Position numbers and translations under genes: made by a program. Under the pieces are notes generated by a model. It was not told where the DNA came from and did not search any database. It saw only the letters and a program-made list of their open reading frames with translations. From Armatimonadota bacterium (GTDB lineage Bacteria > Armatimonadota > UBA5829 > DTJY01), in assembly GCA_017993055.1 (NCBI GenBank), contig JAGONM010000027.1:1-52437 (forward strand): DNA of 52,437 nt, read 5' to 3'. This document shows positions 1 to 52,437 of the stretch, in pieces. Position 1 is the first letter of the stretch. Each line of letters opens with the position of its first letter.

Positions 1-175
1 CGGCGTCGTTCCCCCCGCCCCCAGTGGCGTTCTGGTTGCTGCTACCGCCGCCTCCGCCGGATGAACCGCCGGAGCCCTTGCCCCCGCCGTCCTCCGCGTC
101 GAAGAAGGCCCGCCATTCGTCAGACCTCAGTACCATGTCCCAAACCTCCCGCTTAGAGCCCGTCGGCTGTATCAT
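1..175 (-). CDS. Partial phage-type protein, runs off the left edge
   Basis: An open frame starts at ATG 175 and continues leftward off the window, with 58 codons visible. The first 30 or so residues are mixed (they contain EVWDMVLRSDEWRAFF) and are followed by a long Gly/Ser/Asn stretch. I do not recognise the family. It lies 90 bases downstream of two genes that look like parts of a phage head module and has the same direction. A scaffold or head-assembly role would fit that position, but nothing in the visible residues proves it. No strong Shine-Dalgarno (SD) sequence precedes the ATG. A second ATG at codon 14 is also possible. Confidence 0.45.
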   Translation of the reverse strand, partial: MIQPTGSKREVWDMVLRSDEWRAFFDAEDGGGKGSGGSSGGGGGSSNQNATGGGGNDA

Positions 176-265
176 CTGGTGAGAATTCCGCGCTCACCAG
201 CCCATACAAAAAGCCCTCCCGTACCAGCCGGGAAGGCTCGATGTCACGTTACTTGCACTGCTGGG

Positions 266-535
266 TTAGTGCCAGATCACCTTCAAATCTGTAACCACAT
301 CCCGAAGCGGCTTGCCGTCGAACTTGTAGCCGTCGAGCATCTCCTCGATCGTAGCAAACTCGCGGTACGACTCCTCGTTGTGCTTCTCATAGATGCAGTA
401 GTTGCCAACCTGCGGCAAGATCGCCCACTCCTTGCCGGCGAACTTGAACTCTATCTCGATGCCGATCTTGATCTGATCGACCATCTCCTGCACGCTCTCG
501 TATTCGTCGCCTTCAGGGAACGGATGTATGATCAT
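266..535 (-). CDS. Small phage-associated protein (89 aa)
   Basis: The frame is open further upstream, but I chose ATG 535 because it overlaps the stop codon of the upstream gene by one base (TGATG). That arrangement is typical of translational coupling. The product is small and acidic, with motifs such as IEIEFKFAGKEW and NYCIYEKHNEES, and a C-terminal part reading DGKPLRDVVTDLKVIW. From memory, small proteins of this kind sit directly after minor head-protein genes in Firmicute-type prophages, but I cannot name a function. The coupling to the gene at 535-984 suggests both came in with the same phage. The frame looks intact. Confidence 0.6.
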   Translation of the reverse strand: MIIHPFPEGDEYESVQEMVDQIKIGIEIEFKFAGKEWAILPQVGNYCIYEKHNEESYREFATIEEMLDGYKFDGKPLRDVVTDLKVIWH

Positions 536-984
536 CAGTCTATCCCAAGCGATCGCTTCTCGCTCTTTGTCAGGTCTCTCCATTCGCGCTGTCGTTCGCC
601 GTCAATCCAGTCATGTACATGCGGTACTACTCTGTGCGTCTTCGGCTTGCCATGAGCGGTCAGGTCAATATCTCTGACGGGTCTCCCGTCCGCACCATAG
701 ACGCGCCTCTGTACTATTGTACCATGTTCATTCTCTCTGTCAATCGCTGAGTTGGGAGCCGCCTCGTATGGCAATCCAAGGCTCCGAGACCTTGGCACAA
801 CAAACCGCTCCCTATCCCTCTGCCTCAACCGCCCGGTGTCCTTGATGAACCCGCGCATCCGGGCCTGGTAGAACCTGACCTTCCGCTCAGCGACCGCCCT
901 GACGGAGTCCGTCCCGGCCACCGCCGATCGCCGCTTCCTTCGTCGGGTAGATCCGGGCCTGACGCAACAAAGCCCGGACACCAC
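535..984 (-). pseudogene. C-terminal remnant of a phage head-morphogenesis (SPP1 gp7-like) protein
   Basis: The 149-codon frame opens at GTG 984, inside the rpsT terminator hairpin, so its first 20 or so residues are probably not original coding sequence. From about residue 30 it reads like the tail of an SPP1 gp7-type minor capsid protein: ERKVRFYQARMRGFIKDTG, then a basic RQRDRERF segment. After this comes the motif DIDLTAHGKPKTH with PHVHDW, which I recall from C-terminal domains of such proteins in Gram-positive prophages. Full-length members are several hundred residues long, so most of the gene is missing. The family assignment is from motif memory. The truncation follows from the terminator boundary. 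Confidence 0.5.
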
Positions 985-999
985 GAGGATATCCGGGCT
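961..999 (-). terminator. Rho-independent terminator of rpsT
   Basis: On the minus strand an 8-bp stem (AGCCCGGA 999-992 with TCCGGGCT 978-971) is followed by TTTGTT. It lies 27 bases after the rpsT stop. The start of the phage remnant frame falls inside the hairpin. Confidence 0.8.
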
Positions 1000-1025
1000 C
1001 GATGAAGGTCAGGTTCTGCTGAAGA

Positions 1026-1298
1026 CTATGAGTCCGACTGGGTCTTGTTCGCGGCGCGCATGAGCCTCGACTTTCGCCGCGCGGCGGCGTTCTTGTGGAT
1101 GATGCCCTTCTCGGCGGCCTTGTCTATGACGCTCTCGGCCGCCGAAACGACCTTAGCTTTCGCCTCGGGATCGCCGTCCTCGAAGACCGAGTGAGCTTTC
1201 TTGACGAAGGTCTTGATCTTCGACTTGGTCGCGACGTTGCGATCCCGGCGTTCCCGGGACTTCTTGACGTCCTTGATTACGGACTTGATATTCGGCAA
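1026..1298 (-). CDS. rpsT: 30S ribosomal protein S20
   Basis: Small basic protein of 90 residues that binds 16S rRNA and helps assemble the 30S subunit. The N-terminus (LPNIKSVIKDVKKSRERRDRN) and the Ala/Lys-rich end with GIIHKNAAARRKSRL are characteristic of S20. I chose the TTG at 1298, which aligns with the usual start (M-x-NIKS) and has a GGGGGGA SD sequence 7-8 bases upstream. The frame is open for five more codons to another TTG at 1313, but that start would place the SD inside the gene. Transcription comes from the promoter at 1386-1414 and ends at the hairpin at 961-999, so the gene is monocistronic. Confidence 0.95.
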   Translation of the reverse strand: MPNIKSVIKDVKKSRERRDRNVATKSKIKTFVKKAHSVFEDGDPEAKAKVVSAAESVIDKAAEKGIIHKNAAARRKSRLMRAANKTQSDS

Positions 1299-1332
1299 TG
1301 GTCTTCCCCCCAAATGTCATCTGAAACTGAGC

Positions 1333-1352
1333 GAGCCGAAGCCAGTCGGCTC
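1333..1352 (-). promoter_or_regulatory. Hairpin in the rpsT leader
   Basis: A 7-bp inverted repeat (GAGCCGA 1333-1339 with TCGGCTC 1346-1352) lies between the promoter and the ribosome binding site of rpsT. An autoregulatory role, known for S20 in other bacteria, is possible but only inferred. Confidence 0.4.
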
Positions 1353-1385
1353 AGGAAACGGGTCAAGCTTAGGACCGGACGACAT

Positions 1386-1414
1386 AGTATAGCAGGTTCG
1401 ATCCCAAAAGGCAA
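1386..1414 (-). promoter_or_regulatory. Sigma-70-type promoter of rpsT
   Basis: The minus strand reads TTGCCT (1414-1409), a 17-base spacer, then TATACT (1391-1386). It is the only strong match upstream of rpsT. Confidence 0.8.
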
Positions 1415-1442
1415 GAGCCGCGGAAGTGCGAAGAGCGAACCC

Positions 1443-2600
1443 CTACCACCGATTGCGGGGGATCTTCCATCCCTCGGGATAGACCAGGTAGACCGTCCCC
1501 CAGGAGCCGGGGTTCTTCAGCCATGACGCCTCGAGGGCCTCGCGGCTGTAGACGACCCGCCCGCTCCTGCCGAGATCGAGCCTCGTAGCGGGGTCGTTGA
1601 GGATGACCTCTCCTCCGGCCGTGAACCCGCGCACCAGCATCAGGTGGCCGGAACGCTCGGTCGTGTCTCTTGCCCGCAGCTTGTTGTAGTCCAGGCTCAC
1701 GATGACCGGGACCCCCGCCGCGATCCATTGCTCTATGTCGCTAAGGCTGTCAAACCTCGTGACGATCGCCCGGATTCCCTCGTATTCGCCCGCGAACGCG
1801 GTGTTGAATGTCCAGTTGCCCGTGCCGCCCCAGCCGATGTCGTATATCCCGTCCACCGCCTGCTGGACGCCGCACGTCAGGTCGGGCCGGTTGAGTTCCT
1901 GCGCCCAGTAGCTCAGGGCCATCGCGGTCGAGGTCGCGCTGCAGAACCGCCCGCCGTCCGGCACGCTGAGTTGGGAAAGCTGCGGCACGTCCAGGTCCTT
2001 CCCCCACACATCCTTCCTCGCGCGGGCGCGGGGCAAGGCAGCCTTCGTGTCCATGACGTGGACCGTCAGCGACTTGAGCGTTGGGTAGACGGCTCCCTCA
2101 GCCGAGCAGAGACTGGCGGATACCCGGACCGCATCACCGGGCCGCCTGAGGTATAGTATGTCCGCCCGCAGGGACGCGATGTGGTCGCTCTGCCCCCGCA
2201 CGCTCATGCGCTTCATGGGGATGTTGTCCCGGTTCCATATCGCGTAGCAGAACCACCGGCTCCAGACCTCGCCGCTCCGGACCTGGACGTAGATCTTGAG
2301 GTAGCTCCCCGGCGGCGTGTCGGCATTCCACGAGAGCACGACCTCGTCGAATCCGAAACCCGGCTCGAGGTCTCCCGACTCGATCCTGCCCATCGGGATG
2401 CCCTTCTCGTCCGCGGGCGCGTTCTTCTCGCGGAAGACGATGCCGTTCGCGGATGAGTCCCACTTCGCGCCGGAGCAGAACATCGCCGCGAAGTCGCGTC
2501 TGGTCTCGAATCTGAACAGCCGCCGTGATGGTCCCGAGTCCGCGTACGCGCTGATCATACAGGCTGTCAGAGCCGCCGCAATGCACGCTGCCGTCTTCAT
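1443..2600 (-). CDS. Secreted C39-like cysteine peptidase
   Basis: 385 residues with a signal peptide at about 1-20. Residues 25-185 form a beta-rich domain that I do not recognise. Residues 200-380 match the C39_2 papain-like peptidase fold: Cys220 in DGGRFCSATSTAM, His319 in SGHLMLVRG, and Asn335-Asp336 in ILNDPA give a Cys-His-Asp/Asn catalytic set. Such proteins are exported and may cleave peptides or act as transpeptidases, and the substrate cannot be read here. The gene lies 48 bases after the WYL regulator gene in the same direction, so it may be transcribed with it. The next gene, rpsT, has its own promoter. Confidence 0.85.
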   Translation of the reverse strand: MKTAACIAAALTACMISAYADSGPSRRLFRFETRRDFAAMFCSGAKWDSSANGIVFREKNAPADEKGIPMGRIESGDLEPGFGFDEVVLSWNADTPPGSYLKIYVQVRSGEVWSRWFCYAIWNRDNIPMKRMSVRGQSDHIASLRADILYLRRPGDAVRVSASLCSAEGAVYPTLKSLTVHVMDTKAALPRARARKDVWGKDLDVPQLSQLSVPDGGRFCSATSTAMALSYWAQELNRPDLTCGVQQAVDGIYDIGWGGTGNWTFNTAFAGEYEGIRAIVTRFDSLSDIEQWIAAGVPVIVSLDYNKLRARDTTERSGHLMLVRGFTAGGEVILNDPATRLDLGRSGRVVYSREALEASWLKNPGSWGTVYLVYPEGWKIPRNRW

Positions 2601-2648
2601 GTGGTTACTGCACGTCCCTCTCTACGAAGCTGTCTCGGAGCTCCTGAG

Positions 2649-3605
2649 TCAATCGTCGTACATCGCAGCCATGCGCGCGCAGGTCTCGGCGATCGCCTCG
2701 CGCAGGCTTGCCGGTTCGACCACCTCGACGCGGTCGCCGAACCCCAGTATCCAGTGCTTGATCTCCTCGACTCCGGCCACCGTCACCTCGAACAGGAGCG
2801 ATCCGTCTTCCTGCTCTGTCATCTTCTGGTTCGGGTGAAACTTGCAGCCGGAGATCCATTTCGCCCAGCTCTTGCTGAATCTCAGCACCACATGCTCCGG
2901 CTCGGCGTTCGCCTGTAGCTGCCAGCCGCGATTGAGGTACTCCTCCAGATCGAAGTCGGCCGGATACTTGAAATGGTCGTCGCGCACCCGTATGCCCCTG
3001 ATGCGGTCCACCCCGAAGGTGCGTATCTCGTTCCTGAGTTTGCAGTATCCGATCAGGTACCAGGAGCCGAAACGGAACGTCAGCCCGTAAGGCTCGACCA
3101 ACCGTTTGGTCGTCTGGTCCCGGCTGGGCACGTAGTATGTGATGTCGAGCGGGTTGTGGCCGGAGACAGCCTTGCTGATCTCGTTCAGGGTCTCGGTGTT
3201 GCACTCGCGGATGAGGTCAATGCCGACGGATACGCGGCGCTTCATCTTGCGTATGGTCGAGTCCACCTGGTCGGACAGCAGGGAGTTGACCTTTTTGAGA
3301 GCGCTGCGAACCGCATCCGTCGGGGGCATCCGGATGCGATCGGCCGCGATGTGCCCGGCGAGAACCAGCGCGAGCGCCTCGCTGGGCGTGAAGGCCGACG
3401 GCATCAGTTTCAGATCGTTCACCGCGAAACACCCGTTGCGCCGCTTGATCGTGCCCCACTTTCGCAGGATGCGGATGTCTCTCTCGATGGTGGCGGTCCC
3501 CACGCCGAACTCGACCTCGAACCCCGCGACGTCCCACTTGCCCGGTTCGTTCTCGATGAGCTGCAGTATCCGTATCAGGCGCCCGAACTGTTCTTCAAGA
3601 GTCAT
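2649..3605 (-). CDS. WYL-domain transcriptional regulator
   Basis: 318 residues. An N-terminal winged helix (about 5-65, with ATIERDIRILRKWG) is followed by a linker and a WYL domain at about 150-215, where FRFGSWYLIGYC is the family motif. A WCX-type C-terminal domain occupies 230-310. Proteins of this class bind DNA and are thought to sense nucleic acid or nucleotide ligands. Several control DNA repair or defence genes. The start overlaps the end of the membrane-protein gene by 11 bases, so the two are co-translated. RadC is encoded just upstream, but behind a separate promoter, so a link to DNA damage is only a neighbourhood hint. Confidence 0.88.
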   Translation of the reverse strand: MTLEEQFGRLIRILQLIENEPGKWDVAGFEVEFGVGTATIERDIRILRKWGTIKRRNGCFAVNDLKLMPSAFTPSEALALVLAGHIAADRIRMPPTDAVRSALKKVNSLLSDQVDSTIRKMKRRVSVGIDLIRECNTETLNEISKAVSGHNPLDITYYVPSRDQTTKRLVEPYGLTFRFGSWYLIGYCKLRNEIRTFGVDRIRGIRVRDDHFKYPADFDLEEYLNRGWQLQANAEPEHVVLRFSKSWAKWISGCKFHPNQKMTEQEDGSLLFEVTVAGVEEIKHWILGFGDRVEVVEPASLREAIAETCARMAAMYDD

Positions 3606-4056
3606 GGTGTGTCCCCGCGCCGGGCTCGACGGGCTTCGGCTCGCCGGCCCTGCTCTCGGCTGGCTCGGCCAGAACGTCTTCGTACTCCGGCCCGGTGTGG
3701 TAGATGGTCGTGAACGCTATGTGACCGATGATCGGCAGCTTGTGTTCCTCGCCGTACAGCGCCCTGATCATCATGTAGCACGAGAACACGAACGCGATTC
3801 CGCCCGGCGCCCACCAGAAATACCTGTCGAGAAAAGGAATCCATCGGACCGTCAGCCACAGGCACGTCAGCAGTCCGAATGCGAGGATTGACTGGACGCA
3901 GTGGAACTTCACGAAATGGCTGCGTTTCTCGAAGATGAGGATGATCAGGCCCAGGAAGCCGAGATACGATGCGGCGGCGACCAGGCTCTCCTCTACGCCG
4001 AGGCTCGATTGGCCGTCATGCTCCATGTTTCCGGCAGTTCCCCCCAAGGCAGACAT
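3595..4056 (-). CDS. Small Tic20/DUF4870-like membrane protein
   Basis: 153 residues with about three to four membrane segments (for example SYLGFLGLIILIF and SILAFGLLTCLWL). The loop FVKFHCVQS between the first two segments is the signature of the DUF4870/Tic20-like family of small bacterial membrane proteins, whose role is unknown. The C-terminal 35 residues are acidic, Pro-rich and probably soluble. ATG 4056 is given as the start, but ATG 4026 (MEHDGQ) has comparable support. It is first in a unit with the WYL regulator and is read from the promoter at 4106-4135. Confidence 0.75.
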   Translation of the reverse strand: MSALGGTAGNMEHDGQSSLGVEESLVAAASYLGFLGLIILIFEKRSHFVKFHCVQSILAFGLLTCLWLTVRWIPFLDRYFWWAPGGIAFVFSCYMMIRALYGEEHKLPIIGHIAFTTIYHTGPEYEDVLAEPAESRAGEPKPVEPGAGTHHDS

Positions 4057-4105
4057 TCTTGCGGCATGGGTCGGATTTGCATACCCATGCTCTATATTCC
4101 ATGAG

Positions 4106-4135
4106 AGTATATCAGATCAACAGTCGAGTTATCAA
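4106..4135 (-). promoter_or_regulatory. Promoter of the DUF4870-WYL unit
   Basis: The minus strand reads TTGATA (4135-4130), an 18-base spacer, then TATACT (4111-4106). It overlaps the last codons of radC. Confidence 0.65.
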
Positions 4136-4833
4136 CGCTGCATCAATCCGCGTTCCTTGAGGCTCACCCACCGGCCGTCGCCGATGACCAGATGGTCCAG
4201 AACGGAGATTCCCACGTATTCCCCGGCCTGCACCAGGCGCTTCGTTACGGTGATGTCCTCCTGCGAGGGGGTAGGGTCGCCGGAGGGATGATTGTGGGCC
4301 ACGATCACCGACGCGCTCCCCCATCCCAGGGCCTTCCGAAACAGGTCTCTCGGGCTTATCAGGCTCGAATCGAGCGTCCCGACGGTGATTCTCTCTGTCT
4401 TCAGGACCTCGCCTTTGGTGTTCAGGAACAGGCCTGTGAACTGCTCCTGGGTCAGGTCGCGTAGGGCCGGCATCAGGAGGTCGGCGGCGTCCGCCGGGTC
4501 GCGTATGACCGGTCTGCTCTCGGCGACGCTGGCGGCGAGCCGTTTGCCCAGTTCGACCATCGCCATTATCTGCGCGCTCTTCGCCGTGCCGATCCCGTGA
4601 ATCCGCTCGAAGTTCCCGAGGCTTGCCGTGGCGATTCCTCTCAGCCCGTTCAGGTCCGCCAGCATCTTCTGCGCCAGGCCGACGGCCGAGTATCCGGCCG
4701 CTCCGACTCGCAGGATTATCGCCAGCAGTTCCGAGTCCGACAGCGCTTCGGGCCCGTACTTGAGCAGCCTCTCGCGGGGTCGTTCGTCGGCAGGAAGTTC
4801 CTTGATGGTCAGGGTGCGCCGTCCGTCGGTCAT
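4132..4833 (-). CDS. radC: RadC family JAB/MPN-domain protein
   Basis: 233 residues. The N-terminal part has a UPF0758-type segment and a helix-hairpin-helix (ERIHGIGTAKSAQI, about 77-90). The C-terminal JAB domain carries the zinc motif H180-x-H182-P...S-x-x-D193 (VAHNHPSGDPTPSQED), so it looks catalytically complete. RadC proteins are linked to recombination or DNA processing, but the biochemical role is unsettled. I chose ATG 4833 because it overlaps the upstream stop as ATGA and begins the conserved ITIKELPxxERPRERL-type region. The frame is open for 42 more codons inside the upstream gene. It is co-translated with the lipoprotein gene. Confidence 0.93.
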   Translation of the reverse strand: MTDGRRTLTIKELPADERPRERLLKYGPEALSDSELLAIILRVGAAGYSAVGLAQKMLADLNGLRGIATASLGNFERIHGIGTAKSAQIMAMVELGKRLAASVAESRPVIRDPADAADLLMPALRDLTQEQFTGLFLNTKGEVLKTERITVGTLDSSLISPRDLFRKALGWGSASVIVAHNHPSGDPTPSQEDITVTKRLVQAGEYVGISVLDHLVIGDGRWVSLKERGLMQR

Positions 4834-5504
4834 GGCTGTTCGGCCCTTATCCTGAGCTTGATCCATCCGATATCGGATTCCGGCAGTACCGACTCCTCCC
4901 ACCGGCCGTAGTCCAGCGCCTCGACGGTGATGTTCATTCCCGCCCTCGATCCCCGCCACGTCTTGCCTCTCCTGAGCTTGTCCGGCTCGATGACCGCCAG
5001 CGTCTCGTAGCCCGTTGTGCCGAGACCCTTGGAACTGTCGCTCAAGGCGATTCGCACCTCCGCGAGCTTGTTGCCGGCATCTCCCACCAGCACGACGGTG
5101 CCGAATGCCACGGACACCTTGTCGGCGCCCCCGTCGGTCAGGGCGAGGTTGAACATATGTGGAGGATAGTAGAGCACGGTGACAGGCCGTCCGTCCGCCG
5201 CGATCTTCGGCGTGGAGCCGTTCGCGTACTTCGGATCGTGCGAGTCAATGTCCGCCTTCGGGGGCGTCTCTGCCGGCCTCTCATCGGTCACGGAACGCTC
5301 GGATGGGGCTTTTTGCGATGCCTCATCGGGCTTCGATACCTTCGCCTGCTTCGGGACTACCTGCTCGGAGGCGGGGGGCTTCCCGGCGGCCGTTTCCGGT
5401 GGCGCAGTGGCGGTTTCCTTCCGGCAGCCGCCCGCCAGCTCCAGCAACGCAATCAGCGCGCAGAGCGTGCACGCTCCTGCAATACGTCTTTCTGTATCGC
5501 TCAT
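4830..5504 (-). CDS. Probable lipoprotein of unknown function
   Basis: 224 residues. I chose ATG 5504, which is preceded by GGAGGAAGG at good spacing. A hydrophobic segment (ACTLCALIALLELAGGC) ends at a Cys that could be lipidated, although the position three before it is Ala rather than the usual Leu. Residues 35-90 are a Pro/Lys/Ser/Glu linker of low complexity, as in lipoproteins that stand off a membrane. Residues 100-224 look like a folded beta domain (VTVLYYPPHMFNLAL, VSVAFGTVVLV), which I do not recognise. It is the first gene of the unit with radC, an odd pairing that may reflect shared transcription only. Confidence 0.7.
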   Translation of the reverse strand: MSDTERRIAGACTLCALIALLELAGGCRKETATAPPETAAGKPPASEQVVPKQAKVSKPDEASQKAPSERSVTDERPAETPPKADIDSHDPKYANGSTPKIAADGRPVTVLYYPPHMFNLALTDGGADKVSVAFGTVVLVGDAGNKLAEVRIALSDSSKGLGTTGYETLAVIEPDKLRRGKTWRGSRAGMNITVEALDYGRWEESVLPESDIGWIKLRIRAEQP

Positions 5505-5535
5505 ATCCTTCCTCCCGCCAGACGTCGGCACGTTC

Positions 5536-5565
5536 GGTATACCATCGTGACGCCCCGCGTGTCAA
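5536..5565 (-). promoter_or_regulatory. Promoter of the lipoprotein-radC unit
   Basis: The minus strand reads TTGACA (5565-5560), an 18-base spacer, then TATACC (5541-5536). Its -35 box is only six bases from the -35 box of the divergent promoter at 5572-5600. Confidence 0.75.
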
Positions 5566-5571
5566 CAGAGG

Positions 5572-5600
5572 TTGACGGCGCGGTGTTCCGGCCCTAGAAT
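5572..5600 (+). promoter_or_regulatory. Promoter of the TIM-barrel isomerase gene
   Basis: TTGACG (5572-5577), a 17-base spacer, then TAGAAT (5595-5600). It is divergent from the promoter at 5536-5565. Confidence 0.75.
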
Positions 5601-5634
5601 GATAGCGCTATTACAGGCGCGGGAGGTGCCACAC

Positions 5635-6486
5635 ATGAAACTCGGATACCTGACCAACTTCAGCGAGGACGAACTCAAGCTGGCTTCGAACATCGGCTTC
5701 GACGGCCTTGAGGTGCATGCGAAGTCCTGGGCGGCCGACGATCTGCAGTCGCCTGACCGGCGGGCGGAAGCGTCCGCGCGCGCGTCGGAACTAGCCGGCC
5801 GATACGGTATAACGGTAACGGCGATCGCCCACTACGAGCGCGGCAACCCGGCCGATCCCAAGGCGCGGATCGAGTCCTATCGCAGCGTGATCGAGTTCTG
5901 CTCCGCGATGAAAGTGCCGGTGGTCGCGACTCTCACCGGCGGAGACCCTGACGCGGGACTCGAAGACAACGTCAAGCTCTGGACGAACACCTTCTCGGAG
6001 GTTGCGCGCATCGCGGAGGCGAGCGGCGTCAAGGTCGCCTTCGAGAACTGGCCCGGCTTTGGCGCGATCCCGCCGTGCAGGAGCGTGAACTTCGGATTCA
6101 GCCCGACGGCATGGGAGATGATGTTCGACGCGGTGGATTCGCCCGCGCTGGGCCTCGAGTTCGATCCCTCGCATCTGGTCTGGCAGCAGGCAGACTACCT
6201 GTCCGCCGCGAAGCGTTTCGGCTCGCGGATACACCACGTCCATCTCAAGGACACCGAGATCATGGAGGACAAGCTGGCGGAGCACGGTTCTTTCGGCGGC
6301 GGATGGTGGCGCTACCGCATACCGGGATTCGGCCTGGTGGACTGGATGGGCTTCTTCTCCGTCCTGTACGAGATCGGATACGACGGGGGAACCGCCATCG
6401 AGCACGAGGACGGGGTGTTCTCCGGCCCGAAGCGCGCGGACGGCCTCAAGCTCGGCTATGAGTACCTGCGCCCCATGATCCTGTGA
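5635..6486 (+). CDS. Sugar phosphate isomerase/epimerase-like TIM barrel
   Basis: 283 residues of the AP-endonuclease-2-like TIM-barrel superfamily, which includes xylose isomerase-like enzymes and inosose dehydratases. Metal-binding positions are visible: FENWPG (Glu), GLEFDPSHL (Asp-x-x-His), HHVHLKD and IEHED near the end. It should act on a sugar or polyol in the cytoplasm, and the exact substrate cannot be read. I chose ATG 5635 because GGGAGG lies 8 bases upstream. The frame is open from 5572, but that region is the promoter. It stands alone and fits the sugar-metabolism theme of the window. Confidence 0.85.
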   Translation: MKLGYLTNFSEDELKLASNIGFDGLEVHAKSWAADDLQSPDRRAEASARASELAGRYGITVTAIAHYERGNPADPKARIESYRSVIEFCSAMKVPVVATLTGGDPDAGLEDNVKLWTNTFSEVARIAEASGVKVAFENWPGFGAIPPCRSVNFGFSPTAWEMMFDAVDSPALGLEFDPSHLVWQQADYLSAAKRFGSRIHHVHLKDTEIMEDKLAEHGSFGGGWWRYRIPGFGLVDWMGFFSVLYEIGYDGGTAIEHEDGVFSGPKRADGLKLGYEYLRPMIL

Positions 6487-6549
6487 TCCGTGCCACCGAA
6501 ACCTTCCGGTGCCCGGCGAACAAAAAGCGGTGTCCGGCCGACTAATAAG

Positions 6550-6579
6550 TGTAACGTGAAATGATGCGGTCGCGTCTAA
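6550..6579 (+). promoter_or_regulatory. Candidate ECF-type promoter in the 6487-6664 gap
   Basis: TGTAACG (6550-6556), 16 bases, then CGTCTAA (6573-6579). This resembles ECF sigma promoters (an AAC-type -35 box and a CGTC/TCTAA-type -10 box). A second TGTAACG lies at 10725-10731 in the same cluster. The rest of the gap holds a weak hairpin (CACCG/CGGTG) after the isomerase stop and nothing else I can identify. Confidence 0.35.
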
Positions 6580-6664
6580 TCAGTGAAGGCACCACCCGGA
6601 GTGGCGGGGCGTGCCTCCCGCGGGCGAGATGACGCTCGCGCACCGTCGAAGGGAGGAATCCGAG

Positions 6665-7426
6665 ATGGCGGCAAGACAGCGCATTTCACTCTATCTGATA
6701 GCATCGGCTTTGGTCTTCCTGATGTCGGCCCAGGCGGTCGCGCAGCAGGCAGGGGCCGGAGAGAAGCGGGTCACCATCAGCCTGCAGGACACCCCGGTCC
6801 GCAGCGCGATAGACATGATCTTCCGCGAAGCGGGCGTCAACTATGCCTTCGAAGGCGGCACTCAGGGCACGGTCAACGTCAACCTCACGGATGTACCGTT
6901 CGATCAGGCCGTGGCGATCATACTTCGCAGCGCCGGCCTCACGATGCGCCGTGAGAACGACACGTACATGATCGGTCCGAAGAAAGAAGTCGAGGCCTAT
7001 GTCGAGACGGCCCCGACTCTTGCGGCCGAAGAGACCGAGATCGCACGTACGACCTCGCTGGAGAAGATCCGCGTGAACTTCGCCGACGTCATGGAGATCG
7101 GCGCGATCTTCGGCGCCGAGTACCGCGGCGGCAGCGGTTTCGGCGGAGGCGGATACACCGGCGGTTACGGCATGACCGGAGGAATTGGCGGCTACGGTGG
7201 AATGGGTGGAATGAGTAGCTACGGTGGAATGGGCGGAATGGGCAGCTACGGCATGACCGGCGGCATGGGCGGCTATGGAAGCAGCTACGGAAGCGGCATG
7301 GGCGGCTACGGCAGCAGCTACGGCGGCGCCATGGCAGGCTACGGCAGCAGTTACGGCGGGATGAGTGGGTTCGGCGGTACAGGCACCTATGGCACTGGCA
7401 ACACCGGAATCCGCAGGCGATGGTAG
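6665..7426 (+). CDS. Secreted STN-domain protein with Gly/Tyr/Met-rich tail
   Basis: 253 residues. A signal peptide (about 1-28, ending SAQAVAQQ) is followed by a secretin/TonB short N-terminal (STN) domain at about 35-100: ISLQDTPVRSAIDMIF, then VNVNLTDVPFDQAVAIILRS and a final strand with YMIGPKKE. A spacer follows. The last 95 residues are a low-complexity tail of GGYG, SSYGG and GGMGG units, ending in IRRRW. STN domains normally sit at the front of secretins or TonB receptors, but no pore domain exists here. The protein is therefore free-standing, perhaps a surface or fibre-forming protein. I chose ATG 6665 for its GGGAGGAAT SD and signal peptide. The ECF sigma gene follows 51 bases later. 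Confidence 0.75.
   Translation: MAARQRISLYLIASALVFLMSAQAVAQQAGAGEKRVTISLQDTPVRSAIDMIFREAGVNYAFEGGTQGTVNVNLTDVPFDQAVAIILRSAGLTMRRENDTYMIGPKKEVEAYVETAPTLAAEETEIARTTSLEKIRVNFADVMEIGAIFGAEYRGGSGFGGGGYTGGYGMTGGIGGYGGMGGMSSYGGMGGMGSYGMTGGMGGYGSSYGSGMGGYGSSYGGAMAGYGSSYGGMSGFGGTGTYGTGNTGIRRRW
7126..7408 (+). repeat. Imperfect tandem Gly-Tyr-Ser/Met repeat within the STN protein
   Basis: Codons for GGYGSSYGG, GGMGGYG and similar short units recur irregularly across 280 bases. At the protein level this is silk- or glycine-rich-adhesin-like low complexity. Confidence 0.8.
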
Positions 7427-7477
7427 TCACCCGTAACGGCGGAGTCGCGCGTCATCCTGGACAGGAGTGATCCGTGC

Positions 7478-8050
7478 ATGGGCTTTCGCGATAGCTCGGA
7501 GGCGGCTGCCCGAGCGACCGATCCCGATCTGGAGTTGGTCCGGGCGTTTGCCTCCGGGCAAGCCGATGCATTCGATCAACTGTACGATCGGCACAACCGG
7601 TTCGTGTACAATGCCTGTCTGGGGATACTGGGCGATCCTGACGATGCGCGGGATGCGGTGCAGGAGACCTTCGTGCAGCTCTGGAAATCGCTGCCGAAGT
7701 TCAGCGGCCGAAGCAAGTTCTCGACCTGGCTATACCGCATCGCGGTCAACAAGTGCATGGACTTCCTGCGGGGGAAGCCCAAATGGGCGGGCGAGCTGCC
7801 CCTCGACCTTCCGTCAGACAGCGGCCCGCGTTCCGACGGGCTTCTGGAGCAGCAGGTCAGACAGACCGTCCTCAGGCTGAAACCCGAGTATCGGGCGGTC
7901 ATGGTTCTGTACTATTTTCAGCAGCTCTCCTATGATGAGATCGCTGAGAGCCTGGGATGCTCCTTCGATCAGGTTCGGATCAGGCTCTATCGGGCAAGGC
8001 AGGCGTTCCGGAAGCTCTATACCCAGGGGGGTGTCGGCAGTGAAGTGTAA
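7478..8050 (+). CDS. ECF RNA polymerase sigma factor
   Basis: 190 residues. Region 2 is at about 22-90, with AFDQLYDRHNRFVYNACLG and DARDAVQETFVQLWKSLPKF. Region 4 is at about 125-180, with YRAVMVLYYFQQLSYDEIAE and QVRIRLYRARQAFRKL forming the -35-reading helix-turn-helix. Regions 1 and 3 are absent, as in the extracytoplasmic-function class. The start is ATG 7478, with GGAGTG about 9 bases upstream. It overlaps the anti-sigma gene by 11 bases, which marks them as a regulatory pair. It probably controls the surrounding envelope genes, with the candidate promoter at 6550-6579 as one target. Confidence 0.95.
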   Translation: MGFRDSSEAAARATDPDLELVRAFASGQADAFDQLYDRHNRFVYNACLGILGDPDDARDAVQETFVQLWKSLPKFSGRSKFSTWLYRIAVNKCMDFLRGKPKWAGELPLDLPSDSGPRSDGLLEQQVRQTVLRLKPEYRAVMVLYYFQQLSYDEIAESLGCSFDQVRIRLYRARQAFRKLYTQGGVGSEV

Positions 8051-8903
8051 GCAAGTTTCCGCTCTGATCTCCGACTACGTTGACGGTCGCCTCAGTGAGA
8101 GGACCGCCCGCACGGTTCGCGACCACGTATCCTCATGCGCGCTCTGCCGGGAAGAACTGGCCGCCGAGAAGGCATCCGTCAATGCATTGACATCCCCGAT
8201 GACCGTATTCGCCGCCCCCGATGTCCTCTCGCAGGTCAAGCGTCGGGTCAGTGCCACTCCGGTCGGTTCTCCGCGCCTCGGATGGCAGTGGGCGGCGGTC
8301 GTCCCAGTCTTGTTCTGTCTTGCTTGGTTTGCGTTTGCCGTCTCGAATCAGCAGGCGCCTCCGACGGGCGGCTCTGATCGTCCGGCGGTCGTGAATATGC
8401 CCTCGGAGCCAGCTCCATCCGATCAGTCGGAGGTGGCGAAACCGGCGCTGCCATCGGAGCCTGAGCGCCCGGCCCCGAGGCCGAAGCGGATCGTCGCGAG
8501 GAAGTACCCGACGAAGAGGGAGAGGCCCGCGCCGCCGCCTGCTTCTCCCGAGGCACTTGTGCCCGAGCCTGCCATCGAGTACCTCGTCGTCTACAATCAC
8601 CCCGGGCTGGGCGACGGCATGGACGGCCTCGCGGTCACGCCCGCCGATGCGGCGGAGGAGCCTGGCCCGAGTTCCTATTCGATACGCACAACCGATGAGT
8701 CTACCGGCGAGGTGACAGGCCTCTCCGTCTACATCCGCCGCGAAGGCGACTCAGAAGAGAACGCCAGAGTAGAGTTCCGCAGCGAAAGCGCTGGTTCTGA
8801 CCAGGACGAGCGCGAGAGGAGTTCGATAGATGAGAAGCCGCTTGATCATGCTTACGGCATTGCTTGTGGTGATCTGCGCCGGTGTGGCGTCGGGGCAGGT
8901 TGA
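8040..8903 (+). CDS. Membrane-bound zinc-finger anti-sigma factor
   Basis: 287 residues. The N-terminus carries the ZAS zinc-binding pattern: Cys3, then His29-xxx-Cys33-xx-Cys36 in DHVSSCALC. One membrane segment lies at about 83-102 (WAAVVPVLFCLAWFAFAVS). It is followed by a long Pro/Ala/Lys-rich linker and a small outer domain at about 180-260. The cytoplasmic zinc domain should hold the ECF sigma until a signal from the outside releases it. I chose GTG 8040 because an AGGGGGG SD lies 9 bases upstream and the overlap with the sigma gene is short. The end overlaps the next gene by 74 bases, an unusually long overlap. Confidence 0.88.
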   Translation: MKCKQVSALISDYVDGRLSERTARTVRDHVSSCALCREELAAEKASVNALTSPMTVFAAPDVLSQVKRRVSATPVGSPRLGWQWAAVVPVLFCLAWFAFAVSNQQAPPTGGSDRPAVVNMPSEPAPSDQSEVAKPALPSEPERPAPRPKRIVARKYPTKRERPAPPPASPEALVPEPAIEYLVVYNHPGLGDGMDGLAVTPADAAEEPGPSSYSIRTTDESTGEVTGLSVYIRREGDSEENARVEFRSESAGSDQDERERSSIDEKPLDHAYGIACGDLRRCGVGAG

Positions 8904-9675
8904 GAATGTGGCGGCCGTGAAGGCTGCCGATGACGAGCCCCGAATCGCGGACCTTCAACTCGCCAATACCGGCATACTGCAGGCCCTCGATATTCTGCTC
9001 GCCGGCACGGGTCGCAACTACATGGTCGCCCAGGGATCGGATGTCAGCGGCACAGTTAACGTCACCCTGCAGGATGTGCCTCTCGATACGGCGGTGAAGA
9101 CCGTGTTGCGCAGCGCCGGGCTTACGGCCTCCAGGGAGAACCGGACCTACTTCATCGAGCCGATCAAGCCGCCGGTCGTCGCGATGGTGCCTATGACACG
9201 CGCTCCGACGCTCACCGCCAAGCCGCCCATCGGCACCATGGATGTGAAGCCGTCGGGTACTGAGAAGGGCGTCAAGTTCGACATTCTGCTGGACAAGGCC
9301 AACGTGCTGGAGGCCATGCACCGCATATTCGAATCGGTCGGCCAGAACTATGTCATAGACACGGGCCTCGACAGCGCCTGGGCCGGTCCTCTCGGCCCGA
9401 GAATCAGCGCCCGCATGCGAGGCATTACCCTCGACGAGGCCGTCCAGGCCCTCGGCAGGAGCGCAGGTCTCGTGGTTGCCCATATCGGCAGCACCTACTC
9501 GGTTCGTCCGCCGGACGGCGCCCTGCCGTTCACATACGTTCCCGGCATCGGCGCGAAGCCGGGCAATCAGCTCGAGACCGCGCCGGTCTGCGGCAGGTGC
9601 GGGCGGGCTCTCGATCCGTCGTGGCTCTACTGTCCTCAGTGCGGCGGGCGGACTCGGGCCGCGACGACCAACTGA
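8830..9675 (+). CDS. Exported protein with two STN-like domains and a C-terminal zinc ribbon
   Basis: 281 residues. A signal peptide occupies about 1-22. The first STN-like domain is at about 38-110 (GTVNVTLQDVPLDTAVKTVL). The second is at about 147-226 (LLDKANVLEAMHRIFESV, then ITLDEAVQALGRSAG). The last 30 residues carry two CxxC pairs (Cys254-GR-Cys257 and Cys268-PQ-Cys271), a classic zinc ribbon. A zinc ribbon on an exported protein is unexpected. The cysteines may bind metal or form disulfides outside the cell. ATG 8830 has GAGGAG upstream and lies inside the end of the anti-sigma gene, so the two are coupled. It is related in domain type to the protein at 6665-7426. Confidence 0.8.
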   Translation: MRSRLIMLTALLVVICAGVASGQVENVAAVKAADDEPRIADLQLANTGILQALDILLAGTGRNYMVAQGSDVSGTVNVTLQDVPLDTAVKTVLRSAGLTASRENRTYFIEPIKPPVVAMVPMTRAPTLTAKPPIGTMDVKPSGTEKGVKFDILLDKANVLEAMHRIFESVGQNYVIDTGLDSAWAGPLGPRISARMRGITLDEAVQALGRSAGLVVAHIGSTYSVRPPDGALPFTYVPGIGAKPGNQLETAPVCGRCGRALDPSWLYCPQCGGRTRAATTN

Positions 9676-9860
9676 AGCGGTTCGGACAATACCGTCTACT
9701 CCTGAAGACCCGTCCTCGAACGGATGCATGCAGACCGCTTGCTGAGTATCCCCACGCTTAGTGAAGGCTTGCTTAGTAAATATTTCCCCTGTTTCCGCGC
9801 CTTTTTTTCCCAAACACGCCCTTTTGGCCCGAAACTTGCAATATGACCACGTGAGTACCG

Positions 9861-9898
9861 GCCCTGTCCGCCGACCGATGAGGTCGGCAGGACCGGGC
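9861..9898 (+). promoter_or_regulatory. Long hairpin in the 9676-9916 leader
   Basis: GCCGACC (9870-9876) pairs with GGTCGGC (9882-9888) across a GATGA loop. The stem continues through GTCC/GGAC and GCCC/GGGC with one bulge and one mismatch. It lies 19 bases before the start of the PEP-CTERM gene, close to its ribosome binding site. The rest of this gap holds a T7 run (9804-9810) and a repeated GCTTAGT. Confidence 0.5.
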
Positions 9899-9916
9899 GG
9901 AAAGGTCGTGGTCCAT

Positions 9917-10705
9917 ATGAGAGTTCATCATTGGATCGGAGCGTTACTCTGCGTCCTGATGCTCTGCCACCCCGTGGCCTGCGAGGCCGCGACGGCGCGC
10001 GTCGGGATGCCCCCGGGATCATTCCTGACCAAGCCGGTCAGTAATCCCGAGGATCTGGCGAGGCTCATCGAGACCGACAAGCGTGTTGCAGAGAGGTATT
10101 CGCGTCTCTTCTTCATGAATGCCGAGAAGCTCGCCGCATACGTCAGGACGAACCTGCGAGTTGGTCAGCTGAACAGCACGGGAAAGTACACCACCTATTA
10201 CATCTCAAAGGGTGACCGCATCCTCGTGCATCAGAAGACCTTCAAGGCAGGTCGCAGGATGCTGTTCGGTCCTGATGGTAGACCCATCATGGATCTCGAG
10301 TGCGGCAACCCGCTTGTCAAGACGCTGCCACAGGTGGTTGCGCAGGTGAAGCCTGTGCAGCAGGAGATCGTCCTGCCGCCGGCGGAAGCGCCGCCTGCGG
10401 TCGTCGAGCTTCCGACAGAGCCGCCGGTTGTCGAGGCTCCTGTTCAGGAGGCCCCGGTGATCGCGCAGCAGATGACCGTGCCTGAGCCGCAAGTCGAAGT
10501 CCTGGGCGTGCCGCCGGTGGAGTTCTCGTCGGCAGCTTCACTGCTCAGCAAGGCAATCCTGCCGGGCCTTCTCACTGCCGCGGCGGCATCGGCCGTCTTC
10601 AGCGGCGGCGGAGGGACTCCCGTGCCTGAGCCGTCGGGGATGATCGCTCTCGGCTCGTGCGTGATCGGGCTTGCGATGGGTGTCCGATTCCGTCGCAGAC
10701 GCTGA
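9917..10705 (+). CDS. Exported PEP-CTERM protein
   Basis: 262 residues. The signal peptide covers about 1-25. Residues 30-135 form a folded part (GKYTTYYISKGDRILVHQKT). Residues 140-200 are a Pro/Val/Glu-rich linker of repeated PPV/VEAP units. The end is a textbook PEP-CTERM tail: VPEPSG at 236-241, a membrane segment (IALGSCVIGLAMGV), then the basic RFRRRR. Such tails are recognised by an exosortase, which would have to be encoded elsewhere. The protein would be delivered to the cell surface or an extracellular matrix. I chose ATG 9917 because it opens the signal peptide. The frame is open from 9761, but that stretch holds the hairpin. Confidence 0.85.
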   Translation: MRVHHWIGALLCVLMLCHPVACEAATARVGMPPGSFLTKPVSNPEDLARLIETDKRVAERYSRLFFMNAEKLAAYVRTNLRVGQLNSTGKYTTYYISKGDRILVHQKTFKAGRRMLFGPDGRPIMDLECGNPLVKTLPQVVAQVKPVQQEIVLPPAEAPPAVVELPTEPPVVEAPVQEAPVIAQQMTVPEPQVEVLGVPPVEFSSAASLLSKAILPGLLTAAAASAVFSGGGGTPVPEPSGMIALGSCVIGLAMGVRFRRRR

Positions 10706-10765
10706 TCCGCAGTAACCAGGCAGTTGTAACGCTGATTCGATCCGAAATCGCTACATGACTAATAC

Positions 10766-10802
10766 CGCACCGGGCTGCAGCCACCCCGTGCATCCCGGTG
10801 CG
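10766..10802 (+). promoter_or_regulatory. Perfect 9-bp hairpin after the PEP-CTERM gene
   Basis: CGCACCGGG (10766-10774) pairs with CCCGGTGCG (10794-10802). No T-run follows, so it is not a standard terminator. It is the first element of a 378-base non-coding stretch (10706-11083) that also carries TGTAACG at 10725 and the structured element at 10857-10997. Confidence 0.5.
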
Positions 10803-10856
10803 GGACGGCCCTTGCGCATCACTCACGCGCAGGTCCGACGCAGATCGCTCGTCACT

Positions 10857-10997
10857 GGAGGTCACAGGGGCACCCTCCGGCGGCATATGCAGGTCCGTTT
10901 CCAGGACGGGAGTCCGTGGGTATAACGCCGTTGGCGTTCACCCTCACCCGTATCGGACCTGCCGCATGATGACCTCATGCCGCTGGAAGACACCTCC
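10857..10997 (+). ncRNA. Candidate structured RNA / riboswitch-like leader of the M48 peptidase gene
   Basis: A 9-bp stem (GCAGGTCCG 10889-10897 with CGGACCTGC 10954-10962) closes a three-way junction. One arm is GGAC-GGGA-GTCC (10904-10915), with a GNRA-type loop. The other runs 10916-10947: GTG/CAC and GGGT/ACCC, then AACGCC-GTT-GGCGTT. A fourth hairpin follows (GCATGA 10964-10969 with TCATGC 10975-10980). GAGGTCA (10858-10864) can pair with TGACCTC (10970-10976), which competes with that hairpin, and GGAGGT (10857-10862) can also pair with ACCTCC (10992-10997). Such exclusive pairings suit a switch. It matches no riboswitch consensus I remember. Pairing was read by eye. Confidence 0.5.
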
Positions 10998-11083
10998 GGC
11001 AATGCACAGGGAGTTTTTCCTGTCGCCTGCGATATCGCCCGATTGAAGGGCGGTTCGCCGATGCATGAGAGGAAGGTGCCGCT

Positions 11084-12262
11084 ATGCGATTCGTAACGCG
11101 CGCCCTGGTCAACACCGTTCCATTATTCGTCTTTGCATTCGTGGTCCTCTTGGCGCTGCCATCCGCGGCGCCCGCGCAGAGTATCGGAGACGCCGAGATT
11201 CTGATGGGGCGCAGGGCTGTCCGAGAGGTCGAGAAGAACATCAAGCTGGTCGAAGACCCGGATATCCTGCTCAGGGTCAGGACCATCGGCGCTGCGGTCG
11301 CCCATGCCGCCAATTCCCTCGAGGTGCCGTCAACCTATGGCACGGGCTCGATCACCGAGTTCAAGTACACCTTCAAGGTGATTGACACCGATGAAGTCAA
11401 CGCCTTCTGCCTCCCGGGGGGATACGTATACATCCACAAGGGTCTGCTCGACTATGTCGAGTCCGACCACGAACTGGCGGGCGTGCTCGCCCACGAGATC
11501 GCACACGCGGCCCACCACCACATGGCCTATCTCATCAGAGAGCAGGGCCGGCTCGACACGCGCATCGCACTCGTCCTCCTCGCAGGCATAGTCGGCAATG
11601 TTGACACGAAGGACCTGGGTCACGTGCTGGTCGGCGCCCAACTCGTCAGGATCGCCTTCTCCAGCGGATACGGTCAGGAGGCAGAGGCCGATGCCGACCG
11701 CACGGCGATAGCCTATGTGCAGGCGGCGGGGTACAACCCGGTCGGTCTGCTGACCTTCATGGAGCGCCTGGCGCGCGACCACGCCGCCAAGCCTCAGATG
11801 GACATGGGTATCTTCCGCACTCACCCGCTCTCGACCCACCGCGCCCGGGCGATCATCGCACAGATCGAGGGACTCGGGCTGCCGCTCAGGCGGCGTGAAG
11901 TCACCAACGCGGTCAAGGCCGTCGCGGAGAAGATCGAGGTTGACGGCAGACGGGAATGCTGTGTCAAGCTCGGCGGCAGCGTGATCCTCCGCCCCGCTCC
12001 GGTAGGCGGCGTACTCACCGCCGAGGAGCGCGCCGATGCCATCGCCGCCGGGATCAACCGGCTGCTCGATCAGGAGCCTCCGATTCGCCGGATCAAGCTC
12101 GATTCCGACGGGCGTACCGTGTCGGTCTGTGGCGAGCCTGTGTTCGCGGTCACGGAGCAGGACGCCGCTCTGAGTGGCAAGAGTCCGGCGGAACTCGCCG
12201 AGCAGGCCGCAGAGACCCTCCGGACCTTCGTATGGCGTCAGACGGTTTTGGCCACGTACTGA
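11084..12262 (+). CDS. Exported M48-family metallopeptidase
   Basis: 392 residues. A signal peptide spans about 1-32 (ending SAAPAQS). The catalytic zinc motif is His137-Glu-x-x-His141 (LAHEIAHAAHHH), and a downstream Glu near 199 in GQEAEADADRTA is the third ligand. This is the pattern of Oma1/BepA-type M48 peptidases, which check or degrade damaged envelope proteins. The last 95 residues (from about 295) form an alpha/beta domain (RIKLDSDGRTVSVCGEPVFAV) with no clear name. ATG 11084 has a GAGGAAGG SD. Its place in an ECF sigma cluster fits a role in envelope quality control. Confidence 0.9.
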   Translation: MRFVTRALVNTVPLFVFAFVVLLALPSAAPAQSIGDAEILMGRRAVREVEKNIKLVEDPDILLRVRTIGAAVAHAANSLEVPSTYGTGSITEFKYTFKVIDTDEVNAFCLPGGYVYIHKGLLDYVESDHELAGVLAHEIAHAAHHHMAYLIREQGRLDTRIALVLLAGIVGNVDTKDLGHVLVGAQLVRIAFSSGYGQEAEADADRTAIAYVQAAGYNPVGLLTFMERLARDHAAKPQMDMGIFRTHPLSTHRARAIIAQIEGLGLPLRRREVTNAVKAVAEKIEVDGRRECCVKLGGSVILRPAPVGGVLTAEERADAIAAGINRLLDQEPPIRRIKLDSDGRTVSVCGEPVFAVTEQDAALSGKSPAELAEQAAETLRTFVWRQTVLATY

Positions 12263-12300
12263 TCCCGGGCTCTTGTGCCCATGCTCGGCCCTCAGTATGT

Positions 12301-12329
12301 TTGGCGCGCATCCTCCGCGTGGGTATACC
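12301..12329 (+). promoter_or_regulatory. Promoter of the Spy-like gene
   Basis: TTGGCG (12301-12306), a 17-base spacer, then TATACC (12324-12329), 35 bases before the start codon. Confidence 0.6.
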
Positions 12330-12363
12330 CTGTGTGATCCCCAAACACGGAGGTGGAATCGAG

Positions 12364-13113
12364 ATGAGACGGATTTTGTATGTTGTTGTGGCGATGCTCC
12401 TTCTGGGAGTGCTGCCGGTTCTTGGCCAGAACGATCCCAATGTGGGTGGCGGCATGGCTCCCCAGCCGGGGATGCCCGGCATGGGCGGGCAGGGAATGAT
12501 GGGTGGAGGCATGGGCCGCGGCATGATGGGCGGCATGGGCGGTGGCCAGGGAATGATGGGTCCCGGGGCGATGGGCGGCATGTGCCCCATGATGGGCGGT
12601 CAGGGCATGATAGGCGGCGGTGGCATGGCGCCCGACCAGTGCCTGATGATGCACATCCAGTCGCTTGGACTGACTGACGACCAGATGAGCCGACTGCGAC
12701 CCAGCATGACAGAGTACCAGAAGGAGATGATCAGCCTGAACAGCCAGATTCAGGTCAAGCAGATCGATCTCCATACTATGCTGATGGCGAACAACGTGGA
12801 CATGAAGAAGGTAGAAACCCAGGTGCGGGACATCAATCGCATGCAGGGTGACCTTCAGCTGGCCGGGATTCGGGCATTCGAGGCCGGAAAGAAGATACTC
12901 ACCCCGGAGCAGACCCGGATGCTTCACCAGCAGATGGGCAACTGCACCGGCTCCTGCCCCATGATGGGTGCCCCGGGCATGATGGGTGGCCGGGGTGTGA
13001 TGGGTGGTCAGGGCATGATGCGCGGTCCGGGCATGGCGGACGGAATGCCGGGATCCGGGGGCATGGCTCCCGGCGCTCCCATGACGCCTTCGGCTCCTCC
13101 GCCCAACCGGTAG
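12364..13113 (+). CDS. Met/Gly-rich Spy/CpxP-like periplasmic protein
   Basis: 249 residues. The signal peptide is at about 1-21. Residues 25-90 are packed with GMMGGGM, GMGGQGM and MCPMMGG units. Residues 95-195 form a helical LTxxQ-type domain (SLGLTDDQMSRLRPSM, ILTPEQTRMLHQQM), as in Spy and CpxP chaperones or metal sensors. The tail again has CPMMG and GMMGG repeats. Methionine clusters with CxxxxCPMM motifs suggest copper or silver binding in the periplasm, an inference from composition. ATG 12364 is preceded by GGAGG. It is the last gene before the hairpin at 13157-13190 and has its own promoter. Confidence 0.8.
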   Translation: MRRILYVVVAMLLLGVLPVLGQNDPNVGGGMAPQPGMPGMGGQGMMGGGMGRGMMGGMGGGQGMMGPGAMGGMCPMMGGQGMIGGGGMAPDQCLMMHIQSLGLTDDQMSRLRPSMTEYQKEMISLNSQIQVKQIDLHTMLMANNVDMKKVETQVRDINRMQGDLQLAGIRAFEAGKKILTPEQTRMLHQQMGNCTGSCPMMGAPGMMGGRGVMGGQGMMRGPGMADGMPGSGGMAPGAPMTPSAPPPNR

Positions 13114-13156
13114 TGGCATGCGGCCTGCCGCAGGTCAGTGCAAGGAACGAATAATA

Positions 13157-13190
13157 AGGCAGGCAAGCGGTAAGCTTGCCTGCCTTTGCT
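13157..13190 (+). terminator. Terminator at the end of the envelope cluster
   Basis: A perfect 12-bp stem (AGGCAGGCAAGC 13157-13168 with GCTTGCCTGCCT 13174-13185, loop GGTAA) is followed by TTGCT. On the minus strand it is followed by TTATTATT, so it may work both ways. Confidence 0.85.
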
Positions 13191-13227
13191 GTCTCATTGG
13201 CAATCCCCCGGCGACGCCTCCGACGCG

Positions 13228-13256
13228 TTGACTCCGGCCCCCGTATGTGATAGAAT
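13228..13256 (+). promoter_or_regulatory. Promoter of tRNA-Ser
   Basis: TTGACT (13228-13233), a 17-base spacer, then TAGAAT (13251-13256), 19 bases before the mature tRNA. Confidence 0.8.
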
Positions 13257-13275
13257 CCCGCGTGCCCGAACGTAC

Positions 13276-13367
13276 GGAGCGGTGTCCGAGTTGGTCTAAG
13301 GAGCACGACTGGAAATCGTGTAGCGGGGATGACTCGCTCGTGGGTTCGAATCCCACCCGCTCCGCCA
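13276..13367 (+). tRNA. tRNA-Ser (anticodon GGA)
   Basis: A 92-base class II tRNA. The acceptor stem is GGAGCGG with CCGCTCC, followed by G and an encoded CCA. The anticodon stem CACGA/TCGTG encloses the loop CTGGAAA with anticodon GGA at 13311-13313, which reads UCC and UCU. A long variable arm, as required for serine, follows. The T-arm is GTGGG-TTCGAAT-CCCAC. It has its own promoter and stands alone. Confidence 0.97.
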
Positions 13368-13458
13368 CTTACATGCCTCGCCCCTTCGCTACCACAAGGA
13401 ATGTCAGCCGCGCAGGTGGAAGATTAGTCCTGTTTCCACTCTCCTGAGGAGGCATATC

Positions 13459-15039
13459 GTGGCATTCTCCGTCCGGACGGCCGTCTGCTCAGTCGCGCTG
13501 TTCCTTGTACTGGCATATCCTTCCGCAGCTGCGGAGAAAGGGGATCCTTCGATGACCGGCGCGAAGATCACCGTCCATACCGATCGCGCTATCGGTACGA
13601 TCAGCCCCAACATATACGGCCACTTCACCGAGCACATCGGCGGGGTGATTTACGACGGCATATGGGTCGGCAAGGACTCGAATGTGCCGAACATAGACGG
13701 CATACGCAGGGACCTGGTAGACTACATGAAGCGCCTGAGTCCGCCCGTCATCCGTTGGCCGGGCGGATGCTTCGCCGACAAGTACCACTGGATGGACGGC
13801 ATCGGCCCTGCTGATCAGCGTCCGAAGCGGTACGGCCGATGGTCCGATGTCACCGAGCCGAACACCTTCGGCACGCACGAGTTCGTCCGCTTCTGCAGGC
13901 TTGTCGGCGCGGAGCCGTATCTCGCCGGCAATGTCGGCGCAGGCACGGTCGAGGAGTTCCAGTCGTGGATCGAGTACTGCAACGCCCCCGCCGGCGGAAC
14001 GACCATGGCTGAACTCCGCGGGAAGAACGGCTCGAAGGAGCCGTTCGACGTCAAGTACTGGGGCGTCGGCAACGAGGCATGGGGCTGCGGCGGCACGTTT
14101 ACCCCGGAGGACTACTGCACCGAGTACCGCAAGTTCAGCACATGGCTCCCCGGCTACGGCAAGCCGCTCTACCTTATCGGCTGCGGGCCGAACGGGAACG
14201 ACGTGAGTTGGACGAAGCGCTTCTTCACCAAGTTTCGAGACTACGCCGGCGCTCCGATTGACGGCTGGGCGCCGCACTACTACTGCGGATCTACCGGAAG
14301 CGCGCTGGAGTTCACCGAGGACCAGTGGTACGAGCTAATCGCCCGAGGAGCCGAGATGGAGAAGCTGGTCAACGACCAGTGGAACGCCCTTGCGGAGTTC
14401 GATCCTGAGCACCACATCAAGCTGATCGTTGATGAGTGGGGCTGTTGGCACCCGCCCGGTACCGAGATCAATTGGGCGCATCTCTTCGAGCAGATGAGCA
14501 CCATGCGCGATGCCGAGGTGGCCGCCATCACTCTCGACATCTTCAACCGCAACTGCGACAAGGTGGCCATGTCGTGCGTTGCCCAACTCGTGAGCAACCT
14601 GCACTCTCTATTCCTCGCGGACGGGCCGAAGTTCGTCGCTACGCCTAACTTCTACGTGTACGAGATGTACAAAGTCCACCAGGGAGCGACCGGAGTCGGC
14701 ATCGAGATCGCGTCGCCGATCGTTGATTTCAAAGTCGGCGATCAGGCACGGACCTTCGCGAGCCTGCTCGGATCGGCATCGGTCTCCGGCAAGAAGATGC
14801 ACATCTCCGTCGTCAACACCGACGTCCGCCGGGCCGTCGAGACCGACGTCGATCTCGGCGTGACGGTCACGGGGGGACGGCAGACCGTGCTGGCCGGCGG
14901 AGACATACACGCGCACAACACGTTCGAGCAGCCGAACGAGGTCGTCTTGATCTCGTCGCCGCTCGCGGTCACCGGGAGCACGTTCAAGCATAGGTTCCTG
15001 CCCGCCTCGATTACGATGCTGGAGCTGGAGTTGCAGTGA
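13459..15039 (+). CDS. Secreted GH51 alpha-L-arabinofuranosidase
   Basis: 526 residues. A signal peptide (about 1-25) is followed by a TIM barrel and C-terminal beta-sandwich. Diagnostic GH51 features are NIYGHFTEHIGG, RWPGGCFADKYHW, WGVGNEAWGCGG with the acid/base Glu206, and LIVDEWGCWH with the nucleophile Glu326. The enzyme removes terminal arabinofuranose from arabinoxylan or arabinan side chains. Many GH51 enzymes are cytoplasmic, and the export signal here points to extracellular or periplasmic action. GTG 13459 is preceded by GAGGAGG. Together with the sugar importer at 27784-34032 it suggests plant polysaccharide use. Confidence 0.93.
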   Translation: MAFSVRTAVCSVALFLVLAYPSAAAEKGDPSMTGAKITVHTDRAIGTISPNIYGHFTEHIGGVIYDGIWVGKDSNVPNIDGIRRDLVDYMKRLSPPVIRWPGGCFADKYHWMDGIGPADQRPKRYGRWSDVTEPNTFGTHEFVRFCRLVGAEPYLAGNVGAGTVEEFQSWIEYCNAPAGGTTMAELRGKNGSKEPFDVKYWGVGNEAWGCGGTFTPEDYCTEYRKFSTWLPGYGKPLYLIGCGPNGNDVSWTKRFFTKFRDYAGAPIDGWAPHYYCGSTGSALEFTEDQWYELIARGAEMEKLVNDQWNALAEFDPEHHIKLIVDEWGCWHPPGTEINWAHLFEQMSTMRDAEVAAITLDIFNRNCDKVAMSCVAQLVSNLHSLFLADGPKFVATPNFYVYEMYKVHQGATGVGIEIASPIVDFKVGDQARTFASLLGSASVSGKKMHISVVNTDVRRAVETDVDLGVTVTGGRQTVLAGGDIHAHNTFEQPNEVVLISSPLAVTGSTFKHRFLPASITMLELELQ

Positions 15040-15086
15040 TCAGCCATCGGTCTTCAGCAGCCATTACGCTCGACTGGCCGCCGATG

Positions 15087-15107
15087 ACTGACAACTGACA
15101 ACTGAGG
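15087..15107 (+). repeat. Three tandem 7-base units
   Basis: ACTGACA, ACTGACA, ACTGAGG in direct order, just before the ribosome binding region of the gene at 15115. It is short and may be chance. Confidence 0.5.
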
Positions 15108-15114
15108 ACTCGAT

Positions 15115-15681
15115 ATGTTCGACTACACCGAGGCGATGGAGTGCCTCCTGAGACACATAGTCGCGCACTGCCCTGACTTCGCTCGCGTTGATATGGACCG
15201 CGTCGTCGTCGCCTCGATGCGGACGCGGAGTCCGGGCGCGCGAGGAGTCTACGCGTCTGTCATGCCTCTCAGGTTCAAGGACGGCGCGACGACGATGAAG
15301 CGTCGGGGGCGCGCGTATTCGATGCCGGAGATTCACGTTGGAGGAGCGGAGATGCTGTACCTGGTGTACTTCGCGCTCCCTCGGTTCGCAGACCTGGATT
15401 TCCGGACGAAGATCACGACGGTCTTCCACGAACTGTATCACATCGGCCCGGAGTTCGATGGCGACATCCGCCGGTTTCCGGGCAGGAACTACGCGCACGG
15501 CCACTCTCGCAGGAAGTACAATGAAATGATGCAGAAGCTGGCCGATGAGTATCTTTCGCTCCCGGAATCGGAGTTGCCTACGAGCTTTCTCAAGATGACC
15601 TTCAAGGAACTGGAATCGAGGTACGACGGGATCTGCGGCCGGAGGGTCAGATCGCCTCGCCCGAAGCCCTGTTCAGGTTGA
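15115..15681 (+). CDS. Putative small zinc metallopeptidase
   Basis: 188 residues with no signal peptide. The motif HELYHIGPEF gives an HExxH zinc site (His105, Glu106, His109). A nearby His-rich segment (NYAHGHSRRKYNEM) may supply a third ligand. The sequence RTRSPGARGVYASVMPLRF fits a small globular alpha/beta protein. It recalls the DUF/phage-type putative metallopeptidase families (PF18894-like), but I am not sure of the family. ATG 15115 is the start, and no strong SD is visible. It follows the GH51 gene by 75 bases in the same direction and may be read with it. Confidence 0.65.
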   Translation: MFDYTEAMECLLRHIVAHCPDFARVDMDRVVVASMRTRSPGARGVYASVMPLRFKDGATTMKRRGRAYSMPEIHVGGAEMLYLVYFALPRFADLDFRTKITTVFHELYHIGPEFDGDIRRFPGRNYAHGHSRRKYNEMMQKLADEYLSLPESELPTSFLKMTFKELESRYDGICGRRVRSPRPKPCSG

Positions 15682-15769
15682 CAGCAAGGAGAGCTTACTG
15701 CTATATTCGGGCAAGAGCGAAGCATCGGTTTCCCAGTGTCGAGAAGTGTCTCTGACCGGCCAATGCTTC
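15678..15769 (+). promoter_or_regulatory. Promoter and leader hairpin of the Lrp-family gene
   Basis: TTGACA (15678-15683), an 18-base spacer, then TATATT (15702-15707). The transcript would begin with a hairpin in which GAAGCAT (15719-15725) pairs with ATGCTTC (15763-15769), with CGGT/ACCG inside. The -35 box overlaps the stop codon of the previous gene. Confidence 0.6.
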
Positions 15770-15809
15770 TTAGCTGCAGGTACGCGTAAGCCGAGGAAGG
15801 ACCGTCTCC

Positions 15810-16289
15810 ATGAGAGATATTCTGAAGATACTGGAATCCGACTCGAGGCTCAGCCCGGAGGAGATCGCCACGATGACCGGCAAGTCGGCCGACGAGGTCC
15901 GCAAGGTCATCGAGGAATGCGAGTCCAACGGCATCATCCGCCGGTACAAGACCGTCATAGACTGGGAGAAGGTCGGCGAGGAGCGCGTCTTCGCGTTTAT
16001 CGACGTAGGGGTGTCCCCGGAGCGCGGCGTCGGATTCGACGACATAGCCGAGCGCATTTACCGCTATCCCGAAGTTCACTCCGTCTATCTGGTCTCCGGT
16101 ACGCACGACCTGCGCGTAGTCGTAGAGGGTGACAGCATGAAAGAGGTGGCGTTCTTCGTCGCCGAGAAGCTGGCGACGATAGATCGCGTGCAGAGCACTG
16201 CCACCCACTTCCTGCTCAAGACCTACAAGCAGGACGGCGATACGTTTGAACAGCCTCCTCCGGACCGTCGCTTGGCCGTTGCACCGTAG
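15810..16289 (+). CDS. Lrp/AsnC-family transcriptional regulator
   Basis: 159 residues. The N-terminal helix-turn-helix (LSPEEIATMTGKSADEVRKVI, about 14-34) is followed by the RAM ligand-binding domain (about 60-140; VYLVSGTHDLRVVVEGDSM). Lrp/AsnC proteins sense amino acids and control their metabolism. The gene lies directly before an aminotransferase, a pairing often seen in bacteria and archaea, so that gene is the likely target. ATG 15810 is supported by its position at the beginning of the helix-turn-helix domain. A 10-bp hairpin overlaps its stop codon. Confidence 0.9.
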   Translation: MRDILKILESDSRLSPEEIATMTGKSADEVRKVIEECESNGIIRRYKTVIDWEKVGEERVFAFIDVGVSPERGVGFDDIAERIYRYPEVHSVYLVSGTHDLRVVVEGDSMKEVAFFVAEKLATIDRVQSTATHFLLKTYKQDGDTFEQPPPDRRLAVAP

Positions 16290-16317
16290 GCCGGCTGCAG
16301 GCATCCAGCAGCCGGCC
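16289..16317 (+). terminator. GC-rich hairpin after the Lrp gene
   Basis: GGCCGGCTGC (16289-16298) pairs perfectly with GCAGCCGGCC (16308-16317). No T-run follows, so termination or pausing is only possible. The rest of the gap contains TACAAT at 16392-16397 without a convincing -35 box. Confidence 0.5.
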
Positions 16318-16420
16318 GCCCTGATGCCCTGACGCCCCGTCGCCAGGATCGCCCCGGCGGCGGGAGTCGTCGGGGCGCCGGACTCCCTACGGTACAATCA
16401 CAAGCGAGGTTTCCTGAGAA

Positions 16421-17575
16421 ATGCCGAACATATCACGCAGAGTACAATCCGTGCCCCCGTCGGGCATACGCAAGTTCTTCGACATCGTGCTCACGATGGA
16501 GGACGTCATCTCCCTCGGCGTCGGTGAGCCGGATTTCGTGACACCCTGGCGCATCCGCGAGGCCTGCATCTACTCGCTGGAGAAGGGCTACACGACCTAC
16601 ACATCCAACTACGGCCTGATCGAGCTTCGCGAGGCCGTCGCGGATCATCTGGAAGATCGTTACGGAGTCAGGTACGATCCGACATCCCAGGTGCTGATCA
16701 CCGTCGGCGTCAGCGAGGCGATTGACCTCGCCCTTCGCGCGATCCTGGAACCCGACGAGGAGGTCCTCGTCCCCGAGCCGTCGTTCGTCGCATACAAGCC
16801 GTGCGTGACGTTCGCCGGCGGCACGCCGGTTGCCGTCCCTACCACTGTTGAGAGTGGTTTCGCGCCGACCCCCGAGCAGATCGAGGCCGCGATCACTCCG
16901 CGCACGAAAGCGATCCTTCTCAGCTTCCCCAGCAATCCCACCGGTGCGGTCATGTCCCGCGAGGATATGCAGGCCGTGATGGATATCGCCGCCGCCCGCG
17001 ACCTCTTCGTGATCTCGGACGAGATATACGATCAACTGGTCTACGGGGTCTGCCATACATGCGTCGCCTCGCTCGACGGCGCGTATGAGAGGACAATCCT
17101 GCTGAATGGCTTCTCGAAAGCATACGCCATGACCGGATGGCGCATCGGGTATGCCTGCTGTGCCCCGGACGTGCTGGATGCAATGATGAAGATCCACCAG
17201 TACATCATGATGTGCGCTCCGATCACCGCGCAGATGGCGGCGCTCGAGGCGCTTACAAACGGCAGTTCCGATACCCGGGACATGCTCCGAGAGTACGACC
17301 GCCGACGCCGGGTCATCACTGCCGGCATGAACAAGATCGGACTCGACTGCTTCGAGCCGAAGGGGGCGTTCTACGTGTTCCCGTCCGTTCGACGAACCGG
17401 CATGACTTCCGAGGATTTCGCCGAGCGCCTGCTTCACGAAGAGCGGGTCGCGGTCGTGCCGGGCAGCGCGTTCGGCGACTGCGGAGAGGGTCACGTGCGC
17501 TGCTCGTATGCTACCAGCCTTCAGAACATCCAGCAGGCCCTCGAGCGGACCGCCCGTTTCATGAGCAATCTCTAG
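16421..17575 (+). CDS. PLP-dependent class I/II aminotransferase
   Basis: 384 residues, the usual size. SNPTGAVMS, ISDEIYDQLVY and NGFSKAYAMTGWRIGYA are fold-type I aminotransferase motifs, with Lys233 forming the Schiff base with pyridoxal phosphate. The terminal Arg region (GHVRCSYATS) is also present. It belongs to the aspartate/aromatic aminotransferase group (subgroup I-gamma style), and its substrate is not readable. It sits behind an Lrp-family regulator that may adjust it to amino-acid supply. ATG 16421 was chosen because it begins the conserved MPNISRRVQSVPPSGIR-type start. Confidence 0.9.
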   Translation: MPNISRRVQSVPPSGIRKFFDIVLTMEDVISLGVGEPDFVTPWRIREACIYSLEKGYTTYTSNYGLIELREAVADHLEDRYGVRYDPTSQVLITVGVSEAIDLALRAILEPDEEVLVPEPSFVAYKPCVTFAGGTPVAVPTTVESGFAPTPEQIEAAITPRTKAILLSFPSNPTGAVMSREDMQAVMDIAAARDLFVISDEIYDQLVYGVCHTCVASLDGAYERTILLNGFSKAYAMTGWRIGYACCAPDVLDAMMKIHQYIMMCAPITAQMAALEALTNGSSDTRDMLREYDRRRRVITAGMNKIGLDCFEPKGAFYVFPSVRRTGMTSEDFAERLLHEERVAVVPGSAFGDCGEGHVRCSYATSLQNIQQALERTARFMSNL

Positions 17576-17694
17576 CGGTCCCCCTGGACAAAGGACACCG
17601 GCCTCATGCTCGAGGTGCCTGTTCCAGTCAGCAGTCGGACGTGTAACAATTGTCGTCTTGCCTTCGTATATGCTCGCTGAAAGGACTAGGTCAA

Positions 17695-20600
17695 ATGCCT
17701 CGATTACGCCTGTTCATCGTCGTTCTGATGATCGCCCTCTCTGCGTCGGCTTTGGCGGCGGACCGCATCACCTGCATGACCACGTGGGACGCATTCTACC
17801 TATACGCCGCCGTGCAGGTTCAGGATCCGGATGTCCGCAGCGAGAATACGAAGCACATGTCGAATCCGTGGGAGGACGATGCCGTCGAAATATTCCTCGA
17901 AACGGACGACAAGCGCGCCGCCGACCGAAGCCCTAACACGTTTCAGATGTCGATCAGCGCCGGCGGTGGTTCGAGCTGGATCGTCGGGCAGGACGGCACG
18001 CCCACTCCCAAGCCGATCTACAGCTTCAAGTTCGCGAGGAAGGTCCAGGGTACTCTGAACAAGCCGAACGACAAGGATATCGGCTACACGATCGAGCTTG
18101 CCATCCCCTGGAAAGAGGTCGGCGCCCCTCCGGAGCCCGGCGACGTAATGGGGTTCAACCTGGTCTGCCGCATGAAGGGCGATCGGCTGGGTTTCGTGAG
18201 TTTCTCGCCGGAGGTGAAGACGGAGGAAGATATCCAGGTGCCGGCGAAGTGGTCGCGCATCAAGTTCACCAACTCGCCCACGATCATCGCCATCCAGGAC
18301 GGCGCGGTCGTCAGCCGCAAGGTGGTGAGTCGCGCTCCGGTGATTGACGGCGTCCTCAGCGCGAGGGAGTGGAACACGGACCTCAGCTTCCAGATGACCA
18401 AGCCTGCTCCGGTGCCGCTCCCGCCCGAAAAGCAGAAGTACGCGATGGAGAAGCTCTCCCTTACTCACTACTTCTACTGGTACCAGGGGGACGCGCGAAA
18501 GGATGCGCCGTTCGGGCACGTCGTCTACAGCGACGGCAGCAGCGAACTCACCAACCAGCCAATCAAGGGCGCGGGCCCGTGGTTCTCGTTCGACCAGGTC
18601 CAGTGGCACAAGGACGAACTCGCCGACGTGCGCGAGGCCAACATTGACGTTGTGATCCCGGTCTACTGGGGTTCGGCTGACAACAAGCGGGCGTTCGCCA
18701 CCAAAGGCCTCGACTGCATGGTACAGGCGCTCAAGGAACTCAAGGCCGAGGGCCGGGACTACCCGCTGGTCGGCATGTTCTTCGACACCACCTCAATGAA
18801 CTCGCAGTACGGCGGCAAGCCCGATCTGCGCGGCGACGAGGTCAAGCAGACCTTCTACGGCATGATCAAGGACTTCTTCCTGCACGTGCCGGACGAGTTC
18901 CGCGCGGCGTTCCAGCTTCCGCCGGAGAAGGGCGGGGGATCGGCGAACATCGTCGTCCTCTACACGGCCTCGTGGTTCAGCGACCTCGATCCGAGCTTCG
19001 TCGAATACTGCAACAGCCGTTACGCCGAGGATTTCGGCGGGAAACTCGTGTGGGTTGGATCGTCGGACTACCGACCGAAGGCGGAGGTCATGGACGGCTA
19101 TTCGGACTATGCGGCGGGCCTCGGCCTGAAGTACGATGACACCGGCTGGATTGACATTGCCGGGGTCGGTGCCGGCTACGATGATTCCGCCGTGCGCGGT
19201 CGTAACTCCCAGATCCGAAGTCGCATGTTCGGCGACACGTATCGCAGGGACTGGGATTCGCTGTCCGCAGAGTCGCCGAACTGGGTTATCGTGGACGGAT
19301 GGAACGAGCTTCACGAGGGCAGCGACATCTGTGCCAGCCGCCAGTACGGCATCCGGTACATCAGCCTCACCAAGATCAACATGCTGCGCTTCAACGGCAT
19401 GAGGCCGTACGATGCCAAGTTCATCAAACACGATGTTCCGGCCGTCATGTATCCCGGCGCGATCCATCAGGTGAAGCTGACCATGAGAAACGCCGGGACC
19501 CGACCGTGGAACCCGGGCGACGGCGTATTCATAGCCTCGCGCTGGTACAAGGACGGCAGGCTCTTCGCCGACTCGGGTATCCGCGTGCCTCTCCAGGAAC
19601 TCGTCCCGGCCGGCAGGAGCATCGAGAAGACCGTCGGCATCATGGTGGTTGACCAGGACCGCAAGGCTCTGGAGGAAGGCGATTACGAGCTTCGCGTGGA
19701 GCTTGTCCGGGGCGCCGACCAGTGGTTTACGGACGCGGGCGACTCGCCGCTGACCGTCCCGGTCAAGGTCTCCCTGACCGGCCGGCCCGGGTTCACTCTG
19801 GTTGGATCGGATGCCCCGACGCTGATGAAGTCCGGCGCCTCATACTCCGTCGCCCTCAGTATCCGCAACGACGGCCCTACGGCCTGGCCGTCCGGCGCGA
19901 GGGTCGCATATCGCTGGCAGAGAGCATCGGTCCACCTCGGGGCAGATTCAGATGACCGGATAGAGGTGATCGCCTCGAACGAGTTAGCCGCCTCGATTCC
20001 TGCTGAGGTCCTGCCGGGACGGATCGTGGAGGTCACCGTGCCCGTGGCGGTCGTCGGTAGTGACGGCGCGCCGCTTCCGGCTCGGACTCAGCAGGATCTC
20101 TGGGGCTATCGGCTCAAGTGGGACGTGCACGATGGTGCAGAGTGGCTCGCCTCGTCGGCGGTCGGACAGACCTCTGAGGCGGTCGCTGTCACGCCGGACG
20201 ATCTCGGTCCGAGGTTCGTCGAGAGCGACACGCCCGAGGAGATGAACGCGGGCAGGAAGTATACGGTCCTGCTCACGGTGCGGAATACCGGCCCCGATGC
20301 CTGGGACAAGGCCGCTTGCGCGGTCGGGTATCACTGGTACTACCTCGACGGCACGGAAGCGGTCTGGGACGGCAGCCGTTCGCAGTTGCCGGGCGCGGTC
20401 CGCTCCGGCGAGCAGGCTATCGTCAAAGCCCAGGTCACCGCGCCGCCATACGACGGGCAGTACTACCTGGTCTGGGACTTGCTGAGCGGCGACAAGTACG
20501 CCTCGACGGCCGCGAATACGCGCGGCGGGAACACGCTCATCCTTCCCGTGAACGTCACAAAGGGCAGGCTCGCGGCGCAGGATCTGACCAAGGCCTTCGA

Positions 20601-21171
20601 TGCGGACGTAATCAGTTGGGATACCGACCGGAGGAACGGCGATCTTGATGCGGGGCTGACGTTTCCTGCGGAGTTCATGCCGCCGCAGGTGCTGATGAAG
20701 ACCTTCGACGGCGCGCTCTGGTCGAGCGGCCTGTGGAGCGCCCGGCACGGGTCCGGCCTCGAGTCGTCGCGGCGGATTTCGTTCAGGTATCCGCCCAAGC
20801 TCGACGGGGCGAACAACGCGGTCACGTGCACGGGCCAGACGTTGGCTCTCAAGTCCGGGAAGTATTCGACGGTACATATCCTGGCTGCGGCGGCTCAGGA
20901 CGTATCGGCGGATTTCGGACTCTCTTACGGATCGAAGACGGCTTCCGTGCCGGTCAAGTTCAGCTCGTGGGAGGCGCCGCCGAAGTTCGGAGAGCGCGTC
21001 GGGTTCGCCTGCCTTCACCGCCATTCGCCCGAGGGCGACCAGCGCGGTCAGGCGTGTTACCTGAACCACTACGAGATCCGGGCCGACGCATCCTCCGACC
21101 TGACGGCGATCCGCCTGCCGAACACCCCGGGTCTCAAGATCCTCGCGATTACGCTCGAGAAGCCTCAGTGA
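17695..21171 (+). CDS. Large exported GH99/DUF5010-like glycosidase with CBM9 and Ig-like domains
   Basis: 1158 residues. After a signal peptide (about 1-20), a CBM9-like domain occupies 22-195 (WDAFYLYAAVQVQDPDV, WEDDAVEIFLET). A catalytic-type barrel follows at about 260-590: THYFYWYQG, IDVVIPVYWG, LVGMFFDTT and VDGWNELHEGSDI. The WNE-HEG element is typical of the GH99/DUF5010 group. Three NBR1-like Ig domains come next (about 590-700, 700-830, 830-960), each opening with a phrase such as MRNAGTRPWNPG or VRNTGPDAWDK. The last 190 residues are a beta-sandwich that I do not recognise. I chose ATG 17695 because it opens the signal peptide. The role is probably extracellular glycan cleavage. 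Confidence 0.8.
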   Translation: MPRLRLFIVVLMIALSASALAADRITCMTTWDAFYLYAAVQVQDPDVRSENTKHMSNPWEDDAVEIFLETDDKRAADRSPNTFQMSISAGGGSSWIVGQDGTPTPKPIYSFKFARKVQGTLNKPNDKDIGYTIELAIPWKEVGAPPEPGDVMGFNLVCRMKGDRLGFVSFSPEVKTEEDIQVPAKWSRIKFTNSPTIIAIQDGAVVSRKVVSRAPVIDGVLSAREWNTDLSFQMTKPAPVPLPPEKQKYAMEKLSLTHYFYWYQGDARKDAPFGHVVYSDGSSELTNQPIKGAGPWFSFDQVQWHKDELADVREANIDVVIPVYWGSADNKRAFATKGLDCMVQALKELKAEGRDYPLVGMFFDTTSMNSQYGGKPDLRGDEVKQTFYGMIKDFFLHVPDEFRAAFQLPPEKGGGSANIVVLYTASWFSDLDPSFVEYCNSRYAEDFGGKLVWVGSSDYRPKAEVMDGYSDYAAGLGLKYDDTGWIDIAGVGAGYDDSAVRGRNSQIRSRMFGDTYRRDWDSLSAESPNWVIVDGWNELHEGSDICASRQYGIRYISLTKINMLRFNGMRPYDAKFIKHDVPAVMYPGAIHQVKLTMRNAGTRPWNPGDGVFIASRWYKDGRLFADSGIRVPLQELVPAGRSIEKTVGIMVVDQDRKALEEGDYELRVELVRGADQWFTDAGDSPLTVPVKVSLTGRPGFTLVGSDAPTLMKSGASYSVALSIRNDGPTAWPSGARVAYRWQRASVHLGADSDDRIEVIASNELAASIPAEVLPGRIVEVTVPVAVVGSDGAPLPARTQQDLWGYRLKWDVHDGAEWLASSAVGQTSEAVAVTPDDLGPRFVESDTPEEMNAGRKYTVLLTVRNTGPDAWDKAACAVGYHWYYLDGTEAVWDGSRSQLPGAVRSGEQAIVKAQVTAPPYDGQYYLVWDLLSGDKYASTAANTRGGNTLILPVNVTKGRLAAQDLTKAFDADVISWDTDRRNGDLDAGLTFPAEFMPPQVLMKTFDGALWSSGLWSARHGSGLESSRRISFRYPPKLDGANNAVTCTGQTLALKSGKYSTVHILAAAAQDVSADFGLSYGSKTASVPVKFSSWEAPPKFGERVGFACLHRHSPEGDQRGQACYLNHYEIRADASSDLTAIRLPNTPGLKILAITLEKPQ

Positions 21172-21227
21172 CCGGTTGCCGGCCTGTCGTTACTCTCAGG
21201 TCGCGACAAGCAGACTGAAAGACGTTA

Positions 21228-21250
21228 GGGCAGGAGTTGTACTCCTGCCC
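21228..21250 (+). terminator. Perfect 10-bp hairpin after the GH99-like gene
   Basis: GGGCAGGAGT (21228-21237) pairs with ACTCCTGCCC (21241-21250) across a TGT loop. No strong T-run is present. It could stop transcription from either side or protect the 3' end. Confidence 0.55.
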
Positions 21251-21310
21251 CTCCAGATAGTGCGATCGAACTCCATCCCGTTCTTCCCCCGTCCGCAGTC
21301 CATGGCCCTC

Positions 21311-21368
21311 AAAAAATGGCGGGAGGACACAGACTCCCGTGGGTGAGAGAAGACGATGTCCGCCCGCC
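21311..21368 (-). terminator. Strong Rho-independent terminator downstream of mraZ
   Basis: On the minus strand a 12-bp stem with one mismatch (21368-21357 with 21329-21318; GGCGGG...CCCGCC) is followed by ATTTTTT. It ends either the mraZ transcript or a short RNA starting near 21405. Confidence 0.8.
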
Positions 21369-21410
21369 TTTGATATGAAATTCCGGGTATTTCCAGCGCA
21401 AGGGGAGCAC

Positions 21411-21441
21411 GGTATACCGGATACCCGGATCGGATTGTCAA
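21411..21441 (-). promoter_or_regulatory. Possible promoter between mraZ and its terminator
   Basis: TTGACA (21441-21436), a 19-base spacer, then TATACC (21416-21411). An 8-bp inverted repeat CCGGGTAT/ATACCCGG (21383-21390, 21421-21428) surrounds the -10 box. The spacing is long, so confidence is limited. Confidence 0.4.
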
Positions 21442-21466
21442 TGTCCCGTCCCGCATTCCCGGGGCT

Positions 21467-21901
21467 CTAGAACCACCCCAGGTCCAGAGACTCGCCGAGA
21501 CCCTGTATTACGTCGTCCGTCAGGTTGTTGTTGAACTCTTGCCACCTGGCGCTCGACCACACCTCCACGCGCGTGCCCAGCCCGACCACCCAGATGTCCC
21601 CGTCAATCCCGGCGTAGTTCCGCAGAGGCTCGGGTATGCCGATGCGGCCCTGACCGTCCGGCGTGCACTCGACCGCCGAGCCGAGGAAGTACCTCTCGAG
21701 CTTCAAAGCGTCGCTGTCCAGGAGTGATCGGGGTGTCAGCTTCTTCTGGAACTCGGCCCAATGCTGTTCGGCGAAGATCCACAGACAGCCGTGAAGTCCC
21801 CGGGTGAGGTAGAAACGCTCGCCCAGCCTCGCCCGGAACTTGGCGGGGATGACCGTTCGCCCCTTATTGTCAACGGAGTGAAAGTATGCTCCCGAGAACA
21901 C
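21467..21901 (-). CDS. mraZ: Transcriptional regulator MraZ
   Basis: 144 residues made of two SpoVT-AbrB-like halves. MFSGAYFHSVDNKGRTVIPAKFR begins the first, and VECTPDGQGRIGIPEPLR the second. MraZ normally heads the division and cell-wall (dcw) cluster and represses it by binding GTGG-type repeats in front of itself. Here neither rsmH nor ftsL nor pbp follows. The gene is second in a unit with the Cys-rich protein at 21922. Three GTGGT boxes lie at the promoter at 22667-22722, which supports self-control at this new location. A terminator follows about 100 bases after the stop. Confidence 0.95.
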   Translation of the reverse strand: MFSGAYFHSVDNKGRTVIPAKFRARLGERFYLTRGLHGCLWIFAEQHWAEFQKKLTPRSLLDSDALKLERYFLGSAVECTPDGQGRIGIPEPLRNYAGIDGDIWVVGLGTRVEVWSSARWQEFNNNLTDDVIQGLGESLDLGWF

Positions 21902-21921
21902 CGAAATACCCCTGTCCGCCT

Positions 21922-22554
21922 CTAACCGATCATGAACTGATGCCCGGCGTCCGACTCTATGCGGAAGGCCAGCTTCTTCTTCGAACGGCTTCGTACAAGC
22001 CTCACGTTCCGAACCTCGTCGAACTTGCCTCTGTCGGCCTGCAGCAGCGAGATTACGAACTCCTTGTTGCTCTGCCCGCCGGATTCGGCGGCGCAGGTGG
22101 CGCAGTAACCGCGAGCCGATATCCTCTCGCCCCGACTGTCCGCGAAGCCGACCGTGACGTCAGGGAAAGGCTCCGCGCGCCTGCAGATGTCGCATCTCGG
22201 CACGGGCGTCAACCTGCTGCCCGAGTCCTTGCAGAGCTCGCGGACGATGTCGTAGATCAACTGATCGAACGACCGATGGAGGATCACGAAAGCGTAGTTG
22301 GCCCGAAGCATCTCCTCGATCTCGTCGAGTATCGACTGGTCGTCGCCTTGCAGTTTCACGGCGTATGCGACGAGCTTGCCGCTGCACAACTCAACACTCT
22401 CCAGAAGCGGCTGGAATTGCTCGAACAGCCGGGCCAGTTCCCGCTCGTCCCGGTCGCTTCCGGCCTCGACGAGATATACGGCCCGGAGTCCCTTGGGCTG
22501 CTGCTCTATGCTGATCTGCCTTACGAACCTGGTCGGAGCAACTTGACGTGGCAT
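21922..22554 (-). CDS. Unknown protein with a putative zinc ribbon, upstream of mraZ
   Basis: 210 residues and no signal peptide. The middle carries CDIC (about residue 140) and CATC (about 170), two CxxC pairs that could bind zinc. The N-terminal half (ERELARLFEQFQPLLESV) is helical, and the last 40 residues are basic (RLVRSRSKKKLAFRI). I do not recognise the family. It is the first gene of the unit with mraZ (20-base gap) and sits directly behind the GTGGT-box promoter, so it is a likely MraZ target. A nucleic-acid-binding or regulatory role would fit the basic tail, but this is inference. It starts at ATG 22554. Confidence 0.65.
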   Translation of the reverse strand: MPRQVAPTRFVRQISIEQQPKGLRAVYLVEAGSDRDERELARLFEQFQPLLESVELCSGKLVAYAVKLQGDDQSILDEIEEMLRANYAFVILHRSFDQLIYDIVRELCKDSGSRLTPVPRCDICRRAEPFPDVTVGFADSRGERISARGYCATCAAESGGQSNKEFVISLLQADRGKFDEVRNVRLVRSRSKKKLAFRIESDAGHQFMIG

Positions 22555-22666
22555 AGTCCTAGACTCCCCATGATGTCTGCCGCAGCAATATTCGGCTCCA
22601 ATCCTTCCACTTCCTGCCGCCGACTAGTCTAATAATGCAATAATCGGAGCAACTGTGGTAATACAT

Positions 22667-22722
22667 ACCACTTCCTACCACCAATCACCACTGATTATAT
22701 CCATGGCGAACACGGGCGTCAA
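22667..22722 (-). promoter_or_regulatory. Promoter with three MraZ-type operator boxes
   Basis: The minus strand reads TTGACG (22722-22717), a 17-base spacer, then TATAAT (22699-22694). It is followed at once by GTGGT-GATTG-GTGGT-AGGAA-GTGGT, the three boxes at 22691-22687, 22681-22677 and 22671-22667, exactly 10 bp apart. MraZ is known to bind TGGG/GTGG-type boxes with 5-base spacers. A further inverted GTGGT lies at 22655-22659. The rest of the 316-base gap (22555-22870) holds the divergent promoter at 22796-22825. Confidence 0.85.
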
Positions 22723-22795
22723 TGCTTGGGAGCGAAATACTTTTTGAACTTTTTTGGACTACCGATTGCCCGGTCTGTGAAATGCACGCGGGTCA

Positions 22796-22825
22796 TTGAC
22801 TTTCGGTCCGGTTCCTGCGTATCCT
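22796..22825 (+). promoter_or_regulatory. Promoter of the hydrolase-tatD unit
   Basis: TTGACT (22796-22801), an 18-base spacer, then TATCCT (22820-22825). Confidence 0.6.
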
Positions 22826-22870
22826 AATAAGTGATAGACGGGCAATCAGCCCATTGAGGAGCGTTGCGTC

Positions 22871-23686
22871 TTGCCTACGATTCGAGTAGAGGGCCTTACC
22901 ATAGACTACCAGGAGTCCGGCGTTGGACTGCCCATGTTGTTCATCCCCGGCATAACGGAGTTCAAGGAGGAGTTCGGGTTTCAGTTCCACGGACTTTCGG
23001 ACAGCTACAGGGTGATCAGCTATGACCTGCGGCGCGGCCTCAAGCGTGCTTCGGATTACACTCTCGACCTGCTGGTGGAGGACCTGAGGATCTTCATCGA
23101 AGGAATCGAGTTGGACAGCGCGGTGATCTGCGGACATTCGTTCGGAAGTCTGGTCGCCCTCGAGTTCGCCCTGCGATACCCGGCGATGGCGAAGGCCCTC
23201 GTTCTGATCTCAGGCTATCCTTCCGCTCCCGGCATTTCTCCGGACAGGCTTATCGCGTGGACCTCCTCGGCCAGCCATCCCTTCCACAGGTCCTTCGGTG
23301 CGGCGTTCAAGGTTCAGATCGCGCGTTTCCTGGGTCGAAAGACGTCGGGCGTGCTGGCAATGACCGACGAGATCAGCGCGGTACGAACCGTGGCGCGTCA
23401 GGCGGCTCACACCAGCGAGACGACCATCAACCAGCGGGAGCGCATCATCCGCCACACCGACCTGCGGGAACGGTTGTGCGAACTGGGTATGCCTGCCCTC
23501 ATCGTTGCCGGCGCCAAGGACCGGGCGGAGTTCCTGTCGGCCGCGCAGCAGCTGTACGAGGGCATTCCGAACGCCTCGCTGGAGGTCATCGAGGGCGCGG
23601 CTCATTTCTGCTTCCTCACGCGGCACGATCAGTTCAACACAGTCGTTGACGAGTTCCTTACCGACTGCCTGGCTGAGATATCATGA
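22871..23686 (+). CDS. Alpha/beta-hydrolase fold protein
   Basis: 271 residues. The nucleophile elbow GHSFGS places Ser90 as the nucleophile. FIPGITEFKEEF forms the oxyanion region, AGAKDRAEFL carries the acid, and GAAHFCFLTRHDQ the catalytic His near 248. The overall form is that of small esterases, haloperoxidase-like enzymes or lactonases, and the substrate is not known. I chose TTG 22871, which has GAGGAG upstream and is the first possible start after the promoter. It precedes tatD by 13 bases, so the two form a unit. No signal peptide is present, so it should be cytoplasmic. Confidence 0.85.
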   Translation: MPTIRVEGLTIDYQESGVGLPMLFIPGITEFKEEFGFQFHGLSDSYRVISYDLRRGLKRASDYTLDLLVEDLRIFIEGIELDSAVICGHSFGSLVALEFALRYPAMAKALVLISGYPSAPGISPDRLIAWTSSASHPFHRSFGAAFKVQIARFLGRKTSGVLAMTDEISAVRTVARQAAHTSETTINQRERIIRHTDLRERLCELGMPALIVAGAKDRAEFLSAAQQLYEGIPNASLEVIEGAAHFCFLTRHDQFNTVVDEFLTDCLAEIS

Positions 23687-23699
23687 TCGGACTGCCCGC

Positions 23700-24473
23700 A
23701 TGTTGTCCCTCGTAGACACCCACTGCCACCTCAACCATCCCGATCTTGCCGGCGACATCTGCGGAGTTCTCGAGCGCGCCGCCCAAACGGGAGTCGGGCG
23801 CATCATCTGCGCGGCATTCGACATGGAGTCGAGCGAGACGGCAGTCGAACAGGCTTGCGGGTTCGGGGCTGTATATGCGACCGTCGGGATTCACCCACAC
23901 GACGCTTCACGGATGCTTCCCGGTGATGAGGGGCGCCTGAAATCGCTCTGCCGCGAGGAGAAGGTCGTCGCAGTCGGGGAGACCGGACTCGACTACCACT
24001 ATGACCACTCCCCGCGGGAGACCCAGCGCGAGGTGTTCCGCCTGCATATCAGGCTGGCCTGCGAGGTCGGCCTGCCGGTGGTGATTCACAGCAGGGAAGC
24101 CGCCGAAGATACTCTCGACATACTGGAGGACGAGGGTGTCCCGCCGCGCGGCGCGGTCCTGCACTGCTTCTCAGGCGACGACGCAATGGCTCGCAGGGCT
24201 CTGGAGTTGGGGTGCTTTCTGGGCATCGCGGGCCCGATTACCTTCAGGAGCGCGGCCTCATTTCGCGAGACGGTCTCTCGTGTGCCTCTGGAGCGCCTTC
24301 TCGTCGAGACCGATGCGCCCTATCTTGCGCCGCATCCGCATCGCGGGAAGACGAATGAGCCCGCCTACATCCTGCTTGTCGTCGAAGCGCTGGCGTCGGT
24401 GCTAAGCATACCTGCGACGACAGCCGCCGAGGTCACTACGGCCAACGCGGTCCGGCTCTTCAAGCTCGGGTAG
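23700..24473 (+). CDS. tatD: TatD-family metal-dependent nuclease
   Basis: 257 residues, the standard length. The metal-binding motifs are DTHCHLNHP at the start, GETGLDYHY (Glu), VIHSREA and LHCFSG (His), and VETDAPYL (Asp). TatD enzymes are 3'-5' exonucleases or DNases that act on single-stranded or damaged DNA in the cytoplasm. I chose ATG 23700, which begins at the conserved first beta strand. The frame is open into the preceding gene, but that part is unrelated to the family. It is convergent with a small zinc-ribbon gene that overlaps its last 14 bases. Confidence 0.94.
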   Translation: MLSLVDTHCHLNHPDLAGDICGVLERAAQTGVGRIICAAFDMESSETAVEQACGFGAVYATVGIHPHDASRMLPGDEGRLKSLCREEKVVAVGETGLDYHYDHSPRETQREVFRLHIRLACEVGLPVVIHSREAAEDTLDILEDEGVPPRGAVLHCFSGDDAMARRALELGCFLGIAGPITFRSAASFRETVSRVPLERLLVETDAPYLAPHPHRGKTNEPAYILLVVEALASVLSIPATTAAEVTTANAVRLFKLG

Positions 24474-24639
24474 CGCCTGCTTCCGTCCCGCGGTCCTTCT
24501 TTCTCGCGTGGCGGCAAGGAGGGCAGCGCGCGGGTTCGTTCTGAAACCCCTTCTGCGTGTAGAACTCCTGCTCCCCTGCCGTAAACACGAAGTCGCGTCC
24601 GCATTCCTTGCACTTCCGTATCCTGTCTTCAGGCATCAT
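24460..24639 (-). CDS. Small zinc-ribbon protein (59 aa)
   Basis: 59 residues. CKECGRDFVF and CPPCRHARKK supply two CxxC pairs separated by about 25 residues, as in the small zinc-ribbon (zf-trcl-like) family often found in bacteria. EQEFYTQKGF between the pairs is also typical of that family. The end is very basic. The start is ATG 24639, which follows GGAAGGAA. The next codon is also ATG. The function of the family is not known. Its 3' end overlaps the 3' end of tatD on the other strand. Confidence 0.8.
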   Translation of the reverse strand: MMPEDRIRKCKECGRDFVFTAGEQEFYTQKGFQNEPARCPPCRHARKKDRGTEAGATRA

Positions 24640-24723
24640 GCCATTCCTTCCCGCCGGCCGCGTATTGTGGATTCTATATACCCGGATATCGGTCGCGGAA
24701 ACCTTGCCGGCCACAGCCTGCAA

Positions 24724-24752
24724 TTGACGAACTGCATCCCCGAGAGTACAAT
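24724..24752 (+). promoter_or_regulatory. Promoter of the GNAT gene
   Basis: TTGACG (24724-24729), a 17-base spacer, then TACAAT (24747-24752), 30 bases before the start codon. Confidence 0.7.
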
Positions 24753-24782
24753 TGGGCAACGTCTTCCGTGAGAGGTACCGAC

Positions 24783-25733
24783 TTGTCAACAGGCACCATC
24801 GCTATCAGCCCGTTTGGCCCCGACGATCTGGAGGGGGTCGTCTCCCTCCTCAACCGCGAGATGACCGCGGATCCGACCACCAGCGCGAACTTCCAGCGGC
24901 GAGTCCTGCTTGACCTGAACTTCGACGCGAGTGGGGCGCCCGTCGCGAAGGACGGCGAGAGGATCGTCGGTTTCATGTGCGGCATGGTTCGGAAGTATCT
25001 CATGGAGGACCAGGCGCCGGACCTCGACCGGGGCTACATCACCCTGCTGGCGGTTGACGGCGAGTACCGGCACCGGGGCATCGCGACGCGCCTCTGGGAG
25101 CAGGTCAGGTCCTACTTTGAGTCCAGGGGCGTCAGGGCGGCGATCGTCGGCACCTTCGCGCCGAACTACTTCGTGCCCGGTGTGGATCAGGTCGCCTATG
25201 CCGGCGCGATAGGGTTCTTCGAGAAGCAGGGGTTCACCACACCCATCACGGTGCTGAGCATGGACTCCAACCTGCTGGAGTTGGAGACTCCTGATTGGAT
25301 CGTCGAGAAGGAGGCCAGACTCGCATCGGAGGGACTCGTGTTCGAGGTCTTCAGACCGGAGCACACTCTCCCGTTGCTCGATCACCTCAGGGAGTGCTTC
25401 CCCGGCGACTGGCAGCGCTACCTGCGGGAGTCCATGGTGCGCAAGACGATGGGCCACTTTGAGCGCGGCGAGATCTACGTCGCGATGCAGGGAGGTGGGT
25501 GCCTCGGGTTCTGTCAGCACGAGAATGAGCGCTTCGGACCGTTTGGCGTTGACGAAAGAGAGCGCGGGCGCGGGATCGGGGCCGTGTTGCTCCTGAAGTG
25601 CCTGCACGGAATGAAGGCGCTTGGCATCCACGACGCCTGGTTCATGTCCACGACCGACGATGCCGCGAAAGTCTACATGCACGGCGGCTTCCGCGAAACC
25701 CGCCGCCACGCGGTGATGAAGAAGTCGCTGTAG
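24783..25733 (+). CDS. Two-domain GNAT acetyltransferase
   Basis: 316 residues with two GNAT folds. In the first (1-165) the acetyl-CoA loop is EYRHRGIATRLWEQV. In the second (170-316) it is ERGRGIGAVLLLKCL, followed by YMHGGFRETRRH at the end. Tandem GNAT proteins usually have one active and one structural copy, and both acetyl-CoA loops look intact here. The substrate is unknown. I chose TTG 24783 because GAGAGG lies 8 bases upstream. GTG 24768 in the same frame has no SD. It may form a unit with the PIG-L-like gene 54 bases on. Confidence 0.82.
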   Translation: MSTGTIAISPFGPDDLEGVVSLLNREMTADPTTSANFQRRVLLDLNFDASGAPVAKDGERIVGFMCGMVRKYLMEDQAPDLDRGYITLLAVDGEYRHRGIATRLWEQVRSYFESRGVRAAIVGTFAPNYFVPGVDQVAYAGAIGFFEKQGFTTPITVLSMDSNLLELETPDWIVEKEARLASEGLVFEVFRPEHTLPLLDHLRECFPGDWQRYLRESMVRKTMGHFERGEIYVAMQGGGCLGFCQHENERFGPFGVDERERGRGIGAVLLLKCLHGMKALGIHDAWFMSTTDDAAKVYMHGGFRETRRHAVMKKSL

Positions 25734-25787
25734 AACACTGAGGCGGTTTGCGGTGAGTTTGCGTTCCATTTTGAAGAGGAGTTGGCG

Positions 25788-26492
25788 ATGGCAGACAAGG
25801 TTGATATCCTGGCTATAGGTGGGCACGCGGGAGACGCTGAGATCTCGAGCGGGATGGCTCTTTGCCACCACGTCAATCAGGGCAGGAAGGTGGCGATGCT
25901 CCACATGACCCCCGGAGAGAAGGGGCATCCCACGATGAGTCCCGAGCGCTACGCCGAGCTGAAGTGCGCCGAGGCCGAGTATGCCGCGAAGGCGATCGGC
26001 GCTAAGGTGTACTTCCTCCCGTACGGCGACGGCGAACTGCCTGTAAATGACGAAGTCAAGTTCCGGGTCGCCGACGTCATTCGCGAGTGCAGGCCGAGCG
26101 TGATCCTGACCCACTGGGTGAACAGCATCCACAAGGATCACATCAACACCGCTCTCAATGTTCCGGACGCGCAGTTCTACGCCGGGATCGCAGGGTTCGA
26201 GCGCAAGAATCCAGCTCACTGGTGCGGGACGATCTACCACGCGGAGAACTGGGAGGACTACGAAGGTTTCGTGCCCCAGTTGTACGTCGAGATCACTGCG
26301 GAGGACATCGAGCTCTGGGAGGAGATGGTGCTCAAGTACGCACTATTCCGGGGCGAGGTCGCGAAGTTCCGTTACGTGGATTACTACAAGGCCCTGGCTC
26401 GCGCGCGCGGCTGCGAGATGTATACCGAGTACGCGACCGCCTTCATGCTCCCGCCGGGAGCCCACCGCCGCAAAGTCCAGTCATTCTTCTGA
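25788..26492 (+). CDS. PIG-L/LmbE-like protein with altered active site
   Basis: 234 residues. The Rossmann-like start DILAIGGHAGDAEISSG corresponds to the AHPDDAE motif of PIG-L deacetylases. His13 and Asp16 (metal ligands) are kept, but Pro-Asp is replaced by Ala14-Gly15, and Asp15 is the general base in MshB-type enzymes. A later HKDHI provides the third metal ligand. The usual reaction is removal of an acetyl group from N-acetylglucosamine-type sugars. With the base missing, the protein may be inactive or act differently. I chose ATG 25788, which follows GAGGAG. It lies before the BioD/DRTGG gene. Confidence 0.82.
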   Translation: MADKVDILAIGGHAGDAEISSGMALCHHVNQGRKVAMLHMTPGEKGHPTMSPERYAELKCAEAEYAAKAIGAKVYFLPYGDGELPVNDEVKFRVADVIRECRPSVILTHWVNSIHKDHINTALNVPDAQFYAGIAGFERKNPAHWCGTIYHAENWEDYEGFVPQLYVEITAEDIELWEEMVLKYALFRGEVAKFRYVDYYKALARARGCEMYTEYATAFMLPPGAHRRKVQSFF

Positions 26493-26493
26493 C

Positions 26494-26519
26494 TTGGAGT
26501 GCGGCGGTCTGACACCGCA
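26494..26519 (+). repeat. Dispersed-repeat-like element with GCGGT/ACCGC stem
   Basis: TTGGAGTGCGGCGGTCTGAC continues into ACCGCA, with GCGGT-CTGAC-ACCGC as a small hairpin. From memory this unit recurs between genes in many environmental bacterial genomes. Only one full copy is seen in this window. Confidence 0.35.
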
Positions 26520-26571
26520 TGGGAGCCTGCACAATGGCGGTGTAAACCAACTGTGCGCCGGAGGGTCATTC

Positions 26572-27666
26572 GTGAAAGTATACATCGCAGCTACGAGACA
26601 GAATGACGGCAAGACCATCGTATCACTGGGGCTTATCGCGGCCGCTCTGAGGCGCACCGCGAAGGTCGGCTACACCAAGCCGGTCGGACAGCACTACGTC
26701 GAGACCGGCGGCCACAAGATTGACGAGGACGCCATCCTCGTCAAGGAGACGTACGGCGTGGAGTGCGATCTGCCGGACATGTCCCCTGTTGCCATCCCGC
26801 GAGGGTTCACCGAGGACTACATCAGCGATCCTGATCCGGAGTCGCTGGCGCGCGATATCACCTCGGCATTTGGTCGAGTCTCGACCGGCAAGGAGTTCAC
26901 GCTTATCGAGGGCACCGGCCATGCCGGAGTGGGCTCGGTGTTCGACATGTCGAACGCCGACGTGGCGCATCTGCTGGGAGCTAAGGTCGTGATCGTCTCT
27001 GCGGGTGGCGTCGGCAGGCCGATTGACGAGATCATGTTGAACAAGGCTCTCTTCGACCAGATGGGTTGCGAGGTCGTCGGCGCCATTGTCAACAAGGTCC
27101 AGCAGGACAAGTACGACAAGATCGCGCCGCTCGTCACCAAGGGGCTAGCGCGCAAGGGTCTCGAGGTCTTGGGTGTTATGCCCTATAATCCCGTGCTCTC
27201 CAGGCCGACGATGGAGCAGCTTCTCGAGGATACTAGGGGCGAGCTCATTACGAGTCGGAGCGGCCTCAAGAACATGGTGAGCCGCATCGCGATCGGTGCG
27301 ATGGCTCCCCATGAAGCCCTGGATTACATCGGCAAGGACACCCTGTTGATCACCCCGGCTACCAGGGAGGACCTGATCCTGGCGGCGATGGGCTCGTGCT
27401 TCCTGGGCGAGGACGACGAGGCCTGCGTTTCGGGGATACTTCTGACCGGCACGGCCAGCCCGCATCCTCGGATACTGCATCTCATCGAGCGCGCGCAGAT
27501 TCCGGTGATCCGCGTAGCGCAAGACACCTTTACCGTCGCCACGATGATAGACGACCTCATGGTCAAGATTCGTCCGGGAGACACCGAGAAGATCGCGGCC
27601 GCCGAGCGTCTAGTCACCGACCATGTCAACATGGATCGAATGATGGATCTGCTCCGGAAGAGCTGA
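26572..27666 (+). CDS. BioD-like ATPase with DRTGG domain
   Basis: 364 residues. The N-terminal half resembles dethiobiotin-synthetase-type P-loop ATPases: IAATRQNDGKTIVSLGL, LIEGTGHAGVGSVFDMSNAD and VIVSAGGVGRP. The C-terminal half is a DRTGG domain (LLITPATREDLILAAM, ILLTGTASPHPRILHL). The same two domains form the front part of long phosphate acetyltransferases, but the catalytic Pta domain is missing here. The stand-alone form is known in several lineages, and its role is unclear. It may be a sensor or regulator. I chose GTG 26572, with GGAGGG upstream. Confidence 0.78.
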   Translation: MKVYIAATRQNDGKTIVSLGLIAAALRRTAKVGYTKPVGQHYVETGGHKIDEDAILVKETYGVECDLPDMSPVAIPRGFTEDYISDPDPESLARDITSAFGRVSTGKEFTLIEGTGHAGVGSVFDMSNADVAHLLGAKVVIVSAGGVGRPIDEIMLNKALFDQMGCEVVGAIVNKVQQDKYDKIAPLVTKGLARKGLEVLGVMPYNPVLSRPTMEQLLEDTRGELITSRSGLKNMVSRIAIGAMAPHEALDYIGKDTLLITPATREDLILAAMGSCFLGEDDEACVSGILLTGTASPHPRILHLIERAQIPVIRVAQDTFTVATMIDDLMVKIRPGDTEKIAAAERLVTDHVNMDRMMDLLRKS

Positions 27667-27690
27667 GTCGGCATCTGATGCGGTGCGCAG

Positions 27691-27756
27691 TTCGGGCAGC
27701 AGTTGCGCTCCTGCCCGAAAAACGAGAGGGGTCGCCGGCACTCGGAGACCCCTCTC
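27691..27756 (-). terminator. Terminator of the sugar ABC operon, with a second hairpin
   Basis: On the minus strand GAGAGGGGTC (27756-27747) pairs with GACCCCTCTC (27733-27724), followed by GTTTTT. A second hairpin lies just beyond (TTCGGGCAG 27691-27699 with CTGCCCGAA 27711-27719). The pair also separates this operon from the convergent gene at 26572. Confidence 0.85.
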
Positions 27757-27783
27757 GGGTTACTGGTGGCTGCTGACCGGCGA

Positions 27784-28662
27784 CTACCCCTTCACCCCCG
27801 AGATCACCACGCCTTGGATGAAGTACTTCTGCGCGCAGAAGAAGATCACGAGCAGCGGAAGCATGACCACCGTCGCGGCTGCCATCAGCAGGTGCCACTC
27901 CACCGCGTGCTCGCCCTGGAAAGACCAGAGCGCCAGTGCGAGGGTCCGCTTCGCGGGGTCGCTGAGGTAGATCAGGGGGCCGAGGAAGTCGTTCCAGTGC
28001 GCCATGAACGAGAAGATCGCTACTGTGCCCAGCGCCGGCTTGGCCTGCGGGAGGATGACCTTCGTGAAAATGCCGAAGGTCCCGGCGCCGTCTATCTTCG
28101 CCGCCTCGTCCATCTCGATCGGTATCGTCATGTAGTACTGGCGCAAGAGGAATATGGCGAAGACTCCTCCGCCGAAGAACGCCGGCACCGTGAGCGGGTA
28201 GAACGTATCATACCAACCCAGGGTCGTGAAGATCTTGAAGATCGGGATCAGCGTCACCTGAGGCGGCAGCATGATGGTCGCCAGCAGCACGATGAACAGC
28301 ACGTCCCGCCCGGGAAAGCGCATCCTGGCAAAGCCGTATGCTACTATGGAAGCGGACATGATCTGCCCGGACATTGCGAAGAACGTGATCGTGATGGTGT
28401 TCCGAAGGCATCCCAGGAAGTTCATGAACTTCAGAGCGTCCGGGTAGTTCTGCCACAGGCCACTGCAGCGAAAGAAGTCCCCCAGACTCTTTATCGGCTT
28501 GAAGATGTCTCCGGGGTCCATGAGCGAACTCCTGACGAGCCACCAGAACGGGATGAGGATGAGTATCGAGCCGATGGTAAGCAGAGCATACGTCAGAAAG
28601 TAGCTGAAGAGCCTGCTCGTGCTCCGCCTGCGGACTTTGTTCTGTGTCAATGTTGTTGCCAT
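27784..28662 (-). CDS. Carbohydrate ABC transporter permease (MalG type)
   Basis: 292 residues with six membrane segments, the usual size for MalG-type permeases. The EAA loop is EMDEAAKIDGAGTFGIFTKV with VILPQAKPAL, which docks the ATPase. ILIPFWWLVRSSL and SFMAHWNDFLGPLIYL are also family features. It forms the inner-membrane channel with the permease at 28726-30057. The gene is last in the operon, 63 bases after the other permease gene and before the terminator. No ATPase gene follows, so a shared ATPase encoded elsewhere (MsiK-like) is needed. Confidence 0.93.
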   Translation of the reverse strand: MATTLTQNKVRRRSTSRLFSYFLTYALLTIGSILILIPFWWLVRSSLMDPGDIFKPIKSLGDFFRCSGLWQNYPDALKFMNFLGCLRNTITITFFAMSGQIMSASIVAYGFARMRFPGRDVLFIVLLATIMLPPQVTLIPIFKIFTTLGWYDTFYPLTVPAFFGGGVFAIFLLRQYYMTIPIEMDEAAKIDGAGTFGIFTKVILPQAKPALGTVAIFSFMAHWNDFLGPLIYLSDPAKRTLALALWSFQGEHAVEWHLLMAAATVVMLPLLVIFFCAQKYFIQGVVISGVKG

Positions 28663-28725
28663 GCGTTGAAACCTCGTTTCGGTTCAGGGTCCAGGACAAA
28701 CTGCGTCCCCTGGTTCCTGCAGGGA

Positions 28726-30057
28726 CTATCGTCTCCCCTTCACTTCGCCTTCATAGTAGACCCAGCCCGCGGACGACTTGAATACCAGCAGCGTGCATAT
28801 CAGGATGATCACAAAGAGTATCCAGGCCATTGCGGCGGCGTAACCCATCTGGAAGTACTGGAACGCCTTCTGGTACAGGTAGAGCAGGTAGAACAGGGTG
28901 GCGTAATGCGGCCCGCCCTGGGTCATGACGAACGATGAAGTGAACACCTGGAAGCTGCCGATCACTCCCATGACCAGGTTGAAGAAGATGGTCGGGGAGA
29001 CCATCGGCAAGGTTATGTTGCGGAACTTCTGGACCGGGTTCGCGCCGTCAATGTCGGCGGCTTCGTAGAGCTGTGTCGGGATTCCCTGCAGTCCCGCCAG
29101 GTAGATGATCATTCCCCCTCCGACTCCCCACAGGCTCATCAGGATGAACGCCGGCAGCGCCCAGCTCGGATCTGCCAGCCACAGCGGCAAGGGTCCGCTG
29201 AGAGATCGCGTAAGCAGGCCGAAGAGCGTGCTCCACGCAACCGCTATGAGGCCGCCGAATGGGAGCGCCACCACCAGCCAGAGCACGGCGACCCAAGTCG
29301 AGGCCGTGCGTCTGATGAGCATTTGAACGCCCTTCACCGCCATCACGGCTGCCACGATCAGCCCCACAGCAATCGCTACGGGCCACGGACTCAGCCATTG
29401 GGCAACGGGAGCCAATCGCGGGTTGATCACGCCGAGGATCAGGTTCAGAATACCGTTCTCCGGATTGAAAATCCATCGCCAGAGCATCGCAGTGGCGATT
29501 CCAGGCAGAATGGCTGGAATATAGAAGATGGTCCTGAACCAGCTCATCCCCTTGACGTTCTGATTGAGCAGCAAGGCAACCATCAGCGATCCGACCAGGC
29601 CGAGCGGAAGCGCGAACATCGCATAGGTGAGAGTCACCTTCAGCGCCTGGATGAACCGGAAGTCATGGAACAGCGCCTGCTGGAAGTTCGCGAGGCCGAC
29701 GAACTGCGGAGGGTTGATGATATCCCAGTCGCACATGGCGATGTAGATCGAAAACAGCATCGGGCCGAGTGTGAATGAGAAGAAGCCGACGAGCCACGGC
29801 AGAATGCACAGGTACCCTTCGGTGGCTTCCTTTCTTGCTATCCGCGACATGTCCCTGGTCAAGTGCAGGAAGATCAACCGCGCGATCAGAAACACGCAGA
29901 ATACGCCCAGCGGGAGAGCCATCTTGAGCAGTGCCGAGCTGTCTCCGGTCTGCTGGTAGATCTTTGCGACTGTCAGCGGCGCAGCGATGAAGGCGAGCAG
30001 GTAGACCACCCACCAGAAAACCCGATATGCGCCGCCCTTTTCGATTCTTTCACTCAT
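28726..30057 (-). CDS. Carbohydrate ABC transporter permease (MalF/UgpA type), enlarged
   Basis: 443 residues, about 140 more than typical UgpA/LacF permeases. The family parts are LVGSLMVALLLNQ, TIFYIPAILPGIATAMLW and the EAA loop QLYEAADIDGANPVQKFRNIT. An extra N-terminal region with two membrane segments comes first. A further insert (about 215-300, LIVAAVMAVKGVQML ... LVVALPFGGLIAVAW) lies between GIATAMLW and the EAA loop. Such added hydrophobic segments could affect contact with the binding proteins or with the absent ATPase. It is the fourth gene of the operon, 39 bases after the binding protein at 30097. Confidence 0.9.
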   Translation of the reverse strand: MSERIEKGGAYRVFWWVVYLLAFIAAPLTVAKIYQQTGDSSALLKMALPLGVFCVFLIARLIFLHLTRDMSRIARKEATEGYLCILPWLVGFFSFTLGPMLFSIYIAMCDWDIINPPQFVGLANFQQALFHDFRFIQALKVTLTYAMFALPLGLVGSLMVALLLNQNVKGMSWFRTIFYIPAILPGIATAMLWRWIFNPENGILNLILGVINPRLAPVAQWLSPWPVAIAVGLIVAAVMAVKGVQMLIRRTASTWVAVLWLVVALPFGGLIAVAWSTLFGLLTRSLSGPLPLWLADPSWALPAFILMSLWGVGGGMIIYLAGLQGIPTQLYEAADIDGANPVQKFRNITLPMVSPTIFFNLVMGVIGSFQVFTSSFVMTQGGPHYATLFYLLYLYQKAFQYFQMGYAAAMAWILFVIILICTLLVFKSSAGWVYYEGEVKGRR

Positions 30058-30096
30058 AAGTTGCCTCTCGTGACGAACGCGCTACTGGCCCGCCGC

Positions 30097-31389
30097 CTAT
30101 CGCGCTTCATATAGCAGCAGATCGTTGGCCCGCTTCGCTGCTATCCTGCACACTTCCTCGGCGGTAGCCTTGCCGAGCAGCGCCGGCGCAATCTCGCTGT
30201 AGATGATGAAGTTCATCTCCGGCGAGCACTCCACTTTTGGAAGCGGACGCCCATACTCGATGGCGTCAATGAAAGCCTGCTTGTTCTTCGGCGGCGCGTC
30301 CAGGTACAGATACGCGCCCGATTCGGCCACCGACCGGCGGCTCGGGATGACCTGTTTCTTCTCCGCAAAGTGCTTCTGCATGCTCGGCGAACTCATGAAC
30401 TTGACCAGTTCCCAGGCTTCCTTCTTGTGCCTGCTGCCTCGCAGTATCCCCCAGCACGCCCCTCCGACAAATGATGCTCTCTGCTTGCCTCTGGGAAGCG
30501 GGGCGCAGTCGTACTCAAACGTGGTTATCTCCTTCGGGAACACGATTCCTGCCGCCCAACTCCCGCTGACATACATGCCGATCTGGCCGTTGGTGAACAT
30601 CTTCTGAGAACCGATGTCGGCGGCGTCGGCGGCGGTCGGAGCGACGTGGTGCTTGTTCCTCAGGTCGCACATCCACTGGAGACCTTCATACGCCGCCGGC
30701 TGATCGAGGATGCACCTGGTGTTGTCCGTGTTTAGCACGTCGCCGCCGTTCTGCCAGACATATGTATGCCAGGTCGAGTCCGGCACGCAGCCCCATTGGT
30801 CGAGCTTGCCGTCGCCGTTGAAATCCTTCGTGAGCTTCCGTGCGACCTCCAGGAACTTCTTCCAGTCCCATGACTCGTCGGGGTACGGGATGCGGTGCTT
30901 GTCGAACATGGTCTTGTTGTAGTACATGGCGGAGATGTCCACATCGCCCGGGATGGCGTAGATCTTGCCCTTGTACTTGCCCCAGCCCTCGACCGCCGGC
31001 CCGTAGAAGTCGCTGATGTCGAAATCGGGATCGCTCTCGATGTACGGTCCCAGGTCCTCGAGCAGGTTCTTGGCGGCGCTGGGCGTGAAGTAGTTGGAAC
31101 TGACATGGCTCACGTCCGGCGCCCGCCCGCCGGCTGTGGAGATCAGGAGTTTGTCGAACATCCGTATCCAGGGGACCGATTCCACCTCGACTCGGATATT
31201 CGGATGGGTCTTGTAGAACTCCGTCTCGAACGCCTGCTTGTAGAAGTCGAGGTCTTCCTGCTTGTCCCAGACGGTCATTCGCAGGACGACAATCCCTTCT
31301 TCGCCCTTAGGCTTGCTGCATCCGCCCAGCGCAGTTGCTGCCAGCAGAATCAGAGACAGAGCCGTCAGTGTTCTTCTCATGTTGCTCAT
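30097..31389 (-). CDS. Extracellular sugar-binding lipoprotein 1
   Basis: 430 residues of the family 1 solute-binding proteins. The signal peptide ends in the lipobox LGGC with Cys24. VDISAMYYNKTMFDKHRIPYP and GDGKLDQWG are strongly conserved with the two upstream paralogues, the second as a DxNxDG calcium-type loop. INPxxT-like ligand contacts cannot be read by eye. It captures a sugar outside the cell for the two permeases downstream. ATG 31389 was chosen, and ATG 31392 and 31380 are close alternatives. This copy lies nearest to the permease genes and follows copy 2 by 13 bases. Confidence 0.9.
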   Translation of the reverse strand: MSNMRRTLTALSLILLAATALGGCSKPKGEEGIVVLRMTVWDKQEDLDFYKQAFETEFYKTHPNIRVEVESVPWIRMFDKLLISTAGGRAPDVSHVSSNYFTPSAAKNLLEDLGPYIESDPDFDISDFYGPAVEGWGKYKGKIYAIPGDVDISAMYYNKTMFDKHRIPYPDESWDWKKFLEVARKLTKDFNGDGKLDQWGCVPDSTWHTYVWQNGGDVLNTDNTRCILDQPAAYEGLQWMCDLRNKHHVAPTAADAADIGSQKMFTNGQIGMYVSGSWAAGIVFPKEITTFEYDCAPLPRGKQRASFVGGACWGILRGSRHKKEAWELVKFMSSPSMQKHFAEKKQVIPSRRSVAESGAYLYLDAPPKNKQAFIDAIEYGRPLPKVECSPEMNFIIYSEIAPALLGKATAEEVCRIAAKRANDLLLYEAR

Positions 31390-31402
31390 CACGACGTATT
31401 AT

Positions 31403-32725
31403 TCACTGCGCAGGCCCGTCCATCCTCCTGCGCGGACGGTTGTACATCAGCAGATCGTCCACGATCGGCGTGACCCGAAGGCAGGTCTCCTTCGCCGACT
31501 CCTTCCCAAGGATCGCCATGGTGATCTCGTTGTTGATGATATCATTCATCTCTCGAGAGCATTCGATGTTCGGGATCACGCGGCCGTACTTGATCGCGTC
31601 TATGAACACCTCCTTGTTCCGGGGCCTTCCCTTCAAGAGCAGATATGCACCGGATTCGGCGACCGATCTCCGACTCGGGATGATATGCTGCGTCCTCGCA
31701 TAGTAGCCCTGGAAGGTCTGCGACGTCATGAACTTCACCAACTCCCATGCTTCCTGCTTGTGCTTTGATTTGCTCAGTATGCCGAACGCCGCGCCTCCCA
31801 TGAAGGCCGCGCGCTGTTTGCCCATGGGGATGGGAGCGGCATCGTAGTCGAAGGTCGTGACCTCCTTCTCGAAGATCAGCGGCGTGGCCCAGCTTCCGCT
31901 GACGAGCATCCCGATCTGACCGTTCGTGAACATCTTTTGAGGGCCGATGTCTGCGGCGTCGGCGGGAGACGGGGCGACACGGTGCTTGCTTCTGAGGTCC
32001 GCCATCCACTGCAGAGCCTCGTACGCCGCGGGCTGATCGAGCAGACACCGCTTGTTGTCTGCGGAGACGATATCGCCTCCGTTCTGCCAGATATAGGCCT
32101 GCCACCAGGTGTCGGGAACGCAGCCCCACTGATCGAGCTTGCCGTCGCCGTTCGTGTCCAGCGTGAGCTTCTTGGCGGCCCACAGCAACTTGTTCCAGTC
32201 CCACGTCTCATCCGGGTACGGAACACCGTACTTGTCGAACATAGTCTTGTTGTAGTACATCGCGTAGATGTCTACGTCGCTTGGAAGGCCGTATATCCTT
32301 CCATCGTACATGCCCCAGCCTTCGACTGCTTCGTTGTAGAAGTCGTTGATGTCGAAAGTCGGGTCGTTCTCGATGTACGGGTCGAGGCATTCCAGCAGAC
32401 CCTTCGCCGCGCACGGGGTGAAGTAGGTGGAGTCCACCCGGCTCACGTCCGAGGTCCGCCCGCCTGCTGTGGAGATGAGCAGCTTGTCGAACATCCGGCT
32501 CCAGGGGACCAATTCGATGCTTACCCGGATGTTCGGATGATCCTTGTAGAAGACCTTGAGCGACTCGTTGTAGAAGCCGAGTTCTTCCTGCTTGCCCCAC
32601 ATGATGAGCCGCAGGTGCACGACCTCAGGCGTCTGTGATCTCTTACAGCCGGACAGAACGATTGCGGCTGCGACGAGAACGATGATCGCTGATATGGCTC
32701 GCGGGTGGACGGATGACGGGTGCAT
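31403..32725 (-). CDS. Extracellular sugar-binding lipoprotein 2
   Basis: 440 residues and clearly a paralogue of copies 1 and 3: VDIYAMYYNKTMFDKYGVPYP, NGDGKLDQWGCVP, MFTNGQIGMLVSGSWA and IIPSRRSVAESGAYL are shared. The signal peptide ends in LSGC with Cys27. I chose ATG 32725, giving a normal lipoprotein signal. The frame is open to ATG 32764, but that would overlap the previous gene by 25 bases and add 13 atypical residues. It probably binds a sugar similar to that of copy 1. Local differences lie at the N-terminal lobe (VHLRLIMWGKQEELGFYN). Confidence 0.9.
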   Translation of the reverse strand: MHPSSVHPRAISAIIVLVAAAIVLSGCKRSQTPEVVHLRLIMWGKQEELGFYNESLKVFYKDHPNIRVSIELVPWSRMFDKLLISTAGGRTSDVSRVDSTYFTPCAAKGLLECLDPYIENDPTFDINDFYNEAVEGWGMYDGRIYGLPSDVDIYAMYYNKTMFDKYGVPYPDETWDWNKLLWAAKKLTLDTNGDGKLDQWGCVPDTWWQAYIWQNGGDIVSADNKRCLLDQPAAYEALQWMADLRSKHRVAPSPADAADIGPQKMFTNGQIGMLVSGSWATPLIFEKEVTTFDYDAAPIPMGKQRAAFMGGAAFGILSKSKHKQEAWELVKFMTSQTFQGYYARTQHIIPSRRSVAESGAYLLLKGRPRNKEVFIDAIKYGRVIPNIECSREMNDIINNEITMAILGKESAKETCLRVTPIVDDLLMYNRPRRRMDGPAQ

Positions 32726-32739
32726 GCGCCTGACCTGCA

Positions 32740-34032
32740 CTATTCCCGGTTCTTCCTGGGCCATAAGAGGCCGTTCACTCTCTTGGCCGTCCTCTTGCAG
32801 GCCGACTCCGCCGTTTCTGTGCCGATCTGCAGGTTGTTCAACTCGTTACCGATTATACTGTTCATCTCCTCGCTGCACGGGACCCTCGGCAAAGTGCGCC
32901 CGTATTCGATGGCGTCGAGGAACACCTTTCGGTGCCTCGGTGGGCCTGGGAGGTCCAGGAACGCGTTTGACTTGGCGACGGACATGCGGCTGGGGATTAC
33001 CTGTTCTTTGATCGCGCGCTCCCTCAGCGCCTCCTTGCTGACCATGAACTTGACCAGTTCCCAGGCCAACTGCTTGTGCTTCGAGCCCCTCAGCACCGCA
33101 TACGATGCGCCTCCGTAGAAGGTGGCCCTGCACACCGGACCCTTCGGGACCGGCGCGACATCGTACTCGAAAGCGCCCTTGATGTCCTTGTCGAAATACA
33201 GCGGCACGGCCCAGCTCCCGCTGAAGTACATTCCGGTCTGGCCGTTCGTGAACATCTTCACGGAGCTGATGTCGGCCATGTCTTTGGCGGTCGGCGCGAC
33301 GTGATACTTGTTGCGCAGGTCGGCCATCCACTGCAGGCCCTCGATGGCTTCGGGCTGATCGAGCAGACACCTTGTCTTGTCCTCACTGATGATTTCGCCC
33401 CCGTTCGCCCAAACGTAGGACTGCCACCAGTTCTGGCTGGTGCCCCACTGGTCCAACTTGCCGTCGCCGTTTGTGTCCAGAGTGAGCTTCCTCGCCGCTG
33501 CCAGATAGTCGTCCCAGCCCCACGTCTCATCGGGGTAGGGGACGTTGTATCGGTCGAACATCGTCTTGTTGTAGTACATCGCGGTAACGTCTACGCCGGC
33601 CGGGATGGCGTAGAGTTTTCCCCGGTACTTGCCCCAGCCCTCGACGACTTGAGGGTAGAAGTCGCTGAGATCGAAATCCCTATCCTTCGCAACGTACGGT
33701 CCCAGGTCCTCCAGGAGTCCCTTCGATGCTGCGGGAACGAACCACATCGAGCTGATCACGCTGGCATCCGGCGCCTTGTTGCCCGCGGTGGCGATGAGCA
33801 GTTTCTGCAGAGTCCGTTCGTTGACGATGTATTCGAGGCGCACCTTGACGTCCGGGTGGGCTTCGTAGAATCTCTTGAGCTTGTCGTTCCATTTCTGCTC
33901 GTCGGCTGCCGAGCCCCAGACGACCATGCGCAGGTGAACGACCTCGCTCTCTTCCTTCTTTTGCACGCAGCCGCACAGCATGGAGAGCAGTATCGGGAGT
34001 ATCAGACAGAGCGCGAGTCTCGACTTGGTCAT
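32740..34032 (-). CDS. Extracellular sugar-binding lipoprotein 3
   Basis: 430 residues. The signal peptide ends in LCGC with Cys22. It shares VEGWGKYRGKLYAIP, MYYNKTMFDRYNVPYPDETW, NGDGKLDQWG and MFTNGQTGMYFSGSWAVP with copies 1 and 2. It differs more than they do from one another (for instance VNERTLQKLLIATAG in place of VPWIRMFDKLLISTAG), so it probably branched first. I chose ATG 34032; TTG 34041 is an alternative with poorer spacing. It opens the operon. The 89 bases upstream hold no promoter I trust. Confidence 0.9.
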   Translation of the reverse strand: MTKSRLALCLILPILLSMLCGCVQKKEESEVVHLRMVVWGSAADEQKWNDKLKRFYEAHPDVKVRLEYIVNERTLQKLLIATAGNKAPDASVISSMWFVPAASKGLLEDLGPYVAKDRDFDLSDFYPQVVEGWGKYRGKLYAIPAGVDVTAMYYNKTMFDRYNVPYPDETWGWDDYLAAARKLTLDTNGDGKLDQWGTSQNWWQSYVWANGGEIISEDKTRCLLDQPEAIEGLQWMADLRNKYHVAPTAKDMADISSVKMFTNGQTGMYFSGSWAVPLYFDKDIKGAFEYDVAPVPKGPVCRATFYGGASYAVLRGSKHKQLAWELVKFMVSKEALRERAIKEQVIPSRMSVAKSNAFLDLPGPPRHRKVFLDAIEYGRTLPRVPCSEEMNSIIGNELNNLQIGTETAESACKRTAKRVNGLLWPRKNRE

Positions 34033-34130
34033 GTTCGGCAAAGCTTCCTATCGTGCGATCACTGGTAGCATATTCGCTGACAACCCCCGCCAATCCTCGT
34101 GCTTCTGCGCGCACTTGCTCATCGAGACTG

Positions 34131-34158
34131 AAAAAGGGCCGGGCGAATCGCCCGACCC
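34131..34158 (-). terminator. Terminator of the beta-barrel gene
   Basis: On the minus strand GGGTCGGGCG (34158-34149) pairs with CGCCCGGCCC (34145-34136) across an ATT loop, with one G-T pair, followed by TTTTT. Confidence 0.9.
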
Positions 34159-34200
34159 CTCTTCTCATATGGATACGCGAGAACCTAAGATCGACGACTG

Positions 34201-34872
34201 CTAGAACTTCAGGTCATAGTCAACCCCGACCCAGGTGTGCTTGCCCAGGGTGCCGGCCTTGAACGTCGGCCACTCGGGGTACGGCTTGTAGGTCACCGCG
34301 TAGAGTGACTGCTTCGCATCGTTCAGGGCGGCCACACCTATCTGCGGCGTCAGCATCGCCTGCACCCCGCCGAAGAGGCCGTTGTGCAGGTTGTCGCCGT
34401 ATCCCGCGTGCAGGCGGATCACCGGGGAGAACGGTTCTCCCGGCGCCGGCGCCATGACCGTCTTGACCGCCGCGACGAAGAACGTCGGATCGTCGTTCAT
34501 GGTGGAGCCGTTCGCAATCGTCTCGCCCAGGAAGTTCTTGGCGCCTACCGAGATCTTGGGCATCTTGTCGGTCTCCTGCACTACCTGGTAGGTAAGCACA
34601 TAGAAGTCCCAGGTGTCGCCGCCCTTGTTCAGATCGTAGACGTTTGCCTCGAGTTCCAGGTTCTTTGCGATGCCGGCATAGGCGATATACACGCCCATAC
34701 CCGTGCTTGGCCCCACCATCCCATCGAAGTTGACGGAGTAGGCCGCGAGGTTTATCAGTCCCACCGGCGCGACGTCGGCGGTCGGCATCGTGATGATGCT
34801 GCTTCCGAGCACCATCTGCGCGGCGATGAGCAACAATGCCACCGCCAGCGCGATCTTCACTGCTGATTTCAT
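34201..34872 (-). CDS. Probable outer-membrane beta-barrel protein
   Basis: 223 residues. A signal peptide (about 1-23) is followed by alternating strands (YSVNFDGMVG, GVYIAYAGIAKNLELEAN, FYVLTYQVV, ISVGAKNFLG, VIRLHAGYG). The C-terminus, HTWVGVDYDLKF, ends in Phe as outer-membrane proteins do. The family is not recognised. Similar short barrels occur in diderm bacteria with large envelopes. ATG 34872 has an AAGGAGG SD. It has its own promoter and terminator, so it is a single-gene unit just before the sugar operon. It could be a porin for the sugars taken up by it, but this is inference from position. Confidence 0.75.
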   Translation of the reverse strand: MKSAVKIALAVALLLIAAQMVLGSSIITMPTADVAPVGLINLAAYSVNFDGMVGPSTGMGVYIAYAGIAKNLELEANVYDLNKGGDTWDFYVLTYQVVQETDKMPKISVGAKNFLGETIANGSTMNDDPTFFVAAVKTVMAPAPGEPFSPVIRLHAGYGDNLHNGLFGGVQAMLTPQIGVAALNDAKQSLYAVTYKPYPEWPTFKAGTLGKHTWVGVDYDLKF

Positions 34873-34898
34873 TTCTCTCTTCCTCCTTGCATCTCGAC

Positions 34899-34911
34899 GG
34901 ACACAGTGTCC
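34899..34911. promoter_or_regulatory. Palindrome in the beta-barrel gene leader
   Basis: GGACACAGTGTCC, a 6-bp inverted repeat around a central A, lies 27 bases upstream of the start codon at 34872 and downstream of the promoter. It could be an operator. Confidence 0.4.
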
Positions 34912-34988
34912 AGTGTTTCCTGCATCCGGCAGCCCTTATGGGCTCTTGGCCCGCGCGCTCAGCAGAATCCCCGCGCGAGTCTGCATGG

Positions 34989-35017
34989 ATTGTATCAGCG
35001 GCTGAGGCAAAACGCAA
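34989..35017 (-). promoter_or_regulatory. Promoter of the beta-barrel gene
   Basis: The minus strand reads TTGCGT (35017-35012), a 17-base spacer, then TACAAT (34994-34989). The leader is about 115 bases long and contains an AGCCC/GGGCT hairpin. Confidence 0.7.
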
Positions 35018-35054
35018 GAGCTTTCCTCGCACGGCTCCCGTTTGTTCCGTCCGT

Positions 35055-36454
<1,400 letters not shown>

Positions 36455-36520
36455 CTCATCCGTCTCATCCGTCCCATATGTCCCATGGGACGGATGAGAC
36501 CCATGAGACATATGGGACGA
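36455..36520 (+). repeat. Opposed 9-base tandem repeats forming a 15-bp hairpin
   Basis: Left half: CTCATCCGT, CTCATCCGT, CCCATATGT, CCCAT. Right half: ATGGGACGG, ATGAGACCC, ATGAGACAT, ATGGGACGA. The halves meet at CCCATGGG. GTCTCATCCGTCCCA (36462-36476) pairs perfectly with TGGGACGGATGAGAC (36486-36500). It fills nearly all of the gap between eno and pyk. It could stop or slow transcription between the two genes. Confidence 0.85.
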
Positions 36521-36540
36521 CCCCTGCGGCAGCACGGACC

Positions 36541-37968
36541 ATGCGACGCACAAAGATCATCTGCACAATCGGCCCGGTGACCGAGTCGGACGATATGCTT
36601 CTCGCGCTCGCGGAAGCCGGTATGAACGTCGCGCGCCTCAACTTCTCCCACGGTACGCACGAGGAACACGGCCGGAAGATCGCCGCCATCCGCCGCATCG
36701 AAGAGAAGCTCTGGAAGCCGATCGCCATCCTCCAGGACCTCCCCGGCCCCAAGCTTCGCACCGGCCCAATGACCCCCGTCACCGTTGACCTTTCCCCCGG
36801 AAAGCGCTTCATCTTTACGACCCGCGATGTTCCCGGCAGCGCGGACGAAGTGAACCTCCCTCACCCCGAACTCGTCCGCAAGGCGAGGCCCGGCCAGCAG
36901 GTCTTCGTCGCCGATGGCGACTTCGAGTTCCAGGTCGAAGAGGTTACCGATACCGACATCATCACTCATGTGGTCGTCGGCGGGGAACTGGGCGGCCACA
37001 AGGGCATCAACATGCCGGACGCCGAGGTAGACCTCCCGTCGGTAACCGATGCCGATATCGAGGACCTGCGTTTCGGCCTCTCCCAGGATGTGGACTGGGT
37101 CGCCGCGTCGTTTGTCCGGCGGGCCTGCGACCTCGATCCGATCCGGTCGGTCATCGCCGCGTCCGGGAAGCCGGTTCGCCTCATCGCCAAGATCGAAAAG
37201 TCGGAGGCTGTGGAGAACATAGACTCGATCATCGAGGCCGCCGACGGCATCATGGTCGCCCGCGGCGATCTTGGCGTCGAACTCCCGCTGGAGAAGGTCG
37301 CCGGCGCGCAGAAGATGATCATCTCGAAGTGCAACGAGGCCGGGAAACCCGTCATAACGGCTACCCAGATGCTCGACTCGATGATCCGTAACCGCCGGCC
37401 GACCCGTGCCGAAGTCACCGACACGGCAAATGCCGTGCTCGACGGCACGGACGCGACGATGCTCTCGGGAGAAACCGCCATCGGGAAGTACCCGGTCGAA
37501 GCGGTCCTCATGATGCGGGCAATTCTGCTGGAGACGGAATGCTCGCTCGACTACTGCCGTTTCATGCAGGAGAGCCTGAGCCGTCCGGCGAATACGGTGA
37601 CGAACGCTATCGCGCAGGCCACCTGCTCCCTCGCGTGGGACCTGTCGGCCGCCGCGATCATCACGCCTACCTCGTCTGGGGCGACTGCGCGGGCAGTGTC
37701 TCAATATCGGCCGTCCGTACCGATCATCGCCGCTCCGACGCGCCTCAGCACGTACAGGCAGCTCGCTCTCTCGTGGGGTGTCTATCCGATGTTGGTCGCG
37801 CCGGGAGTCAAGACGACCGATGCAATGATCGAGGGAGCGGTGCACGGGGCCTCCAGGCTGGGGATCGTCAGGCAGGGTGATACGGTCGTGCTGACGGCGG
37901 GCGTTCCCGCCGGTGAGCCCGGCCGCACGAACCTGATCAAGGTGCACGTCATCGGGCAAGACGTATAG
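36541..37968 (+). CDS. pyk: Pyruvate kinase
   Basis: 475 residues, the usual size. It makes pyruvate and ATP from phosphoenolpyruvate. RRTKIICTIGP, GMNVARLNFSHG, LQDLPGPKLRTG, AKIEKSEAVENIDSI, MVARGDLGVELP, TATQMLDSMI and TDTANAVLDGTDATMLSGETA are all standard motifs, in order. The C-terminal regulatory domain (380-475) is present. I chose ATG 36541 at the conserved N-terminus. The ribosome binding site is poor, which makes translation dependent on the upstream repeat structure conceivable. It may be read through from eno. Confidence 0.97.
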   Translation: MRRTKIICTIGPVTESDDMLLALAEAGMNVARLNFSHGTHEEHGRKIAAIRRIEEKLWKPIAILQDLPGPKLRTGPMTPVTVDLSPGKRFIFTTRDVPGSADEVNLPHPELVRKARPGQQVFVADGDFEFQVEEVTDTDIITHVVVGGELGGHKGINMPDAEVDLPSVTDADIEDLRFGLSQDVDWVAASFVRRACDLDPIRSVIAASGKPVRLIAKIEKSEAVENIDSIIEAADGIMVARGDLGVELPLEKVAGAQKMIISKCNEAGKPVITATQMLDSMIRNRRPTRAEVTDTANAVLDGTDATMLSGETAIGKYPVEAVLMMRAILLETECSLDYCRFMQESLSRPANTVTNAIAQATCSLAWDLSAAAIITPTSSGATARAVSQYRPSVPIIAAPTRLSTYRQLALSWGVYPMLVAPGVKTTDAMIEGAVHGASRLGIVRQGDTVVLTAGVPAGEPGRTNLIKVHVIGQDV

Positions 37969-37984
37969 CCGCCGAAACAGAGGC

Positions 37985-38013
37985 TTGAAACTTTCCGGCG
38001 GAAGCGATACACT
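37985..38013 (+). promoter_or_regulatory. Promoter of the FtsB-like gene
   Basis: TTGAAA (37985-37990), a 17-base spacer, then TACACT (38008-38013). Confidence 0.55.
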
Positions 38014-38043
38014 ATACTCATCCATTCCACAGGCGGATCGAAG

Positions 38044-38481
38044 GTGATCGCATTGAGCAGGCCGCGAAGAAAAGCCGTTACGAGCAAGGGAAGGCTGCTG
38101 AAGTCGCGCGCCCTTCGGATTGCGGTGGTCGCGCTGTCCCTGATAGGTCTGGCTGCAGGCGTCGGGGCGGCGCTCGGCAAGGTCGCCAAGCCGTATCTTA
38201 TCGGTCGCACCGAAGGCGCCGAGATCGCGCAGATCAAGCAGGAAATCGCGCAGCAGGAGAGGCGGCGCGGCGAATTGATGGACGACATGCGCTACCTCCG
38301 GACGCCCGCCGGGATGGAGGTCGAGGCCCGCAGGCTAGGTTGGGTCAAGGAAGGCGAGGTGTCCGTCGTGGTCGAGGAGCCGAAGCCCGAGCCGACCGTG
38401 GAAGAATCGTCGAAGAAGCCGTTTCTCCAGCGCTTCTCCGACGGGGTCGTAGGCCTCTTCGGAGCTGGGAAGAAGGACTAG
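38044..38481 (+). CDS. FtsB/DivIC-like septum protein
   Basis: 145 residues. A short basic N-terminus is followed by one membrane segment (IAVVALSLIGLAAGVGAAL, about 25-45). A coiled coil (EIAQIKQEIAQQERRRGELM, about 58-78) and the family phrase YLRTPAGMEVEARRLGWVKEGE follow. This is the layout of septum-formation initiator proteins, which work with FtsL and FtsQ at the division site. It is often found near eno in Firmicutes and others. The acidic tail (PKPEPTVEES) is not conserved. GTG 38044 is the start. Confidence 0.82.
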   Translation: MIALSRPRRKAVTSKGRLLKSRALRIAVVALSLIGLAAGVGAALGKVAKPYLIGRTEGAEIAQIKQEIAQQERRRGELMDDMRYLRTPAGMEVEARRLGWVKEGEVSVVVEEPKPEPTVEESSKKPFLQRFSDGVVGLFGAGKKD

Positions 38482-38625
38482 CCCCGAGCGGCATGTCCCG
38501 TCTTCCGTCGTGTAGTAGAGCTTAGGGGCCTTCGGCGGCGTCCGGAGGCGAGGGTTTCGTGCAGGGTTTTGGTGGACACCACCGGGGTGTCGGGCCAAAG
38601 CCCTTGTCGGCGTTAGACGGGGCAA

Positions 38626-38654
38626 TGTCATTCTGAGCGAGGCGAAGAATCTGG
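38626..38654. repeat. Dispersed repeat unit in the gap before mfd
   Basis: TGTCATTCTGAGCGAGGCG followed by AAGAATCTGG. From memory, this unit recurs between genes in many unrelated environmental genomes and gives rise to spurious peptides such as RFFASLRMT. The rest of the 194-base gap holds a GACACC/GGTGTC hairpin and nothing else that I recognise. Confidence 0.5.
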
Positions 38655-38675
38655 CCATGCGGACTGAATGCAGAC

Positions 38676-41600
38676 ATGAAATCTGAGCCTATCCTGCAAC
38701 TGATACAGGACCTCCCGAAGTTCCGGGAGATCGGCGATGCCCTCCGCGACGGCGGTGGAGCGATCCAGGTCGAAGGCCTGGCCGCCGCGACCAAGAGCGC
38801 GTTCACAGCGGCCCTCCAGCGGACCATGAAGCGCCCGACCCTCGTCGTCACCTACAACTACGAACAGGCGGAGCATCTCCATGACGACCTCGTGAGCCTC
38901 GGGATGGCGGGAGAGGCGCTCCTCGTGCCTCCGTCGGACGGAATGGTCTATCAGGACGGCGATACGGACTACGATGTCATCGGCCGCAGGATCACTGCTC
39001 TCTCACGCCTCAAGGACGGCAGTCCGGTAGTCGTGGTCGCCCCGATCGGCGCCGTCCTCCAGCGCACCATCCCGCCGGACCTACTCGCGGCTTACCGGAT
39101 CCGCGTCGAGAAGAGCGCCGAACTCGACCTCGACGACACCGGCCGTCGGCTCGTCGAACTCGGATACGAGCGCGCGCAGATGGTCGAGCGGCAGGGAGAG
39201 TTCAGCATCCGGGGAGGGATTCTCGACGTCTTTCCCTCGACCGAGGAGACCCCCGTTCGAATGGAGTTCTTCGGCGACGAGGTCGAGAGCATCCGATGGT
39301 TCGACCCGGAGTCCCAGCGTTCGAGCGGACACGTTGAGTCCGTAGACATCGGACCAGCGCGCGAGATCGTTCTCAACCCGGAACTCGCGGAGTCGGGAGC
39401 GCGTGTTCTTCGGCAGCATCTCGATCTGGAGTGCGGGCGATTCGAGCAGGAGGACGACACTGATGCCTCGACTCGCCTGCGGACTCGCATAGAGGACGAC
39501 ATCGCTCGGCTGGACAACGAAGCCTACTTCGACGGCATCGAGTACTACCTCCCGCTGTTCCATGCGCAGGAGCACTGTCTGCTCGACTATCTGCCGACCG
39601 ATGCGGTTGTGATCCTCGACGAGCCGCATCAGATCGAGTCGCACTGGAAGCAGCTTCACGAGGAGCTTCTCGAGGCCCTGCACTCGCGCATCTCACGCGG
39701 CGACGTGATCTCGCTGCCGGTTGCGCTCTCTGTGGATTTCGGGCGATTCGTGGATCGGCTGAGGCGCAGGCAGAGGACAGTGCTTCTGTCGCTGCTCGAC
39801 CGATCGGTCGAGTGGGTTGACATCGCCGCTCATGTCCCCATGCCGTCCGCGCCGATGGACTCCTTCGCCGGGCAGATCGAGACTCTGATCGAGCAGATAC
39901 GGACCTGGCTCGCGAACCGCTGCCGGGTGGTGCTGGTGTCCGGCCAGCCGCATCGGGTGGTGGAACTGCTGACCGAGCGCGGGCTGAGCACCTCGCCGAT
40001 CGAGAGCCTGGGCGACGGCTCGGGCATCTACGTCATCGAAGGCTCCATCCGCTCCGGTTTCAAGCTCCCGGAAGCGAACCTCATGGTCGCCGGCGACGGC
40101 GAGATGTTCGGCCAGGGCAGGATGCACCGCCCGCGAAAGGCCTTCCGTAAGGGACTTGGGATCTCGTCACTGCTGGAGCTCAGCGAGGGTGACTACGTCG
40201 TCCACGTCAGCCACGGCATCGGCAGGTATCGGGGCATGACGAAGCTCTCAGGTCCGGGCGGCGAGAGGGACTACCTGCTGATCGAATACGCGGGCGCGGA
40301 CAGGCTCTATGTGCCGTCGGATCAGATTGACCGCATCCAGAAGTACATCGGATCGGACGCCGCGCCGCCGTCGGTACACAAGCTCGGAGGGAGTGAGTGG
40401 GCGCGCGCGACGAAGCGGGTGAAGCAGTCGGTCCGGGAGATGGCCAGGGAACTGATCCAGCTCTACGCCGCTCGCCAGTCGCTCGACGGGTACGGCTTCA
40501 GTCCGGATACTCCCTGGCAGCAGGAACTCGAATCGGCCTTCGAATACGACGAAACGCCCGACCAACTCACCGCAATAGAGGAGGTCAAGTCGGACCTCGA
40601 GGCCCCGCGCCCGATGGACCGCTTGATCTGCGGCGACGTCGGCTACGGGAAGACCGAGGTCGCGATCCGCGCGGTATTCAAGGTCGTGAACGACGGCAAG
40701 CAGGCCGCCATCCTTGCCCCTACGACCGTCCTAGCCCAGCAGCACTACAACACCTTCACCGAGCGGCTCGCCGCGTATCCGGTCAAGATCGCCATGCTCA
40801 GCAGGTTCCGCAGCCGCGCTGAGCAGAAGAAGATCGTCGAGGGCCTGAAGATCGGCGACGTGGACATCGTGATCGGGACGCACAGGCTGCTGTCGAAGGA
40901 CATAGAGTTCCGCGACCTCGGCCTGCTGGTGGTTGATGAGGAGCAGCGATTCGGCGTAGCGCACAAGGAGCGCCTGAAGCAGATGAAGAAGACGGTGGAC
41001 GTGCTCACGTTGACCGCCACTCCGATCCCGCGCACGCTCCACATGTCGCTCTCGGGCATCCGGGACATGAGCGTGATAGACAGCGCGCCGCTCGGCCGTA
41101 TGGCGATCAAGACCTACTGCCGCGAATACGACGACGAACTGGTCAGGGACGCGATCCTGCGGGAGCTCGACCGCGACGGGCAGGTGTACTTCGTGCACAA
41201 CCGGGTCGAGAACATAGAGAATATCGCCGATCACCTTAGAAACCTCGTGCCGTATGCGCGGATTCGGGTCGGCCACGGGCAGATGTCCGAGGACGAGCTG
41301 GAGATGGTGATGCTCGACTTCTACGAGCACAAGTTCGACGTCTTGCTCTGCACGACCATCATCGAGAGCGGGCTCGACGTGCCGAACGTGAACACGATCA
41401 TCGTCAACGACTCCGAGCGGATGGGCCTCGCGCAGCTCTATCAGCTCAGGGGACGGGTCGGGCGGTCGGACCGCCAGGCCTATGCATACCTGCTCTACAA
41501 GGCCAACCGGCTGATGACCGACGTTGCCGAGAAGCGGCTCCAGGCGATCAAGGAGTTCTCGGAACTGGGCTCCGGCTTCAAGATCGCCATCCGCGACCTC

Positions 41601-42224
41601 GAGATCAGGGGCGCGGGCAACCTGCTCGGGGCTGAGCAACACGGGCAGATGGCGTCGGTCGGGTTCGACATGTACTGCCGGCTCCTGAGCGAGGCCGTAT
41701 CCGAACTGAAGGGCGAGGAGCCGGATACCTTCGAGCTTCCGCCCGCCGACCTCTCGATGGACGCGCACATCCCGTCGAAGTACATCACTTCGGAGAGCCA
41801 GCGGCTGTCGTTCTACAAGAAGATGACGGCGGTTCGCGAACTGAAGGACATCAAACAGATCGAAGAGGAACTCCGCGATCGGTTCGGCGACCTGCCGAAG
41901 CCGGTCAGCAACTCGCTCGATCTGCTCCGGCTGCGCCTGCGCATGGCGGAGGTCGGCGTCGGCTCGATCGTCACCGAGCGGCGCCAGGTGATCGTCAAGC
42001 TCGCAGCCGGCATCCGGCTGGACTCGGATGTCTGCGTGTTGATGAGGCGCAAGATACCCGGCACCGTCTTCGCGCAGGACAGGGTGATCGTTGACGGCGC
42101 CAGCCGCGACCTCTTCGGCCTTCTGCACAAGGTCATGGACGCGCTCCCCGAGGCGGTCAAGGAGTCGCGCGACCTTCGTCGCTACCTCAAGAAGGCGCGG
42201 GCAGGCGAGGTCATCAAGGGGTAG
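38676..42224 (+). CDS. mfd: Transcription-repair coupling factor
   Basis: 1182 residues, full length. It removes RNA polymerase stalled at DNA damage and recruits UvrA. Domains: UvrB-like front (about 20-330), RNA-polymerase-interacting CarD-like domain (about 500-580, GDYVVHVSHGIGRYRG), and a superfamily 2 motor with Walker A at about 652-659 (GDVGYGKT) and the DEEQ box (VVDEEQRFGV). The RecG-like TRG element includes GRVGRSDRQAYAYL. A C-terminal D7 domain (about 1015-1140) closes it. ATG 38676 is the start. It is followed by a flavoprotein gene three bases later. Confidence 0.97.
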   Translation: MKSEPILQLIQDLPKFREIGDALRDGGGAIQVEGLAAATKSAFTAALQRTMKRPTLVVTYNYEQAEHLHDDLVSLGMAGEALLVPPSDGMVYQDGDTDYDVIGRRITALSRLKDGSPVVVVAPIGAVLQRTIPPDLLAAYRIRVEKSAELDLDDTGRRLVELGYERAQMVERQGEFSIRGGILDVFPSTEETPVRMEFFGDEVESIRWFDPESQRSSGHVESVDIGPAREIVLNPELAESGARVLRQHLDLECGRFEQEDDTDASTRLRTRIEDDIARLDNEAYFDGIEYYLPLFHAQEHCLLDYLPTDAVVILDEPHQIESHWKQLHEELLEALHSRISRGDVISLPVALSVDFGRFVDRLRRRQRTVLLSLLDRSVEWVDIAAHVPMPSAPMDSFAGQIETLIEQIRTWLANRCRVVLVSGQPHRVVELLTERGLSTSPIESLGDGSGIYVIEGSIRSGFKLPEANLMVAGDGEMFGQGRMHRPRKAFRKGLGISSLLELSEGDYVVHVSHGIGRYRGMTKLSGPGGERDYLLIEYAGADRLYVPSDQIDRIQKYIGSDAAPPSVHKLGGSEWARATKRVKQSVREMARELIQLYAARQSLDGYGFSPDTPWQQELESAFEYDETPDQLTAIEEVKSDLEAPRPMDRLICGDVGYGKTEVAIRAVFKVVNDGKQAAILAPTTVLAQQHYNTFTERLAAYPVKIAMLSRFRSRAEQKKIVEGLKIGDVDIVIGTHRLLSKDIEFRDLGLLVVDEEQRFGVAHKERLKQMKKTVDVLTLTATPIPRTLHMSLSGIRDMSVIDSAPLGRMAIKTYCREYDDELVRDAILRELDRDGQVYFVHNRVENIENIADHLRNLVPYARIRVGHGQMSEDELEMVMLDFYEHKFDVLLCTTIIESGLDVPNVNTIIVNDSERMGLAQLYQLRGRVGRSDRQAYAYLLYKANRLMTDVAEKRLQAIKEFSELGSGFKIAIRDLEIRGAGNLLGAEQHGQMASVGFDMYCRLLSEAVSELKGEEPDTFELPPADLSMDAHIPSKYITSESQRLSFYKKMTAVRELKDIKQIEEELRDRFGDLPKPVSNSLDLLRLRLRMAEVGVGSIVTERRQVIVKLAAGIRLDSDVCVLMRRKIPGTVFAQDRVIVDGASRDLFGLLHKVMDALPEAVKESRDLRRYLKKARAGEVIKG

Positions 42225-42227
42225 GTC

Positions 42228-43493
42228 ATGGCAAGAGTAGTCGTCGTCGGCGGCGGGGCGGGCGGGATGCTCGCGGCGGGACGTGCGGCGGAGAGCGGCG
42301 CGAAGGTCGTGCTCCTCGAGCGCAACAGCGTCCTCGGCAAGAAGCTTCGGATCACCGGCAAGGGCAGGGGAAACGTCACCAACACCGCCGGTATCGAGGA
42401 GTTCGTCGCCGCGTTCGGCCCGACCGGCAAGTTCCTCTACGGCGCGTTCTCCCGGTTCTCGAACAACGATTTGATCGAGCTGCTCGACAGGCTCGGCGTC
42501 CCGACGAAGGTCGAGCGGGGAGGGCGCGTCTTCCCGCAGTCCGGCCGCGCGTCCGACGTGGCCGATGCTCTCGACCGCCGGCTCCGTGAGTTGAGAGTGG
42601 ACATCCGACCTGGGACGAGGGCCAAAGGGCTCTCAGTATCGGGTGATCCGGTAAGCAGTATCGCTGGAGTGAACGTCTTCGGCGGGACGATGTCCGCCGA
42701 TGCGGTGATCATCGCGACCGGCGGCATCACATACCCCGCAACCGGCTCGACCGGCGATGGATATCGAATGGCGGCGGAGGTAGGCCACACCATCGTCCCG
42801 CCCGTGCCGTCGCTCGCCGCGCTCGACGTCGCGGAGGGTTACGTCTCCAGTCTCGAAGGGCTGAGCCTCCGCAATGTGGAGGCCTCACTCCATGCCAACG
42901 GGAAGCGACTCGGCCGCGAACCGGGCGAGATGCTCTTCACCGGCGCCGGCGTTTCCGGGCCGATCATTCTGACGCTCAGCAAGGTCTATGCCCGGCTGGA
43001 GGACAAGTCCGACGTCGAATTGCGCATCAACCTCAAGCCCGGGCTCGACCGTGAGAAGCTGGAGGCACGCCTGCTGGCCGATTTCACTCGCACGACGCAA
43101 TACATGAACTACCTCGGCGAACTGCTCCCGCGCAAGATGGTGCCTGTGTTCGCCGAGGTCAGCCGCATCTCCGGCGACACCACGCTCAACAAGATCACGT
43201 CGGTCCAGCGCAGACGTATCATTGATATGCTCCTCGGCTACCGTTTCACGATCACGGGCGCGCGTCCGGCTGAGGAAGCAATCGTGACAGCCGGAGGAGT
43301 CGCCATCGGCGAGATCGACTCGCGCACGATGGAGTCCAAGATCGTCCAGGGGCTGTACCTGTGCGGAGAGGTCATTGACATTGACGGCACGACCGGTGGA
43401 TACAACCTCCAGGCGGCGTTCTCTACCGGCTGGGTTGCCGGCGAAAACGCCGCCCGTGACCGCAATGCTCCGGAAGGGCAGGCTGTTCGCTGA
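42228..43493 (+). CDS. HI0933/BaiN-family flavoprotein
   Basis: 421 residues. An FAD-binding dinucleotide fold is at the start (VVVVGGGAGGMLAAGRAAESG). KKLRITGKGRGNVTN is the signature of the HI0933/BaiN-like flavoproteins, and the last part (GLYLCGEVIDIDGTTGGYNLQAAFSTG) is the second FAD contact. The family is of uncertain function, with some members reducing bile acids or acting as aminoacetone oxidase-like enzymes. It is probably co-transcribed with mfd, three bases upstream. Its stop is separated by one base from the stop of the convergent RND gene, so there is no room for a terminator. Confidence 0.9.
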   Translation: MARVVVVGGGAGGMLAAGRAAESGAKVVLLERNSVLGKKLRITGKGRGNVTNTAGIEEFVAAFGPTGKFLYGAFSRFSNNDLIELLDRLGVPTKVERGGRVFPQSGRASDVADALDRRLRELRVDIRPGTRAKGLSVSGDPVSSIAGVNVFGGTMSADAVIIATGGITYPATGSTGDGYRMAAEVGHTIVPPVPSLAALDVAEGYVSSLEGLSLRNVEASLHANGKRLGREPGEMLFTGAGVSGPIILTLSKVYARLEDKSDVELRINLKPGLDREKLEARLLADFTRTTQYMNYLGELLPRKMVPVFAEVSRISGDTTLNKITSVQRRRIIDMLLGYRFTITGARPAEEAIVTAGGVAIGEIDSRTMESKIVQGLYLCGEVIDIDGTTGGYNLQAAFSTGWVAGENAARDRNAPEGQAVR

Positions 43494-43494
43494 G

Positions 43495-46400
43495 CTATCC
43501 GCGTCGTCCCAGCAGCCGGTCCTTGCGCGCCTGTAACCTCCCCACCATGTCGTCGAACACGGTGTACAGCGTCGGGATGATGATGAGTGTCAGCAGAGTG
43601 GACACAATCAGCCCGCCTATTACCGCGATCGCCATGGGGGCGCGTGTCTCCGAGCCGCGGCCGAGCTTCAGCGCAGTCGGCAGCATCCCGCCGATCATCG
43701 CCAGGGTGGTCATCAGAATCGGCCGCAACCTCGTCGGCCCTGCCTGTAGTACCGCTTCGGTGCGATCAAGGCCCCGTGCGCGGAGTGTGTTCGTATAGTC
43801 CACGAGCAGGATCGCGTTCTTGGTGACCAGGCCCATCAGCATGATGAAGCCGATCATCGAGACGATGCTAAGGGTTTCACCGGTCATTACTAACGCCAGG
43901 ATCGCGCCTATCAGCGCCATTGGCAGGCTGAACATGATGATGAACGGGTTGAAGAGCGACTCGAAGAGCGCCGCCATCAGCATATAGACGAGCAGTATCG
44001 CGAGGATCAGCGCGCCGAACATGTAGCCGAAGCTCTCCGCCATCATCTCGGACTGGCCGCCGTAGAACAGCTGCGTGTTGCCGAGAGGCACACCCTCCAG
44101 GCCCTTCTTCAGCGCATTCTGCACGTTCCCCAGCGGATATCCGGGCAGGAGCGATGCGGTCACAGACACCTTCCTCTGCCTGTTCTTGCGCTCGATCTTC
44201 GTCGGGCCCGTGTCCGGCGCGATTTTCGCGACATCCTGCAGGAAGACGGGCATTCCGTTCACGGCCCCGATCACCACGCGGCCCACGTCAGACACGTTGT
44301 AGCGGTCGAACTCGCTCAGGCGCACGCGGATATCATACTCCTTGCCGTTCTCGCGGTACTTCGTGTCCGTGCTTCCCTCGATGGATGTGCGCAGGGCTGA
44401 AGCGATCTGACCCACGCTGAAGCCCATCTCGGCGGCGCGGATCCGGTCAATGGTCGCAGTGATCTCCGGCTTTCCGACCTTCCATGATACGTCGGGGTTC
44501 ACCGTGCCCTCGGTGGATGCTACGACCGCCCTGATCTTCTGCGATACGGCGTTCAGTTCGTCCATGTTGTCGCCGGTAAGCTCGATATCGATCGGCGACC
44601 ATCCGCCGCCCATGCCGCTCACGGCGCTCACGGTCACCCGTCCTCCGGCAATCCCCTTCACCTGCTCGCGTATCAGCGCAGCGATGTCGGTGTCGCGCCG
44701 GATCCGCTTCCGCTCGCCCCTCATGAGAGGGCGCAACAAGCGGTCCATCACGCTCTCCTTCTCGCGAAGCGTGATGGTGATCTGGCCGTAGTTTGCTCCT
44801 GACCCACCTGTGGACATCACTCCGCCGTGGGTAGACCCGACGTTCGTGAAGACATGCTCGGCCTCGGGAATCTCCGAAACCATGTCCTCGATCTGGCTGA
44901 CCACCGCATCCGTCGCAATCAGAGATGTGCCGGTGGGCATTTCTACCGTGACGCCGACCTGCCCCTGGTCGCTCTGCGGGAAGAACTCGAACCCGAGCTT
45001 CGGTCCGGCGGTGAGCATTACCGCGAAGAACACGACGATGCCGATCGTCAGGACCTGCCAGCGGTGTCCGAGCGCCCATGAGAGCGCTCCGCTATATTTC
45101 CTGTCGAGCATGTGGTAGAACTCGTCGAACTTGGCAAAGAAGCCGGTGGAAGCTTCCACGTCCTCGGCCTTGCGGTACCATCTCGACGCAAGCATCGGCG
45201 TCAGTGTAAACGACACCAGCAGCGAGAATGCCGTCGCCGTGGCCACCGTGATGCCGAACTGCTTGAAGAACATTCCGACGATTCCGCCCATGAACGCGAT
45301 CGGAAGGAATACGACCATGTCCACCGCGGTGATGGTGATCGCCGCCAGGCCGATCTCCGACCGGCCGTTGAGCGCCGCCTCCGCAGGTTCCTCCCCCTTG
45401 CGTAAGTGCCGGTAGATGTTCTCGAGCACGACGATGGAGTCATCAACCAGGATTCCGACCGCCAGCGACAGCGCGAGCATTACCATGCTGTTCATCGTGA
45501 ATCCCGCGAAGCGGATTGGGATGAACGTGGCGACGATGGACGTTGGGATGGCTATTGCGACGATGAAGGTGCCCCTGATGTTGTGCAGGAACAGGAAGAC
45601 GATTAGCACTGCCAGAATCGCACCCAGCCAGAGGCTTGTGTTCACGTCCGCGATCGCCTCGCGAACATGGCTCGACTGGTCCATGGATATTGCGATCTTG
45701 ACGTCGGCCGGAAGGATTACCTTCATGCTGTCGAGTTCCTTCTTGACCGCGTCGGCGACCTCGACGGTGTTTGCGTCAGACTGCTTCTGGACGGTGATGC
45801 CGACGCTGTCCTGTCGCTCGAGCCGGGTGTTCTCCTCGCGCTCGGCGATGCTGTCCCTGACCTCGGCGATGTCGCCGATCGTGAGAACCCGGCTGCCGCT
45901 TGATCCGCCTGAGATGCTGATCTTCAGGCCGCGTATCTCATCTACGCTCGAGAACTCACCGACCGCTCGGACCGCGTACTCGCGCCCTCCTTCCTTGATG
46001 CGCCCGCTTGGGAGGTTCAGATTGCCGGCGGCTAACGCCTGCGATACCTGGCTGATCGAGAGCCCGTAGGCTTCCAGGCGGTTCTTGTCAACATTGATCT
46101 GGATCTCGCGGAGCTCACCTCCGGTTACGTTGACTGACGCGACGCCCTTCAGTTTGCCCAATCGGTCCTTGATGACGTCGTCTACCAGTTGGCGCAGTTC
46201 GCGCGGCGGCCGCTTGCTGGAGATGCCCATGTAGAGTATCGGCTGTGCGCCTATGTCTATCTTCTGTATGACGGGGCTGTCCGAGTCGTCGGGGAGAGTC
46301 CTGCGAGCGGCATCCACCTTGCCGCGTACGTCCGACACGGCCACATCGAGGTTCGTGCCGAGTTCGAACTCCATGGTTACGATCGAAACTCCCTCCTGAG

Positions 46401-46650
46401 AGGTGGATGAGATGTTCTTCAGCCCGTTAACCGATCCTATGGCATCCTCGAGCGGCTTGGAGACCAGCGTCTCGATCTCCTCCGGCCCGGCGCCGGGATA
46501 GACGGTCGAGATGACGACATACGGTATGTCAACCTTCGGGTTCAGGTCGAGCGGCATCTCGGATCTCGACTTGATGCCGAGCACCGCGAGGGCCATGAAG
46601 AGCATCAGGATGACGACCGGCCTCTTGATTGCTAGGTTAGTCAGCCACAT
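43495..46650 (-). CDS. RND efflux pump, HAE1/AcrB type
   Basis: 1051 residues with 12 membrane segments and two large periplasmic loops. IKRPVVILMLFMALAVLG at the start, GILVDDSIVVLENIYRHL (the two membrane Asp residues of the proton relay) and LMGLVTKNAILLVDYTN are family motifs. It exports hydrophobic compounds or lipids in exchange for protons. It is the last gene of a seven-gene unit with the adaptor and TolC-like genes upstream. The start at ATG 46650 overlaps the adaptor gene by 14 bases, and the SD is GGAG within that gene. Confidence 0.95.
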   Translation of the reverse strand: MWLTNLAIKRPVVILMLFMALAVLGIKSRSEMPLDLNPKVDIPYVVISTVYPGAGPEEIETLVSKPLEDAIGSVNGLKNISSTSQEGVSIVTMEFELGTNLDVAVSDVRGKVDAARRTLPDDSDSPVIQKIDIGAQPILYMGISSKRPPRELRQLVDDVIKDRLGKLKGVASVNVTGGELREIQINVDKNRLEAYGLSISQVSQALAAGNLNLPSGRIKEGGREYAVRAVGEFSSVDEIRGLKISISGGSSGSRVLTIGDIAEVRDSIAEREENTRLERQDSVGITVQKQSDANTVEVADAVKKELDSMKVILPADVKIAISMDQSSHVREAIADVNTSLWLGAILAVLIVFLFLHNIRGTFIVAIAIPTSIVATFIPIRFAGFTMNSMVMLALSLAVGILVDDSIVVLENIYRHLRKGEEPAEAALNGRSEIGLAAITITAVDMVVFLPIAFMGGIVGMFFKQFGITVATATAFSLLVSFTLTPMLASRWYRKAEDVEASTGFFAKFDEFYHMLDRKYSGALSWALGHRWQVLTIGIVVFFAVMLTAGPKLGFEFFPQSDQGQVGVTVEMPTGTSLIATDAVVSQIEDMVSEIPEAEHVFTNVGSTHGGVMSTGGSGANYGQITITLREKESVMDRLLRPLMRGERKRIRRDTDIAALIREQVKGIAGGRVTVSAVSGMGGGWSPIDIELTGDNMDELNAVSQKIRAVVASTEGTVNPDVSWKVGKPEITATIDRIRAAEMGFSVGQIASALRTSIEGSTDTKYRENGKEYDIRVRLSEFDRYNVSDVGRVVIGAVNGMPVFLQDVAKIAPDTGPTKIERKNRQRKVSVTASLLPGYPLGNVQNALKKGLEGVPLGNTQLFYGGQSEMMAESFGYMFGALILAILLVYMLMAALFESLFNPFIIMFSLPMALIGAILALVMTGETLSIVSMIGFIMLMGLVTKNAILLVDYTNTLRARGLDRTEAVLQAGPTRLRPILMTTLAMIGGMLPTALKLGRGSETRAPMAIAVIGGLIVSTLLTLIIIPTLYTVFDDMVGRLQARKDRLLGRRG

Positions 46651-48067
46651 TTACCTTAACTCCATCGGATAGTCTGTCCTGGCCGACGACGACTACTTCG
46701 TCACCGACCGATAGGCCGGACAGTATCTCAACTTCCTCTCTGGTAGTGAACCCCAGGGTGACCGGTCTGAGTCGCGCCTTGGATCCGGTGACTACGTACG
46801 CGGAGAAACTCTCCCCGTTGATGATGATGGAATCCTTCGGCGCGACGATCGTGCTCCTGTGCTCTGCAATCTTGATGACTCCCCGGGCGAACATCCCCGG
46901 CTTCATTTCGCCCTTTTCGTTCGGAACGGCGATCCACACATGGAACTGCCGGCTCGACTGATCGGCGGTCGGCAGGATCTTCAGCACACTGGCGGCAAAG
47001 GTTCTGCCCGGGAGCGCGTCAACGGTGACCTTGACCGGCTGGCCGACCTTCAGCTTGTGCATATCCATCTCCGAGACCGTCGCGTCGAAGTAGACGGTGT
47101 TCAACGCCACAAGCTCCAGCAGCGGCGTGCCGGGACTCGCCATCTGGCCCGGCTCGGTCATCCGCTTGGAGACCGTTCCCGAGATCGGAGTAGTTATGGA
47201 CGTGTTCTCCAACTGCTGCCACGCATAGGCGAGCGCGGCTCTCGCCTGGGCGACGCCGGCTCTAGCGGCCTTTATGTCCTCCTCGCGCAGCTTCTGTGAC
47301 TCCCTGCCGGTCTGGGCTATTCGGAGGGCTTCCTCCGCCTGCTCTACCTGCCTCTCGGCGGCCTCTATGTCTTCGGAGCGTGCGCCCTCCTGCACCAGGC
47401 TGAGCTGCTGTTTTGCGCTCTCATACTGTGCCGATGCGACTTCGTACTGCGTCTGCGCCTGGTCCATCTGCTGAGGGCTGAGAGCGCCTTCCAGGAACAG
47501 CGATCTCATGCGGTCGCGGTTCGACTGCGCGTTCTCGAAGCTGGATTTTGCCATAGCGACGGCGTTCTCAGCCTGAGCGCGTTCCTGGGCACGGGCGCCG
47601 CTCTTTATCGCGGCCAGCCGGGCCTTGGCGCTCGCCACGCCGGCCCTCGCCGAAGCTATCTGCGCCTCTGTCGTCGTGTCGGAGACACCCCGCGAGGTCC
47701 TGGCCTGCGACAGGCGTGCCTGTGCTGACTGTAGGTTCGCCTCAGCTACCTGCACCTGGCTCTTCAGATCGGCGGTATCCTGCTGGACGACGATGCGTCC
47801 CGCGCCGACCGCGTCTCCCTCACGGAACGGCACTGAGACGATTCGCCCGCTCGCTTTCGCCGATACCTGAACCGACTTGAGTGCTTTGACGCTGCCCGAA
47901 ACCTCGATCGTGGACGCCATGTCGCCGCGCCGTACCTGGCCGACTCTCACGGAGATTCCCGTTTCTTCGGGCTTCTGCTGAAGCTTGCTCCTCTTCATCA
48001 TCTTCGGCCCGAGCGCCAACCCGAGCGCGGCAACGATCACGATGGCCAACAATAATGCCTTTTTCAC
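46637..48067 (-). CDS. RND periplasmic adaptor (membrane fusion protein)
   Basis: 476 residues, longer than the usual 370-400. A single membrane anchor (about 4-22) is followed by a lipoyl half, a very long coiled-coil hairpin (about 95-290; repeated AQARLSQAR- and AERQVEQAEEALR-like segments), then the second lipoyl half, a beta barrel and a membrane-proximal domain. It joins the RND pump to TolC. The extended hairpin is more like those of MacA/HlyD partners of ABC exporters. That could mean it serves the ABC pair in the same operon. GTG 48067 has GAGGAG upstream; it is one base after the previous stop. Confidence 0.92.
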   Translation of the reverse strand: MKKALLLAIVIVAALGLALGPKMMKRSKLQQKPEETGISVRVGQVRRGDMASTIEVSGSVKALKSVQVSAKASGRIVSVPFREGDAVGAGRIVVQQDTADLKSQVQVAEANLQSAQARLSQARTSRGVSDTTTEAQIASARAGVASAKARLAAIKSGARAQERAQAENAVAMAKSSFENAQSNRDRMRSLFLEGALSPQQMDQAQTQYEVASAQYESAKQQLSLVQEGARSEDIEAAERQVEQAEEALRIAQTGRESQKLREEDIKAARAGVAQARAALAYAWQQLENTSITTPISGTVSKRMTEPGQMASPGTPLLELVALNTVYFDATVSEMDMHKLKVGQPVKVTVDALPGRTFAASVLKILPTADQSSRQFHVWIAVPNEKGEMKPGMFARGVIKIAEHRSTIVAPKDSIIINGESFSAYVVTGSKARLRPVTLGFTTREEVEILSGLSVGDEVVVVGQDRLSDGVKVNVAD

Positions 48068-48068
48068 G

Positions 48069-48773
48069 CTAACTGCTCCTCTTCTTACGGAACAGGCTGT
48101 CGCTCAGTCCCGTGTTGACTCTGTAGTTTGTGAACTCCGCCGTGATCCTGGTGGGTTTCGACGGCTCGCTCTTGTCTCTTCCGCGCCCCGCGGCGGTCGT
48201 CGGGAACTCCACCACCGCCAGTGACTTCGACGGTAGCCAGTACTTCCCTACAACCCGCGAGTACCATACGCTGAGCCTCAGCGAAGGCCCGCTGTCCGGA
48301 TCCGTGTACATCTGCACCACCACCCAACGCTCCTTGTCTATCCAGACGCGCGACCGGGTTGTGACCCCGTCCTTCTTCGCGGTCAGCCTGATCACGTGGC
48401 AATCCCGCTGAAGAGCCCTCTCAGAACCCGCGAGGCTGACCTCGGAGTTCTTCAGCATCTCGCGCAGGGGATTGCCGATCGCCACTCCCTCTTTCGGCAG
48501 CACGGCGAACCCCTCCCTGCTGTCCACGTGCAGCTTATCCGGCTTCCTGTAATACACCCTGATGTTCATCTCCGGCACGTTCACGTTCGGCGAGCTGACG
48601 GAGACCTTCAAGTCAGTCGTGTAATCCTGCACTCGGTCATACTCGTCCGCCGCCCGCCTGAGTACTTCCTGCGCCGTGAGCGGCCTGGCCGACAAGCCGC
48701 TCGTTGCGAGAATGCAGCACGCCGTCACCAGGCAGATGCGAAGTACGAGACGTGAGATCAGAGATCGCCTCAT
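48069..48773 (-). CDS. LolA-like outer-membrane lipoprotein carrier homologue
   Basis: 234 residues. A signal peptide occupies about 1-29. The mature part is a single beta-barrel-type domain (QDYTTDLKVSVSSPN, IRVYYRKPDKLHVDS, RVWIDKERWVVVQMYT) like LolA/LolB or the DUF1571/MucB families, which hold lipid acyl chains. It could ferry a lipid or lipoprotein between pump components and the outer membrane. The start overlaps the ABC permease stop as ATGA, and the adaptor gene begins one base after its own stop, so all three are translated together. Confidence 0.8.
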   Translation of the reverse strand: MRRSLISRLVLRICLVTACCILATSGLSARPLTAQEVLRRAADEYDRVQDYTTDLKVSVSSPNVNVPEMNIRVYYRKPDKLHVDSREGFAVLPKEGVAIGNPLREMLKNSEVSLAGSERALQRDCHVIRLTAKKDGVTTRSRVWIDKERWVVVQMYTDPDSGPSLRLSVWYSRVVGKYWLPSKSLAVVEFPTTAAGRGRDKSEPSKPTRITAEFTNYRVNTGLSDSLFRKKRSS

Positions 48774-49591
48774 GACAATACGTCCTTGCGGCGGAATATG
48801 AACAATCCGATCGTGCAGAACGCAGCCGCGTAGGCGAGCATGATCCCAACGGCGTGCCGCACCTCGGCCATGTCAACAGGGTTCACGAACAACTCTCTCC
48901 AGGAGTCCATGTAGCTTGTGAACAGAAACGGCTTGATCGGGTCGAAGTAATCTATCTCGCCTACAACCGCCAGCCCGTACATCACCACCATCGCTCCGAT
49001 GATCGCGCCGTTCGCGTTGCTCAGGAAGCTCGAGAGCGCGAAAGCGATGCTTCCTACCGCGAGCATCGCGACGGCCGCCAGCCCGTAGGCGGCGATCAGC
49101 CTCGGTATCGCATCCGCCTCCCTGAATACCCATATCCCGCTGTTCAACGTCACCAGGCTGCCTTTGCCGAAGAAGAGCCATCCCGCGAGGAACGCTCCCA
49201 GCCCGGTTCCGAATGCCAGGGCGATTACATACCCGGCTCCGGTGACATACTTCGCCAGCCCGACGCCGATCCTGCTAACCGGCCGGCAGAGCATCGAGCG
49301 CATGGTGCCGTCCGCCGCCTCAGAGGCGATCAGGTCGCCGAAGACCATAGCCGTGAACAGCGGCAGGAACGTGAAGACCACGCCCGCCATCAGGTGCAGG
49401 GCTATGAACTCCGCGTTCAGAAAAGAGCCCGCCACGATGAAGTTCCGCTCGAGCGTCTGCTCGACGTGCCGGAACGGGTGCCCGAACTTCATGCCGACGA
49501 ACATCAGGCCGACTATCGCCGCCATGCCCGCGAATCCGATATACGTCCTCGGCTTCCGCCATAGCTTAGTTAACTCGATCCTGAACAGCAC
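48770..49591 (-). CDS. ABC-2 type exporter permease
   Basis: 273 residues with six membrane segments (for example YIGFAGMAAIVGLMFVG, LIAAYGLAAVAMLAVGSIAF). The N-terminus FRIELTKLWRKPRTY is typical of NatB/NosY-type permeases. It pairs with the ATPase at 49566-50504. I chose GTG 49591, which has GGGAGG six bases upstream. GTG 49597 in the same frame would have no spacer from that SD. It overlaps the ATPase gene end by 26 bases and the LolA-like gene by 4. The substrate is unknown. Confidence 0.88.
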   Translation of the reverse strand: MLFRIELTKLWRKPRTYIGFAGMAAIVGLMFVGMKFGHPFRHVEQTLERNFIVAGSFLNAEFIALHLMAGVVFTFLPLFTAMVFGDLIASEAADGTMRSMLCRPVSRIGVGLAKYVTGAGYVIALAFGTGLGAFLAGWLFFGKGSLVTLNSGIWVFREADAIPRLIAAYGLAAVAMLAVGSIAFALSSFLSNANGAIIGAMVVMYGLAVVGEIDYFDPIKPFLFTSYMDSWRELFVNPVDMAEVRHAVGIMLAYAAAFCTIGLFIFRRKDVLS

Positions 49592-50504
49592 CCTCACCCT
49601 CCCGCAGCAAGTTCAGGTACAAATCCTCGAGGCTCGCCGCCCTGACCGACACCGAGAACAGGTCAACGCCTGCCTCTACCAGCGCCCTGTTCATCTCCGG
49701 CGCCAGGCTCGGAGAGATGCGCACGGACAGAACGTCGCGGTCCCGGCTGACGACCTGGGCGTCGGGCACCGACTCGAGTATCCTCTCGGCGTGCTCTCCG
49801 TCGCCCACGCGAACCTCGACCAGTCCGGATTCGCGTCCCAGCAGGTCTCGCACGCTGTCCTCCGACAGCAACTTCCCGCGGTTGATGACGCCGACGCGCG
49901 AGCATATCTGTTCCACCTCGTGGAGCAGGTGGCTCGATAGAAACACCGTCTTGCCGCGGTCCTTCGCAAGGCCGAGTATCAGTTCCCGCACATCCTTCAT
50001 GCCCTCCGGGTCGAGCCCGGTCGTAGGCTCATCCAGGATGATCAGTTCAGGGTCCGGCAGAAGAGCCTGCGCGATGCCGAGCCTCTGTCGCATGCCGTGG
50101 GAATAGGTCTTTACCTTGTCCCTCGCCCGGTCCAGCAGCCCGACCATGTCCAGTGCCTCGTCAATCCGCTTGTCCGAGCATCCTCCGGAGAGCCTCGAGA
50201 AGAGGCGCAGGTTGTCCCTCGCCGACATGTATCTGTAGAAGCTCGGCGACTCCACGAGCGCGCCTACTCTCCTCAGAGCGGTCTCGTGCGCGGCCTGCAC
50301 ATCCACGCCGAAGAGCCGCGCCGCACCGGCATTCGGCCTTACCAGCCCGACGAGCATCCTGATGGTCGTGCTCTTTCCCGCGCCGTTAGGCCCGAGGAAC
50401 CCGTAGATGTCCCCGGTATGTACCCGCAAGCTCAAGTCGTCAACCGCCCGACGGCTGCCGAAGTTCTTGATCAGGCCTTCCGTTTCCAGAATGACATCGG
50501 GCAT
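49566..50504 (-). CDS. ABC exporter ATP-binding protein
   Basis: 312 residues. Walker A is FLGPNGAGKST, the signature is YSHGMRQRLGIAQALL, Walker B is LIILDEPTTGLDP, and the switch His is in LSSHLL. The last 90 residues are the extension seen in the CcmA/NatA-type ATPases of ABC-2 exporters. It powers the permease encoded next. ATG 50504 has GAGG five bases upstream. The gap from the TolC-like gene is 80 bases, with a weak ACCGGT inverted repeat, so the two are probably still one transcript. Confidence 0.95.
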   Translation of the reverse strand: MPDVILETEGLIKNFGSRRAVDDLSLRVHTGDIYGFLGPNGAGKSTTIRMLVGLVRPNAGAARLFGVDVQAAHETALRRVGALVESPSFYRYMSARDNLRLFSRLSGGCSDKRIDEALDMVGLLDRARDKVKTYSHGMRQRLGIAQALLPDPELIILDEPTTGLDPEGMKDVRELILGLAKDRGKTVFLSSHLLHEVEQICSRVGVINRGKLLSEDSVRDLLGRESGLVEVRVGDGEHAERILESVPDAQVVSRDRDVLSVRISPSLAPEMNRALVEAGVDLFSVSVRAASLEDLYLNLLREGEGAVQDRVN

Positions 50505-50584
50505 ATCGCCTCACGGTGCCGGAGTGCTCAGGAGCCTCCGATCACATCCGACCGGTCCGTCGCTTCAGACCGGTTGCAGCTCGA

Positions 50585-51922
50585 TCATTGTCCGCCGCCG
50601 ACCAGCTTCGCCATCTGAGTCCGGCCGCCGACCGCCTTCTCCAGTTGTGCCAGAGCGATATGGTAGTCGTAGACTGAACTCACGTGGTTCGTCTCGGCGG
50701 CCGTGAGCGCGGCACGCGCATCGAATATCTCAAGCTGGGTGGATACACCCGCCTTGTAACGTACGTCGGCAAGCCGCATGGCCTCGCGCGCCTGTTCGAG
50801 TGCCTTCTCCGCGACTGCGATCTTCTCGCGGCTCTCGTCTGCCTGTAGATACGCCTGCCGAACGTCCAGCCTGACGCCCTGGAGCGCCTGCTCCCGGGCG
50901 AGGCCCGCTGTGACGGTATCGCTCCTGGCCTGATCCACCTCCGACTTCGCCTTGCCGCCGTCGTAGAGAGGCATTGATATCGTGGCCAGCGCCCGCCAAC
51001 TGTTGTCTCGAGGGTTGAACACGGTGGTCGTGAAGTTCTGCGTCATCAACCAGGTGACGTTCACCTGAGGCTTGCTGCCCTGCCTGGCGATGTACAGCAT
51101 GTCCTTCGCGAGGCCCTGCTGAGCCTGCATCATCAGGAGTTCGGGGCGCGCGGCGGCCGCCAGCTCGAGGCATTGTTCCAGGGAGAAAGTGGCATGGAGG
51201 GGTTGTTTCGGCTCCGCAAGCTCGACGGATTCCGCAGGGTCGCGGCCGATCGTGTTGTTGAAAGCGGCCTTCGCCAGTTCGACCCCGTTGCGGGCCGATA
51301 TCAGCCCGTGTTTCGCGTTCGCTACCTCCGTCTCGGCTCTGAGCACGTCGAACGGCGCGGCCGTCCCTGCTTGGAGATGCGACTTCGTCTGTTCGAGGTG
51401 CGCCTCCAACTGCCTGACCTGGGCCTCCTGCACTTCGGTAAACCGCTGTGCCCTCAGTACCGAGTAATACGATCCCGCGACGGCAAGGGTAGTGTCGTTT
51501 ACGACCCGATCGTAATCGTATGCGTAACCGAGCTTTCCCTTCTTCGCGGCGGCCCGGCCGGTCCTGATGACCCCGAAAAAGTCAATCGGCTGGGACAGCG
51601 TCAGCTCTGCGGACTTGCTGTCGAGCGAGTTCAGCGCCACGGACTCAGGCCCGAACTCCACTGTGGACACCTGGTCGAGCCTTGTATATGTCCCGGTGAC
51701 GTTCAGCTTGGGCATTCCCGCCGAGAAAGCTTCATTGACCATCGCGTCGGCCTTGCGGATGCTCTCCTTTGCCCTGCCGACGGCCGGGTTGTGTTCCATA
51801 GCGTACTGCACGCTCTGTTCCAGCGTCATCGGCTCGGCCGAGGCGATCGGGTCAGATGCGATCACAAGTCCGCCGACAGCCGCGCAGATCACGAGCCTTG
51901 CGAAAAACCGTGTCTTCTTCAT
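50585..51922 (-). CDS. TolC-like outer-membrane efflux protein
   Basis: 445 residues. A signal peptide (about 1-29) precedes two TolC repeats: MTLEQSVQYAMEHNPAVGRAK opens the first and FSLEQCLELAAAARPELLM the second. The long coiled coils (EAQVRQLEAHLEQTKSHL, REKIAVAEKALEQAREAM) form the periplasmic tunnel, and GVSTQLEIFDARAALTAAE is a family phrase. It provides the outer-membrane exit for the pump encoded downstream. I chose ATG 51922, at the signal peptide. It begins 11 bases after the AbrB gene. Confidence 0.93.
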   Translation of the reverse strand: MKKTRFFARLVICAAVGGLVIASDPIASAEPMTLEQSVQYAMEHNPAVGRAKESIRKADAMVNEAFSAGMPKLNVTGTYTRLDQVSTVEFGPESVALNSLDSKSAELTLSQPIDFFGVIRTGRAAAKKGKLGYAYDYDRVVNDTTLAVAGSYYSVLRAQRFTEVQEAQVRQLEAHLEQTKSHLQAGTAAPFDVLRAETEVANAKHGLISARNGVELAKAAFNNTIGRDPAESVELAEPKQPLHATFSLEQCLELAAAARPELLMMQAQQGLAKDMLYIARQGSKPQVNVTWLMTQNFTTTVFNPRDNSWRALATISMPLYDGGKAKSEVDQARSDTVTAGLAREQALQGVRLDVRQAYLQADESREKIAVAEKALEQAREAMRLADVRYKAGVSTQLEIFDARAALTAAETNHVSSVYDYHIALAQLEKAVGGRTQMAKLVGGGQ

Positions 51923-51933
51923 GTCCACATCCT

Positions 51934-52200
51934 TCACTCCGAATCTTCGCCGGTATGATCGGCATCGGCGAGATTGAGCTTTGTCGCCAGGTCGTCGAGA
52001 AACTCGCGCATGGCACCGATCTTGACCATCATGAGCCCCTGTTTCGCAGGATGGCCCATGACGACGAGCTTGTCCCCGGTCTGAATGTCGAGCTTCTTCC
52101 TCGCCTCGGCGGGAATCACGACCTGTCCGCGTTCGCCCACGTTGACCGTCCCGAAGAAGCAGTCCTCCATCCTCGGATGGCCTGCACTTGGTTCTGTCAA
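51934..52200 (-). CDS. AbrB/SpoVT-type regulator of the export operon
   Basis: 88 residues. The SpoVT-AbrB DNA-binding swirl is FFGTVNVGERGQVVIPAEARKKLDIQTGDKL, here in two parts (FFGTVNVGERGQ and VVIPAEARKKLDI). A C-terminal helix (AMREFLDDLATKL) may aid dimer formation. I chose TTG 52200 because AGAGGTGA lies six bases upstream. The frame is open to GTG 52245, but that would place codons through the palindrome. The gene is first in the operon and lies just behind an operator-like palindrome, so it probably controls its own unit. Confidence 0.87.
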   Translation of the reverse strand: MTEPSAGHPRMEDCFFGTVNVGERGQVVIPAEARKKLDIQTGDKLVVMGHPAKQGLMMVKIGAMREFLDDLATKLNLADADHTGEDSE

Positions 52201-52222
52201 AACTTTCACCTCTTTCGGAAAC

Positions 52223-52285
52223 GTATGAAAGTTCATACAAATCACACGCCCACCAGATTATACTCGGACGCCCGTCGGCTGTCAA
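52223..52285 (-). promoter_or_regulatory. Consensus promoter and operator palindrome of the export operon
   Basis: The minus strand reads TTGACA (52285-52280), a 17-base spacer, then TATAAT (52262-52257), a perfect consensus. About 20 bases after the -10 box lies GTATGAA-CT-TTCATAC (52238-52223), a perfect 7-bp inverted repeat. Confidence 0.9.
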
Positions 52286-52346
52286 TACCCGTTCTGGGCC
52301 GCGCTGACGACCAGTGGCGTAAGCTTTGAGTGTGTAGATTTGCGAA

Positions 52347-52409
52347 GATGCTCCCCGTTTCGTAGACTTGATTTGGTCACGAATCAAGCGAGCGAAACGG
52401 AGGAGCATC
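52347..52409 (+). promoter_or_regulatory. Hairpin covering the ribosome binding site of the right-edge gene
   Basis: GATGCTCC-CCGTTTCG (52347-52362) pairs with CGAAACGGAGGAGCATC (52393-52409), with one unpaired base. Inside it CTTGATT pairs with AATCAAG. The right arm contains GGAGGAG, the SD of the gene that starts at 52411. Confidence 0.8.
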
Positions 52410-52410
52410 G

Positions 52411-52437
52411 ATGAGCAGTATAACCCTAAGAGAAGTA
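52411..52437 (+). CDS. Start of a gene that runs off the right edge (transposase possible)
   Basis: ATG 52411 opens nine codons (MSSITLREV), with GGAGGAG eight bases upstream. The window ends here. A leader hairpin that hides the ribosome binding site is a known feature of several insertion sequences, so a transposase is a fair guess. The nine residues alone do not identify any family. Confidence 0.4.

Follow-up and report, generated by a model that had tools for sequence, protein, structure and literature searches.

Here, we describe a group of seven plus-strand genes from an Armatimonadota bacterium (assembly GCA_017993055.1), encoded on contig JAGONM010000027.1, whose positions 1 to 52,437 make up the stretch analysed, hereafter the window. 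All seven genes are present where an earlier sequence-only reading had placed them, and Pfam backs STN in genes 1 and 4, ECF sigma regions 2 and 4, a zf-HC2 anti-sigma factor, M48 and Metal_resist/Spy; the genes are real, but they do not form a single conserved cluster. The features, with their coordinates in the window, are:

6550..6579, plus strand: predicted ECF-type promoter TGTAAC-N17-CGTCTAA before STN1, 22.1 bits
6665..7426, plus strand: STN1, exported N0/STN protein of PilQ type with a Gly/Tyr/Ser/Met-rich tail ending in RRRW
7478..8050, plus strand: ECF sigma factor (Pfam Sigma70_r2 8.7e-22, r4_2 2.9e-14)
8040..8903, plus strand: anti-sigma factor (Pfam zf-HC2 9.5e-11) with one membrane helix and a long linker
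8830..9675, plus strand: STN2, exported (Pfam STN 6.1e-14), with two STN-like stretches and a C-terminal zinc ribbon
9917..10705, plus strand: PEP-CTERM surface protein (VPEPS, hydrophobic stretch, RFRRRR)
11084..12262, plus strand: exported M48 peptidase of BepA/LoiP type (Pfam 9.6e-30)
12364..13113, plus strand: Met/Gly-rich Spy-like protein (Metal_resist 30.0 bits against a cut-off of 29.2; Spy match)
13156..13186, minus strand: terminator-like inverted repeat after the Spy-like gene, with a 13-pair stem and a T-rich tail on the minus strand

Genes 1-4 (STN1, sigma, anti-sigma and STN2; 6665-9675) look like one operon, because the sigma and anti-sigma genes overlap at 8040-8050 and the anti-sigma gene shares 74 nt (8830-8903) with STN2. 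STN2 is separated from the PEP-CTERM gene by a gap of 241 nt. Besides tRNA, no Rfam elements of the region were detected.

STN1 matches Pfam STN (1.3e-14) and, over positions 2-116, the PilQ model TIGR02515 (1.6e-16), a span equal to N0 and the start of N1; it scores 60 bits against the PilQ cut-off of 284, and the secretin barrel PF00263 was not found on it. Both STN proteins had been described as exported and built of STN domains only. Each does carry an STN domain, but STN1 consists of a PilQ-type N0, the start of N1 and a tail (the Gly/Tyr tail correctly assigned to one of the two copies), and STN2 has, beyond its STN domain, another STN-like stretch and, at the C-terminus, a zinc ribbon with weak Pfam matches. 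The AF2 model of STN2 (mean pLDDT 47; usable for residues 38-111 only) gives these residues the N0 topology beta-alpha-beta-beta-alpha-beta-beta and, with low confidence, a similar order of elements in the second stretch (137-226). Foldseek matches of this model include PilQ N0/secretin N0 (PDB 4ar0) and the PupR and FecA signalling domains, with a putative FecR-type anti-sigma factor also among the top matches. STN2 sequences are very divergent (15-30% identity); the zinc ribbon is shared by STN2 and its counterparts in genus g20, is degenerate in G060, and is missing from all three STN proteins of family f2. Pfam finds no beta-barrel, plug domain or TolA/TonB-like C-terminal domain on STN1 or STN2, and no TonB-dependent receptor gene is present among the neighbours. 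The membrane helix of the anti-sigma factor is visible both in its sequence and in its AF2 model, in which the zf-HC2 part is confident and the periplasmic tail is formed of low-confidence strands. An STN subdomain on the anti-sigma factor was considered and rejected, as Pfam finds only zf-HC2 and the modelled tail, at low confidence, lacks STN topology. FecR_C matches are present in the third gene of other sigma operons.

To sample relatives, the 19 closest sigma homologues and one more were chosen by sequence alone, and their neighbourhoods were then read. An STN-domain protein is encoded in the same gene string as the sigma and anti-sigma factors at 13 of the 20 loci. STN was called directly in eight (L156, L157, L159, L160, L163, L166, L167 and L170), weak to moderate STN/FecR_C matches occur in the third gene of L155, L161, L164 and L168, and L169 was counted because its third gene almost duplicates the one in L168, which makes these two loci non-independent. 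The other seven close homologues have no STN gene. In a tree, the window's sigma factor falls within a 24-member clade (support 0.99) made up of this phylum only, with an STN gene in 17/24. Since some members had been included for their STN gene, the 13/20 count is less biased; the species are related, so the counts are not independent. The STN gene is present in the two best named relatives, HRbin16 and a Chthonomonas calidirosea MAG, and at none of the other 78 loci of the search that gave them, mostly from other phyla. The overlap between anti-sigma and STN genes measures 101 nt in HRbin16 and 74-77 nt in three genomes of a sister family (G005, G007 and G009), as in the window. The order sigma, anti-sigma, exported STN is thus old in the phylum, and the proposal that these genes belong together is borne out by gene order, overlap and sigma clade in relatives.

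Followed through relatives for its gene order, the seven-gene set splits into two smaller modules: sigma, anti-sigma and STN are kept together, but the full set is not. The PEP-CTERM protein falls below the Pfam cut-off (16.6 vs 20.7 bits); its identity is nevertheless plain from its C-terminal motif, and the genome encodes an exosortase (1.2e-54). Orthologues of the M48 peptidase within the family share 49-53% identity. In sister genera (G002:C3 and G004:C30) the nearest homologues of the PEP-CTERM and M48 genes adjoin each other except for one further PEP-CTERM gene, and neither has a sigma gene at its side; the sigma operon of these genomes is located elsewhere. Genes for an Lrp-type regulator and an aminotransferase, found further along in the window, are also near M48 in G002 and G003. 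The PEP-CTERM and M48 genes form a separate neighbourhood preserved within the family, and the Spy-like gene, which does not adjoin M48 in any sister genome inspected, is a local neighbour. A paralogue of M48 adjoins an STN gene in G002, G004 and G017.

TGTAACG had been suggested as an ECF -35 box shared by gene 1 and the M48 gene. On its own the heptamer is at chance in the window (3 found vs 2.0 expected), and the copy at 6550, which belongs to the window's best site (runner-up 13.8 bits), is the only one with a matching -10 element. No site above 6.0 bits was found in the region before M48, including the 10725 copy, and an ECF promoter is missing before the PEP-CTERM, M48 and Spy-like genes. 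A common box was rejected, since the 10725 copy has no matching -10 element and the box is at chance: the 6550 copy is retained as part of an ECF promoter and the 10725 copy is not, and the upstream motif TGTAACG-N16/17 is found for the sigma, anti-sigma and STN part but not in the M48 leader.

A matrix was trained only on sigma-operon promoters of other genomes and tested on STN genes outside sigma operons, which keeps training set and test genes apart and so avoids circularity. With this matrix the 6550 site scores 17.0 bits. Scores of at least 10 were reached by 17/43 STN genes outside sigma operons vs 40/811 other genes, and scores of at least 8 by 18/43 vs 90/811 (Fisher p 7e-7); the same 43 upstream regions read backwards, as a control, give 8/43 at score 8. 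The site is carried by 14 of the 21 Gly/Tyr-tailed STN genes in this test, vs 4 of the 22 untailed. Enrichment occurs only at spacing 16-18, and nearly all seeds TAAC-N16..18-CGTC extend to CGTCTWWA or a near variant. Counted over whole genomes, the exact pattern shows no excess over the reversed-pattern control, the two being equal in most genomes; the promoter support therefore rests on enrichment by gene class, and either the regulon is small or the exact pattern is too strict. Comparison of exact-site positions with gene positions in genus g20 places sites upstream of the sigma operon, of the pilM operon and of a lone STN gene, with all three positions in five species and one or two in three more. 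Promoters of different ECF sigma factors resemble each other. Judged by sequence, the ECF-type promoter predicted before gene 1 is convincing.

In the window's genome the exact pattern has two sites, 6550 and C18:36999. The second lies just after genes for proteins of 340 aa and 476 aa, tentatively taken for a DAHP synthase and a radical-SAM-type protein, and two small genes are present there, ahead of a repeat protein. At G003:C174, in a sister genus, sigma, anti-sigma and STN are bracketed by these same neighbours (74%, 69% and 49-60% identity). Because these flanks match the surroundings of C18:36999, the operon has apparently been relocated in one lineage, with a promoter left behind; an independent gain of the sigma operon in G003 is the alternative.

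Pore-less STN proteins had been called unusual; they are not so in this phylum, with 83 STN proteins called in the examined loci of relatives. A Gly/Tyr/Ser-rich tail is present on 42/83 of them vs 0/811 other proteins. Many tailed STN1-like proteins are encoded in the pilM-N-O-X operons of relatives, flanked by pilX and the secretin, and STN1 is closest to the STN protein in the pilus operon of sister genera, at ~51% identity. STN1-type proteins are related to the STN protein whose gene immediately precedes that of the secretin in type IV pilus operons. A pilus operon of the pilM-N-O-X/STN/secretin type is absent from the window's own genome, in which PF00263 matches occur on C1, C2 and C19 only, the three secretins being Tad-like, type-II-like, and a PilQ with its own N0 domain. 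The STN protein encoded in sigma operons of the window clade has no Gly/Tyr tail. STN1 is likely a target gene of the sigma factor, and STN2 is proposed as the partner of the anti-sigma factor.

We propose that genes 1-4 encode a pore-less cell-surface-signalling circuit, organised as an ECF signalling operon that regulates itself, and judge the chances of this reading to be evenly balanced. The zf-HC2 domain of the anti-sigma factor would tether sigma at the membrane, and the STN fold would be supplied as a separate exported protein, STN2, which may bind the periplasmic tail of the anti-sigma factor and either shield it from proteolysis or expose it. A change in the state of the envelope would then release sigma, and free sigma would read GTAAC-N16/17-CGTCTWA promoters, which precede both its own operon and STN genes with a Gly/Tyr tail, STN1 among them. 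Gene order, gene overlap, the sigma clade and the promoter enrichment are established by comparing genomes; we infer the match of sigma to promoter, the contact between STN2 and anti-sigma, and the nature of the signal. The system is viewed as split, with STN2 completing and gating the anti-sigma factor, because the anti-sigma factor has no STN match and the next gene has two STN-like stretches. A bolder version, which we consider rather unlikely, is a phylum-specific split FecR family in which one free periplasmic protein would join the STN part of the anti-sigma factor and the signalling domain of the receptor, and gate a dedicated ECF sigma factor. Its regulon would comprise STN surface proteins with Gly/Tyr tails, joined in some lineages by the type IV pilus machine, and the state of the secretin or pilus would be sensed through STN-STN contacts with no TonB receptor.

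The strongest rival, less probable in our view than the signalling operon but a serious possibility, holds that the STN proteins are only outputs: non-signalling accessory subunits of a secretin or pilus (further N0 rings or scaffolds) produced under envelope stress, with the anti-sigma factor controlled otherwise, e.g. by direct proteolysis. It is favoured by the position of STN1-type genes in the pilM-N-O-X operons of many relatives, immediately upstream of the secretin, by the promoter ahead of lone STN genes and, in genus g20, pilM, and by the binding of STN domains to each other in secretins (PMC11637429). However, the window's genome has no pilus operon of that type, and the STN protein of the sigma operons is different: it lacks the Gly/Tyr tail, has a second STN-like stretch and in some cases also a zinc ribbon, and its gene overlaps the anti-sigma gene; a distinct STN type and such an overlap are expected of a regulator rather than a pilus part.

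Two further readings are largely refuted. The sequence-only reading had suggested that all seven genes form a single surface-assembly or envelope-stress system, and they do share one strand with short gaps, the PEP-CTERM, M48 and Spy-like products are envelope proteins, and an M48 paralogue adjoins an STN gene in three genomes; yet the modules lie apart in sister genera and neither the M48 leader nor the other two genes have an ECF promoter, which makes this improbable. Lower still do we place coincidence, by which ECF operons and STN genes, both common, would be neighbours by accident and the promoter match would be due to chance. Each genome has numerous ECF genes, STN genes are widespread, and in most genomes the exact motif is just as frequent as its control, but the conserved order, overlap and sigma clade, and an enrichment confined to the right spacing and gene classes, make this explanation appear very hard to sustain.

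STN domains are familiar chiefly as components of pores or FecR-type regulators. Here, free exported STN proteins, linked through operon and promoter to one clade of ECF sigma factors, appear to be in use across an entire, little-studied phylum. This provides a first regulon hypothesis for an ECF sigma factor of this phylum. The promoter shared by the switch and many STN genes makes a pore-less surface-signalling circuit testable, and the locus may serve as a simple system for how a lone STN domain controls an anti-sigma factor, as argued for the cleaved FoxA domain. No paper on free-standing STN proteins with an ECF sigma factor was found in the literature searched.

In PupR/FecR systems, the STN fold forms the end of the anti-sigma factor and also the tip of the outer-membrane receptor. 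The locus resembles FecI-FecR-FecA and PupI-PupR-PupB in its ECF sigma factor, adjacent membrane anti-sigma factor and periplasmic STN-fold domain, but differs in having no TonB-dependent receptor and in carrying STN on a separate gene, with none found on the anti-sigma factor. The periplasmic part of PupR comprises an all-beta piece and an STN subdomain, both needed to bind the receptor STN domain (PMC7186176), and the anti-sigma factor FoxR is shielded by the signalling domain of FoxA, which undergoes cleavage (PMC11637429). With PilQ-type secretins the locus shares N0 (STN1 by sequence, STN2 by model) but not the secretin barrel. BepA/LoiP and Spy are domain matches of genes 6 and 7 that score far under the equivalog cut-offs and lie outside the sigma module. 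The nearest precedent is VreA-VreI-VreR (PUMA3) of Pseudomonas aeruginosa, where the STN protein VreA lacks a barrel and is paired with a dedicated ECF sigma factor and anti-sigma factor (PMC2729926). As there, a small exported barrel-less STN protein is encoded ahead of an ECF sigma factor and a membrane anti-sigma factor (here STN1, sigma and anti-sigma), and the VreAIR regulon includes secretion-system genes, which we count as a likeness. Unlike VreA, which has a TolA/TonB-like C-terminal domain, STN1 has a Gly/Tyr tail and STN2 a second STN-like stretch and zinc ribbon; the anti-sigma factor here is of zf-HC2 type and is followed by one more STN gene. Conserved in part and supported by its promoter, the whole is best seen as a variant of cell-surface signalling and not as a different kind of system.

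The second exact match in the genome to the ECF-type promoter pattern found before STN1 (TGTAAC-N17-CGTCTAA) lies on contig C18 at position 36999 (G000:C18:36999; loci L202 and L319). A gene for an exported-looking protein of 135 aa begins 50 bp downstream; genes for a protein of 211 aa and for a repeat protein come after it, and this group is a possible further target of the ECF sigma factor. Two features of the window itself are listed here, the first of which is apparently a tandem triplication.

30097-34041, minus strand: three consecutive similar sugar-binding lipoprotein genes, ABC transporter
13276-13364, plus strand: tRNA gene, immediately past a terminator-like repeat (13156-13186)

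Across the phylum, the gene order pilM-N-O-X-[STN]-secretin, in which STN marks a gene for a secretin-N-type (STN) protein, is common (L066-L069, L075-L079, L092 and others), with aroC/K/B or rplJ/rpoB genes downstream; this operon is absent from the source genome. An M48 peptidase paralogue directly adjoins an STN gene in three relatives, G002, G004 and G017 (loci L071, L072 and L084). At locus L118, where the STN frame lies at a contig start, a Gly-rich STN protein continues into CFKCGQ, and perhaps combines tail and zinc ribbon in a single protein, its sequence cut by the contig end.

Among STN proteins from the relatives' loci (L065-L170), 41 of 83 end in W, F or Y (W in 24 of these), often preceded by Arg, compared with 68 of 951 other proteins. 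Such an ending is similar to the C-terminal aromatic of outer-membrane proteins.
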